Assembly (NCBI GenBank): GCA_902598405.1
Contig: CACKBQ010000010.1
Span: forward strand, 1-45,644
From: an uncultured Pelagibacteraceae bacterium
GTDB lineage: Bacteria; Pseudomonadota; Alphaproteobacteria; Pelagibacterales; AG-422-B15
DNA length: 45,644 bases
Reading direction: 5' to 3'
Every line of letters starts with the position of its first letter. The stretch's first letter is position 1. Below, piece after piece: positions 1 to 45,644 of this stretch. A program made the translations under genes and the position numbers. The notes under the pieces were generated by a model. The model searched no databases, had not been told where the DNA came from, and saw nothing but the letters and a program-made list of their open reading frames with translations.

Positions 1-9
1 ACTTATAAA

Positions 10-525
10 TTAGTTAGTTCTTACTGTTACAGAACGTCTATTTTGAGCCCATGCTTTATTATTAGATGCACTGTTAACTGGTCTTTCTTTACCAAAACTA
101 ATTGTAGTAATTCGACTAGCGCTTATGCCTTGTGTCATTAAATAATCTTTTGCTGCATTTGCTCTTCTATCACCAAGGGCTAAGTTATACTCTCTTGTAC
201 CCCTTTCATCAGCATGGCCTTCAATTGCAATAGTAACTGATCCATTTGCCTTCAGCCACTTTGCTTGTTTAGCTAAAGTTGCTTGGGCTGCGCTTGTTAG
301 TGAATAACTATCATATGCAAAGAAAACTCTATCCGGCACATCAACAGCAAGCATTTCTACTGTATCAGTACCAACATAAACTCCGTCTACGACTTCAACT
401 TTAGAAGCCGAACTTGATGATGATGTAGATGCAGTATCTTGTGGTGTTGTTGTACATGCAGCTAATATGAGTGCTGCAAAAGATAGAACTAAAAACCTGT
501 TTAAATTTTTAAATGTTAATAACAT
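10..525 (-). CDS. pal: Peptidoglycan-associated lipoprotein Pal
   Basis: Outer-membrane lipoprotein that binds peptidoglycan and is the outer partner of the Tol complex during envelope constriction. I chose the ATG at 525 because GGGAG lies 6 nt upstream (532-536) and the first residues then form a lipoprotein signal ending in the lipobox LAAC (Cys24). An in-frame start at 555 would add ten residues with no function. A low-complexity Ser/Thr linker follows the lipobox, then a C-terminal OmpA-like domain with the motif EGHADERGTREYN and a conserved run of Arg. At 171 residues it has a normal length. It is the last Tol gene before the window edge and lies 121 nt from tolB, the widest gap in the Tol run, so it may also have its own promoter. 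Identification is very secure. Confidence 0.95.
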   Translation of the reverse strand: MLLTFKNLNRFLVLSFAALILAACTTTPQDTASTSSSSSASKVEVVDGVYVGTDTVEMLAVDVPDRVFFAYDSYSLTSAAQATLAKQAKWLKANGSVTIAIEGHADERGTREYNLALGDRRANAAKDYLMTQGISASRITTISFGKERPVNSASNNKAWAQNRRSVTVRTN

Positions 526-627
526 TATAAACTCCCGTAATATTTGATCGCCCAAGTCCTAGTACTTTATTAATTTAAGTTACGCAAGTCTATAATAAAA
601 TAGCTGCGAATTGCTTAAAATGCTCAT

Positions 628-642
628 TTTTTGGTCCAAAAA
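628..642. repeat. Short palindrome between tolB and pal
   Basis: A perfect 7-bp inverted repeat around a single central base, with arms TTTTTGG and CCAAAAA. It lies just after the tolB stop and is flanked by two copies of the octamer ATTGCTTA (610-617 and 642-649; the second covers the tolB stop codon) offset by 32 bp. The one-base centre makes an RNA hairpin poor, so if it matters it is more likely a protein-binding site for pal transcription. It may also be chance in AT-rich DNA. Confidence 0.3.
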
Positions 643-646
643 TTGC

Positions 647-1969
647 TTATTGTATCAATTTCGACCATGAAGGATCTGATGCATCAACTGGAGTTTCAAG
701 CTTTCTCTCATTAAATCCTGTTAAATCGATTGACCAGATTGCTGAGGAATGGCCCTGACCTTCATCATCTGACTTAGTTTCTCTGTAAAATATTAACACT
801 CTTCCATTAGACGACCAAGATGGAGCCTCTTGATACCAATTCTCTGTTAAAAGTCTCTCCCCAGTTCCATCTGTTCTCATAACTCCAATAAAATATTGTC
901 CCTGAAAATTTTTTGTAAAAGCAATGAGATCACCTCTTGGTGACCAAACAGGTGTTGCATAATTACCAGTTCCTTTTGAGATTCTTTTTTGGTTTCTGCC
1001 ATTACTATCCATTACATAAATTTGTTGCGATCCGCCTCTATCAGAGTTGAATGTAATTCTCTTTCCGTCTGGAGAATAACTTGGCGATGTATCAATTGCA
1101 GGACTGTCTGTTAACCTTTCAACTACTCTTGATACTAGATCCATTACATATATGTCAGAGTTACCTTCTCTAGCTAAACTCATAATAATTTTATTTCCAT
1201 CTGGAGAAAAACGAGGCGCAAATGTCATGCCTGGAAAGTCTCCAACCACTTCTTGGATACCCGTTTGAATGTTTAACAAATAAACTCGCGGTAGATTTTT
1301 AAAATATGATAAATAAGTAATTTCTTGTCTTACTGGATTAAATCTTGGAGTCAAAACAAGCTCTTTGCCTGTAGTTAAAAATTTATGATTTGCCCCGTCC
1401 TGATCCATTATCGCAAGTTTCTTAATACGTTTATTTTTGGGTCCTTCTTCAGCAACATAAACTATTCTAGTATCAAAATAACCCTGCTCGCCAGTAAGGC
1501 GCTCGTATACCTTATCTGCAATCATGTGGCTAATTCTTCTCCAATTTTCTATTGTCGTAATTAGGACAAGTCCCTCTATTTCCTTTTCTGCTAGCGTGTC
1601 CCAAAGTCTAAACTCTACTCTAAGTCTTTCATTTTCAATCGATAGCTCCCCTGTTAATAGTCCCTGAGCCTTTATCAATCTCCAATCTGCGAAACGTGGA
1701 TTTAAATGCATTGCTCTATTTTTTTGAATAAATGCATTTTCATCTACAGATAAAAATAATCCACTTCTCTCTAAGTCATCAGCTATAACTTTACGTATGT
1801 TTGATGGTATATTTTGATCATCCAAAATACTTTCAGTGTCATAAAAAAATTCAGTAATGGCAATTGGCAGAGGCTCTCTATTACCTTCAGTGATATCAAT
1901 CTCAATAATAGCAAATGAAGTAGATGAAATATTAAGGGCTATAAAGACGTATAAAAGTAATTTTTTCAT
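647..1969 (-). CDS. tolB: Tol-Pal system translocation protein TolB
   Basis: Periplasmic beta-propeller protein that links Pal to TolA in the Tol-Pal system. The protein has 440 residues, the usual TolB length. A signal peptide covers about residues 1-20 (MKKLL... ending SFA), then comes an N-terminal alpha/beta domain. From about residue 190 a series of WD40-like PD40 blades follows, with repeated motifs of the SPDGKRITF type (for example [25 protein letters not shown]). The start follows tolA by 6 nt, so it is cotranscribed with tolQRA. Domain order and neighbours leave no real alternative. Confidence 0.96.
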
Positions 1970-1975
1970 AATTAA

Positions 1976-2788
1976 TTATCCCCTTAGTATCTCCCTAGGA
2001 TCAAAATTCAACTGTAAATTTTTCCAATTTTCATATCTTTCAACATCTGGGACTTTTATTGGATCACAACGTCTTACTGCTCTAAGGGCACTTTCAGCAA
2101 GAGTTCTAAAATATTTTTCGCTAGGCTTATTCATCCTTTCGTGTTGAACAACCTCCGGTGGTTTAAGCAAAGAACCATCTGTATTCAAGTAAATCTTAAT
2201 TTTAACAATCATTGTATCATCATATGGAATGCCAAGAGGTATGCTCCAGCATTGCATAAATTGAGCTCTGATAGCATCCTCCTCAGATAAAGTAAGTCGT
2301 TTGTCGAGACTAGGTGTTGAGTCTAATGCTTCATAATCTTTTTCTATAATTTCTTCAGGATTATCCATTTTTGTATCTTTTTGTTTATCGATTAACTCAG
2401 CTAATTTAAGAGGATCAAATTTATCTTTTTTCTTAACTTCAGGTTTTCGTACAGGCATGTTTTGTATCATTTTTTCTTCTAATTTTGTCTTTTCAATTTT
2501 TTCTTCATCGCTCGGGTCTTTTACTTTTTCGTTGGATTTTTCATCTTTGGGTTTACTAATTGGCTGGTTTAATTTTGTTTCTTCCTTCTTTTTTTCAACT
2601 GGTTCTTTTTGTTCTTCGATTTTTTTACTAATTTGTGGGACATTTGTTTTTTCTGCGATTTCTATTAATTCAACTTGTATGACCGGTGGCATTTCTAAAT
2701 CATTATTATTAAATAATGGCAAAGATAAGACCGTGAATAAAAGTATAAAAACGTGTAGAAAAATTGATCCTAAAACAGAAACTCTCAT
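1976..2788 (-). CDS. tolA: TolA, periplasm-spanning Tol protein
   Basis: Inner-membrane-anchored protein that reaches across the periplasm to Pal/TolB and is energised by TolQ-TolR. The 270 residues show one N-terminal membrane helix (about 7-25), a long Lys/Glu-rich helical middle (about 45-150), and a C-terminal domain containing QFMQCWSIPLG and repeated TonB/TolA-like elements (KIKIYLNTDGSL, ALRAVRRCDP). Sequence identity to known TolA would be low, as usual for its middle region; the call rests on this layout and on the position between tolR and tolB. Confidence 0.9.
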   Translation of the reverse strand: MRVSVLGSIFLHVFILLFTVLSLPLFNNNDLEMPPVIQVELIEIAEKTNVPQISKKIEEQKEPVEKKKEETKLNQPISKPKDEKSNEKVKDPSDEEKIEKTKLEEKMIQNMPVRKPEVKKKDKFDPLKLAELIDKQKDTKMDNPEEIIEKDYEALDSTPSLDKRLTLSEEDAIRAQFMQCWSIPLGIPYDDTMIVKIKIYLNTDGSLLKPPEVVQHERMNKPSEKYFRTLAESALRAVRRCDPIKVPDVERYENWKNLQLNFDPREILRG

Positions 2789-2804
2789 ATATAAATAGCT
2801 TTAA

Positions 2805-3209
2805 TTATTTACTTAATGGCTTAGTAATCAAAGCAACCTTTGTAAAACCAGAACCAGATAGCTCTCCTAAAACCATCATTATCTTTCCATAATCAATTGC
2901 TTCATCTCCTCTAACATAAATTTTTGTATCAAGCCTATTTTCTGTTATTGCTTTCATTTTTGGAACTAGTTCAGAAATGCCTATCTCAGTCTCTTGAATA
3001 AATATATTCCCACTTGCATCAATTGTTACCTCAAGTGGTTCATTGTCAGATTGTAAAGTATCAGCATTTGTTTCAGGTAAATCAACCTGAACTCCAACTG
3101 TTAACAAAGGAGCGGTTACCATAAAAATGATTAATAAAACCAACATTACATCAACAAAAGGTGTTACGTTAATTTCACTGAATGGTTTTGATCGAGAGTT
3201 ACGTGTCAC
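2805..3209 (-). CDS. tolR: TolR, ExbD/TolR-family proton-channel subunit
   Basis: Small inner-membrane partner of TolQ; together they use the proton motive force to drive TolA. The 134-residue protein has a cytoplasmic leader, one membrane helix (about 16-38) within NVTPFVDVMLVLLIIFMVTA, and a periplasmic ExbD-like domain (YVRGDEAIDYGKIMMVLG). Asp20 in the helix matches the proton-carrying Asp of the family. It starts 12 nt after tolQ and is followed 16 nt later by tolA. Confidence 0.95.
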   Translation of the reverse strand: MTRNSRSKPFSEINVTPFVDVMLVLLIIFMVTAPLLTVGVQVDLPETNADTLQSDNEPLEVTIDASGNIFIQETEIGISELVPKMKAITENRLDTKIYVRGDEAIDYGKIMMVLGELSGSGFTKVALITKPLSK

Positions 3210-3221
3210 AATTTAAAATTT

Positions 3222-3926
3222 CTATTTCGTACTCAACCCTCTTGAGAAAATAACATTAAAATGTTCTTTAAATCGATACATTCGTGCATTTTCATCATTC
3301 ACCTGACTAGTAAATATGTTGTAAGCAATAACAGCAGGTATTGCCGCTAATAAACCAAGAGCAGTTGCAAATAATGCTTCAGCTATTCCAGGAGCAACTA
3401 CTGCAAGTGAGGTATTTCTTGAAATGGCAATAGATTGAAAAGAATTCATTATTCCCCAAACCGTTCCAAATAATCCAATAAATGGAGTCGTAGCACCTAT
3501 TGTTGCCAAATAACTAAAGTATTCAGATAGCTTCTCATTTTGAAAATCTATTGCTGCCTCCATAACACGATTTAATCTATCAACTAAACTATCAATTTTT
3601 TTTGTCGTTTCCTGATTAGACTTTTCAATCTCATCAACAGCTTCATTGAAAACATACTTAATTGGACTTTCTGGTAATTCTCTTGTGCTACTCGTGATTT
3701 CTTTTATTGATCTTCCCGACCAAAATTCCTCCTCGAACTGCTTACTGATTTCTTTTAAAGAACGAAATAAACGAATTTTATGAATTATAATAGTCCATGA
3801 GAAAATAGAAGAAGCAAATAGAATTAGAATCACCAACTTTACGACAATATCCGCTCTAAAAAAAAGTGAAATTAATGTGAACTCATCGTTTACTTGACTA
3901 ACACTTACTAAATCTTCGTTTTCCAT
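3222..3926 (-). CDS. tolQ: TolQ, ExbB/MotA-family proton-channel subunit
   Basis: Polytopic inner-membrane protein that forms the TolQ-TolR proton channel. The 234 residues contain three membrane helices (about 27-45, 140-165 and 175-200), a cytoplasmic helical loop between the first two, and the family hallmark around ATIGATTPFIGLFGTVWGIM followed by ALFATALGLLAAIPAVIAYN. It is the first tol gene of the run. The thioesterase gene ybgC, often found directly upstream of tolQ, is absent here; a nuclease gene takes that place. Confidence 0.95.
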   Translation of the reverse strand: MENEDLVSVSQVNDEFTLISLFFRADIVVKLVILILFASSIFSWTIIIHKIRLFRSLKEISKQFEEEFWSGRSIKEITSSTRELPESPIKYVFNEAVDEIEKSNQETTKKIDSLVDRLNRVMEAAIDFQNEKLSEYFSYLATIGATTPFIGLFGTVWGIMNSFQSIAISRNTSLAVVAPGIAEALFATALGLLAAIPAVIAYNIFTSQVNDENARMYRFKEHFNVIFSRGLSTK

Positions 3927-3970
3927 AATTTTTCAATTAATATTAAATATTGTCTTAATTAGGGCAAATC

Positions 3971-4351
3971 CTAAAGTCCTTTTTTACTATTAATTAATAT
4001 TCGATAAAGTTCTATAAAGTCATCAAGTTTCAAAACGCAAAGCGAGTCCCCTGTCGCTTCTCGATTTCTTCTCGTTATGACAACCGGTATTGAATCTGAT
4101 TTAGATGTTTCAATATTTTCGCAAACTTGTCTAATTGACTCATGAATTTTGAACTTTTCAGTCCTTTTAGCTTCGACGTATATATGAGGAGTATTTTTTA
4201 AATCACTACCTCCGGAAGATTTGATAGCGCCACCACCTGACAAAGGCATACGTTGAACTTTATCTTCTCCATTAAAAATCTTTTCATTAAAGTACTTCGC
4301 AAGCTCTCTCTCGTATCCATCACCTTTTCTTTTTGGAGAACTACCTGGCAT
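3971..4351 (-). CDS. PD-(D/E)xK nuclease, Holliday-junction-resolvase-like
   Basis: A 126-residue protein with the layout of an Hjc/phage-type PD-(D/E)xK nuclease. Visible pieces are the N-terminal GDGYERELAKYFNE (Glu14 and Glu16), a basic MPLSGGGAI loop, GGSD (Asp50), the E-A-K element VEAK (Glu60, Lys62), and a C-terminal VVITRRNRE strand. These are the acidic and Lys residues expected for metal-dependent cleavage. That the substrate is a Holliday junction is inference from family resemblance and position. In many Alphaproteobacteria yebC is followed by ruvC-ruvA-ruvB and then tolQ; here only this gene lies between yebC and tolQ. It could instead be a phage-derived endonuclease of other specificity. 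Nuclease fold likely, role moderately likely. Confidence 0.72.
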   Translation of the reverse strand: MPGSSPKRKGDGYERELAKYFNEKIFNGEDKVQRMPLSGGGAIKSSGGSDLKNTPHIYVEAKRTEKFKIHESIRQVCENIETSKSDSIPVVITRRNREATGDSLCVLKLDDFIELYRILINSKKGL

Positions 4352-4418
4352 AAAGCGAATCAGAATTACTTATTAATTTAAGATTAATTCATATAATTTT
4401 TTTTTGAAAGTGAATAAA

Positions 4419-5162
4419 TTAAGCAAACTTTGCTAATTCTTCGTCTGATGCCTCAAAATTTGAAAAGACTTGTTGAACATCCTCGTCATTATCAAGTTCA
4501 TTGAGCAAGTTAATTAGGGATTTTAGTTTATCACCCTCAATAGCTACATACGTAACAGGTTTCCATTGGAAACCTGATGATACAGGCTCACCAAATTTTT
4601 TATCTAAATAATTATATAAATTTGATAGTGTTTCTGGCGTAGACACTGCTTCATAAGTATCTTCTTCGATAAAACAATCTTCGGCTCCACCCTCAATTGA
4701 AAAATTGAAAAAATCTTCTTCGCTTGTCACGTCTTTGGTATAACGCACAAAACCATAATGATTAAACGCATGGGAGACTGAACCTGTTTCACCCATTGAA
4801 CCTCCAAATTTTTGAAATGCAGATCTTACATTTGAGGCTGTTCTATTTCGATTATCCGTAAGTGCCTCGACAATTATCGACGTTCCGTTTGGGCCAAATC
4901 CTTCGTACCTCATTTGATCATAGTTAACAGTATCTTTATCCAATGATTTTTTTATCGCTCTATCGATATTTTCTTTTGGGAAACTTGAGGCTTTTGCTAA
5001 TTGTATAGCTGATCTTAATCTCGCATTTTGATCAGGATCAGGTGCACCCAGCTTAGCTGCTACCGTAATTTCCTTTGAAAGTTTAGAAAATAAACTGGCT
5101 CTCTTTTTATCTTGTGCACCTTTGCGGTACATTATGTTTTTAAATTTAGAGTGGCCTGCCAT
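4419..5162 (-). CDS. yebC: YebC/PmpR-family protein
   Basis: Member of the YebC/PmpR (TACO1) family, long annotated as transcriptional regulators and more recently linked to relief of ribosome stalling. The start MAGHSKFKNIMYRKGAQD is the family signature in its alphaproteobacterial form. The 247 residues include the conserved YEGFGPNGTSIIVEALTDNRNRT and the GETGSV loop. It directly abuts ymdB upstream (adjacent bases, no spacer). EF-P, the other stall-relief factor, is encoded at 12610-13173 in this window. Family membership is certain; the mechanism in this organism is not visible. Confidence 0.95.
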   Translation of the reverse strand: MAGHSKFKNIMYRKGAQDKKRASLFSKLSKEITVAAKLGAPDPDQNARLRSAIQLAKASSFPKENIDRAIKKSLDKDTVNYDQMRYEGFGPNGTSIIVEALTDNRNRTASNVRSAFQKFGGSMGETGSVSHAFNHYGFVRYTKDVTSEEDFFNFSIEGGAEDCFIEEDTYEAVSTPETLSNLYNYLDKKFGEPVSSGFQWKPVTYVAIEGDKLKSLINLLNELDNDEDVQQVFSNFEASDEELAKFA

Positions 5163-5963
5163 TTAATTACCGATTTTTCCTCCAATACGGATTGGACTAA
5201 TGCTTTTTGCTAAATAGTTTTCAGAATTTGATTCTATGATAACCCCGCATAAAGTTCCTTCGCCATCAGCAGGAGGTACCCTTTTTCGCTCAGTGTCTTG
5301 TGTAGCAAATTTTCTTACGAAATCCTCTTTTTTTGTGCCAATAACTGAGTCATAGTCGCCACACATTCCAGCGTCAGTTTGAAAAGCTGTTCCATGTTCC
5401 ATAATTGTTGCATCTGCTGTTGGAACGTGAGTATGAGTTCCAACAACTGCTGTTACTCTTCCATCAAGATGATGTCCCATTGCCATTTTTTCACTTGTAG
5501 CTTCAGCGTGAAAATCAACAAATATAAATGATAGATCTTCAGTTTTTAAATTTTTAAGAACTTCTTCAATTTTAAAAAATGCATTATCACAAGATCTCAT
5601 GAATAGATTGCCCATTAAATTTATTACCGCAATTTTTTTTCCATTTTCATGCATATAAGTATTTACACCTAAACCTGGGGAGCCTTCAGCAAAGTTATAA
5701 GGCTTTAATAGTTTATCATCTTTATCGATATAACTATTTATCTCTTTTTGATCCCACAAATGATTTCCAGTTGTGATTACATTAACTCCATAAGAATATA
5801 ATTCGTTGCATATTGGCTCTGTAATACCAAAGCCACCAGCAGAATTTTCCCCATTAGCAATAACAAAATCTATATTATTATTTTTAATAGCATCTGGTAG
5901 ATGATCTCTCAAAGCGTGTCTTCCAGATCGACCCATAACATCGCCTAAAAATAGAATTCTCAT
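5163..5963 (-). CDS. YmdB-family metallophosphoesterase
   Basis: Binuclear metallophosphoesterase of the TIGR00282/YmdB family; family members have been reported to hydrolyse 2',3'-cyclic nucleotides. The 266-residue length is typical. Metal-ligand motifs appear in order: FLGDVMGRSGR near the N-terminus, NGENSAGGFG, TGNHLWD, VDFHAEATSEK and GTHTHVPTAD. The substrate is not evident from sequence. Its start overlaps the upstream cyclo-ligase gene by 4 bases, and its end abuts yebC, so it belongs to the same transcript. Confidence 0.9.
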   Translation of the reverse strand: MRILFLGDVMGRSGRHALRDHLPDAIKNNNIDFVIANGENSAGGFGITEPICNELYSYGVNVITTGNHLWDQKEINSYIDKDDKLLKPYNFAEGSPGLGVNTYMHENGKKIAVINLMGNLFMRSCDNAFFKIEEVLKNLKTEDLSFIFVDFHAEATSEKMAMGHHLDGRVTAVVGTHTHVPTADATIMEHGTAFQTDAGMCGDYDSVIGTKKEDFVRKFATQDTERKRVPPADGEGTLCGVIIESNSENYLAKSISPIRIGGKIGN

Positions 5964-6535
5964 TGAACCTTATATAAATGTTTTTCAGTTAAAATCCAAT
6001 CAAGTCTTTCATCATGATCTTCGACAGGAATTTCTTCTACTTCTTGAAATGAAAATGCTATTCCTATTTTTTTTACATCACCAATATCATTCTTTGATAA
6101 ATACTTATCATAATATCCACCCCCATACCCCAACCTAAAGCCACTTTTTGAATAACCTAATAATGGTATTAAAATAATTTTTGGAAAGATAACTTTATCT
6201 TTATTCTTGGGTTCTAAAATAGAAAATTTATTTTCTATTAGTTCAGTGTTTTTATGATACATGAAGAAATTAATTTCTTTAGTCTGAAAATCTATGGCTG
6301 GTAAAGCTAAATTAAGTTCTCTTTCAAGTAAATATTGGTTTAATTTTTTTGTATCTAATTCATCTCTGAAACTTATATAAGTTCCAATATGTTCATTTTC
6401 TATTTCTTCTATGAGGGGCTTAATGTTATTAAGTATATTACTCTGAAAATCTATTGATGGACCAAGTTCTGAGCGTCGATTGATTAAAAACTTTCTTAAT
6501 GCTTCTTTTTCTCTCAGTTGCACACTTTTCGCCAT
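5960..6535 (-). CDS. 5-formyltetrahydrofolate cyclo-ligase
   Basis: ATP-dependent enzyme that converts 5-formyl-THF to 5,10-methenyl-THF in one-carbon metabolism. The 191 residues carry an N-terminal basic nucleotide-binding stretch (KEALRKFLINRRSEL) and the diagnostic GYGGGYYDKYL. It sits 27 nt downstream of zapA, an association seen widely in Proteobacteria, where a 6S RNA gene often lies between the two. The 27-nt gap here leaves no room for one. Confidence 0.93.
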   Translation of the reverse strand: MAKSVQLREKEALRKFLINRRSELGPSIDFQSNILNNIKPLIEEIENEHIGTYISFRDELDTKKLNQYLLERELNLALPAIDFQTKEINFFMYHKNTELIENKFSILEPKNKDKVIFPKIILIPLLGYSKSGFRLGYGGGYYDKYLSKNDIGDVKKIGIAFSFQEVEEIPVEDHDERLDWILTEKHLYKVQ

Positions 6536-6562
6536 GTATAAAATGAAATCTAATTTTTAAAA

Positions 6563-6925
6563 TTAGTTTACAAGAGACAAGCGTGATAATAAATCTGTTA
6601 ATCTATCGTTGCTAATGTCTATATATTCCTGACTCTCTTTTTTCTGGTCAGTCAATTCTTTATCTTTTGAACCAATGTTTGCTTCAAGGGTATTTATTTT
6701 TTCAATATTTGATTCTAGTTTTTTATTCAGCTCATGTATTTCATCTGCTATTAACAGTGAAGCCATTACCATTAATCTAGTTTCTCCAATTTTTCCAAAT
6801 CTCTTAGTTAATTCTCTCACTTTATAGTCAATTTTTGAGCTTAAATGTTTCAGATGGTTTTCTTCACCCGGATCGCAGACAATTGCGTAATCTTGATCAT
6901 TAATGTTTACAATTATTTCAGGCAT
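6563..6925 (-). CDS. zapA: Cell division protein ZapA
   Basis: Promotes FtsZ protofilament bundling at the division ring. The 120-residue protein has the ZapA N-terminal domain (IIVNINDQDYAIVCDPGEE, then a helix with LMVMASLLIADEIHEL) and a C-terminal coiled coil (about 65-110). It lies 3 nt downstream of a second coiled-coil gene and 27 nt upstream of the folate enzyme. Family assignment is secure from domain pattern and neighbours. Confidence 0.9.
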   Translation of the reverse strand: MPEIIVNINDQDYAIVCDPGEENHLKHLSSKIDYKVRELTKRFGKIGETRLMVMASLLIADEIHELNKKLESNIEKINTLEANIGSKDKELTDQKKESQEYIDISNDRLTDLLSRLSLVN

Positions 6926-6928
6926 TGC

Positions 6929-7192
6929 TTAAGAATCTAATATATCTTTTATGGTATAAATGTTTTCATCGAGTTGAGAAGAAATATTGCCTGCAATATT
7001 TTTAAGTTCCATAAAATCTGACTTAAGAATCTTAATTTCATTCTCTAGATGAGAGTTATTTTCTTGTAATTTGTGATTTTGCGCTTCCAATTCTGAAGCT
7101 CTTTGAGCCTTTTTTGTTAATTTGTCGATTTCCTCACTAAGTTTATCAATTGCACCATTAAATTTAACTTTTGAATCTTGATAACTCGACAT
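6929..7192 (-). CDS. Small coiled-coil protein upstream of zapA
   Basis: An 87-residue, almost entirely helical protein with heptad-like Leu/Ile spacing from about residue 10 to 75 (KLSEEIDKLTKKAQ, LENEIKILKSDFMELK). It has no membrane segment and no Cys. It is the first gene of the run and precedes zapA by 3 nt. A short coiled-coil gene before zapA is common in Alphaproteobacteria (DUF4164-like), and a ZapB-like structural partnership with ZapA is a reasonable inference from position and shape; sequence alone does not prove it. Confidence 0.7.
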   Translation of the reverse strand: MSSYQDSKVKFNGAIDKLSEEIDKLTKKAQRASELEAQNHKLQENNSHLENEIKILKSDFMELKNIAGNISSQLDENIYTIKDILDS

Positions 7193-7217
7193 TAAAACCC
7201 CTTGAAACTTTAATCGA

Positions 7218-7246
7218 GTTTAACTGTCTTTTTTGTTCTCAGTCAA
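7218..7246 (-). promoter_or_regulatory. Candidate sigma-70 promoter of the zapA-to-pal run
   Basis: On the minus strand a -35-like TTGACT (7241-7246) is followed after exactly 17 nt by TTAAAC (7218-7223), about 25 nt ahead of the first gene's ATG. The -35 matches consensus at 5 of 6 bases and the -10 only weakly. It lies in the 165-nt divergent spacer shared with tkt. I found no convincing plus-strand pair for tkt, only AT-rich candidates. Confidence 0.35.
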
Positions 7247-7357
7247 CTTATAATATTGCAAATAGACAGATTATTTTTTTGTTAATAATTTGCTAAAATT
7301 TAAGACTCTTTATAGATAATTGCTTATATTAAGCTCAAAATCCAATTTATTGATAAT

Positions 7358-9355
7358 ATGCCTAACAAAAAAGATCAGTCTGCAGTTACTCATGATGATT
7401 TAGCCAACGCAATAAGGTTTCTTTCAATCGATGCGGTTGAAAAAGCAAAAAGTGGTCACCCAGGTTTGCCAATGGGTATGGCAGATGTAGCAACTGTTCT
7501 TTTTACGAAGTTTTTAAAATACAATCCGAATGTTCCAAGGTGGCATGATAGAGATAGGTTCGTACTATCTGCTGGTCATGGATCAATGCTTTTATACTCA
7601 CTACTCTATCTAACAGGTCATAAAGATATGACTATTCAAGAGATCAAGAAATTTAGACAGCTTGGTAGTAAATGTGCAGGTCATCCAGAGTATGGACACG
7701 CTAAAGGAATAGAAACGACGACTGGCCCACTTGGACAAGGTATCGGCAATGCGGTTGGAATGGCGTTAGCAGAAGAAATACTTAGAAGTCAATTTGGCGA
7801 AAAAATTGTAAATCATTTCACTTACGTTATTGCAAGTGATGGAGATTTAATGGAGGGGATTTCTCATGAAGTCGCATCTTTTGCAGGACATCTAAAACTA
7901 AATAAATTAATTGTTTTTTTTGACGATAATGGAATTTCAATAGATGGGCCTGTTAAACTGGCAAACTCAGAAAATACGGCTGAAAGATTTAAAGCCTATG
8001 GATGGAATACAATTAAAATAAATGGTCACAAACCTAAAGAAATAATACAGTCAATTAAGAAAGCTCAAAAATCTAAGAAACCTACATTAATTTCTTGTAA
8101 AACTAAAATTGGTTTTGGATCTCCAAACAAACAAGGAAAATCATCAGTTCATGGTTCACCACTTGGTGAGGATGAAGTAAAACTTACTAGAACTAAACTG
8201 AATTGGCCACACAAACCATTTACAGTTCCGAAAAATATACTTGAGGAGTGGAAAAATCTTAGTAAAAAATCAATAGATGCATACAAGTCTTGGAAATTGA
8301 ATTATGAGAAACTTCCAAAAAGCAAAAAGACTTACTACATAAGAAGAATCGAAGGAAAGCTTCCTTTAAAATTAATTCAAAACTTTAATCAGTTTAAGAA
8401 GAAATATATTAAGAAACCACTCGATGTTGCCACACGGCAAGCATCAGAAATGGTAATAAATACAATTTCATCATCACTGCCTGAATTGGTTGGAGGCTCA
8501 GCAGACTTGACAGGCTCTAACAATACCAAAGGTAGCAATATGGAAGTTATTAATTCTACAAATTACAATGGCAATTATATTTACTATGGAATACGAGAGC
8601 ACGGTATGGCTTCCATCATGAATGGGTTGTCACTCCATAAAGGAATTATTCCATTTGGCGGAACCTTTTTAATTTTTTTAGATTATTGTAAACCATCTCT
8701 TCGTCTTGCAGCTTTAATGAAACAAAGAGCTATATATATATTAACACATGACTCAATCGGTCTTGGTGAAGATGGCCCAACGCATCAACCAATTGAACAG
8801 CTTGCATCATTAAGAGCAACGCCAAATGTAAAAGTCTTTAGACCTGCTGATTTAATTGAAACTGCGGAAGCATGGGAATTAGCGCTTTCAAATTCAAAGG
8901 GACCAAGTGTAATTGCGCTTACTAGGCAAAAACTTCCGATGATAAGAAAAAAGTATTATGCAAAAAATATTAGTGCTCAAGGAGCTTACGAATTAAAAAG
9001 TAATTCAAAAAAACCTAATATTTCTATTTTCGCGTCTGGCTCTGAAGTCGAAATTGCACTGCAATTAATGACTATGCTTGAAAAAAAGAAAAAGTTAGTG
9101 AGAGTCGTTTCAGTACCGTGCATGGAACAGTTTAAAACCCAAAGTAAAACGTATCAAAAAATAATTAGAGGAAACTCTGAAATTAATGTCTCGATTGAGG
9201 CGGGAACTAATTTTGGGTGGAGCCAAGTATGCCCTGAAAATACAATAAACATCGGTATGAAAGATTTTGGAGCAAGTGCTCCTTATCAAAAGCTCTACGA
9301 TTTTTATGGGATCACAGCAAAAAAAATATTCAAATTAATAAGTAAGAAAATATAG
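7358..9355 (+). CDS. tkt: Transketolase
   Basis: Thiamine-diphosphate enzyme of the non-oxidative pentose phosphate pathway that moves two-carbon units between sugar phosphates. The 665 residues match the full-length family. Seen in order: SGHPGLPMGMADV near residue 33, the ThDP/metal motif SDGDLMEG (160-167), the pyrimidine-domain motif GIREHGMASIMNGLSLH, and LTHDSIGLGEDGPTHQP. It opens a plus-strand operon with gap 12 nt downstream, where a GGAGAA ribosome site lies. Its products include sedoheptulose-7-phosphate, the substrate of the GmhA-like protein at 40222-40824. Confidence 0.96.
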   Translation: MPNKKDQSAVTHDDLANAIRFLSIDAVEKAKSGHPGLPMGMADVATVLFTKFLKYNPNVPRWHDRDRFVLSAGHGSMLLYSLLYLTGHKDMTIQEIKKFRQLGSKCAGHPEYGHAKGIETTTGPLGQGIGNAVGMALAEEILRSQFGEKIVNHFTYVIASDGDLMEGISHEVASFAGHLKLNKLIVFFDDNGISIDGPVKLANSENTAERFKAYGWNTIKINGHKPKEIIQSIKKAQKSKKPTLISCKTKIGFGSPNKQGKSSVHGSPLGEDEVKLTRTKLNWPHKPFTVPKNILEEWKNLSKKSIDAYKSWKLNYEKLPKSKKTYYIRRIEGKLPLKLIQNFNQFKKKYIKKPLDVATRQASEMVINTISSSLPELVGGSADLTGSNNTKGSNMEVINSTNYNGNYIYYGIREHGMASIMNGLSLHKGIIPFGGTFLIFLDYCKPSLRLAALMKQRAIYILTHDSIGLGEDGPTHQPIEQLASLRATPNVKVFRPADLIETAEAWELALSNSKGPSVIALTRQKLPMIRKKYYAKNISAQGAYELKSNSKKPNISIFASGSEVEIALQLMTMLEKKKKLVRVVSVPCMEQFKTQSKTYQKIIRGNSEINVSIEAGTNFGWSQVCPENTINIGMKDFGASAPYQKLYDFYGITAKKIFKLISKKI

Positions 9356-9367
9356 GAGAAACTAAAT

Positions 9368-10378
9368 ATGGCTGTAAATGTTGCAATAAGTGGATTTGGA
9401 AGAATTGGAAGGTTGGTTTTAAGATCAATCATTGAGAGTAAAAGAAAAGATATTAATGTCGTGGCTATAAACGATTTAGCCCCAATAGAAACAAACGCAT
9501 TTTTACTTGCAAATGATACTGTTCACGGCCCTCTTAATGAAAAAGTATCATTCAAACGCAATAAAATGATTGTTGGCAGAAAAAATATTACAGTATTGAA
9601 TCAGAGAGATCCTCAAAAACTTCCTTGGAAAAGAATGAAAATTGATGTCGCTCTTGAATGCACTGGATTATTTACTTCAAAAGATAAGGCGGCAATGCAT
9701 ATTAAGGCCGGCGCAAAAAAGGTTTTAGTCTCAGCGCCATGTACAAATGCTGATAAAACCATTGTATATGGAGTGAATGAAGATGAGATAACAAAAGAAG
9801 ACCTAGTTGTATCTAATGCGTCTTGTACGACAAATTGTTTAGCTCCTGTTGCAAAAGTTTTACACGATAAATTCAAAATTGTGCATGGATATATGACAAC
9901 TATACATGCCTTTACTGGTGACCAAAGTGTTCTGGATACATTTCACTCAGACTTAAGAAGAGCTCGAGCTGCGTCATTGTCAATGATACCTACATCTACA
10001 GGAGCTGCAAAAGCAGTAGGACTCGTTATGCCTGAGCTTTCAGGTAAGTTAGATGGAACTGCAATTAGAGTACCAACACCTAATGTTTCATTAATCGACT
10101 TTAAATTTGTTTCTAAAAAAAGAATGACAGTCGATAGTATTAATAAGGCTATGTCGGCTGCAGCAAAATCAAATAAGCTAAATGGAGTCCTAGATGTAAA
10201 TTCTAAACCATTGGTTTCATCTGATTTTAATCATAATCCTGCCTCGTCAAATTTTGATTTAACTCAAACACAAGTAATTGATGGAAAGTTTGGGAGAGTT
10301 TTAAGTTGGTATGATAATGAATGGGGCTTTTCAAATCGAATGTGTGATACTGCAGTTGCGATGAAAAGATCTAGATAG
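9368..10378 (+). CDS. gap: Glyceraldehyde-3-phosphate dehydrogenase
   Basis: Oxidises glyceraldehyde-3-phosphate with phosphate to 1,3-bisphosphoglycerate. The 336-residue protein has the Rossmann start ISGFGRIGRLVLR, the acidic adenine-ribose contact in INDLA (Asp36) suggesting NAD use, the active site SNASCTTNCLAP with Cys153, and the late WYDNEWGFSNR. A strong ribosome site (AGGAGAA, 9354-9360) precedes the ATG. The stop is followed one base later by pgk. Confidence 0.97.
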   Translation: MAVNVAISGFGRIGRLVLRSIIESKRKDINVVAINDLAPIETNAFLLANDTVHGPLNEKVSFKRNKMIVGRKNITVLNQRDPQKLPWKRMKIDVALECTGLFTSKDKAAMHIKAGAKKVLVSAPCTNADKTIVYGVNEDEITKEDLVVSNASCTTNCLAPVAKVLHDKFKIVHGYMTTIHAFTGDQSVLDTFHSDLRRARAASLSMIPTSTGAAKAVGLVMPELSGKLDGTAIRVPTPNVSLIDFKFVSKKRMTVDSINKAMSAAAKSNKLNGVLDVNSKPLVSSDFNHNPASSNFDLTQTQVIDGKFGRVLSWYDNEWGFSNRMCDTAVAMKRSR

Positions 10379-10379
10379 A

Positions 10380-11576
10380 ATGTTAAATGTTAAAGCTCTA
10401 AAAACATTTGATCAGAAAAATAAAACCGTACTTATTCGCTTTGACCTAAACATTCCGCTCAATAAAGAAGCCTCTACAATAAGCGATCGGATTACGAGAA
10501 TTAAAAATCCAATACAAAACCTTCTTAATAAGAATAATAAAGTTGTAATTCTGTCTCATCTAGGAAGACCAAAAGGAAAAAGAAATGATGAGCTTTCACT
10601 TAATCAAATAATCAGCTCATTAGAAAACGTATTACAAAAAAAAATAATATTTCTTTCAAATTGTATAGGCGATGAGATTGAAAAAAAAATAAACTCTTTA
10701 AGCCAGGATTCAATTATTCTTCTTGAAAATTGCCGTTTTCATGAGGGCGAAGAGCAAAATGATAAATTTTTTGCATCCGAGCTATCAAAATTAGCAGACG
10801 TTTATATTAATGATGCTTTTGCATGCTCTCATAGAGCTCACGCCTCAATTGAAGCAATCACAAACTTCATACCATCTTATTGTGGAGAATTATTACATGA
10901 AGAAATATTAAACTTAAATGATGTAATTAATAACCCTAAAACTCCTGCATTAACTATCATTGGTGGCTCAAAAATCTCTACAAAAATTACAGTTATAAAA
11001 AATCTCCTGCAAAAAATGGACTCAATTGTCATTGCTGGCGGGATGGCTAATAATTTTCTTAAATATTTAGGAAATGATGTAAAAAATTCATTGATTGAAA
11101 ATGATGTAGATCACCTCGTAAAAGAAATTATTAATTTCGCAAATGAGCAAAAATGTAAACTAATCTTACCTTTAGATGTCGTTACAGCTGAGAAAGTATC
11201 TGAAACTACAGAAATAAACAAATGTGCAGTTGATGCTGTAAAAGATAATCAAATGATTTTAGATATTGGGAAACAAACTATCGAGTTGATTAAGAATGAA
11301 ATTTCAAATTGTAAAACAGTATTTTGGAATGGACCAGTGGGTGTCTTTGAAACTAAACCATTTCATAAAGGCACATTCGAGATCGCTAAATTCATTGCTG
11401 AAATTACTGATAAAAATAGTCTTCGATCTTTTGCTGGAGGCGGTGATACAATTTCCGCGCTGGATATGGCGGCTGTTAAAGATAAATTTTCTTATGTTTC
11501 TACTGGCGGAGGAGCTCTACTTGAGCTAATAGAAGGTAAGAAATTGCCGGGTTTAGTTGCCTTAGGAGCTTTATAA
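10380..11576 (+). CDS. pgk: Phosphoglycerate kinase
   Basis: Transfers phosphate from 1,3-bisphosphoglycerate to ADP. The 398 residues are of family length. Visible motifs are VLIRFDLNIPL, SHLGRPKG, LLENCRFHEGEE, the hinge-side IIGGSKIS, and the C-terminal nucleotide loop with WNGPVGVFE and GGGDTISAL. The ATG is one base after the gap stop, so translation is probably coupled. The short N-terminal loop uses RFDLNIPL where most relatives have RVDFNVP, a conservative change. Confidence 0.97.
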   Translation: MLNVKALKTFDQKNKTVLIRFDLNIPLNKEASTISDRITRIKNPIQNLLNKNNKVVILSHLGRPKGKRNDELSLNQIISSLENVLQKKIIFLSNCIGDEIEKKINSLSQDSIILLENCRFHEGEEQNDKFFASELSKLADVYINDAFACSHRAHASIEAITNFIPSYCGELLHEEILNLNDVINNPKTPALTIIGGSKISTKITVIKNLLQKMDSIVIAGGMANNFLKYLGNDVKNSLIENDVDHLVKEIINFANEQKCKLILPLDVVTAEKVSETTEINKCAVDAVKDNQMILDIGKQTIELIKNEISNCKTVFWNGPVGVFETKPFHKGTFEIAKFIAEITDKNSLRSFAGGGDTISALDMAAVKDKFSYVSTGGGALLELIEGKKLPGLVALGAL

Positions 11577-11589
11577 AAAGGAGAAGAAA

Positions 11590-12603
11590 ATGATACCAAA
11601 GACTTTAGAAGAGATAGCAAATTACATTGTGAGTGATGGCAAAGGAATTCTGGCAGCAGATGAAAGTTCAGGAACCATAGAGAAACGATTCAAATCAATT
11701 AATGTTGAGTCTACGGAAGATAATAGAAGAAAGTATAGAGAGATGTTATTTAGATCTCCGGTCATGGCAGAGGCAATTGGCGGGGTGATACTTTTTGACG
11801 AAACTCTTAGACAAAAGTCCAGTGATGGAGACTATTTAAGAAATGTTATACTTGATCACGGCTCACTGCCGGGAATTAAAGTTGATCAAGGAGTAAAAGA
11901 ACTTGAAGGTGGTAGTGATGAAAAAATTACTACAGGATTAGACGGACTTCATGAACGCTGTCAAGAGTACGAGAAGCTTGGAGCGAAATTTACAAAATGG
12001 AGAGCTGTTATAAATGTAAATGATGAAATACCATCAAACAATTGTATAAGCGAAAATATGAATGCATTAGCTGAGTATGCACTTATTGCTCAACAAAACA
12101 ATATGGTACCGATTGTTGAGCCTGAGGTTATTATGGATGGGTCCCACTCTGTGGAAAGGTGTCATGAGGTTACTAATCAAACACTATTAGTATTGTTTGA
12201 AATGCTTGATAAAAAAAATGTCAATATTAAAGGAACTCTTCTTAAACCAAATATGGTTGTATCAGGAACAGAAAATAACTACCAAGCCCCCATTGAAGAA
12301 GTTGCAGAAAAAACACTTCAATGTCTCAAATCATCTGTTCCAGATGAATTACCTGGAATTGTTTTCTTATCTGGTGGTCAGTCAGACCTAGATGCAACAG
12401 CTCATCTCGATGCAATGAATAAAATAGGTGGCTTCAAATGGAAGCTAAGTTTTTCTTATGGAAGGGCTTTACAACAAGCGGCTCTCAAAACTTGGGCTGG
12501 CAAAGATGACAATCTTGAAGCGGCTCAAAAAGCTTTTAGCCATAGAGCTGTAATGAATATGAAGGCTGCACAAGGTCAGTGGGATAAATCTCTCGAAGGT
12601 TAA
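11590..12603 (+). CDS. Class I fructose-1,6-bisphosphate aldolase
   Basis: Schiff-base aldolase interconverting fructose-1,6-bisphosphate with dihydroxyacetone phosphate and glyceraldehyde-3-phosphate. The 337 residues resemble the classical class I (eukaryote-like) family: GKGILAADESSGT near the start, KWRAVINV, IVEPEV, and the Schiff-base Lys in GTLLKPNMV (Lys219), then FLSGGQSDLDAT. A clear AAGGAGAAG ribosome site lies just before the ATG. It follows pgk by 13 nt and completes the tkt-gap-pgk-fba carbon block. Confidence 0.95.
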   Translation: MIPKTLEEIANYIVSDGKGILAADESSGTIEKRFKSINVESTEDNRRKYREMLFRSPVMAEAIGGVILFDETLRQKSSDGDYLRNVILDHGSLPGIKVDQGVKELEGGSDEKITTGLDGLHERCQEYEKLGAKFTKWRAVINVNDEIPSNNCISENMNALAEYALIAQQNNMVPIVEPEVIMDGSHSVERCHEVTNQTLLVLFEMLDKKNVNIKGTLLKPNMVVSGTENNYQAPIEEVAEKTLQCLKSSVPDELPGIVFLSGGQSDLDATAHLDAMNKIGGFKWKLSFSYGRALQQAALKTWAGKDDNLEAAQKAFSHRAVMNMKAAQGQWDKSLEG

Positions 12604-12609
12604 GAAAAA

Positions 12610-13173
12610 ATGAAAATTAATGGAAACGCTGTAAAACCAGGAATGATAGTTGAACACAAGGGAGAATTATGGGTTGTGAATAAATCTCAGTCTGTAAAAC
12701 CTGGTAAAGGTGGCGCATTTAATCAAGTTGAAATGAAAAATATTAAAACTAGTACGAAATTAAATGAACGTTTCAGAGCATCAGAAGAAGTAGAGAGGGT
12801 TAGAGTGGATGAAGAAAAATATCAGTATCTGTACAAGCAAGATAAAAAACTTTTCTTTATGAACAGTACTTCATATGAACAAATTGAAATTGATGAGGAA
12901 ATAGTTGGAGAAAAGCTAGTTTTAATGAGTGAAAATGATGAAGTCATCTTAGAAATGTATAATGAAAAGCCAATAGGAATTCAACTTCCTAAAACCCTAT
13001 CTTTTATTGTCAATGAAACAGAGGCTGTTGTTAAAGGACAAACAGCTGCTTCATCAAACAAGCCTGCCATTCTTGAAAATGGTATTAGAGTAATGGTTCC
13101 ACCTTTTATAGAACAGGGTGAAAAGATAGAAATTAATACTGAGGACCTATCATATTCAAAAAGAGTTGACTAA
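12610..13173 (+). CDS. efp: Translation elongation factor P
   Basis: tRNA-shaped factor that relieves ribosome stalling at polyproline stretches. The 187 residues form the KOW-like N-domain, the OB domains, and a C-terminal end with NGIRVMVPPFIEQGEKIEINTE. The tip loop reads KPGKGGAF with Lys33 at the position that is lysylated in many bacteria; the modification enzymes EpmA/EpmB are not in this window. It starts 6 nt after the aldolase gene and its stop overlaps the suhB start. Confidence 0.96.
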   Translation: MKINGNAVKPGMIVEHKGELWVVNKSQSVKPGKGGAFNQVEMKNIKTSTKLNERFRASEEVERVRVDEEKYQYLYKQDKKLFFMNSTSYEQIEIDEEIVGEKLVLMSENDEVILEMYNEKPIGIQLPKTLSFIVNETEAVVKGQTAASSNKPAILENGIRVMVPPFIEQGEKIEINTEDLSYSKRVD

Positions 13174-13961
13174 TGAGCTACTCAGACCCTTATATTAATG
13201 CGATTTTTTTAGCCTGTAGAAGAACGAGTAAAAGCCTTATTCGGGATTTTGGAGAAGTTGAAAAACTTCAAGTATCTCTAAAAGGTGTCTCTGATTTTGT
13301 ATCATTAGCAGACACAAAAGCTGAAAAAATGTTGATTAAAGAACTAACTTATTCATACCCTAAAATAAATATAATTGCCGAAGAAACAGGTGTTATAAAA
13401 AATTCTGATGAAAATATTAGATGGATTATTGATCCCCTTGATGGCACAAGCAACTTTGTTTTTAGCATTCCACACTTTGCTATATCAATTGCGCTTGAAA
13501 AGAATGACGAGGTAATAGTTGGAGGTGTATATCAACCGCTTGCTGATGAATTCTTTTGGGCAGTTAAAGGAAGGGGCGCCTACTGTAATAATCTAAGACT
13601 CAGAGTGTCCTCAAAAGAAAACCTTGAAGACTGTATGATTGGTACAGGCATTCCTCATAAAGGTATGAAAGGTCATGAAGAATATGTTCCTGGGTTAAAG
13701 CAAGTTATGGAAAAAGTATGCGGCATTCGAAGATTTGGCGCAGCATCACTCGACTTAGCTTATGTGGCTGCAGGAAAATTTGATGGATATTGGGAAAAAA
13801 ATTTAAAATTGGTTGATATTGCAGCTGGCTCATTAATTGTAAAAGAGGCCGGAGGAAAAGTAACTGATTTTGATGGAAAAGAGGACTATCTCAAAAGTGG
13901 AAGAATATTAGCATCTAATTTTAGAATACATGAAAAGCTTAAAAAAATAATTGAATTATAA
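13173..13961 (+). CDS. suhB: Inositol-monophosphatase-family phosphatase (SuhB-like)
   Basis: Mg2+-dependent Li+-sensitive phosphatase family member. The 262 residues contain the metal ligands in IIAEETG (Glu70/71), WIIDPLDGTSNF (Asp87, Asp90) and, near the C-terminus, KLVDIAAGSLIVKEAGG. The length and RRFGAASLDLAYVAAGKFDGYWE fit SuhB/IMPase better than the HisN or CysQ branches. The stop of efp and this ATG share a base (TAATG). Its 3' end overlaps the convergent membrane-protein gene by 6 bases. Confidence 0.9.
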   Translation: MSYSDPYINAIFLACRRTSKSLIRDFGEVEKLQVSLKGVSDFVSLADTKAEKMLIKELTYSYPKINIIAEETGVIKNSDENIRWIIDPLDGTSNFVFSIPHFAISIALEKNDEVIVGGVYQPLADEFFWAVKGRGAYCNNLRLRVSSKENLEDCMIGTGIPHKGMKGHEEYVPGLKQVMEKVCGIRRFGAASLDLAYVAAGKFDGYWEKNLKLVDIAAGSLIVKEAGGKVTDFDGKEDYLKSGRILASNFRIHEKLKKIIEL

Positions 13962-14270
13962 TTTAAGTCCAAATCTACTTAAAAATTTTTTTTCAAATGA
14001 CCAAAAATATTGAAATTGTCCAAATGGCAGTGCAACAAGTAGCAGTAATATTTGATAAATTATAAAAAGCAATATTATTCTAAGCGGCCAAAAAATTATT
14101 GGATTTAAATTCTCTTCCTGAAGACCAATAAATTGAAATAATTCGACAGTGATATAAAGCGACAATGACCCTGTAATAGCAAAAATAATCATGATTACGA
14201 TAAATTGAGAGAAACTATGAATATTAAGCCGTCTCATCATTATTGAAATTATATTCATAAAATTTAACAA
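13956..14270 (-). CDS. Small membrane protein, DUF6787-like
   Basis: A protein of up to 104 residues with two predicted membrane helices (about 22-45 and 58-80) and the C-terminal motif LPFGQFQYFWSFEKKFLSRFGLK. This end strongly resembles the DUF6787 family, best known to me from Bacteroidota, whose function is unknown. Several Met codons lie near the start; Met11 or Met12 (MMRRLNIHSFSQF) may be the true one, giving about 93 residues. It is a single gene, convergent with suhB (6-base overlap) and divergent from rpmE. Confidence 0.6.
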   Translation of the reverse strand: MLNFMNIISIMMRRLNIHSFSQFIVIMIIFAITGSLSLYITVELFQFIGLQEENLNPIIFWPLRIILLFIIYQILLLLVALPFGQFQYFWSFEKKFLSRFGLKL

Positions 14271-14327
14271 TTAACTGTTGATCAATAATATTATATAGGA
14301 TATCTACTCACAAAAAATAGATCATAT

Positions 14328-14546
14328 ATGAAAAAAGATAAACATCCTGATTACCATAAAATTACAGTCGTGATGACAGACGGCACAAAATTTGAGACTA
14401 TGTCTACATGGGGAAAAGAAGGTGACACAATGTCTCTAGATATTGATCCCCTTTCTCACCCAGCTTGGACTGGTGGGCAACAAAAAATTCAGGATAAAGG
14501 CCAAGTTAGTCGTTTCAAAAAAAGGTTCAGTAACCTCAAGACATAA
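14328..14546 (+). CDS. rpmE: 50S ribosomal protein L31
   Basis: Large-subunit protein bL31. The 72 residues begin [20 protein letters not shown] and end with a [10 protein letters not shown] tail typical of bL31. It contains no Cys, so it is the zinc-free form common in Alphaproteobacteria. The insert [24 protein letters not shown] is also the alphaproteobacterial type. It is probably transcribed alone from the 57-nt divergent spacer, which is AT-rich and shows no clear promoter. Confidence 0.95.
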
Positions 14547-14594
14547 TTCAAATTTCTAGTATTGAAAATTTATCATTAGTCACAACATATAATG

Positions 14595-14646
14595 TGCTGA
14601 TGGCATTCTGCGTCAGCAAACAAAGCTTAGCTCTTAAAGAGTAAGC
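14595..14646 (+). promoter_or_regulatory. Two-hairpin leader upstream of hsp20
   Basis: Two stable hairpins lie in the 131-nt spacer before the Hsp20 gene. The first (14595-14618) has an 8-bp stem, TGCTGATG against CGTCAGCA with one G-T pair, and an 8-nt loop. The second (14625-14646) pairs GCTTA with TAAGC and CTCT with AGAG. The strong ribosome site AAGGAGG (14663-14669) lies 16 nt further on. The CTCTTA of the second hairpin can alternatively pair with TAAGGAG with one bulged G, as in ROSE-type RNA thermometers. A TATAAT at 14588-14593 lies so close that a start from it would cut into hairpin 1. Confidence 0.45.
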
Positions 14647-14677
14647 AAATTTTTAATCGCTTAAGGAGGATTAAATT

Positions 14678-15106
14678 ATGACTACATATGACTTATCACC
14701 ATTACTACGCTCTAGTGTTGGTTTTGATGCATTTGATAATATTTTTGACTCGGTTTTTAATTTAAATGAGTCAAGTGGAGCTTATCCACCATATAATATT
14801 GTTAAATCAGGCAATAATTACACTATAACAGTAGCTGTTGCTGGTTTTTCAAAATCAGATTTAGATATATCTGTACAGGAAAATGAGTTGGTTATTAATG
14901 GATCAACTAATGACTCTAATAAGGAAATCGAATTTTTGCATAGAGGTATAGCAGGTAGAAATTTTGAGAGAAAATTCAGATTAGCTGATACCATAAAAGT
15001 TACAGATGCAAATTATGAAAATGGGTTACTTCACATTTTTCTTGAAAGAGAAATACCAGAACATCAAAAACCCAGAAAAATTGAAATTAATTCAAAAATT
15101 AACTAA
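14678..15106 (+). CDS. Small heat shock protein, Hsp20/IbpA type
   Basis: ATP-independent holdase chaperone. The 142 residues show the IbpA-type order: N-terminal YDLSPLLRSSVGFDAFDNIFD, the alpha-crystallin domain (about 37-130) with YPPYNIVKSGNNYTITVAVAGF and HRGIAGRNFERKFRLAD, and a C-terminal KPRKIEI carrying an I-E-I-like tail motif. The AAGGAGG ribosome site is one of the strongest in the window, and the leader is structured, so temperature-dependent translation is plausible but unproven. Confidence 0.95.
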   Translation: MTTYDLSPLLRSSVGFDAFDNIFDSVFNLNESSGAYPPYNIVKSGNNYTITVAVAGFSKSDLDISVQENELVINGSTNDSNKEIEFLHRGIAGRNFERKFRLADTIKVTDANYENGLLHIFLEREIPEHQKPRKIEINSKIN

Positions 15107-15114
15107 AAAGAATT

Positions 15115-15140
15115 AGGGGCCACTTTAAATGGTGGCTCCT
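15115..15140 (+). terminator. Hairpin between hsp20 and the quinone oxidoreductase gene
   Basis: A 9-bp GC-rich stem (AGGGGCCAC against GTGGCTCCT, one G-T pair) with an 8-nt loop lies 9 nt after the hsp20 stop. No T-run follows, so it is not a textbook Rho-independent terminator; it could protect the hsp20 mRNA 3' end or act with Rho. It also covers the in-frame ATG at 15129, which argues that the next gene starts at 15150. Confidence 0.5.
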
Positions 15141-15149
15141 AAGATTAAA

Positions 15150-16124
15150 ATGAAAGCAATATTACACAAAGAATTTGGTGGACCAGAGGTTCTAGGAGTA
15201 ACTAATGATGTTGAGATACCTCAAATAGAAAAACATGAAGTTTTGATTAAAGTTCACGCGGCAGGTATAAATCGACCAGACATTCTTCAACGATCTGGTG
15301 GTTACCCGCCACCGCCCGGTGCATCAGAAATTTTGGGTTTAGAAGTTTCAGGGGAAATTGTTGATGTTGGTGAAGATGTAAATAAAAATTTGCTCAACAC
15401 AAAAGTCTGTGCACTTGTCCCTGGAGGAGGTTACGCAGAATTTGTAAAATGTCATACATCAACAATACTTCCTATACCTAAAGGCATTTCAATTATTGAC
15501 GCTTGTACAATTCCCGAAACATTTTTTACAGTTTGGACAAATCTATTTGATCAAGCAAAGCTAAAACAAGGTGAGACATTATTAATTCATGGTGGTGCTA
15601 GTGGTATAGGTTTGACTGCTATTTCTATTGCATTAGCCATGCAAATTAAATGCATAGCAACCGTAGGATCAGACGAAAAATATAAATATTTGAAGGATTT
15701 GGGTTTAGAAAGAGTAATTAATTACAATCTTGAGGATTTTGAAAGCATAATTAAAAATGAATATAAAGGAGTTGATGTAATACTAGACATGGTAGGTGGA
15801 GATTATTTTCAAAAAAATATTAATATTCTAAATAGACTTGGAAGGCTTCTAAATATCGCATACCTAAAGGGATCTAAGGTAGAAGTAAACTTACTGCCAA
15901 TTATGTTGAAGCGATTAACAGTTTCTGGCTCAACATTAAGAATAAGAAGTAATGATGAAAAGAAACTAATTGCCGATAATCTTAAGAAACATATTTGGCC
16001 ATTAATTGAAAATGGCAATATTAAATTGCATATTGACCAAAAATTTGATTATGAGAATGTTCAAAAAGCACATCAATACATGGAAAATAATAAGAATATT
16101 GGCAAATTGCTGCTTAAATTTTAG
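15150..16124 (+). CDS. NAD(P)H quinone oxidoreductase, PIG3-like MDR family
   Basis: Zinc-free medium-chain dehydrogenase/reductase of the quinone oxidoreductase (PIG3/TIGR02824) group; the electron acceptor in vivo is unknown. I start it at the second ATG (MKAILHKEFGGPEVL), where relatives begin; the ATG at 15129 lies inside a hairpin loop. The 324 residues include AGINRPDILQRSGGYPPPPG, the catalytic-domain strand VCALVPGGGYAEFV, the nucleotide-binding LLIHGGASGIGLTAISIA, and VDVILDMVGGDYF. No zinc ligands are seen. It appears to be transcribed after hsp20, separated by the hairpin. Confidence 0.88.
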   Translation: MKAILHKEFGGPEVLGVTNDVEIPQIEKHEVLIKVHAAGINRPDILQRSGGYPPPPGASEILGLEVSGEIVDVGEDVNKNLLNTKVCALVPGGGYAEFVKCHTSTILPIPKGISIIDACTIPETFFTVWTNLFDQAKLKQGETLLIHGGASGIGLTAISIALAMQIKCIATVGSDEKYKYLKDLGLERVINYNLEDFESIIKNEYKGVDVILDMVGGDYFQKNINILNRLGRLLNIAYLKGSKVEVNLLPIMLKRLTVSGSTLRIRSNDEKKLIADNLKKHIWPLIENGNIKLHIDQKFDYENVQKAHQYMENNKNIGKLLLKF

Positions 16125-16132
16125 GATATCCT

Positions 16133-16160
16133 TTGAAAAACTCTAAAATTAACTTATAAG
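16133..16160 (+). promoter_or_regulatory. Candidate sigma-70 promoter of trcR
   Basis: TTGAAA (16133-16138) and TATAAG (16155-16160) are separated by 16 nt, each close to consensus, in the 54-nt spacer before trcR. Transcription would start near 16167, leaving a very short leader with no visible Shine-Dalgarno sequence. Confidence 0.45.
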
Positions 16161-16178
16161 AGGCACTCTATAATTATT

Positions 16179-16820
16179 ATGAAAACAGCAAAATTACCAT
16201 TAATGCCAAAAGCCACTGCAATATGGCTTGTTGATAATACCTCTTTGTCATTCAGGCAGATAGGTGATTTCTGTGGGATGCATGAATTAGAAATTAAAGG
16301 TATTGCAGATGGTGAAGTCGGTGTGGGAATTAAGGGATTAAATCCTATAACCAGTGGCCAATTAACAAAAGATGAGATCGATAGATGTGCGGATAATGAA
16401 GACGAATCACTAAAGATTATTGAAAATGAAATCTCTGAAAAGACTGAGCAATCAAAAAAGAAAAAAAAATATACCCCTCTTTCAAAAAGACAGGATAGGC
16501 CAGACGCAGTTTATTGGTTGATAAGAAATCACCCAGAACTGAAGGACTCACAGGTTGCAAGACTAGTTGGCAGCACAAAAAATACAATTGATGCCATTAG
16601 AAAAAGAACTCATTGGAACATGGCAAATATTCGTCCACAAGATCCAATTGGACTTGGAATATGTAGGCAAGTTGAATTAGATGAAGCTTTGGCTAAAGCT
16701 GAAAGATCAATGAAAAGAGCTCAAAAGAAAAAAGAAAAAGAAGAGAGATTGAGACTGCAAGAAGCAGATGAAAAAGTTTCAGACATAAATGGGTCAGAAA
16801 CTTCTGCTGTCGATGGATAA
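16179..16820 (+). CDS. trcR: TrcR/DUF1013-family cell-cycle regulator
   Basis: DUF1013 proteins are nearly restricted to Alphaproteobacteria; in Caulobacter the member TrcR is described as a cell-cycle transcription regulator. The 213 residues begin with [20 protein letters not shown] and a HTH-like segment ([20 protein letters not shown]), continue with a second conserved block [40 protein letters not shown], abbreviated here as [14 protein letters not shown] plus [13 protein letters not shown], and end in a Lys/Glu-rich tail. The purE gene follows after 11 nt, so the two are probably cotranscribed. Confidence 0.88.
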
Positions 16821-16831
16821 TAAATATTAAA

Positions 16832-17317
16832 ATGAAAAATCCTTCACTGGTAAGCATCATTATGGGCAGCCAATCTGATTGGCCCACAATGAAGCATGCT
16901 TCAAAAATTTTAAAATTATTTAATATAAAACATGAAGTAAAAATTATTTCTGCCCATAGAACGCCTAAAAGAATGTTTGAATATGCTGAAAGAGCAGAAC
17001 AAAGAGGGATTGAAATAATAATTGCAGGCGCTGGTGGAGCAGCTCATTTGCCTGGAATGACAGCCTCTATTTCAAATATTCCTGTACTAGGTGTTCCAAT
17101 TGAATCAAAAAAACTCAAAGGCTTAGATAGTTTGCTATCGATCGCTCAAATGCCAGCAGGCGTTCCAGTTGGAACACTTGCTGTTGGAGAAGCTGGAGCA
17201 AAAAATGCAGCATTACTTGCAGTATCAATTTTAAGCAGCAATAACTCAAAACTGAAAAAGAAATACGCTTCATGGAGATCAAAACAAACTAAGTCAGTAA
17301 AAAATTTACCTAAATAA
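16832..17317 (+). CDS. purE: N5-carboxyaminoimidazole ribonucleotide mutase
   Basis: Class I PurE, which converts N5-CAIR to CAIR in purine synthesis. The 161 residues hold GSQSDWPTM (12-20), the catalytic-loop SAHRTPKRM (40-48) and [11 protein letters not shown] (67-77). The class I form works together with PurK, whose gene overlaps this stop codon (TAATGA), so both steps are coupled in one transcript. Confidence 0.97.
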
Positions 17318-18393
17318 TGAAAGCTGAAGTTACCACTGTAGGCATAATCGGTGGGGGTCAACTTGGCATGTTTTTAGCTCAAGCTTGTCAAAAAATTGGG
17401 CTTATTACACATATCTATTCTGATACAGATGATGCCCCTGCAAAAAAATATGCTAATAAAATTATTTATGGTTCTTTTGATGATCATAAGAAGTTAAATG
17501 AATTCAGAAAAAATGTTGATTTACTAACTTATGAATTTGAAAATGTTGCTATAAAAACATTAAAACAAATAAATAAACAAATAAAAATATACCCACCGAT
17601 TTCGGCTTTAGAAATAAGCCAAGATAGAAAAAAAGAAAAGTTATTTTTTTCAAAGAATAAAATTGAACATGCTGGACTTTTTTTTATTAACAAGAAAACA
17701 GATTTAAATAAGTTTAAAGATAAAATAAATTTTCCAGTTATATTAAAAACCTGCAGATTTGGATATGACGGAAAAGGTCAATACAAAGTAAAAAATTTTT
17801 TGGACTTAAAAAATAAATGGAAAAAGCTTGATTATCAATCATGCGTAATTGAGAAGGTAATAAAGTTTGATAGAGAACTATCTGTCATTTGCTCAAGAAA
17901 CATAAAAAAAAATATTTATTTTTATCCGCCATTTGAGAATATTCACAAAAACCATATTTTGTTTGAAACAATATCTCCATCACAAATAGATGAAAAAATA
18001 AATAAACAGCTAATAATAATATCAAAAAAGATTTTAAATAAGCTTAATTATATTGGCTTACTCACAATAGAATTCTTTTTAGATGATGAAAATAATATAT
18101 ATGTAAACGAAATTGCACCGAGAGTTCACAATTCAGGCCATATAACACTTGATAATGCGAATATAAGTCAATTCGAGTTGCATATTAAAGCAATCACAAA
18201 AGATAAAATTAAAACCCCAAAAATTATTAAAAAAGGTCTTATGAGAAATCTTATTGGCAATGAGATCAAAAGAATCAAACAAATAAGTAAATTGAAAAGT
18301 TATAGGGTTTATAAAAAGAAGAAGGCATACAACTATAGTAAAAAAGCAATTAAACAAGGCCGTAAAATGGGCCATATTAATTTTGTAATGTAA
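17317..18393 (+). CDS. purK: N5-carboxyaminoimidazole ribonucleotide synthase
   Basis: ATP-grasp enzyme that carboxylates AIR to N5-CAIR using bicarbonate. The 358-residue protein has the N-terminal GIIGGGQLGMFLAQAC, the ATP-grasp block VILKTCRFGYDGKGQY, CVIEKVIKFDRELSVI, and the closing metal-site motif NEIAPRVHNSGHITLDNA. The composition is very Lys/Asn/Ile-rich, in line with the AT-rich genome. Its stop codon lies in the loop of a terminator hairpin. Confidence 0.96.
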   Translation: MKAEVTTVGIIGGGQLGMFLAQACQKIGLITHIYSDTDDAPAKKYANKIIYGSFDDHKKLNEFRKNVDLLTYEFENVAIKTLKQINKQIKIYPPISALEISQDRKKEKLFFSKNKIEHAGLFFINKKTDLNKFKDKINFPVILKTCRFGYDGKGQYKVKNFLDLKNKWKKLDYQSCVIEKVIKFDRELSVICSRNIKKNIYFYPPFENIHKNHILFETISPSQIDEKINKQLIIISKKILNKLNYIGLLTIEFFLDDENNIYVNEIAPRVHNSGHITLDNANISQFELHIKAITKDKIKTPKIIKKGLMRNLIGNEIKRIKQISKLKSYRVYKKKKAYNYSKKAIKQGRKMGHINFVM

Positions 18394-18407
18394 ATTACAA
18401 TTTTTTT
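18383..18407 (+). terminator. Rho-independent terminator overlapping the purK stop
   Basis: TTGTAAT (18383-18389) and ATTACAA (18394-18400) pair perfectly over 7 bp with a 4-nt loop, followed by seven T (18401-18407). The purK TAA stop lies in the loop. The stem is AT-rich, so termination may be partial, with some transcription continuing to rpsU. Confidence 0.6.
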
Positions 18408-18482
18408 CTTTTATGTGGACAAGCGTGTATCCAAGTGCTAAAAACCCTCAAATTTTAACTTGCTCTTAAGGGGGGCAGAACG

Positions 18483-18680
18483 ATAGTCGAAGTAAGCGTA
18501 AAAGATAATAATGTGGAGGGAGCCCTTCGTATTCTCAAAAAAAAGATGCAAAGAGAAGGCATTTTTAAAGAAATGAAGATGAGAACTTACTTTGAAAAAC
18601 CTAGTCAAAAAAAATTAAGAGAGAAGGCTGAAAATATACGTCGCTCACGTAAAATGGCTAGAAGAAAGATTTATAGCTGA
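18483..18680 (+). CDS. rpsU: 30S ribosomal protein S21 with non-canonical start
   Basis: Small-subunit protein bS21, which lies near the anti-Shine-Dalgarno region of 16S rRNA. The reading frame gives 65 codons with [46 protein letters not shown] and [12 protein letters not shown], a near-complete family match. No ATG, GTG or TTG exists between the upstream in-frame stop (TAA at 18456-18458) and the conserved region. Candidates are ATA (18483) and ACG (18480). A strong Shine-Dalgarno-like TAAGGGGG (18467-18474) lies 8 nt before the ATA, supporting that site. A base error turning ATG into ATA is the simplest alternative. It ends 4 nt from convergent pntB. Identity is certain; the start is uncertain. 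Confidence 0.88.
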
Positions 18681-18684
18681 ATCT

Positions 18685-20082
18685 TTATAAAGTTTTAACA
18701 ATACCTTCAACCATTTTTTTTGCATCCGAAAATAGCATCATAGTATTGTCACGATAGAATAATTCATTATCAATACCTGCATAGCCGAGACCTCGTCCTC
18801 TTTTGACAAACAGAACTGTACTGGCTTTTTCTACATCAAGAATAGGCATTCCATAAATTGGTGATGCAGGATCTGTTTTTGCTATAGGATTCGTTACATC
18901 ATTCGCTCCAATAACAAAAGCAACATCGGCTTGAGAGAATTCAGAATTAATATCCTCAAGTTCAAAAACCTCATCATAAGGAACATTTGCTTCAGCCAAC
19001 AATACATTCATGTGTCCTGGCATTCTTCCCGCAACAGGGTGAATTGCAAATGTAACCTTTACGCCATTTGATTTTAGTGCATCTGTCATTTCTTTAAGTG
19101 CATGCTGAGCTTGTGCTACCGCCATTCCATATCCAGGAACAATAATAACTGAGCCTGCATTCTTCATAATAAATGCAGCATCATCAGCGCTACCTTCTTT
19201 TACAGGTCTTTGTTCCACATCTTTAGAAACCGCAGCATCTTCTGCTCCAAATCCACCTAGAATAACACTGATGAATGATCTGTTCATAGCAGCACACATT
19301 ATATAAGATAAAATTGCTCCAGATGATCCAACTAAAGCACCAGTGATGATCAGTGCGGTATTTCCAAGAGTAAAACCAATTCCAGCTGCAGCCCATCCAG
19401 AATAAGAGTTTAACATTGATACAACAACAGGCATATCAGCCCCACCAATAGGAATAATAATTAAAAATCCAATCAGAAATGAGAGCGCGATAATTGCTAA
19501 ATAAACATTTTGATCTTGATTAAAACAAAAATAAACAATACCTGCGATTATAATCAAACCAATTAACAAATTTACAAGGTGTTGACCCTTAAATACAATT
19601 GGTGAGCCTGACATAATGCCTTGTAATTTTCCAAATGCAATTACTGAGCCAGAAAAAGTAATAGCGCCAATCACAGCACCAAGAGACATTTCTACTAAAC
19701 TTAAAGTTTTAATTTTTCCAACAGTCCCAATGTTAAAAGCCTCGGGTGCATAAAACGCGGCTAATGCAACGAATACTGCTGCAAGTCCTACTAAGCTGTG
19801 AAAAGCAGCAACGAGTTGTGGCATCGCAGTCATTGCAATTTTCCTAGCGATCACTGAACCAATTAATCCACCAATAACTATTGCAATTACTACTAATCCT
19901 ACAGTTTGAATATTGGACGTAAAAAAATTAACAGAGAATAATGTGGCAAGCACAGCAATTAGCATGCCAAGCATGCCAAAAATATTCCCTCTTCGAGAAC
20001 TTTCTGGTGACGATAGGCCTCTTAAAGCAATGATAAAGAATATTCCTGATATAACGTAAGCAACTGCTACAAGATTGTGCAT
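18685..20082 (-). CDS. pntB: NAD(P) transhydrogenase subunit beta
   Basis: Membrane and NADP(H)-binding subunit of the proton-translocating transhydrogenase, which makes NADPH from NADH using the proton gradient. The 465 residues start with a series of about eight or nine membrane helices (to about residue 270) and end with the NADP-binding domain [51 protein letters not shown]-like [13 protein letters not shown], and [18 protein letters not shown]. The start overlaps the pntAB stop by one base. Confidence 0.96.
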
Positions 20083-20405
20083 TATTTTTTATCCTGATTT
20101 TTTGGTTTCTTTTTATACATTGCTAACATTCTTTGTGTTACTAAGAATCCACCAAATATATTTACCGCGGCTAGCAAAACCGCTATAAATCCAAAACTTT
20201 TCGATAAAATTCCCAGAAATGTCTGATCAGTGCTTGAGACAAGAGCAAATAACCCGCCAACAATTATTACTGACGAAATCGCATTAGTAACAGCCATTAA
20301 AGGAGTATGCAGGGCAGGTGTCACACTCCAAACTACATAGTAACCCACAAAAATTGATAACACAAAAATGGTTAGTCTAAATATATTTGGATCAATTGCT
20401 TCCAT
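20082..20405 (-). CDS. pntAB: NAD(P) transhydrogenase subunit alpha part 2
   Basis: Small membrane subunit of the three-subunit transhydrogenase found in Alphaproteobacteria such as Rhodospirillum. The 107 residues hold three or four helices with the signature [31 protein letters not shown] (start [19 protein letters not shown]), then [17 protein letters not shown]. It overlaps pntAA by one base upstream and pntB by one base downstream, implying tight coupling of subunit synthesis. Confidence 0.95.
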
Positions 20406-21526
20406 TAGCTAAGCTCCTTATGCACGATTTCATTATTTTTTGTTACAAGTATTCCTTGAATAATCTCATCATCCCAATCAATACTTATAGACTTAGACTC
20501 GCTGTCGATTAATAACGTTAAAAAATTAAGTACATTTTTTGAAAATAGCGCTGATGCATCCTCAGAAATTGTTGACGTTATATCTTTTGAACCAACTACG
20601 TGAACGCCTCCAACCTCCATAGTCTCACCAGCTACAGAGCACTCGCAATTTCCACCACTTTCTGCTGCAAGATCAATTATTATTGATCCGGGTTTCATTG
20701 ATCTAACCTGTTCCTCTGAAATAAGTATTGGAGCTTTCTTTCCAGGAATAAGTGCTGTACATATTGCAATATCTTGAGTTGCTAAGGTATCTGAAATAAG
20801 CTTTGCTTGCTTAGCTTTGAATTCATCACTCATTTCTTTTGCGTAACCCCCGGATGTTTCTGCATCCTGAGTCTCATCATCCTCAACCATAATAAATTTA
20901 CCACCTAAACTTTCGACTTGTTCTTTTGCTGCCATTCTTACATCAGTTGCGGAAACGATTGCTCCAAGTCTCTTTGCAGTGGCAATAGCTTGTAAACCAG
21001 CAACACCAGCACCAAATACCATAACTTTTGCTGGTGCGATTGTGCCAGCAGCCGTCATCATCATTGGCATTGCTTTGTTAAATAAATAGGTTGCGTCTAT
21101 CACAGCCTTATACCCAGCTAAGTTTGATTGTGAAGAAAGTATATCCATAGATTGAGCTCTTGTTATTCTTGGCATTAATTCCATTGCAAACGATGTTACA
21201 CCCTTATCCCTTAGTTTATTTAGCGTCTCCCTACTATTATAAGGATCCAGAGAACCTATGAACAAAGAGCCTTCTTTCATTGATGAAATTTCATCGTCGG
21301 TTGGTTTGTTCACTTTTATTATGATATCAGCGTTTGAAATTTCGGAAGTATTATTGAAGATCTCGGCCCCGTTTGCTTTATAACTTTCGTCAGAAAAATT
21401 TGAGTATTGACCTGCAGCAGTTTGTATATTCACAGAAATTCCTAGCTCAACCATCTTTTTTACGCTATCAGGGGAAGCCGACACACGTAATTCTGACTCA
21501 CTTTCTTTTAAAATATAAGCGCGCAT
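20405..21526 (-). CDS. pntAA: NAD(P) transhydrogenase subunit alpha part 1
   Basis: Soluble NAD(H)-binding domain I of transhydrogenase. The 373 residues belong to the alanine dehydrogenase/PntA fold: LKESESELRVSASPDSV at the start, SQSNLAGYKAVIDA, the Rossmann motif VMVFGAGVAGLQAIATAKRL, SATDVR, and GSIIIDLAAESGGNCE. It is a separate polypeptide from the membrane part, as in other Alphaproteobacteria. It follows the small oxidase gene by 12 nt. Confidence 0.96.
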   Translation of the reverse strand: MRAYILKESESELRVSASPDSVKKMVELGISVNIQTAAGQYSNFSDESYKANGAEIFNNTSEISNADIIIKVNKPTDDEISSMKEGSLFIGSLDPYNSRETLNKLRDKGVTSFAMELMPRITRAQSMDILSSQSNLAGYKAVIDATYLFNKAMPMMMTAAGTIAPAKVMVFGAGVAGLQAIATAKRLGAIVSATDVRMAAKEQVESLGGKFIMVEDDETQDAETSGGYAKEMSDEFKAKQAKLISDTLATQDIAICTALIPGKKAPILISEEQVRSMKPGSIIIDLAAESGGNCECSVAGETMEVGGVHVVGSKDITSTISEDASALFSKNVLNFLTLLIDSESKSISIDWDDEIIQGILVTKNNEIVHKELS

Positions 21527-21538
21527 AAAAATTAAAGT

Positions 21539-21649
21539 TTAGATTAAAAAAATTGCCATCAAAACCAATACAACAACAACAGCAACAGATCCCCATATAA
21601 TGAGTTTGCCGAAGAAACTATATGTTTTTTTCTGCTCTGATATATCCAT
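21539..21649 (-). CDS. aa3-type cytochrome c oxidase subunit IV
   Basis: A 36-residue protein starting MDISEQKKTYSFFGK and continuing as one membrane helix (about 16-36). The MDISEQ-K-TY/F start is the hallmark of the small bacterial aa3-oxidase subunit IV family (COX4_pro_2), a one-helix accessory subunit of cytochrome c oxidase. It lies 12 nt upstream of pntAA on the same strand, an arrangement I recall from other Alphaproteobacteria. It probably leads the pnt transcript. The short length makes database support essential, but the N-terminal motif is distinctive. Confidence 0.8.
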   Translation of the reverse strand: MDISEQKKTYSFFGKLIIWGSVAVVVVLVLMAIFLI

Positions 21650-21738
21650 GATCAGCAGTTAATATATTTCTAAATATCGAATTTAACAGTGTTTTTTTTA
21701 GTTAAAATTGGATTAGAGATGATTGATTTATATATAGT

Positions 21739-22641
21739 TTACAGTGCTTTAGACGGTTTTGAATGATCCCAATCAATAATTAATGATCTTAAAGCTGAAA
21801 CAAGCGCTAAAGGTTGATCTACCATAATATGGTGATGAGCTTCTGGTATGTTAATTATCGGTGATTTCTTATCCATCAATTCATTCATATATTTTGCACT
21901 AAATCCTGGAAAGATAGATGATTTCTCACCCCTAAATACTGCAACTCTACATTTAAGGCTCTTCAGTGTTTTTCTCAAAACGGCTTGTCTTTCAGCAAAA
22001 TTTTCACTTGTAAAAATATTCATATAACTTGGGTCGAATTTCCAAGTCCATCCGCCTTTCACTTTTGTAATAGATTTTTCAGCAATGAAATTCATTGCAT
22101 ATTCAAGAGCGTCACTCTGAGATGGAACTAATCTAAAACGTTCAATGATATCAGACATTTTTTTATAAACGTTATTAGCTCTGACTTTCAGATCAAATTT
22201 AGGAGGGTTGTCAGTAGGAGGCATTATAGCTGTATCTACTATGACTAGACCATATAATTTTTTTTTCATTAAAGAAGCAGCATACACACCGCACATACCG
22301 CCAAGACTATGTCCTATAAAAATAGGTTTTTTTAATTTTTCTTTTTTGCATACACCTACAATTTCAGCCCCCCATGACTCAACTGAATATTTTTTCTTCC
22401 ACTCACTATCACCCATTCCTCCAAGATTCATAGCTATAACTCTATGTGTTTTTGTAAAATATGGAGCAATAAAACTCCACCAATCTGCATGCGCCATGCC
22501 ACCATGTATAAATATTAAGCCAGGTTTTGATTTTTCACCCCAAGCATTATAAACAATTTTTGTCCCTTTTATTTTTACAGATAGTACTTCTGGTTTATTA
22601 GCTATTGCTTTTTCGAACCACTTTGGAGCTAATTGACTCAT
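21739..22641 (-). CDS. Alpha/beta hydrolase
   Basis: A 300-residue alpha/beta-hydrolase-fold protein with no signal peptide. Visible are the oxyanion region FIHGGMAHADWW, the nucleophile elbow GHSLGG (Ser112), an acidic residue following the strand RVAVFRGE, and the C-terminal His in EAHHHIMVDQP. A cap domain lies between about residues 140 and 215. The substrate cannot be read from sequence; esterases, epoxide hydrolases and haloalkane-type enzymes share this pattern. It starts 7 nt after the N-formylglutamate amidohydrolase gene and is the last gene of that run. Confidence 0.85.
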   Translation of the reverse strand: MSQLAPKWFEKAIANKPEVLSVKIKGTKIVYNAWGEKSKPGLIFIHGGMAHADWWSFIAPYFTKTHRVIAMNLGGMGDSEWKKKYSVESWGAEIVGVCKKEKLKKPIFIGHSLGGMCGVYAASLMKKKLYGLVIVDTAIMPPTDNPPKFDLKVRANNVYKKMSDIIERFRLVPSQSDALEYAMNFIAEKSITKVKGGWTWKFDPSYMNIFTSENFAERQAVLRKTLKSLKCRVAVFRGEKSSIFPGFSAKYMNELMDKKSPIINIPEAHHHIMVDQPLALVSALRSLIIDWDHSKPSKAL

Positions 22642-22648
22642 TCTGTAT

Positions 22649-23347
22649 TTAGATCCTATTAATTGAATTATTGATTATTCTTTTTAAAATCATTGAGACT
22701 TTGTGTATCTTAGTTGGAGAAGAAAGTAAATCGTTTCTGACCTCAATAAGAGTATGATGTAAATTGTTTTTAAGACCGTGTTTATACATTGTATCACCAA
22801 TCAAATTTCCTTCATAAGGCTCATTATCACCAACTTTTAATTTTCTACGCTTCATTTCAGTAATTATATAATTACTTAATCTTCTATCTTGATTTGATAA
22901 TATACCAAAATGAATATTTCTTTTTTCCTTTTTAAAGATTGGATTAAACGAGTGAAGGGAAATTAATATAGTTATATGATCACGCTTTATTGTTGATCTA
23001 ATATTATCATGGTATTTATTATAAATTTCCGAAATTCTTTTTCTTTTTTCATTTTCACTTAAATTAACATTTTTTACAATTATTTTTCCATCAACAATTT
23101 CAGGAATTAATGTTGGATCTGATACATCTCTATTTAAATCAATAATAAGTCGAGAGTGTGCACCTGTAATATATTTAGATTTAAGCAGTTTAGATAAATT
23201 AATACATAATTCCTTTATGCCTAAATCATATGCAATATGCGTGTTAAATAATTTTTTATTAAGGCCTAAATTTTCTAATGAACTGGGTATATAGTTTGAA
23301 GCATGATCAGCGATAAAAAGAATTCTTTTTTTTTTCTTTGTAGACAA
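22649..23347 (-). CDS. N-formylglutamate amidohydrolase family protein
   Basis: Zinc-dependent amidohydrolase family that releases formate from N-formylglutamate in histidine breakdown; many family members have other, unknown substrates. The 232 residues show ADHASNYIP (Asp14-His15), GAHSRLIIDLNRDVSDP, ISLHSFNP and a late HTLIEVRNDLL, all typical. The gene seems to start with TTG at 23347, 6 nt after the rpmJ stop; no ATG fits before the conserved FIADHAS motif. No other hut genes are nearby, so a role in histidine use is not supported here. Confidence 0.82.
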   Translation of the reverse strand: MSTKKKKRILFIADHASNYIPSSLENLGLNKKLFNTHIAYDLGIKELCINLSKLLKSKYITGAHSRLIIDLNRDVSDPTLIPEIVDGKIIVKNVNLSENEKRKRISEIYNKYHDNIRSTIKRDHITILISLHSFNPIFKKEKRNIHFGILSNQDRRLSNYIITEMKRRKLKVGDNEPYEGNLIGDTMYKHGLKNNLHHTLIEVRNDLLSSPTKIHKVSMILKRIINNSINRI

Positions 23348-23353
23348 ATATGT

Positions 23354-23479
23354 TTAGCCCTGTCGAGCTTTCATTCGTGGATTCCTTTTATTGATAACAT
23401 ATAAGCGACCTTTTCTTTTAATAAGTTTATTATTACGATCTCTTGTCTTTAAATTTTTAAGGGAGCTTCTTACTTTCAT
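23354..23479 (-). CDS. rpmJ: 50S ribosomal protein L36
   Basis: Large-subunit protein bL36. The 41 residues begin [20 protein letters not shown] and end [17 protein letters not shown], the longer Cys-poor (zinc-free) form. Its ATG overlaps the TGA of the upstream 44-residue gene (ATGA), so translation is probably coupled. Too short for most automatic ORF cut-offs but unmistakable. Confidence 0.93.
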
Positions 23480-23610
23480 TGTTGTGGCTCCGGTTGTGGT
23501 GCACTAGCTTCTTCAATCTTTTTAAGCCTAACTTTTTCTTTACGAATGTTATTCTTTCTTGATCTTTTTTTGTTAAGCCTAGATTCTCTTAATTTATTTG
23601 GTTTTTTCAT
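23476..23610 (-). CDS. Small basic protein coupled to rpmJ
   Basis: A 44-residue reading frame: [20 protein letters not shown], then [14 protein letters not shown] and a Pro/Gln-rich end (APQPEPQQ). It is strongly basic in the first 30 residues, with no membrane segment and no Cys. The 4-base ATGA overlap with rpmJ and common strand suggest it is translated. I do not recognise a family; a ribosome- or RNA-associated role is only inference from charge and context. A chance frame is possible. Confidence 0.5.
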
Positions 23611-23667
23611 AATTATTGCGATCTTTTATATATTTGAGTCAAAAAAACAACATATAAATAAATTTTC

Positions 23668-23742
23668 TGGTGGGCACGGTTGGGATCGAACCAACAACCC
23701 CCACGATGTCAACGTGATGCTCTACCACTGAGCTACGTGCCC
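23668..23742 (-). tRNA. tRNA-Val (anticodon GAC)
   Basis: A 75-nt cloverleaf on the minus strand with encoded CCA. The acceptor arms GGGCACG and CGTGCCC pair over 7 bp. The D arm has AGCTCAGTGGTAGAGC, the anticodon stem is TCACG/CGTGG around the loop TTGACAT with anticodon GAC, and the T arm contains GGTTCGATCC. The discriminator is A, as expected for valine. Confidence 0.95.
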
Positions 23743-23747
23743 TAAAA

Positions 23748-23769
23748 ATATCATATTTATCAATGATAT
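23748..23769 (-). terminator. Weak hairpin after the DUF1329 gene
   Basis: ATATCAT and ATGATAT pair over 7 bp around an 8-nt loop; on the minus strand the stem is followed by four T just before the tRNA. The stem is almost entirely A-T, so it is a weak terminator at best and may simply separate the DUF1329 transcript from the tRNA. Confidence 0.35.
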
Positions 23770-23784
23770 ATACTTTTTTAAATT

Positions 23785-25059
23785 CTATCTTGCAAATCTT
23801 TTGAGTCCCTCAGGAGTAAACTTTGACTCATCGTGAGGTTCTTCTAATCTCCATTGAATTTTTGGAATATCTATAGATCGAACACTCGATAATTGATACC
23901 GACGTGAAGCAAAATCGTAAGTGGCTGAATGAACGGATAAGCACATCGGTTGGTCGTAGTAATTAATCACAGGAAATTCTCTATATGCCATAATCTCATT
24001 TTCTTTATCAAATGTTTCTTCAACAAGCATATTGTGACTGTCAACGTCAAAATACATCCTTCGGTGAGGTAGAATGTGCCTTTTATCTTGCTTAAGGTCA
24101 GCTTGAACCACATTAACATTTACTAGCTCGTATCGTAAGTAATCTTGATCTATATGGTGTCGCGTTAAAAGTTTGTCTATCTCTGTTTCGTGTAATTTAT
24201 ATGCATTGTATGGCATTAATCTCTGCTGCATACCAATGAATTGCCAATCATATCTGTCTTTAGCTCCATTGAAACCATCAAATTGATCTGTTGTCGTAAT
24301 TCCTTGACTTGAAGTTGGTTTGTAATCATATGCAATATCTGGTGCTCTTCTGACACGGCGAGTTCCGGGATTATAAACCCATGCTTTTCGGGGAGTCTTT
24401 AATGCATTAAGTGACTCGATAACAAGTAAGGATGCATCTGCTAATCTAGGTGGATGAGTAACTTTCGACATTAGCATTCCTTGTAATCCTTTTTCATTTT
24501 TAACAAAAGGATTCCAATAATTAATAGCTATTGCTTCACCAGCTCCATAAGTAATTGAGCTATCTGGATTAATTATATAAAAAGGAGATGACCCATATAT
24601 GTTTACTCCCCTGTATCTCAAAATATGATTCCATACATGATGAAGTGCTTCTGATGGGTTTGGAAAAGGGATACTTCCTACAACTCCTATGAGTCCATCA
24701 CCTTCATCAGTTAGTTCTGCATTTTGACTTGTGAGTTGAATAACTTCCTGAGGAACAGCGCAGCTACGACGCGATGGATAAACATTCATTTTAAAAGTAT
24801 CTGGATAGGTCTTGAACATTTCAACTTGTCCTGGTGTGAGTAAATCATCTATATATTTAGAAAAATTATTCTTATCAATTGTGAATAGTACTTCATCCTC
24901 ACTGAATGGATCAGGATATGAATTTGTGCTAGGATCATAATTGTTAATTGGTTGATTTATTGGCTCTCTATCAGGAATTTTAATAGAGTCTAAATCAAAC
25001 TCCGCGTAAGCAGAGTTCACAAATATTATTAAAAAAAGAAAAAGTATTTTTTTATACAT
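23785..25059 (-). CDS. DUF1329 outer-membrane-lipid-type periplasmic protein
   Basis: DUF1329 proteins are secreted and believed to have a LolA/LolB-like fold; they often occur near hydrophobic-substrate or efflux genes, and their function is unknown. I start at the inner ATG (25059), where MYKKILFLFLIIFVNSAYA forms a good signal peptide; an ATG at 25101 adds 14 residues. The 424-residue product contains the typical KAWVYNPGTRRVRRAPDIAYD, TTTDQFDGFNGAKDRYDWQ, and HRRMYFDVDSHN near the end. It lies alone, divergent from hisN. Confidence 0.85.
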   Translation of the reverse strand: MYKKILFLFLIIFVNSAYAEFDLDSIKIPDREPINQPINNYDPSTNSYPDPFSEDEVLFTIDKNNFSKYIDDLLTPGQVEMFKTYPDTFKMNVYPSRRSCAVPQEVIQLTSQNAELTDEGDGLIGVVGSIPFPNPSEALHHVWNHILRYRGVNIYGSSPFYIINPDSSITYGAGEAIAINYWNPFVKNEKGLQGMLMSKVTHPPRLADASLLVIESLNALKTPRKAWVYNPGTRRVRRAPDIAYDYKPTSSQGITTTDQFDGFNGAKDRYDWQFIGMQQRLMPYNAYKLHETEIDKLLTRHHIDQDYLRYELVNVNVVQADLKQDKRHILPHRRMYFDVDSHNMLVEETFDKENEIMAYREFPVINYYDQPMCLSVHSATYDFASRRYQLSSVRSIDIPKIQWRLEEPHDESKFTPEGLKRFAR

Positions 25060-25186
25060 AATTAATTCAAAGTTTATGAAAATATTTTTAAATATATTCA
25101 AAGATAATGTATAGTTTTAATTACAATAATATAGCGAAATTAAGTATGTCAATATTTATATTATTGTTAACTTATTAAAACAAAAA

Positions 25187-25996
25187 ATGAAAATGTCAAA
25201 TGAGATAAATGAATTTTTGAAATTTTCATTTAAATTAGCTGATACTGCTAGGCAGATTTCTTTATTTTATTTTAAAAAAAAAATTAGAACCATTAATAAG
25301 AATATAGAGAGCTTCGATCCAGTTACTATAGCGGACATTAAGATTCAAAGAAAATTAAATCGAATTATTTTAGATAGCTATCCGGATCACTCAATATTTG
25401 GTGAGGAAGAAAGTTTTATTAAAAAAAGTATATATGAATGGTGCATTGATCCTATTGATGGAACTAAATCGTATATACAGGGAGTTCCATTATGGGGAAC
25501 ATTAATTTCATTATCTAAAAAAGGAAAAATTATATTAGGACTTGTGGATATCCCAGCTCTTGATGAGAGGTATGTCGGACATTCTAATACTTCATACAAG
25601 ATTGCAAAAAATATTAAAAAAAAATTGAAAGTAAAAAACAATAAGAAGTTATCAGAGGCAATTTTAAACACAACATCACCTTACGTATTTGCGAATAAAA
25701 ATGATCAGTGGCATTTTGAAGAATTGGCAAAAATAACAAAATCAACGCGTCTTGGAGGTGATTGCTACAGTTATTGCTTATTGGCAGATGGTTTTGTTGA
25801 TATTGTTTTAGAAAGTGGTCTAAAGCCTTGGGACATCAGGGCACTAGAACCTATAATTAAAAATGCAGGAGGATTAATTAAAACTTGGGAAGGTGGTAAA
25901 ATTTATAATGGAGGCAGTGTAATTGCTTGCACCAATAAAAAATTATTCCAGGAAAGTAAATCAATTTTGACCAAAAAAAAACCCAGATCAAGATGA
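25187..25996 (+). CDS. hisN: Histidinol-phosphatase, IMPase type (HisN)
   Basis: IMPase-fold phosphatase that removes phosphate from histidinol-phosphate, the penultimate step of histidine synthesis in organisms lacking the HAD-type enzyme. The 269 residues have FGEEE (71-75), IDPIDGTKSYIQGVPLWGT (87-105), the HisN-like TRLGGDCYSYCLLADG, and LKPWDIRALEPIIKNAGG. The last two segments separate HisN from SuhB (compare 13173-13961). Its TGA stop lies in the loop of a strong terminator. Confidence 0.85.
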   Translation: MKMSNEINEFLKFSFKLADTARQISLFYFKKKIRTINKNIESFDPVTIADIKIQRKLNRIILDSYPDHSIFGEEESFIKKSIYEWCIDPIDGTKSYIQGVPLWGTLISLSKKGKIILGLVDIPALDERYVGHSNTSYKIAKNIKKKLKVKNNKKLSEAILNTTSPYVFANKNDQWHFEELAKITKSTRLGGDCYSYCLLADGFVDIVLESGLKPWDIRALEPIIKNAGGLIKTWEGGKIYNGGSVIACTNKKLFQESKSILTKKKPRSR

Positions 25997-26008
25997 CTGG
26001 GTTTTTTT
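25975..26008. terminator. Bidirectional Rho-independent terminator
   Basis: CCCAG (25982-25986) pairs with CTGGG (25997-26001), extended by an A-run on the left pairing with seven T on the right (26002-26008), with a 10-nt loop. It works on both strands: for hisN, whose stop is in the loop, and for the convergent SCP2 gene. This is the clearest terminator in the window. Confidence 0.85.
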
Positions 26009-26027
26009 ATTTTTAAGCTAAGCAGAT

Positions 26028-26342
26028 TTATGCAAGCGCATCCATCACAGATTGTAATTTCATAGCAATAGACATATCACCAGAAACTTTTAGTTTACCC
26101 TGCATAAACGCAGAAGTGCCATCAACTTCGCCTGATCTCATTTGTTCAAATGTCTCAAGTGACATTGATAAAGTGCAATCCGCATCCTTATCTTCATCTG
26201 AGACAGTATTAGGACTAGATTTTCCGTCTAAATAAATACATCCAGCGCCTTCGAAATCAAATTTTACTGTTGCTCCAAGTCCAGTATCTTTGCCTTCAAT
26301 ACCTTTTTGGAATTCAGCCAATAAACTAGCAACATCAGCCAT
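26028..26342 (-). CDS. SCP2 sterol-binding domain protein
   Basis: A 104-residue single-domain SCP2 protein: AELLAEFQKGIEGKD-like start (VASLLAEFQKGIEGKD), central FDFEGAGCIYLDGKSS, DADCTLSMSLETFEQM, and the C-terminal FMQGKLKVSGDMSIAMKLQ. The fold binds lipids or other hydrophobic molecules in a tunnel; the bacterial ligand is unknown. It is a single gene, convergent with hisN and divergent from the DNA glycosylase. Confidence 0.92.
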   Translation of the reverse strand: MADVASLLAEFQKGIEGKDTGLGATVKFDFEGAGCIYLDGKSSPNTVSDEDKDADCTLSMSLETFEQMRSGEVDGTSAFMQGKLKVSGDMSIAMKLQSVMDALA

Positions 26343-26395
26343 AATTTTTCTCCATTAATTGTTTAGAATGGCAAATAAAACAATTTACATTATAT

Positions 26396-27040
26396 ATGTC
26401 AATATTAAATTTAGCTTATATGAAAAAACCATATTTCTGGGAAAAAGCAAAAAAATTTTTGATTAATAAAGACAAAAAACTTGGAAAAATTATTTTAAAT
26501 TATCCAAAAGATTTTCTTTATTCAAAATCGGATCCTTTTTATACGTTAGCACGATCAATAGTTGGTCAACAAATCTCGGTTAAGGCAGCAGAGGCGGTAT
26601 GGATTAAATTTGAAAAAAAAGTAAAAAAGGTGACGCCAAAAAATACAATAAATTTACATCATATGAGCTTTAAAGCTTGTGGTCTTTCTCGTCAGAAAAT
26701 AACTTATTTGAAATCACTATCACTTGCTTTTATTAATAAAGATATTAATCCAATTAATTGGCAAAATTACTCAGATGAGAAAATAATTGCAGAATTAATT
26801 AAGATTAAAGGTATTGGTCGATGGACAGCCGAGATGTATCTTATTTTTAATCTTTGCCGACCCGATATTTTTCCTGCTGACGATTTGGGATTAATAAAAG
26901 GAATTTGTTATTGTTATAACATTAATTATCCAATTGCTAGAGAGGATGCTGTTAAAATGTCTACTAAGTGGAAACCATACAGATCGGTTGCCACATGGTA
27001 TTTTTGGCGAAGCTTAGACCCTATTCCAGTAGAATATTAA
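26396..27040 (+). CDS. DNA-3-methyladenine glycosylase, HhH-GPD family
   Basis: Base-excision repair glycosylase of the AlkA/MAG branch that removes alkylated purines. The 214 residues show LARSIVGQQISVKAA (51-65), the helix-hairpin-helix LIKIKGIGRWTAEM (134-147) and the catalytic Asp in FPADDLGL (Asp162/163). It lacks the N-terminal AlkA domain, like yeast MAG. No Fe-S Cys cluster is present, so it is not an Nth/MutY type. The start may be Met9 (MKKPYFWEK). The PlsC-like gene follows after 7 nt. Confidence 0.85.
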   Translation: MSILNLAYMKKPYFWEKAKKFLINKDKKLGKIILNYPKDFLYSKSDPFYTLARSIVGQQISVKAAEAVWIKFEKKVKKVTPKNTINLHHMSFKACGLSRQKITYLKSLSLAFINKDINPINWQNYSDEKIIAELIKIKGIGRWTAEMYLIFNLCRPDIFPADDLGLIKGICYCYNINYPIAREDAVKMSTKWKPYRSVATWYFWRSLDPIPVEY

Positions 27041-27047
27041 AACTATT

Positions 27048-27866
27048 ATGAACAAACTAAATTTCACATATGCATCCAAAATGGAACATAATCTTGCGCA
27101 AAGACTTATTATTAAGTTTATAGAAAATTTAACAGGTAAAAGAAAATTAGAAAAAATATATAAAAATTACGCTTCGAAAAATAATAAACCTGTAGATTTC
27201 TGGACAGACATTATTGACTTAATGAATATCAAAATAATCAATAAATCAAAAAAGCCTCTTAATATTCCGAAGAAAGGGCCGTTGATGATTATAGCTAATC
27301 ATCCTTTTGGCATCATTGATGGTCTGATTTTATGCTCACTTGTTTCAAAGCGGAGAACAGATTTCAAAATAATGACACATGAAACTCTAAAATTTCTTCC
27401 ACAATTAGACACTTTTATACTACCTGTCGATTTTAGTAATGATAAAAAAGAAACCATAAAATATAATATTGAGACAGCTAGAAGAGCTAAAAATCATTTA
27501 TTAAATGATGGTGTTCTTATTATTTTTCCATCAGGGAGTGTTTCAACAGCTAAAAATCTAAAGTCAGAAGCTAAGGATGACGAGTGGAAAATATTTCCTG
27601 CTAAGTTAATTCAGCAGACAAAAACTGACGTAATACCAATTTATTTTGATGGTAAAAATGGTTTTTTATTTCATCTCTTTGCAAGTAAATTAAATAATCA
27701 AACATTAAAATATTCGTCATACATACACGAAACAAAAAAGAAGATTGGAAAAGATATCATCATTTATTCTGGCAATAAAATTAAATACGATGAAATAAAA
27801 AATATATCAGATAGAGGTGAGTTAACAAGATTTTTAAAACTTGCCACTTATAGTTTAAAAAAATAA
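27048..27866 (+). CDS. PlsC-like lysophospholipid acyltransferase
   Basis: Glycerophospholipid acyltransferase-fold protein of 272 residues. The acceptor motif reads ANHPFGIIDG, an H-x5-D spacing rather than the usual H-x4-D; this NHP-G--DG form occurs in a known sub-branch of the family. Further on are FILPVDFSND and the FPSGSVS motif (equivalent to FPEGTRS). A hydrophobic stretch surrounds the active site. The acyl acceptor could be lysophosphatidate or another lipid such as an ornithine lipid precursor; sequence does not decide. Confidence 0.78.
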   Translation: MNKLNFTYASKMEHNLAQRLIIKFIENLTGKRKLEKIYKNYASKNNKPVDFWTDIIDLMNIKIINKSKKPLNIPKKGPLMIIANHPFGIIDGLILCSLVSKRRTDFKIMTHETLKFLPQLDTFILPVDFSNDKKETIKYNIETARRAKNHLLNDGVLIIFPSGSVSTAKNLKSEAKDDEWKIFPAKLIQQTKTDVIPIYFDGKNGFLFHLFASKLNNQTLKYSSYIHETKKKIGKDIIIYSGNKIKYDEIKNISDRGELTRFLKLATYSLKK

Positions 27867-27872
27867 CTCAGA

Positions 27873-28892
27873 TTATATATAGTTAGCTAGCTCAGATTCA
27901 CACATTATTTTGACTAAGTCATCAATATTGGTTTTAGGGCTCCATGCAAGAGTCTTTTTTGCTTTTTTAGAGTTGCCAAATGTTCTATCAACTTCAGATT
28001 TTCTGAAGAAACTTTCATTGATTTTCACAATAATTTTATTTGTTTGTTTGTCGATGGCAACTTCGTTCATTCCTTTACCTTTCCATAAAATATTAAATCC
28101 ATAATATTTTGCCACTTTATTAATGAAGGTCTTAATATTATAATTTTTTCCAGACGAAATTACATAATCGTCTGGTTTTTTTTGTTGAAGCATTTTCCAC
28201 ATTGCTTCAACGTAATCAGCTGCATAACCCCAATCTCTTCGCACATATATGTTTCCAACTTGAAGGCAAGATTTCATGTTAAACTTTACTTGAGCTAAAT
28301 CACTTACTATTTTTTGTGCAACGAATTCTTTTCCTCTTAAAGGTGAGTCGTGGTTGAATAATATGCCTGAGCAACAGTATAATTTATAAGCTTCTCTATA
28401 TAAGTTTATCATCCAATGTGAATGCAGTTTTGAAATAGCATAGGGACTAACAGGCTGAAAATAAGTTTTTTCATCTTGAAGTTTTAATTTTGTTGTCCCA
28501 AACATCTCTGAGGATGAGGCCTGATAAAGTTTTGTTTTTTTTGAGAAGTATCTTATCGCTTCAAGAAGCCTGATAACACCAAGAGAATTTACATTGGACG
28601 TATAGACTGGACTTGTAAACGATTTATCAACAAATGATTGCGCTGCTAAATTATATATTTCAAAAAATTTTTCCTCTCTAATAACTTTGTTAATGTTATT
28701 TTCTTCTAACATTTCAAAGGGTATTATTTTAATTTCATTAGTAAGTTGAAGTTTTTTTAATCTCCAAAAATCGCGATTTGCATTTTGTCTTTCACCACCA
28801 AAGACTTGGTAGTTTTTTTCAAGAAGAAATTTCGCTAGATACGCACCATCTTGTCCAGAAACTCCTGTTATTAAAGCTTTTTTTCTTGCCAT
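27873..28892 (-). CDS. gmd: GDP-mannose 4,6-dehydratase-like enzyme
   Basis: Extended SDR enzyme forming a GDP-4-keto-6-deoxy sugar. The 339 residues have TGVSGQDGAYLAKFLLEK, NLAAQSFVDKSF, the active site ASSSEMFG (Ser127, Glu129), YAISK (Tyr151, Lys155) and FNHDSPLRGKEFV. Spacing of Glu to Tyr matches known Gmd. The RRSS-like nucleotide-binding segment is altered to ERQNANRDFWRL. Since a GDP-heptose pathway is encoded at 39679-42505, its substrate might be GDP-heptose (as for DmhA) rather than GDP-mannose; that is inference. It stands apart from the main polysaccharide operon. Confidence 0.85.
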   Translation of the reverse strand: MARKKALITGVSGQDGAYLAKFLLEKNYQVFGGERQNANRDFWRLKKLQLTNEIKIIPFEMLEENNINKVIREEKFFEIYNLAAQSFVDKSFTSPVYTSNVNSLGVIRLLEAIRYFSKKTKLYQASSSEMFGTTKLKLQDEKTYFQPVSPYAISKLHSHWMINLYREAYKLYCCSGILFNHDSPLRGKEFVAQKIVSDLAQVKFNMKSCLQVGNIYVRRDWGYAADYVEAMWKMLQQKKPDDYVISSGKNYNIKTFINKVAKYYGFNILWKGKGMNEVAIDKQTNKIIVKINESFFRKSEVDRTFGNSKKAKKTLAWSPKTNIDDLVKIMCESELANYI

Positions 28893-28997
28893 TTTTTTTT
28901 AAAAAATTTATTGATTTACCTAATGTATTATATATCAACTCTACCAATTACAAGCAATTCAATTAGATAAATTTCATAAGACTTTTACTTTATAATA

Positions 28998-29945
28998 ATG
29001 AAAAATAAAAATATAAATTTTAAAATTGTTTCATTTTATAGATTTAAAGAAATCAAAAATAAAACAACTCTAAAAATTCTTTTTGATGATTTTTTAAAAG
29101 ATAAGTTTGTCCGAGGAACAATACTTCTAGCTGATGAGGGAATTAATGGTTCATTAGCCAGCTCTATAGAAAATATAGATAAGTGTTTGCAGTTCATTAA
29201 AAAAAAATTGAAAATTAAAAAGTTACATTTGCAAGAGAATGAAGTTCAATTTATTCCTTTCAATCGTATGAGAGTCAGACTTAAAAAGGAAATTGTTTCA
29301 CTAGGAAAGGGAGAAATAAAAATTAATGATTTTAGTAATACTCATCTAAGCCCTAAAGAATGGGATAATTTCGTTAGAGGAAAAGAAGTAAAAATAATCG
29401 ATACAAGAAATAGATACGAAGTTCAAATTGGAAAATTTAAGAAAGCAATTAATCCTTTTATTTCATCTTTTAGAGAATTTCCTAAGCAGTTAAATAATCT
29501 TGATATTAAAAAAACTGACAAAATTGCAATTTATTGCACAGGAGGAATAAGGTGTGAAAAAGCAACTGAATATATGAAGTTGAAAGGATATAAAAATGTA
29601 TTTCAATTAGATGGCGGTATATTAAATTACATTGATTATAAAATGAAAAATAAATCAAAATCAATGTGGCAGGGAGAATGTTTTGTTTTTGATAACAGAG
29701 TTACAGTAAGTAATAATCTTAAACCTGGAAGGTATATTCAGTGCTATGGGTGTAGAATGCCAATTTCAGTAAAGGATACTAAATCAAGTAAATACATAAA
29801 AGGTGTTTCATGCCCATATTGCTATGAAACTAGATCAAATAAACAAAAAAATAACTCTAAAATTAGACAGAGGCAAATAGAAGACAACGAAAAAAAAGGT
29901 ATTTACCACACTTTTAAAAGAATAAAAGCTTTAGACATGACTTGA
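28998..29945 (+). CDS. trhO: tRNA uridine(34) hydroxylase TrhO
   Basis: Rhodanese-domain enzyme that makes 5-hydroxyuridine at tRNA wobble position 34 in an oxygen-dependent way. The 315 residues have an N-terminal acylphosphatase-like domain (LADEGINGSLAS), a central rhodanese domain with the catalytic loop YCTGGIRCEKA (Cys180), and a C-terminal Cys-rich part (CYGCRMPIS, CPYCYE) probably binding zinc. It is the only plus-strand gene between gmd and the polysaccharide operon, and ends 3 nt from the convergent ligase gene. Confidence 0.92.
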   Translation: MKNKNINFKIVSFYRFKEIKNKTTLKILFDDFLKDKFVRGTILLADEGINGSLASSIENIDKCLQFIKKKLKIKKLHLQENEVQFIPFNRMRVRLKKEIVSLGKGEIKINDFSNTHLSPKEWDNFVRGKEVKIIDTRNRYEVQIGKFKKAINPFISSFREFPKQLNNLDIKKTDKIAIYCTGGIRCEKATEYMKLKGYKNVFQLDGGILNYIDYKMKNKSKSMWQGECFVFDNRVTVSNNLKPGRYIQCYGCRMPISVKDTKSSKYIKGVSCPYCYETRSNKQKNNSKIRQRQIEDNEKKGIYHTFKRIKALDMT

Positions 29946-29948
29946 TGT

Positions 29949-31214
29949 TTACTTGGTATGAGATATTCCCAAGTAAAATCCTATTGGCAAAAAATAAATA
30001 ATATTTATCCAATTATGAAAAATATTTTGAGTTGGAAGTAAAGGAAAAACCGTTATTAATATACATGCAAATAAACATATTTTAAAATTTCTCTCGGACT
30101 CACTTAAAGTACTATTTTTTTTATTAATTTTAAAATGTAGAAAATAATATATTAAATAAAACAAGCCAATTATAAAAAATATTAATCCTACTAATCCTAG
30201 CTCTGCCAAGATTTGCATTAGACTATTATGTGGGTGAGTAGAACAAGAATACTCATCGTATGAGTATTGTTTTTCATCACACAAAACTCTAAAAGAGTTT
30301 GGCCCACTTCCAAAAAATAAATTATTTTTAAATATATTAAATGCAGTGTTTATCAAACTGTGATGCTGTTCTGAAAATAAATACAATTTATTAAAAGTCG
30401 TTATATCAGATTTTTGTTCTTGATTATCATTTTCAATTCCTAACTGAGTTAAGGTATAGTCAATATTTCTGGTTTTAATTTCTGGATTATATACTGAAAT
30501 AAAAAAAATTATTATTAATGAGAATATAAGAGAAAAAAATCTAATCTTGCGATACTTTTCAATAAAAAGGACAATGAATAATGTAGCAATTATTAAAAAT
30601 GCGAAGGCAGTTCTCTCTCCAGATAAATAAACAAGAACATCGCATAGTATTAACAATAAAAAAGAAGCAATTAAATGGATTTTTGAATTCAAGTGGCTAA
30701 AAATTATTAATCCAAATATAAGTGGGAATAATCTAGAAATATAACTACCTAATAATAAATCATCATTAAGTGGTAAAGTAAGCCGTGTCAATTTTGATGT
30801 GTACCCAAAAATACTTTCATCATAAAAAAATTGGTAATAACCATCAGTTAGCGCAAATATAAAAGCAGCCATTAAAAAATATCCAAATTTTTTAATAAAA
30901 TAGTTGTCTAAATCAATAAAATACCAAATAGCCAAAGCCAATAAAATGAACCTAAAATAAAACACTACTGACTTTAATGATAATAAAGGATCAACTGAAA
31001 TTATTGATGAGAATATTAAAAAAATATAGAAGAAACCAAAAAAAATGGTGAAGTAATTATTATAATATTTATGTAACTTTTTTTTAAATATTAAATAGAG
31101 AAAAAAAAAACTTAATACAGAGATAGACAAGTCAGGGAGAAAAGGACCTGTGAGAAGAAAAAAAGGTAAAAGATAAATTAAATATCTACCGTATCTATTA
31201 AATAATACTTCCAA
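29949..31214 (-). CDS. O-antigen ligase/polymerase (Wzy_C family)
   Basis: Polytopic membrane protein of 421 residues with about 11-12 helices and one long periplasmic loop (about 245-325). The loop holds FGSGPNSFR and STHPHNSLMQILAELGLVG, the O-antigen ligase/Wzy_C hallmark with the His implicated in ligation. It may attach polysaccharide to lipid A core (WaaL) or polymerise repeat units; a second polymerase-like gene at 36783-38063 makes WaaL the better guess. Last gene of the long minus-strand operon. Confidence 0.82.
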   Translation of the reverse strand: MEVLFNRYGRYLIYLLPFFLLTGPFLPDLSISVLSFFFLYLIFKKKLHKYYNNYFTIFFGFFYIFLIFSSIISVDPLLSLKSVVFYFRFILLALAIWYFIDLDNYFIKKFGYFLMAAFIFALTDGYYQFFYDESIFGYTSKLTRLTLPLNDDLLLGSYISRLFPLIFGLIIFSHLNSKIHLIASFLLLILCDVLVYLSGERTAFAFLIIATLFIVLFIEKYRKIRFFSLIFSLIIIFFISVYNPEIKTRNIDYTLTQLGIENDNQEQKSDITTFNKLYLFSEQHHSLINTAFNIFKNNLFFGSGPNSFRVLCDEKQYSYDEYSCSTHPHNSLMQILAELGLVGLIFFIIGLFYLIYYFLHFKINKKNSTLSESERNFKICLFACILITVFPLLPTQNIFHNWINIIYFLPIGFYLGISHTK

Positions 31215-31226
31215 AACAGTAATACT

Positions 31227-31712
31227 TTACTTTGCCTTTATTCTTTTTTTCCATCTCTTGTACTTTGGCCAATCTTCCTTAGATATTATATATCCAATGC
31301 AATTTAGAGATCCACAATTACAAACATGATCATTAAAATCATCTTTATCAAAATCATATCCATAATCATAAGAAAATTCATCGCCTTTTGATATTTTCTT
31401 AATTGACGTGATCCAAATTTTTCCCCGTACTATGTCTACCTCACAATTTGGAGAGCATGAGTGATTAATATATCTTGCTTTATTATATAATGGAGATCCA
31501 TCAATATCGTATCTGCTATTTAATTCAAAAATATAAACAGACCCCGTAGTTTTTGAGTTTAAATATCTTTTGATCCGGTTTTCTGAAATCTTATCGCCTT
31601 CAGCTTTTGTTACTTTTTTTCCTATGTATTCTATAATTTTTTTACCTTTTTTAATATCCTCCGTAGCAAATACACCTGTTCCATGAACTTTTGATTTTCT
31701 TACTTCCCACAT
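31227..31712 (-). CDS. SET-domain protein-lysine methyltransferase
   Basis: A 161-residue protein made up almost only of a SET domain plus post-SET zinc motif. Visible are KVHGTGVFATEDIKKG, YINHSCSPNCE (82-91; the Asn-His AdoMet contact), DEFSYDYGYDF (catalytic Tyr region), and CNCGSLNCIG (Cys131, 133, 138). It should methylate Lys on a protein, but the target is unknown. It is embedded in the polysaccharide operon, 3 nt after the wzz-like gene and 12 nt before the ligase gene, which is an unusual place. Confidence 0.88.
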   Translation of the reverse strand: MWEVRKSKVHGTGVFATEDIKKGKKIIEYIGKKVTKAEGDKISENRIKRYLNSKTTGSVYIFELNSRYDIDGSPLYNKARYINHSCSPNCEVDIVRGKIWITSIKKISKGDEFSYDYGYDFDKDDFNDHVCNCGSLNCIGYIISKEDWPKYKRWKKRIKAK

Positions 31713-31714
31713 TA

Positions 31715-32884
31715 CTAATCAGTACGATTTGAGATGGAAACATCTCTTACAAATAAATATATTAGTGATACCACTAAACCAAGTAATATAGATACTATTA
31801 AATACAACAAATAGGGAAATTTTGATTTTTCTACCGTTACTGAGCTAATATTAAAGTTTACTAAACGAAAATCACTTGAGTACATTTGTTTTTTGATGAA
31901 ATCTATAACAAGATTTTCTGTGAAGTAGTTTTTTTCTAATTCAGGTAAATATATATTTTTATTTTCTCTCTCAAGATCAATAATTTTTTTACCTTCATTA
32001 AAAATAATATTGTCTAAGGAATGTAACGATTTATCAGAAATACTTTGTTTAACCGATCTTAGTATATCATAGCCAAAAAGATATGCTGGATAACTATTAA
32101 ATGTATTTGATAAAAATTTTGTGACGGCCATTGTGTCTTCAATAATGATTCTGTTATCTTCCTTATGTGATAGAGATGACAGAATTTCAACTTGTGGCTC
32201 TTTCCATCCTAAATTTTCAGCAGTAGAGATATGCTGATTAAGAACCTCAATTATACTTGTTCTTTGATTCAATAAGTCTTTTTCTATATCAGGCAATTCG
32301 TCTTTACCAGAGTTTAACATGGCAATATTTTGTTCCTTCTCTATTTCATAAAAGCGATCTCGAATCATATTCTGATAAATTGTGTCTGAATTTAATTTAT
32401 TAATTAGACTTTCTTTGGAAATATTATTTAATTCTGGAATTGTATAAGTTAAAAATTTTTTTGAAAAATCACTGTTATATGTTTTTAATGAGACTGATAA
32501 ATATTCAGGCCTTACATCAAACTCAAAATACGAAAAAATATCACTGGGAACTTCGTTCTCGGCAAAGTTATTACTTTTTATAAATTTTTTATAAATTTCT
32601 TCTATTTTCCTCTCATCTTGAATATTAGTTTTGAATAAATGAAATAATTTTTCAGTATTAAAGTCATATGTTAAATTATCAAGATTTGAAGTGTCTAAAT
32701 TATTTTCTAATTCTGCTTTTTTGTAAATTTTTATATTCGCTCGATACTCTTGCGGAGTGTTGACGTAGAGATATGTAAAAAATATTACAGATAAAAAGAT
32801 TAAGCTTATAACAATGGCTAAGTTATTCTTAATATATAAGATAAGTGACTTAAGATTATAAATTTTTTCATTATCATCATTCAT
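31715..32884 (-). CDS. Wzz-like polysaccharide chain-length regulator
   Basis: Inner-membrane protein of 389 residues with the Wzz/PCP-1 layout: a membrane helix at about 18-38, a long periplasmic, mostly helical part (with ILNQHISTAENLGW-type helices), and a second helix at about 363-383 preceded by KSKFPYLLY. No C-terminal kinase domain is present, so it is PCP-1 rather than a BY-kinase type. It probably sets the modal length of the polymer made by the Wzy-like protein in the same operon. Sequence conservation is low; the call depends on topology and context. Confidence 0.72.
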   Translation of the reverse strand: MNDDNEKIYNLKSLILYIKNNLAIVISLIFLSVIFFTYLYVNTPQEYRANIKIYKKAELENNLDTSNLDNLTYDFNTEKLFHLFKTNIQDERKIEEIYKKFIKSNNFAENEVPSDIFSYFEFDVRPEYLSVSLKTYNSDFSKKFLTYTIPELNNISKESLINKLNSDTIYQNMIRDRFYEIEKEQNIAMLNSGKDELPDIEKDLLNQRTSIIEVLNQHISTAENLGWKEPQVEILSSLSHKEDNRIIIEDTMAVTKFLSNTFNSYPAYLFGYDILRSVKQSISDKSLHSLDNIIFNEGKKIIDLERENKNIYLPELEKNYFTENLVIDFIKKQMYSSDFRLVNFNISSVTVEKSKFPYLLYLIVSILLGLVVSLIYLFVRDVSISNRTD

Positions 32885-32890
32885 AAAAAT

Positions 32891-33631
32891 CTAACTTAGT
32901 TTAAGAATACATAATCGAGTATCCTCTATCCACTTAATATCATATTTTTCAGAAATAGAATGCAAATATTTTCCTACAGGATTTGTTACATCATAGTCAT
33001 GCCAGAGAATCACACCTGGTCTTTTTATGAAAGAAATGCAATTTTTGGTATCAGACTTAACAGTTTCATAATCATGGCCACCATCAATAAAAGCTAACGA
33101 AAAATCATATAAACTAAAATCTAGTTTTGTTGAGTCTGTGTAAATTTGATTAATATTATCAAAATTTTTAAAATCCTTATCCTTACGTTTAAGATCTCTT
33201 ATTAATTTTTTGTCATAATCCAAATAATCATCCTTACGATCAATATTTTCAATCTTTTCACCTTCGGGTAAGTCAACCGTAAATATATTGGATTTATTTT
33301 TAATATTGAGAGCGCAATTAATAGTTGTCTTGCCATTAAAAGTTCCTATTTCTAAGACGTTTTCTCCATCTTTTAAGTTTGAGGCAAATGCAGTTATAAT
33401 AAGCATCTCTAGTCTAGAAACGTTACCACCTGATAAATTTAAATTTTTAAGTTTTAAGGATACCTCCTCCCATTTTATAATTTTATTTATTGAAATTGTA
33501 TCTATAGAATTTTTTCTTGAAATATGCAGTCTGTAGTACGTAAGCACTGACTTCCATATATTTACATCATATAAAAATCTAAAAATAAAAAAGATTAAAA
33601 GTTTTATAAAAATTTTAATTCTGTAAATCAT
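32891..33631 (-). CDS. Class I SAM-dependent methyltransferase
   Basis: A 246-residue protein with an N-terminal hydrophobic helix (about 5-20) and a Methyltransf_24-type domain: ENVLEIGTFNGKTTINCAL as AdoMet motif I, FTVDLPEGE, LAFIDGGHDYETVKSDTKN, and VILWHDYD. In polysaccharide clusters such proteins O-methylate sugars; the target here is unknown. It lies 6 nt from the wzz-like and dehydratase genes on either side. Confidence 0.8.
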   Translation of the reverse strand: MIYRIKIFIKLLIFFIFRFLYDVNIWKSVLTYYRLHISRKNSIDTISINKIIKWEEVSLKLKNLNLSGGNVSRLEMLIITAFASNLKDGENVLEIGTFNGKTTINCALNIKNKSNIFTVDLPEGEKIENIDRKDDYLDYDKKLIRDLKRKDKDFKNFDNINQIYTDSTKLDFSLYDFSLAFIDGGHDYETVKSDTKNCISFIKRPGVILWHDYDVTNPVGKYLHSISEKYDIKWIEDTRLCILKLS

Positions 33632-33637
33632 AATTAA

Positions 33638-35473
33638 TTAATTAATTTTAAATTTATCTATATGCTCTTTCACTATTATCTCATCCTCTTGAAGCAACAA
33701 AGATTTAAGTTTACCAATATTTTTTATAAAGTTAGGATCTATTTCTTCATCTTCTTTGGCCTCTAAAATATGCGCATTAGTTGTTGGAAGCAAAGTATTA
33801 GAATAAGCTAGCTTTTCATGAAGCTTTTCACCTCTTTTCAAACCGGTTATCTTTATTTCAATATCCCCATGATCACCACTTTCATCTTTTAATGAATATC
33901 CCGACAAAGATATCATTTTTTTAGCAAGATCAAGAATCTTAACTGGATCGCCCATATCTAGGATAAAAATTTTTCCAAAAGATTTAAAAGTTGAGGATAG
34001 TAAAATTAATCCTACAGCCTCTGGAATTGTCATAAAATATCTTGTTACATCTTTGTGGGTAAGTAAAATTGGCCCTCCATTTTTAATTTGATCAGAAAAA
34101 ATTCTAAAAACTGATCCCGAAGAACCGAGAACATTTCCAAATCTTACTACATGAGTTTCCATTTTTTTGGTTTTATCTCTAGATTTTAATTTAAGGTATA
34201 ATTCACCTATCCTCTTTGTCTTACCCATTATATTTTCAGGGTCGACTGCCTTATCAGTGGAAATTAAGCAAAATTTTGATACATTAAATTTATATGAAAT
34301 ATCAATTACATTGATTGTACCAAATATATTATTATAAACCCCATCAATAATATTTTCTTCAACTAGGTGAACATGTTTATAGGCAGCTGCATGAAGTACA
34401 TATTCAGGTTTGTATTTCAAAAATATCTTTTCTAGTCTTTGAATATTGTTAACACTTGTTAAGACAGGAATAATTTCCGTGGTATTTGTTTTATTATTTA
34501 ATTCATTAAAAATATTAAATAAATTTAGTTCGCTATGATCTAAAAGAATAATTTTTAAAGGACTATGTGAAACTATTTGCCTGCACAATTCTGAGCCAAT
34601 AGATCCGCCTGCACCGGTGACCATAACAATTTTATTTTTATAAATCACTGATACTTTATCTGAATGAAAATCAATCGTACGATTAAGAAAGTCAGAAATT
34701 TCAAGATTGTGAATTTCAGAAATATTTTTATTTCTACTAATTAAATCATCTAATGAAGGTATTGATCTTACTCTTAATTTATACTTTGATAGGTTATTTA
34801 TGATTTCTTGACGTCTTTCTTTTTTTATATTTGGCATTGTTAAAATTATCTCATCAATAACTCGCCTCTCGATCAATTTCAGAGTATCCTGGAAAGAATA
34901 GATTTTTACTCCATCAATTTTACGACTTTGTAAATCTATTTTGTCATCAATGAATCCTATGACTTGATATTTACTTGATCTTTTTAGAGAATTAAGTGTT
35001 TCTGCACCAGCTTGCCCTGCACCATATAATAGACATATTACTTCTTTAGAAATTTTTTTATCAATCCTTAGTAGATAAGAAATTAAAGCTCTATTAAGTG
35101 TTAAAGCTACAAAAAAAATAAAAGGCTGTATTAATGCTAATGACCTTGGGATAGGAGACAAATCAAATAATACAAAAATTATTCCAGTACAAACCGAGTA
35201 GAAAAAAATAGCAAAGAAAATTAATTGTAAATCCTTTTCACTACTAAATCTCAATACAATATTATAAACACCAAAATAAAATAAAATTACTATTGCCAAT
35301 GGCGGAAAAATAAAAAAAGCATTTTTGTAAAATTCAATATCTATATTAATAGTATCAATCCGTAGTGATATCGCTAAGTAGGTTGCTAATAAAGATATAA
35401 TTATGTCATTTATTAAAAGTATTATCTTTTTGTTTAATTTGCTTAATTTATTAACTATTCTACTTATCTTCAT
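33638..35473 (-). CDS. Membrane NDP-sugar 4,6-dehydratase, PglF/WbpM type
   Basis: Long form (611 residues) of the FlaA1/PglF family, which converts UDP-GlcNAc to UDP-4-keto-6-deoxy-GlcNAc. Four membrane helices (about 17-37, 53-73, 86-104, 114-134) lead to a CoA-binding-like Rossmann domain (YGAGQAG, 150-156) and the dehydratase domain with VTGAGGSIGSELCRQ (from about 285), HAAAYKHVHLVEEN and STDKAVDPENIMGKTKR. Met replaces the usual Tyr of YxxxK, as in other long members. It follows the PglC-like transferase by 5 nt, suggesting the first sugar is a 6-deoxy-HexNAc. Confidence 0.9.
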   Translation of the reverse strand: MKISRIVNKLSKLNKKIILLINDIIISLLATYLAISLRIDTINIDIEFYKNAFFIFPPLAIVILFYFGVYNIVLRFSSEKDLQLIFFAIFFYSVCTGIIFVLFDLSPIPRSLALIQPFIFFVALTLNRALISYLLRIDKKISKEVICLLYGAGQAGAETLNSLKRSSKYQVIGFIDDKIDLQSRKIDGVKIYSFQDTLKLIERRVIDEIILTMPNIKKERRQEIINNLSKYKLRVRSIPSLDDLISRNKNISEIHNLEISDFLNRTIDFHSDKVSVIYKNKIVMVTGAGGSIGSELCRQIVSHSPLKIILLDHSELNLFNIFNELNNKTNTTEIIPVLTSVNNIQRLEKIFLKYKPEYVLHAAAYKHVHLVEENIIDGVYNNIFGTINVIDISYKFNVSKFCLISTDKAVDPENIMGKTKRIGELYLKLKSRDKTKKMETHVVRFGNVLGSSGSVFRIFSDQIKNGGPILLTHKDVTRYFMTIPEAVGLILLSSTFKSFGKIFILDMGDPVKILDLAKKMISLSGYSLKDESGDHGDIEIKITGLKRGEKLHEKLAYSNTLLPTTNAHILEAKEDEEIDPNFIKNIGKLKSLLLQEDEIIVKEHIDKFKIN

Positions 35474-35478
35474 TTTTT

Positions 35479-36036
35479 TTAATGAGAAATATTTTTTCTC
35501 AACATTACATTAATAATGGTCAAGATTATAATTTTAAAATCTAAAAAAATAGATTTATTTATTAAGTAATATTGGTCTAATTTAACTTTTTCCTCTACTG
35601 ATATTTGATCTCTACCGTTAATCTGCGCCCAACCAGTTATTCCTGGCTTTAACTTGTCGATACCTTTTAAATTTCTTTTTTTTATTAATTCATCCTGATT
35701 AAAAAGGGCCGGTCTAGGTCCAATTATTTTCATATCACCTTTTATTACAGAAAAAAACTGTGGAAGTTCGTCAATACTAAATCTTCTTAAATATTTACCA
35801 CTTCTAGTAATGTAATCTTTTTCGTTTATTAAATCAGTTGCTACCTGAGGCGTATCTTTCTTCATAGTTTTAAATTTTGGCATATAAAATAATCGATTAT
35901 TTTGACCAACTCTTTTTGAAAAGTGAAATGGATTTTCTTTAATATCAATAAAAATTATGAGAGATATCATTAGTCCTACTGGAAAAATAAAAATTATTAA
36001 TATAATAGAAAATATAAATTCAACGACTCTACTCAC
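35479..36036 (-). CDS. Initiating phosphoglycosyl transferase, PglC type
   Basis: Monotopic phosphoglycosyl transferase that puts the first sugar phosphate onto undecaprenyl phosphate. The 185 residues are the minimal PglC-like form: one N-terminal re-entrant/membrane helix (about 5-30), KFKTM, the catalytic Asp-Glu pair in IDELPQ (Asp89, Glu90), IIGPRPAL, and KPGITGWAQINGRD. It overlaps the upstream GT2 gene by 8 bases. Confidence 0.9.
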   Translation of the reverse strand: MSRVVEFIFSIILIIFIFPVGLMISLIIFIDIKENPFHFSKRVGQNNRLFYMPKFKTMKKDTPQVATDLINEKDYITRSGKYLRRFSIDELPQFFSVIKGDMKIIGPRPALFNQDELIKKRNLKGIDKLKPGITGWAQINGRDQISVEEKVKLDQYYLINKSIFLDFKIIILTIINVMLRKNISH

Positions 36037-36793
36037 TAAAATACCTTTTTAATTTTTGACTGAATCGATTTATGACTTTATTCATAAAATAAAATATTGG
36101 TGAAATTTGTTTATCATAATTCTTCAAAATTTTAATAATTTGTAAGTTTTGGTGTAAAATGCCAAGTAAATTTTTATTTGAAGAACCTCCCAATTTCATC
36201 TTTACAGAAAAAAAATTTAAATAATCTAATTTAATTTTATATTTTAATATTATTCTTATTATGAATTCAAAATCCGCTGCATTACCGTAAGAACAGTCAT
36301 ACAAATCACATTTTTTGTAGACAATATCTCTTACGAAAAGTGTAGGGTGCGGTATAATATTGCCTTTTAATAGAGAGCTTGAGTCTATGAGTCCAGTTTC
36401 CCAAACTCTATTGATTTTATTATTTTTTACATAATACAAATTAGAATAAACACCCATAGTTTCAGTATTGCCTGAAAAATGGTCACAAACCTTAGATAGT
36501 ACTTTTTCATTTAGGTAGGTATCATCCGAGTTCAAAATTCCTATGATATCGCCAGAAGCCATTTTTATACCTTTGTTCATAGCATCATAAATTCCCGTAT
36601 CTTTCTCAGAGATTAAAATGTCTACTTTTTCTCTATACTTATTGATTACTTCAAGTGTATTATCATTCGAGTCCCCATCAATAATAATATATTCAATATT
36701 TTGATAATCTTGATTTAATACGCAGCGAATAGTCTCCTCAATAGTTTTCTCGGAATTATAACATACAGTAATGATTGATACTTTAAGTGACAT
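36029..36793 (-). CDS. Glycosyltransferase family 2
   Basis: GT-A fold inverting glycosyltransferase, 254 residues. Seen are SIITVCYNSEKTIEETI, IIIDGDSNDNTLEVI, the acceptor-loop SEKDTGIYDAMNKGIKMA, and the metal-binding NSDDTY. This is the WcaA-like branch. Sugar specificity is not readable. It overlaps both neighbours (11 bases with the polymerase, 8 with the initiating transferase), indicating coupled translation. Confidence 0.9.
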   Translation of the reverse strand: MSLKVSIITVCYNSEKTIEETIRCVLNQDYQNIEYIIIDGDSNDNTLEVINKYREKVDILISEKDTGIYDAMNKGIKMASGDIIGILNSDDTYLNEKVLSKVCDHFSGNTETMGVYSNLYYVKNNKINRVWETGLIDSSSLLKGNIIPHPTLFVRDIVYKKCDLYDCSYGNAADFEFIIRIILKYKIKLDYLNFFSVKMKLGGSSNKNLLGILHQNLQIIKILKNYDKQISPIFYFMNKVINRFSQKLKRYFSE

Positions 36794-38063
36794 TTTTCAT
36801 TTTATTTTGCTTATTCTTAAAACTATAAAAGTATAACATTGTTGATAAACTTATAATTGGAATCATCCACCTTGTTACAAATATAAATTCAGTGATGAGA
36901 TTTGAAATTATTAAAAAAAATAAAAAAATTAAAAATAATATTTTATAGCCATTAATTTTGTTAACAAAAATAATCTTACCAATAATTAACGTAACATTTA
37001 CTATTAATAAAAAAAGAAGACTAAATCCTCCAATTGCAATAAATATTGAATGTATTCCATCAAAAAATCTAAATTCACCGTTAAGGCCTTTTCCTAATAT
37101 AAAAAAGTATGGTTCAGAAATTCTTAGTGCATACAGAAGATTATTTATTCTTCCAAGGGCACTGTCATCATCAAAAGGGTTTTGGATAAAATAAATAATT
37201 CTTGTAACTAAGAGGTGATACTGATTTGCATAAACAAAATCAATTATTATGTAATATAGATAATTAATTTGATTGTTAAAAACAATATAAAGTAAGTATA
37301 AAAAAAGAACAAAGAAAATAAAATAAAATGTTTTCCACAAATTAATTTTTAGCAAAACATTTCTATAAAAATAATAACCAAACAATCCTAAATAAAATAG
37401 TACAAGAATTAATAATGGATTTTTACTACCAGTTAATAATATTGCAGAAATACAGATAAATTGAATAATAAATGAAGTAATATAATTATGATTAAATTTC
37501 TTCATCCAATATAATACGTAAATTATCAAATTTAATGATAAATAATTTCCATATAAATGCGCGTCTGATCTTAGTCTATCCTCATAGACCGTAAATGGAT
37601 AAGATATCCTTTTATTACCAACAATAACTTCAAAATAAATCATTGCCGAGTAAACAAATGAATAAAGTATTAGTAATAAAAAAAGTAAAAATAGTATTTT
37701 ATTTAATATTTCTCCCTTATCATTTTCACATACATAAATAGTTCCCATTATGACAATATATATTATGAGTAATTTATAGAGATATATTGAACTCCCTAAG
37801 AATTCATTTTTATAATCACTAAAAGAAATAAGAGTGCTTAATAGTGTAACAGCAATAGGCAATGCAATTAATATTAAATAATCTCTTTTTATTTGAATTT
37901 TACTTAATAAAAGGAAAGAAAAAAAAATTAAAATCAAATCTGCTGGGCGAACAAAACTAATTATTTTGAAATTGATTGGGAAGAGAATTATTACAAAAAA
38001 AAAATTTATTATAATAAGATTATTTACTGAGAATTTCATTTTTTGTTTATCTATATTTATCAA
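36783..38063 (-). CDS. Wzy-like polysaccharide polymerase
   Basis: A 426-residue protein with about 11-12 membrane helices and a larger loop near residues 285-335 (DDDSALGRINNLLYALR, ILGKGLNGEFRFFDGIHSIF). This loop resembles those of O-antigen polymerases. Sequence families here diverge widely, so the call is by topology and by its place between two glycosyltransferase genes. It could instead be an O-antigen ligase; see the separate Wzy_C protein at 29949-31214. Confidence 0.7.
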   Translation of the reverse strand: MINIDKQKMKFSVNNLIIINFFFVIILFPINFKIISFVRPADLILIFFSFLLLSKIQIKRDYLILIALPIAVTLLSTLISFSDYKNEFLGSSIYLYKLLIIYIVIMGTIYVCENDKGEILNKILFLLFLLLILYSFVYSAMIYFEVIVGNKRISYPFTVYEDRLRSDAHLYGNYLSLNLIIYVLYWMKKFNHNYITSFIIQFICISAILLTGSKNPLLILVLFYLGLFGYYFYRNVLLKINLWKTFYFIFFVLFLYLLYIVFNNQINYLYYIIIDFVYANQYHLLVTRIIYFIQNPFDDDSALGRINNLLYALRISEPYFFILGKGLNGEFRFFDGIHSIFIAIGGFSLLFLLIVNVTLIIGKIIFVNKINGYKILFLIFLFFLIISNLITEFIFVTRWMIPIISLSTMLYFYSFKNKQNKMKNVT

Positions 38064-38949
38064 AAAACCATTTTAGTTTTATCACAGTTGTAGCAATTCT
38101 TGGAAAATATAAGATTATTAAAAGTTTAATTTTGAATATAAAATCTATATTAAGAGTTAAAATCTCAAAAAAACCTGATTTTTTTAGAAGAGCGTCATGA
38201 TAAATTTCTGCTTTTTTAAAATCATTTTCATTAACTTTTAAAATATTTTTATGAACTTTTAATTGATTAATTTCATTTATAAGCCATTTAGATCTTTGCT
38301 TAACAACTTTTTCCTCAAAATTCATCACACCACCCCACTCGTTATCTAAATGCTGTCTATATATATATAATTCTTCGTTTATATATTTTATTTTCTTTGA
38401 ATGCTTCTTAATTAAAAATGTAAACCAAAAATCCTCTGCAAATAAGTTTTCAGGTATTGGAAATATTTTTTTTGCTATTTTTCTTTGAAATGACCATGAC
38501 CACCTTGGACTAGAAATCATATTTTCAACTAAATATTTATAATTTTTTTTGAGAATAAACGGGTTAAAAATATAAGTTACCAACTTATTCAGATTATTAT
38601 TGCTAATAATCGCATTATGGCAATGCGCATCATATTTTTTTAATTCTTTTACATGATTAAAAAAACTAACCATGAGTCTATCATCTGAGTCTATGCATTT
38701 GATTATTTTACCTTTACATTTTGAATAGCCATAATTTAAAGCTGAAATTCTTCCCTTTCTTTTATTTTTAAAAATTTTTACTTTAGTTCCTCTTATTTTA
38801 GAAAATATTTTTTTTTTTAGATATGTGGGGCTTAAATTATCTACAATTATTAATACTTCGAAGTTGCCATCGTATTTCAATAAAACCTTTATATGATCAA
38901 AAAGATAGATATCTAATTTTTTGGCTGGAACAATAAAACTTATCTCCAT
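38047..38949 (-). CDS. Glycosyltransferase family 2
   Basis: A 300-residue GT2 enzyme with ISFIVPAKKLDIYLFDHI at the start, VLIIVDNLSPTY, a GRISALNYGYSKCKGKII acceptor segment and the metal motif CIDSDDRLM. The C-terminal third has basic, hydrophobic helices that may touch the membrane. Donor and acceptor are unknown. It overlaps the polymerase gene by 17 bases and follows the transaldolase gene by 14 nt. Confidence 0.85.
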   Translation of the reverse strand: MEISFIVPAKKLDIYLFDHIKVLLKYDGNFEVLIIVDNLSPTYLKKKIFSKIRGTKVKIFKNKRKGRISALNYGYSKCKGKIIKCIDSDDRLMVSFFNHVKELKKYDAHCHNAIISNNNLNKLVTYIFNPFILKKNYKYLVENMISSPRWSWSFQRKIAKKIFPIPENLFAEDFWFTFLIKKHSKKIKYINEELYIYRQHLDNEWGGVMNFEEKVVKQRSKWLINEINQLKVHKNILKVNENDFKKAEIYHDALLKKSGFFEILTLNIDFIFKIKLLIILYFPRIATTVIKLKWFFDKYR

Positions 38950-38963
38950 AGTATTGTCCTAAA

Positions 38964-39677
38964 TTAAATTGAAAATCCGGATTTTAATGCATCCTCATAA
39001 AACATCTTCACAGTGTCAAGTGAATATTTTTCTAAATCATAATTAATGAGATTAAGCTTGTTTAATAGTGAAGTAGTAACAGTAATAGCATGACAACCAA
39101 TCTCGTTTGCTTGAATTATGTTTAATAATTCTCTTGGACTTGCCCAAATTATTTCAGAATTACTATTTGTTTTTAATATTTTGAGAGATTCAGAAATAGT
39201 TTGACTAGGGTCTATTCCTGTATCAGCAATTCTACCAGCAAAGATAGATACATAGCTTGGTACATCTGGATTGAGTGATTTAGATACTATTTCTACTTGA
39301 TTAACCGTCATGATCGCAGTCACATTAACCTTAATGCCTCGATTAGTGAGGCTATTGATTAAGTCATGCGATGATTGCCCGCTTGTATTTGTTATTGGTA
39401 TTTTTACATATACATTTTCTTGCCACTCAGATATTTTGATTGCCTGTCTTTCCATTTCATTAAAATCGTCAGCAAATACTTCAAACGAAATAGGTTTATT
39501 TTTTATTTTCATCAATATACCTCTTGCAAATTTTTCGTAATCAGAAATATTAGCTTGCCGCATAAGTGTCGGATTAGTTGTTAGGCCTTTTATTAAATCA
39601 CTTTCATAAAGACGAAACATTTCTTTTTCATCGGCTCCATCAGCAAAAATTTTAATATTGAAATTTAAACTTTTCAT
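38964..39677 (-). CDS. Small transaldolase / fructose-6-phosphate-aldolase-like
   Basis: A 237-residue class I aldolase of the TalC/short-transaldolase group. The barrel motifs are IKIFADGAD (Asp12), GLTTNPTLM (31-39), the Schiff-base strand VYVKIPIT (Lys92), and SYVSIFAGRIADTG (141-154). Transaldolases make sedoheptulose-7-phosphate from fructose-6-phosphate and erythrose-4-phosphate; the close relatives FSA cleave fructose-6-phosphate. Its location 1 nt after the GmhB-like gene suggests it feeds heptose synthesis; this is inference. It is not the general pentose-phosphate enzyme cluster, which has tkt at 7358. Confidence 0.82.
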   Translation of the reverse strand: MKSLNFNIKIFADGADEKEMFRLYESDLIKGLTTNPTLMRQANISDYEKFARGILMKIKNKPISFEVFADDFNEMERQAIKISEWQENVYVKIPITNTSGQSSHDLINSLTNRGIKVNVTAIMTVNQVEIVSKSLNPDVPSYVSIFAGRIADTGIDPSQTISESLKILKTNSNSEIIWASPRELLNIIQANEIGCHAITVTTSLLNKLNLINYDLEKYSLDTVKMFYEDALKSGFSI

Positions 39678-39678
39678 T

Positions 39679-40203
39679 TCATGACATTAATATAAATCTA
39701 ATTGCTTCATTAATACTTTTAGACTTAAATTGATATCCTTTCGGTTTTTTTTCTTTATATTTATGGTCAATTAATATTGATTTACATTTACTATTTTCCG
39801 CTGCATCAATATCTCTCCATCTATCGCCTATAACAAAAGACTTTTCAAGATTTAGATCATACTTTTCTTTTGCAGTTATTATTAAACCATCTTTTGGTTT
39901 TCTACACAAACAATTATCAATATCATCATGATAACAAACAAATACATCATCTAATAAATATCTTTTTGCTACTTTTGAATTAATAATATCAACAATATTC
40001 TTAGAAACTATTCCTCTCGCTACATCTGGTTGATTAGTAAAAAGAAATAAATAATAACCTTGTAGTTTTAGTTTTTTAAATAGACATATTTCATTTGTAG
40101 TAAATTCAATATTCTTATTATCATTTATTGCAAACGGCTTTCCAGACTTTACTTTTGCTTTTATAAGGACTCCATCTCGATCAAAAAAAATTGCTTTTTT
40201 CAT
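39679..40203 (-). CDS. gmhB: D-glycero-D-manno-heptose-1,7-bisphosphate 7-phosphatase, GmhB-like
   Basis: HAD-IIIA phosphatase that removes the 7-phosphate from heptose-1,7-bisphosphate. The 174 residues have FFDRDGVLI (Asp8, Asp10), FTNQPDVARG, a zinc loop with Cys90, His92, Cys98 and Cys100 (ending CRKPKDG), and GDRWRDIDAA. HisB-type histidinol phosphatases share this fold, but HisN is encoded at 25187-25996 and the neighbours are heptose genes. In a GDP-heptose pathway it would act on the alpha anomer. Confidence 0.87.
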   Translation of the reverse strand: MKKAIFFDRDGVLIKAKVKSGKPFAINDNKNIEFTTNEICLFKKLKLQGYYLFLFTNQPDVARGIVSKNIVDIINSKVAKRYLLDDVFVCYHDDIDNCLCRKPKDGLIITAKEKYDLNLEKSFVIGDRWRDIDAAENSKCKSILIDHKYKEKKPKGYQFKSKSINEAIRFILMS

Positions 40204-40221
40204 ATAGTTCAGAAAATAAAA

Positions 40222-40824
40222 CTATTTAATTTTTTCCGATTCCCACTTAGTTTCATTTGACTTTAATTTAGGGTGTGAGACTAGTAAATGCCACAGTACA
40301 GATTGAAAAGCTTCGGAATGAGGTGTAACTGCTTCACTATTCACATTTGGAATTATAATGCAGCGATTTGATTTTTCAGCAGCATAGCCATCGTTTCTTC
40401 CTACTATGGAAAATATTTTCGCATCTTTTTTCTGAGCAAAATCAATTGCATTAATGAGATTTGGACTAATGTTTTTTTTTAAATTTCCTCCCCCAACTGA
40501 AAAAATAAATATTGCATCATTTTTACCTAATTTACTCACCTTTAGCCATTCAATAAATATAGAATGCCAGCCTTCATCATTTGTTCTTGCAGTTAATTCT
40601 GAGACATTATCTGTAGCAGAGTATGACTCAATGCCAACAATTTTTCTAAAATCGTTAACCGCATGTGAGCAATTTCCAGCGCTACCACCTACTCCTAAAA
40701 AAAATAATCTTCCGCTATTTTTTTTAATTATTAATAGATCCTCAGCAAGTTTTTCGATCTGTTCAGGGTCTAACAGTTCAATTATTTTTTTTGCTTCATC
40801 AAGATGTTTCTTTGAAAATGACAT
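40222..40824 (-). CDS. Sedoheptulose-7-phosphate isomerase-like SIS protein (GmhA-like)
   Basis: SIS-domain protein of 200 residues. GmhA isomerises sedoheptulose-7-phosphate to D-glycero-D-manno-heptose-7-phosphate. Motifs include FFLGVGGSAGNCSHAVNDFR (41-60), a SYSATDNVSELTARTNDEG loop, IFIFSVGGGN, and NSEAVTPHSEAFQSVLWHLL near the C-terminus. It diverges from E. coli GmhA (GNGGSAADAQH), so the role depends partly on its neighbours HddC and GmhB. It starts 1 base inside the hddC stop. Confidence 0.82.
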   Translation of the reverse strand: MSFSKKHLDEAKKIIELLDPEQIEKLAEDLLIIKKNSGRLFFLGVGGSAGNCSHAVNDFRKIVGIESYSATDNVSELTARTNDEGWHSIFIEWLKVSKLGKNDAIFIFSVGGGNLKKNISPNLINAIDFAQKKDAKIFSIVGRNDGYAAEKSNRCIIIPNVNSEAVTPHSEAFQSVLWHLLVSHPKLKSNETKWESEKIK

Positions 40825-41528
40825 TATAAAAGCCTTTCTATGTATTTTTTCATGTCAGCTATTCCCTCTGGTTTACCAATCTCATAAAATCTCTCTTTAA
40901 CTATATACGGTATCATTTTATTTTCATTAATTAGTATTTTATAAACTTCTGATAAGTCAGAAATATTATTATTTAAGATAGGTATTATTTCCTCCTTTTT
41001 AAGTAAAGATAACCCATAATCAATAAAATTCATTTCTGAACTGTTTAAATTTTTGTCATATTTAAATATTTTATTTTCAGTATAGATCACATTACTTTTA
41101 TCATACATACTATTATTTTCGTATATTGTTAGGATATTGCTTTGTCTTTTATTCACAATAAAGAAGTCATAAACTTTTGAATAATTTATCGGTAAGTAAC
41201 TATCGCCATATTGAACAAAAAAATAATCTTCACATTTGTCTAATGCATTTTTTAAGGCTCCCCCAGTTCCCAATTGATTATCACCATCTAGTGAATAAGT
41301 AATATTCAAATCTAGATAATTAAAGTTTTTTAATATTGTAATTATTTGATCAGCTAAAAACCCCAAACATAAATGAACATTCTTAAATCCTTGATTTTTT
41401 AAATATCTTAATTGGTGAATAATAAATGGATCACCATTGATATCTATTAATGACTTAGGCTTATTTGAAGTTAGCGTTCCTAATCTGGTTGCTAAGCCCC
41501 CAGCAATAATTATAATTTGAAGTTTCAT
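40824..41528 (-). CDS. hddC: D-glycero-alpha-D-manno-heptose 1-phosphate guanylyltransferase (HddC-like)
   Basis: Nucleotidyltransferase of 234 residues that would couple heptose-1-phosphate to GTP to give GDP-heptose. The N-terminal signature is IIIAGGLATRLGTLTSNKPK (6-24), followed by LDGDNQLGTGGALKNAL and QYGDSYLPI. There is no C-terminal left-handed beta-helix. The choice of GTP over other nucleotides comes from the neighbouring hddA, not from the sequence alone. It overlaps hddA by 4 bases. Confidence 0.85.
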   Translation of the reverse strand: MKLQIIIIAGGLATRLGTLTSNKPKSLIDINGDPFIIHQLRYLKNQGFKNVHLCLGFLADQIITILKNFNYLDLNITYSLDGDNQLGTGGALKNALDKCEDYFFVQYGDSYLPINYSKVYDFFIVNKRQSNILTIYENNSMYDKSNVIYTENKIFKYDKNLNSSEMNFIDYGLSLLKKEEIIPILNNNISDLSEVYKILINENKMIPYIVKERFYEIGKPEGIADMKKYIERLL

Positions 41529-42505
41529 ATATTGATTTGCTTTGTACCTTCAAAGTCAAATCTGAATCTTAACTCGCTAAGTCCTAAACTGGATAATTTT
41601 TTTCTTAGAGTTCTTGCGTCATTTGCATAAAACAAGAGAAAACCGCCTCCTCCAGCGCCAACTACTTTACCCCCTATGGCACCATTCTTTAGGGCAATAT
41701 CATAATATTGATCAATTTTATCATTACTCATATTATTAGATCTTTTCTTTTTTTCTTGCCAATGTCTATTAAGTAAATCGCCAAATTTTTCTACATCTCC
41801 ATTCTCAAGAGCTAATCGTATATTTGAACACAATTCCTTTACAAAATGCATTTGCTCTAACATAAAACTATCTTCTTTACTTGTTTTTTTGTCTTGATCC
41901 TGAAGAATACTTGAGGCTTTTCTTGTATAGCCTGTAAAAAAAAGAAGTAGATTTTCTTCAAGATTAGTCAATGTTTCTGTCGAAATACTCAAATTTTTCA
42001 CTACTACATCTCCGTTTTTTTTTATTTCAAATTGTTTTATTCCTCCAAATGAGGATATGTATTGATCTTGTTTACCTATTGGTTCTTTTAAGATATCAAT
42101 CTCAATTTCACAAGCTGCCTCAGCTAAATCTCGTTTGCTTATATCAAGATACCTGTAAGAGTGAAGTCCCTTTATGAGAGCAGTTGTAAAACTTCCTGAT
42201 GAACCAAGACCAGTTCCTGAAGGTATGTCAGCTAATGTTGTAATTTCGATTTGATTATTTGAACTCTCATATTTTTTTAATACTTCTTTAAATATTGGAT
42301 GAGTGATATCCGATATTTTTCTCACTTTTTCGTTATCAGAATATTTAAGATATATTCCATTTTTAAATGGCTTAATTATGCTTACATATATATATTTATC
42401 TATTGCTGCAGATATGAATTCACCTCCAAATCGAGAATAATACGATTTAAGATCTGTCCCTCCTCCTCCAATAGAAATTCTTTGTGGACTACGAATTATA
42501 ATCAT
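41525..42505 (-). CDS. hddA: D-glycero-alpha-D-manno-heptose-7-phosphate kinase (HddA-like)
   Basis: GHMP kinase that phosphorylates heptose-7-phosphate at C1 to the alpha-1,7-bisphosphate. The 326 residues show RSPQRISIGGGGTDLKSYY at the start, the ATP-binding IPSGTGLGSSGSFTTALIKG (94-113), and the late IGGKVVGAGGGGFLLFY. The GGGTDL start is diagnostic for the HddA/fucokinase-like branch. It overlaps the oxidoreductase gene upstream by 17 bases. Confidence 0.9.
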   Translation of the reverse strand: MIIIRSPQRISIGGGGTDLKSYYSRFGGEFISAAIDKYIYVSIIKPFKNGIYLKYSDNEKVRKISDITHPIFKEVLKKYESSNNQIEITTLADIPSGTGLGSSGSFTTALIKGLHSYRYLDISKRDLAEAACEIEIDILKEPIGKQDQYISSFGGIKQFEIKKNGDVVVKNLSISTETLTNLEENLLLFFTGYTRKASSILQDQDKKTSKEDSFMLEQMHFVKELCSNIRLALENGDVEKFGDLLNRHWQEKKKRSNNMSNDKIDQYYDIALKNGAIGGKVVGAGGGGFLLFYANDARTLRKKLSSLGLSELRFRFDFEGTKQINI

Positions 42506-43475
42506 ATTGGTTATCCTTGTATATTTTCTCTATTACTTCCAAAGATCTTTGTGCATCATAAAGTGTTACAGAGGGCTCAGTATCATTAAGAATTGAATTA
42601 TAAAAATCGTCAATCTCTTTTTGCCATGATAAGTCCTCACCGTCAAAGATCCATTTTTTACTTTCAGGCGGACCCATTTCAGGAAGCATTTTGTAATATA
42701 TTAATTCCTCTGTTCCATAACTTCCTCCAAGACCATTAATTTTTAATTTCCCAACTTTTCCATAAATTTCTAGAGAAAACATATTTTTCCACTCTGTGCA
42801 GCTAACATGCAAAAAAGCAGTTTGATTATTTTTTGTTTCTAAAATCATAAACCCATTGTCTTCAACTTCCATATTCCAAAAATATGTTTTTGCACTTGAT
42901 TGAATAGTTTCAAACTCTGATTTAAAAAACCACCTCGATAAGTCTATTAAGTGACATCCTTGATCAATTATTTCTCCCCCACCTGAAATTTTTGGATTTG
43001 CCCTCCATTCCTTTTCATACCCTAATCTACCTCCATGTCCATATAAACCTCTAATGAACATTAATTCACCAAGCTTATTTTGTTCGACCAGTTCTTTCGC
43101 TTTCAAAATAGATGGGTGAAATCTGTGATTAAATCCTACATGTACTTTGATATTTTTTTCTTTAGAATATTTAATTAGGCTCAATATTTCATTAGAATTG
43201 ATTCCAGCTGGTTTTTCGATAAGCAAATGTTTATTTGCTTTGATGCACTCTAAGCTTATCTCATAAATTAAATTATTAGGAGTTGCTACAATTACTAAAT
43301 TTATTTCTTTATTATTAACTAGATCTTTCCAATTTGAATAAAAAGGAATATTTTTTAATTCTTTAGTAATATTTGATGCTGGTAAAATATCTGCGTATGC
43401 AATAAGTTTTCCTTTTCCTAGGTATTTAGCTCGCTTTTTACCAATTAAGCCTAGGCCAATTATTCCTATATTCAC
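42489..43475 (-). CDS. Gfo/Idh/MocA-family oxidoreductase
   Basis: NAD(P)-dependent sugar oxidoreductase of 328 residues. The N-terminal Rossmann motif is IIGLGLIGKKRAKYLG (5-20), then VIVATPN, the LLIEKPAG motif (84-91, with Lys88), and a C-terminal alpha/beta domain with GGGEIIDQGCHLIDLSRWF. The DQGCHLID His/Asp region is typical of catalytically competent members. Substrate unknown; it is one of three oxidoreductases placed directly before the heptose genes. Confidence 0.87.
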   Translation of the reverse strand: MNIGIIGLGLIGKKRAKYLGKGKLIAYADILPASNITKELKNIPFYSNWKDLVNNKEINLVIVATPNNLIYEISLECIKANKHLLIEKPAGINSNEILSLIKYSKEKNIKVHVGFNHRFHPSILKAKELVEQNKLGELMFIRGLYGHGGRLGYEKEWRANPKISGGGEIIDQGCHLIDLSRWFFKSEFETIQSSAKTYFWNMEVEDNGFMILETKNNQTAFLHVSCTEWKNMFSLEIYGKVGKLKINGLGGSYGTEELIYYKMLPEMGPPESKKWIFDGEDLSWQKEIDDFYNSILNDTEPSVTLYDAQRSLEVIEKIYKDNQYDYNS

Positions 43476-44350
43476 TATTTATCTCCCCAATCTAATTTAC
43501 GGTCCTTTCCGACTATTCGTCTTAGGGTGTAGACATCACTTTCTGAGACTTTTTCTATATTATCTGCCCACATTTCAAAGTTGTCCCATTGAGCGCTTAT
43601 CAGCTTACCAGTAATTTTATCACCTGCATCTGAAATTAAAAAATTTATTAAATCTATACCTTTTTGGAAACCTGCTCCACCAGTCTCTTTTTGCTCGACT
43701 GACCTGCTATAAAATTCATCTCCAACTTTTTTTGGATCAGACTCAAGTACTTTATCTAACATTTTAGTATTTAATGCACCAGGTGCAACTGCATTTATAT
43801 AGGTATTACAATTTTTTAATTCATATGACATGGTTTCAACAAATCTTACAATACCTGTTTTCGATACTGCATATGATGAAAAATTCGGCATAGGATTGGT
43901 TGCTCCACCCCCAGAAATTTGAATTATTTTACTTTTTTTTTGTGCCTTAAAAGTAGGTATCAAACTCCTTATCATTAAAATAGATCCAATTAAATTTATA
44001 TTTAGAGCGTAAACCCATTCATCCCAAGATACAGTGTCTATAGGTCCGATCGGTCCGTAAACTCCTGCATTATTAATTAATACATCGATCGAGGAGAATT
44101 CTTTTATTGTAAATTTAATGAAGCTTTCAACTTCTTCTTTTTGCGAGATATCTGTTTTTGATGATATAACTGTTTGATTATGTTTTTTTAACCTGTCAAA
44201 AGATTTTTGCATTTTGTCAATTTGCTCAAGGTTTCTGGCACAAAATGAAATATTTGCCCCATTATTAATAAGATTTTCTATGATATTTTTTCCAAACCCT
44301 TCAGTGCCTCCTGTTACAATTATATTTTTATTTTTGAAATCATATTTCAT
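43475..44350 (-). CDS. Short-chain dehydrogenase/reductase
   Basis: Classical SDR of 291 residues. VTGGTEGFGKNIIENL (12-27) binds the nucleotide, NNAGVYGP (93-100) is the structural motif, and Ser146, Tyr160 and Lys164 (YAVSK) form the catalytic set. After the Rossmann domain it carries an extra C-terminal part (about 250-291, ending DRKLDWGDK) beyond the usual 250-residue SDR. It shares one base with the downstream oxidoreductase gene and is 1 nt from the dehydrogenase homologue. Substrate unknown, probably a (nucleotide-)sugar. Confidence 0.88.
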   Translation of the reverse strand: MKYDFKNKNIIVTGGTEGFGKNIIENLINNGANISFCARNLEQIDKMQKSFDRLKKHNQTVISSKTDISQKEEVESFIKFTIKEFSSIDVLINNAGVYGPIGPIDTVSWDEWVYALNINLIGSILMIRSLIPTFKAQKKSKIIQISGGGATNPMPNFSSYAVSKTGIVRFVETMSYELKNCNTYINAVAPGALNTKMLDKVLESDPKKVGDEFYSRSVEQKETGGAGFQKGIDLINFLISDAGDKITGKLISAQWDNFEMWADNIEKVSESDVYTLRRIVGKDRKLDWGDK

Positions 44351-44351
44351 G

Positions 44352-45629
44352 CTAATTTGACCCTACGGTAAAATATTTTAATTTTTTCGATCTACTGATT
44401 TTTTTTAAATAAGAATTTTGGTCTAGTACTGTTATTTTTTTTCTATTAGTAAAAATTTTGCTTGTAATATTCTCATACTGTCTTGAATAAGTACACACAA
44501 CAATAATTTCACAATTTTTTAAAGTTTTCTTAAGATCGTTATGAACTTTAATTTTATCACTCCATCCTTTTGGCACTGTTTTGATGAGTGGATCAAAAAG
44601 AGTTAATTTTGCTCTTTTTTCAATTAGTTTATTGCCAATTTCAATGGCAATTGACCTTCTTAAAGTATCGCTATCTTCTTTATAAGAAAGCCCCCAAATA
44701 GCAATGTTTTTATCTACTAGTGTGGGATATAGTGTTTCAAGTTTATTTATGATCCATTTTTTATGAAGCTGGTTACTTTTTTTGATATTTAAAATTAATT
44801 TGTTATTATAAAAATTTCTTTTTTTATTTGCGATTAGCTTTAAAAATTCAACATCTCTTGCTAAGGTACCTCCTGCAAAGGGTCCTCCAGCTCTTAAATA
44901 AGATTTATAGCCAATTCTACCTTCTGATTTAATTCCTTTTTCAACTTCTTTATAATCTGCACCAACAATTTCACAAAGTGAAGCTATTTCATTTGCATAT
45001 GAAATACTCATTGCTAAAAATGAATTAATTGCATGTTTTGTCATTTCTGCAGACTCAGTCTTCATAAAAATAAGATTGCTACATATTGGCATTAATAAGG
45101 TTTTTAATTTTTTTATTAGTCTCTTGTTTTCAATACCAACTACCAATCTTTCCTGTTCAAAAAAAGATTTTACAGAATTGCCAAGTCTTAGATTTTCTGG
45201 GATCACAATAAAGTCTAATTTTAATTTATTTTTACTTTTAAACTCTCTTATTGTTCCTGCTGGCATCTGAGATGAAACTATTATTTTTGTTTTTCTGTTT
45301 AATATTGGAATTACTTTTTTAATATTATCTAAAACATAATTAATGTTTGAATGATCATTGTTATTGACCGGCGTATCGTAAGTCACCCATAAGAAGTCTA
45401 CTTGTTTTGGAAAATTTTTAATACTATCGATGAACTTTAATTTTCCTTTTTTTTGACCAATTTTAATTAAATTAGATACCTTCGGCTCAGCAATTGGTGG
45501 TTTGTTTACTTTTAAATTTTTGATAATGCTTTTGTCAAAATCTAGACCAACAATCTCATGATTTAGTTTTGATAAGCAGGCAGCAGTTACACTTCCTAAA
45601 TGCCATAGTCCTAAAACACAGATTTTCAT
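44352..45629 (-). CDS. UDP-glucose/GDP-mannose dehydrogenase homologue lacking the catalytic Cys
   Basis: Nucleotide-sugar dehydrogenase-family protein, 425 residues from the ATG at 45629 (MKICVLGLWHLGSVTAACLS); a TTG frame runs to the window edge but adds nothing. The three family domains are visible: N-terminal NAD domain with a WVTYDTPV strand, central helix with ESAEMTKHAINSFLAMSIS (Lys198), IPENLRLGNSV, and C-terminal IAIWGLSYKEDSDTLRRSIA. In classical enzymes the catalytic motif is GGSC-PKD; here it is GGPFAGGTLARD with Thr255 in place of Cys and Asp259 four residues later. The usual two-step oxidation to a uronate needs that Cys, so another reaction is likely. First gene of the operon within the window. 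Confidence 0.85.
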   Translation of the reverse strand: MKICVLGLWHLGSVTAACLSKLNHEIVGLDFDKSIIKNLKVNKPPIAEPKVSNLIKIGQKKGKLKFIDSIKNFPKQVDFLWVTYDTPVNNNDHSNINYVLDNIKKVIPILNRKTKIIVSSQMPAGTIREFKSKNKLKLDFIVIPENLRLGNSVKSFFEQERLVVGIENKRLIKKLKTLLMPICSNLIFMKTESAEMTKHAINSFLAMSISYANEIASLCEIVGADYKEVEKGIKSEGRIGYKSYLRAGGPFAGGTLARDVEFLKLIANKKRNFYNNKLILNIKKSNQLHKKWIINKLETLYPTLVDKNIAIWGLSYKEDSDTLRRSIAIEIGNKLIEKRAKLTLFDPLIKTVPKGWSDKIKVHNDLKKTLKNCEIIVVCTYSRQYENITSKIFTNRKKITVLDQNSYLKKISRSKKLKYFTVGSN

Positions 45630-45644
45630 TTTTTTAAAAGCCAA

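Follow-up and report, generated by a model that had tools for sequence, protein, structure and literature searches.

In the contig of an uncultured Pelagibacteraceae bacterium of the SAR11 group analyzed here over its whole length of 45,644 nucleotides (the window), a gene adjacent to one contig end encodes a protein that has the fold of nucleotide-sugar dehydrogenases, but carries threonine in place of the catalytic cysteine. Based on the residues that it shares with a clade of cysteine-less homologues and on the genes that accompany them, we propose, with a probability of roughly 0.6, that this protein is an NAD-dependent two-electron 6-dehydrogenase, which would act on a nucleotide-activated octose or heptose and oxidize its secondary C6 hydroxyl to a 6-ketone. 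We infer the substrate, most likely GDP-octose or GDP-heptose, as well as the ketone, the order of the steps, and the nucleotide.

The product of the gene, an intact open reading frame (Table 1), belongs by fold to the NDP-sugar dehydrogenase superfamily. All three UDPG_MGDP_dh Pfam domains, N-terminal, central, and C-terminal, exceed their cut-offs (E values of 1.4e-31, 4.8e-20, and 4.6e-18). The protein also passes the cut-off of TIGR03026, the general model for NDP-sugar dehydrogenases (269 bits, cut-off 189.8), but remains far below every equivalog cut-off listed in NCBIfam (for TuaD, 220.3 bits against 700). By sequence, 3gg2 is the nearest protein of solved structure (E 2.1e-54), and chain B of the same entry is also the best solved match (Z 42.7, 2.1 Å over 413 residues) of the AlphaFold model calculated from 14 relatives (mean pLDDT 89.4, pTM 0.84). 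The complete three-domain fold is common to this protein and to UDP-glucose 6-dehydrogenase and its kin (3gg2, BceC (2y0e), and human UGDH), with the active-site Lys, Asn, Asp, and first Glu also retained. The fold is likewise shared with GDP-mannose dehydrogenase (match to 1mfz), and the use of a GDP sugar may be shared as well.

Table 1. Positions of the dehydrogenase gene, of its active-site codons, and of the neighboring cassette genes in the window
Feature	Positions	Strand	Remarks
Cysteine-less nucleotide-sugar dehydrogenase	44352..45629	-	425 aa; ATG 45629-45627, stop ends at 44352; Pfam, NCBIfam, and structure match
Codons of Trp9 and His10	45600..45605	-	replace Gly9 and Tyr10
Codon of Gln121	45267..45269	-	replaces Thr118/Thr131 (SSQ instead of the STVP motif); Gln in 19/19
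Codon of Lys198	45036..45038	-	Lys204/Lys220; kept in 19/19
Codon of Thr255	44865..44867	-	in place of the catalytic Cys (Cys260 in S. pyogenes, Cys276 in human UGDH)
Codon of Asp259	44853..44855	-	general base Asp264/Asp280; kept in 19/19
SDR family oxidoreductase	43475..44350	-	Pfam adh_short, 147.6 bits; fused to the dehydrogenase in L006
Gfo/Idh/MocA oxidoreductase	42489..43475	-	Pfam
GHMP sugar kinase, HddA-like	41525..42505	-	197.5/600 bits (far under cut-off); closest solved 3k85
Sugar-1-phosphate nucleotidyltransferase, HddC-like	40824..41528	-	78.6/300 bits (under cut-off)
SIS-domain isomerase, GmhA-like	40222..40824	-	42.2/209.45 bits (under cut-off)
HAD-IIIA phosphatase, GmhB-like	39679..40203	-	94.1/178 bits (under cut-off)
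Transaldolase	38964..39677	-	TIGR02134, 312.5 bits (over cut-off 281.95)
Possible last five codons and stop of an upstream epimerase (WLLKK-stop)	45626..45643	-	suggestive only

The positions of Lys198, Asn202, Thr255, and Asp259 in the translation were confirmed by a script, and alignment with 3gg2 and 2y0e places their GG-S-C-F-P-K-D segment over A-G-G-T-L-A-R-D. When counted from the aspartate without gaps, Thr255 falls on the cysteine, with the glycine pair displaced by one residue and the aspartate at Cys+4 retained; in the predicted model, a helix begins at residue 255. A preliminary description of this stretch had recognized Lys198 as the conserved lysine, with Thr255 at the Cys position and Asp259 at Cys+4, and both the script and the alignment bear this out.

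The 19 cysteine-less homologues that were compared comprise 13 cellular loci, with hosts that include SAR11, rhizobial plasmids, Lawsonia, a Desulfobacterota bacterium, and archaea, as well as 6 viral contigs, and they are 33–43% identical to the window protein. In a tree of 68 rows, all 19 lie on one side of a single branch (SH-aLRT 99) with the 49 Cys-bearing rows on the other, although the tree is a quick one made without bootstrap and several long branches leave its inner order unsure. The Cys rows are matches to the cysteine-less family's own queries rather than a random sample; two of them are identical, and one (L002) was included in the tree and is absent from the residue tally, which thus has 48. 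Among the cysteine-less rows, L088 and L089 are nearly identical and L040 and L042 are close, and one of three Lawsonia records was used. Left out were repeated copies of loci, two Streptomyces loci, a distant Cys-bearing homologue from the bacterium's own genome (L003), and two short viral fragments, L092, which has GGTLGRD, and L093, in which the motif is not covered.

The Cys position is occupied by Thr in 18 and by His in 1 of the 19 cysteine-less rows, and by Cys in 48/48 Cys-type rows, with the reservation that the former were picked by the motif GG[T/H]L.RD, making the counts at positions 253–259 partly a matter of choice, which those at 9, 10, 121, and 149 are not. This count of homologues sharing a GGT-ARD type of motif, proposed in the preliminary description, indicates in the alignment that Thr255 is a trait of the family and not a chance mutation. 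The alignment was also searched for another active-site Cys, and no invariant Cys column is present among the 19 rows; the best conserved one, column 219 (17/19), has Ser in L006, and the Cys-type enzyme 3gg2 has Cys in the same motif.

Several other residues have changed together with the cysteine, as revealed by a tally of the 19 cysteine-less and 48 Cys-type rows, for which the roles and the S. pyogenes numbers were taken from PMC4794789. Kept in 19/19 are Gly7, Thr86 (Thr83), Ser120 (Ser117), Pro144-Glu145 (Pro140-Glu141), Glu195 (Glu201), Lys198 (Lys204), Asn202 (Asn208), Asp259 (Asp264), and Asn286 (Asn287). Of the residues that mark a four-electron NDP-sugar dehydrogenase, Lys204, Asn208, Asp264, and Glu141 are therefore each present in all 19 rows, whereas Cys260, Thr118, and Tyr10, the last two linked to water positioning and thioester hydrolysis, are missing. 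Compared with UGDH-type enzymes, Tyr10 is replaced by His (18/19) or Gln (1/19), Thr118 (Thr131 in the human enzyme) by Gln (19/19), the second Glu of NPEFLxEG at position 149 by Leu (18/19) or Val (1/19), Gly257 by Ala (10/19) or Ser (9/19), the Lys of PKD (Lys263) by Arg (19/19), and the second Asp of the TDD motif by Thr (17/19), Ala (1), or Val (1); at every changed position, 48/48 Cys-type rows carry the usual residue. The preliminary description had considered both the cofactor and the Lys motifs preserved, which holds for the latter, but only in part for the former. In the window protein, GLWHLG stands in place of GxGxxG, and while Gly7 is kept in all 19 rows and Gly12 in 18/19, Gly9 is replaced throughout (Trp in 17, Leu in 1, and Asp in 1). 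The exchange of Gly9 for Trp may indicate that the cofactor is used differently.

Cys260 and Thr118 are described as invariant in 229 enzymes; Cys260 catalyzes the second oxidation covalently and Tyr10 the hydrolysis of the thioester, whereas Lys204, Asn208, and Asp264 serve in substrate binding or as a base (PMC4794789). The residues kept are thus those of the first hydride transfer, and the pattern is the one expected of an enzyme that has surrendered the second half-reaction, yet it falls short of proof. The change of Thr118 need not concern the second step, since this residue also contacts an NAD-bound water (PMC4794789), and in human UGDH a Thr-to-Ala mutation lowers kcat by only 8-fold (PMC3184952). 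Nor is the loss of Cys alone proof of two-electron chemistry, since an adduct accumulates in human C276S and added aldehyde is still oxidized by C276A (PMC3184952). The latter result, together with the retention of Lys, Asn, and Asp, could accommodate an enzyme that, with no covalent step at Cys, still converts a primary alcohol into a uronic or aldehydic sugar. We consider this improbable, given that C276A does not carry the reaction from UDP-glucose to completion (PMC3184952), and that Tyr10 and the Thr of STVP are replaced together with Cys. The expectation of the preliminary description that full oxidation to a uronate should not occur is supported; the catalytic Cys is absent throughout the family.

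The genes that surround the dehydrogenase provide the second line of evidence. In the window, the genes from the SDR to the transaldolase lie downstream of it on the same strand (Table 1), and the cassette recurs among the relatives, usually with an NAD-dependent epimerase gene just upstream of the dehydrogenase. Upstream of the dehydrogenase, 15 bases remain before the contig end. Their WLLKK-stop frame overlaps the start of the gene as ATGA, and the similar C terminus of the L085 epimerase, NEWIFKK-stop, hints that the contig end may have truncated an epimerase gene. The rest of the bacterium's own genome (81% complete) yielded no close epimerase, the best match having 30% identity. Neighborhoods were counted under one rule for 19 cysteine-less and 22 Cys-type loci, some of which are cut by contig ends. 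A transaldolase is found beside 15/19 cysteine-less and 0/22 Cys-type loci, and the corresponding figures are 15/19 and 0/22 for SIS, 17/19 and 0/22 for the GHMP kinase, 17/19 and 0/22 for Gfo/Idh/MocA, 16/19 and 0/22 for SDR, 15/19 and 1/22 for the nucleotidyltransferase, and 15/19 and 2/22 for the epimerase. For the HAD phosphatase, 6/19 and 0/22 is an undercount: L005 and L007 carry the enzyme as a fusion with the nucleotidyltransferase, and weaker matches to it in L041, L084, L087, and L088 are uncounted. L083 has no transaldolase nearby, and SDR, Gfo/Idh/MocA, SIS, and transaldolase are absent from the stretch read in L058+L100; none of the 19 loci has fewer than two cassette partners.

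The organization of the cassette varies among its hosts. In a Pelagibacteraceae single-cell genome (L006, 6519-8729), the dehydrogenase and the SDR, the latter with its YxxxK motif, form a single 736-aa open reading frame. In two archaeal cassettes, the nucleotidyltransferase and the HAD phosphatase form one protein (L005:3782-5110, L007:2856-4196), and an additional small ORF, phosphoribosyltransferase-like by eye, is located between SIS and the transaldolase. Plasmid 3 of Lawsonia intracellularis (L041:10949-19300) carries most of the cassette together, with a transaldolase, a galactokinase, and a nucleotide sugar dehydrogenase annotated.

These data also bear on whether the protein is an enzyme at all. 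With the nucleophile gone and Gly9 of the dinucleotide motif replaced, it might be a pseudoenzyme or a regulator that binds NAD and a nucleotide sugar without turnover. This is very hard to reconcile with the conservation of Lys, Asn, Asp, and Glu145 in 19/19 rows despite only 33–43% identity to the window protein, with the presence of at least two cassette partners at each of the 19 loci, and with the fusion to an SDR bearing YxxxK, and we regard it as the least probable of the readings discussed here. A decayed gene is ruled out by the intact open reading frame and by the active-site residues kept across the 19 rows, in agreement with the preliminary description.

A set of partners of the same classes is known from the biosynthesis of the octose of lincomycin, for which a 2020 abstract is said to name 6-epimerization, 6,8-dehydration, 4-epimerization, and 6-transamination. 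That pathway comprises transaldolase LmbR, isomerase LmbN, kinase LmbP, phosphatase LmbK, and guanylyltransferase LmbO (PMC4351081), as well as epimerase LmbM, dehydrogenase LmbL, oxidoreductase LmbZ, and aminotransferase LmbS (PMC4351081; PMC12945683). LmbR combines ribose 5-phosphate with a C3 donor, yielding an octulose (PMC5854111), and GDP-octose is converted to GDP-lincosamide by LmbM, LmbL, CcbZ, and CcbS (PMC12945683). The company kept by LmbL and by CcbL of the celesticetin octose is thus found in the window and in the relatives, with the epimerase itself off the window contig; the likeness is drawn at the level of gene classes. Where lincosamides use the aminotransferase LmbS, the cassette has a nearly constant SDR, and no aminotransferase was found by Pfam among the eight window cassette proteins scanned. 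Two Streptomyces plasmids that gave kinase matches, L059 and L060, were considered as a source of an LmbL-like enzyme and rejected, since the features listed in their annotation include nothing UGDH-like; L059 (Streptomyces sp. SAT1) carries a hygromycin-like cluster with APH(7''), kinase, SIS, and HAD genes.

The pathway to GDP-D-glycero-D-manno-heptose (GmhA, HddA, GmhB, HddC) has four of the same enzyme classes in a row, and the kinase, nucleotidyltransferase, SIS, and HAD proteins of the cassette find their best or near-best NCBIfam matches in it; the closest solved structure to the kinase by sequence, 3k85, is a heptose kinase. GDP-D-glycero-D-manno-heptose could therefore be the substrate itself, with a ketone formed at C6 and reduced by the SDR from the other face, amounting to a two-enzyme C6 epimerization. 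We consider this unlikely, since none of the four enzymes (0/4) reaches its heptose equivalog cut-off, and the cassette adds a transaldolase, an epimerase, the cysteine-less dehydrogenase, an SDR, and a Gfo/Idh/MocA enzyme to that pathway. The dedicated transaldolase (15/19 loci) would be superfluous for sedoheptulose 7-phosphate if the latter is supplied by transketolase. Furthermore, the window protein, which differs from GDP-mannose dehydrogenases by its lack of Cys, also has Leu205 in place of their His217, a position where glucose enzymes have Leu (PMC4794789). Leu205 might be a weak hint of a gluco-type C2, to be taken as a lead only because the Cys-type controls have Leu too. The nucleotidyltransferase scores similarly for several NCBIfam subfamilies, and by sequence the nucleotide may be GDP or another.

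In the pyranose form of heptoses and octoses, C6 is a secondary alcohol, and its oxidation leads to a ketone, where it stops. UDP-glucose analogues with a C6 methyl group reportedly underwent slow conversion to ketones by UGDH in older work. Since a ketone at C6 cannot be oxidized further, Cys, Tyr10, and the Thr of STVP would be dispensable in an enzyme acting on such a sugar, and their replacements might also give space to the C7–C8 tail. The preliminary description had left a choice between a two-electron oxidation and an epimerization-like reaction; because the transaldolase, isomerase, phosphatase, kinase, and nucleotidyltransferase point to a heptose or octose, that choice can be narrowed, by inference, to a ketone as the two-electron product. 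Human UGDH with bound UDP-4-keto-xylose (9dh0) was considered as a precedent for a ketone and set aside, that sugar having been made by E. coli ArnA (PMC11713868).

In the 6-ketone pathway that we propose, the transaldolase would supply a ketose phosphate, which the SIS isomerase would convert to an aldose phosphate; the kinase and phosphatase would then yield the 1-phosphate, and the nucleotidyltransferase would activate it. The dehydrogenase would oxidize the C6 hydroxyl of the activated sugar to the 6-ketone, and the epimerase, the dehydrogenase, the Gfo/Idh/MocA enzyme, and the SDR would together remodel the sugar, with the ketone being reduced, presumably by the SDR acting in place of the lincosamide aminotransferase. 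The final sugar would enter a surface polysaccharide; such a role of the cassette in SAR11 is suggested by the glycosyltransferase-like and polysaccharide genes recognized by eye in the ORF lists of the window. The polysaccharide region also encodes, outside the cassette, a GDP-mannose 4,6-dehydratase-family protein (27873-28892, Pfam 387.9 bits) and, between ligase/polymerase-like and chain-length-like genes, a protein that is SET-domain-like by eye (31227-31712).

At the strict thresholds applied, few genomes have a member of the cysteine-less family. In overlapping samples, its members were found in 2/398 Pseudomonadota genomes, in 3/327 genomes of the class (a fourth match has Cys), and in 3/337 of the order, as well as in 1/57 genomes in the phylum of G147, 2/371 in that of G150, the Nanoarchaeota relative (two more matches have Cys), and 3/309 in that of G148 (fifteen more have Cys). 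A first genome scan had yielded four relatives at 40–43% identity, with GGTLxRD in 4/4, and later additions came from rhizobial plasmids, Lawsonia, three alphaproteobacterial genomes, a further Pseudomonadota genome, and, in one case, the phylum of the Nanoarchaeota relative. A viral scan with a single protein as the query gave no match, and one with an alignment gave 8 loci. Six IMG/VR contigs (L087–L091 and L094) combine the cysteine-less dehydrogenase with part or most of the sugar cassette and with glycosyltransferase-like genes. The phage dehydrogenase of L094 (7917-8948) is divergent: His occupies the Cys position (GGHLERD), and Gln replaces Thr118. L094 also encodes a major head protein (phrog_267), so at least this contig belongs to a phage that carries its own nucleotide-sugar genes. 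No account of a cysteine-less NDP-sugar dehydrogenase or of the associated cassette was found in the open-licence PMC literature.

We can suggest, more tentatively than the ketone itself, that the nine-gene cassette makes a nucleotide-activated octose, with a ketone-forming 6-dehydrogenase of the UGDH fold as its hallmark, and that it has been exchanged among SAR11, rhizobia, Lawsonia, a Desulfobacterota bacterium, small archaea, and bacteriophages. Octose chemistry resembling that of lincomycin may thus also constitute a cell-surface and phage pathway.

Uronate-forming dehydrogenases are annotated by their fold, and members of the cysteine-less clade, such as that of Lawsonia, are called nucleotide sugar dehydrogenases without having the acid-making residues; taken as a sign of uronate synthesis, such annotations are probably misleading for this clade. 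If the ketone reading is true, a four-electron enzyme would have been turned into a two-electron one where the substrate carbon bears a tail, and the signatures SSQ, PENLxLG, GGTLxRD, and TLRRS would reveal octose or heptose surface sugars in the genomes of cells and phages.
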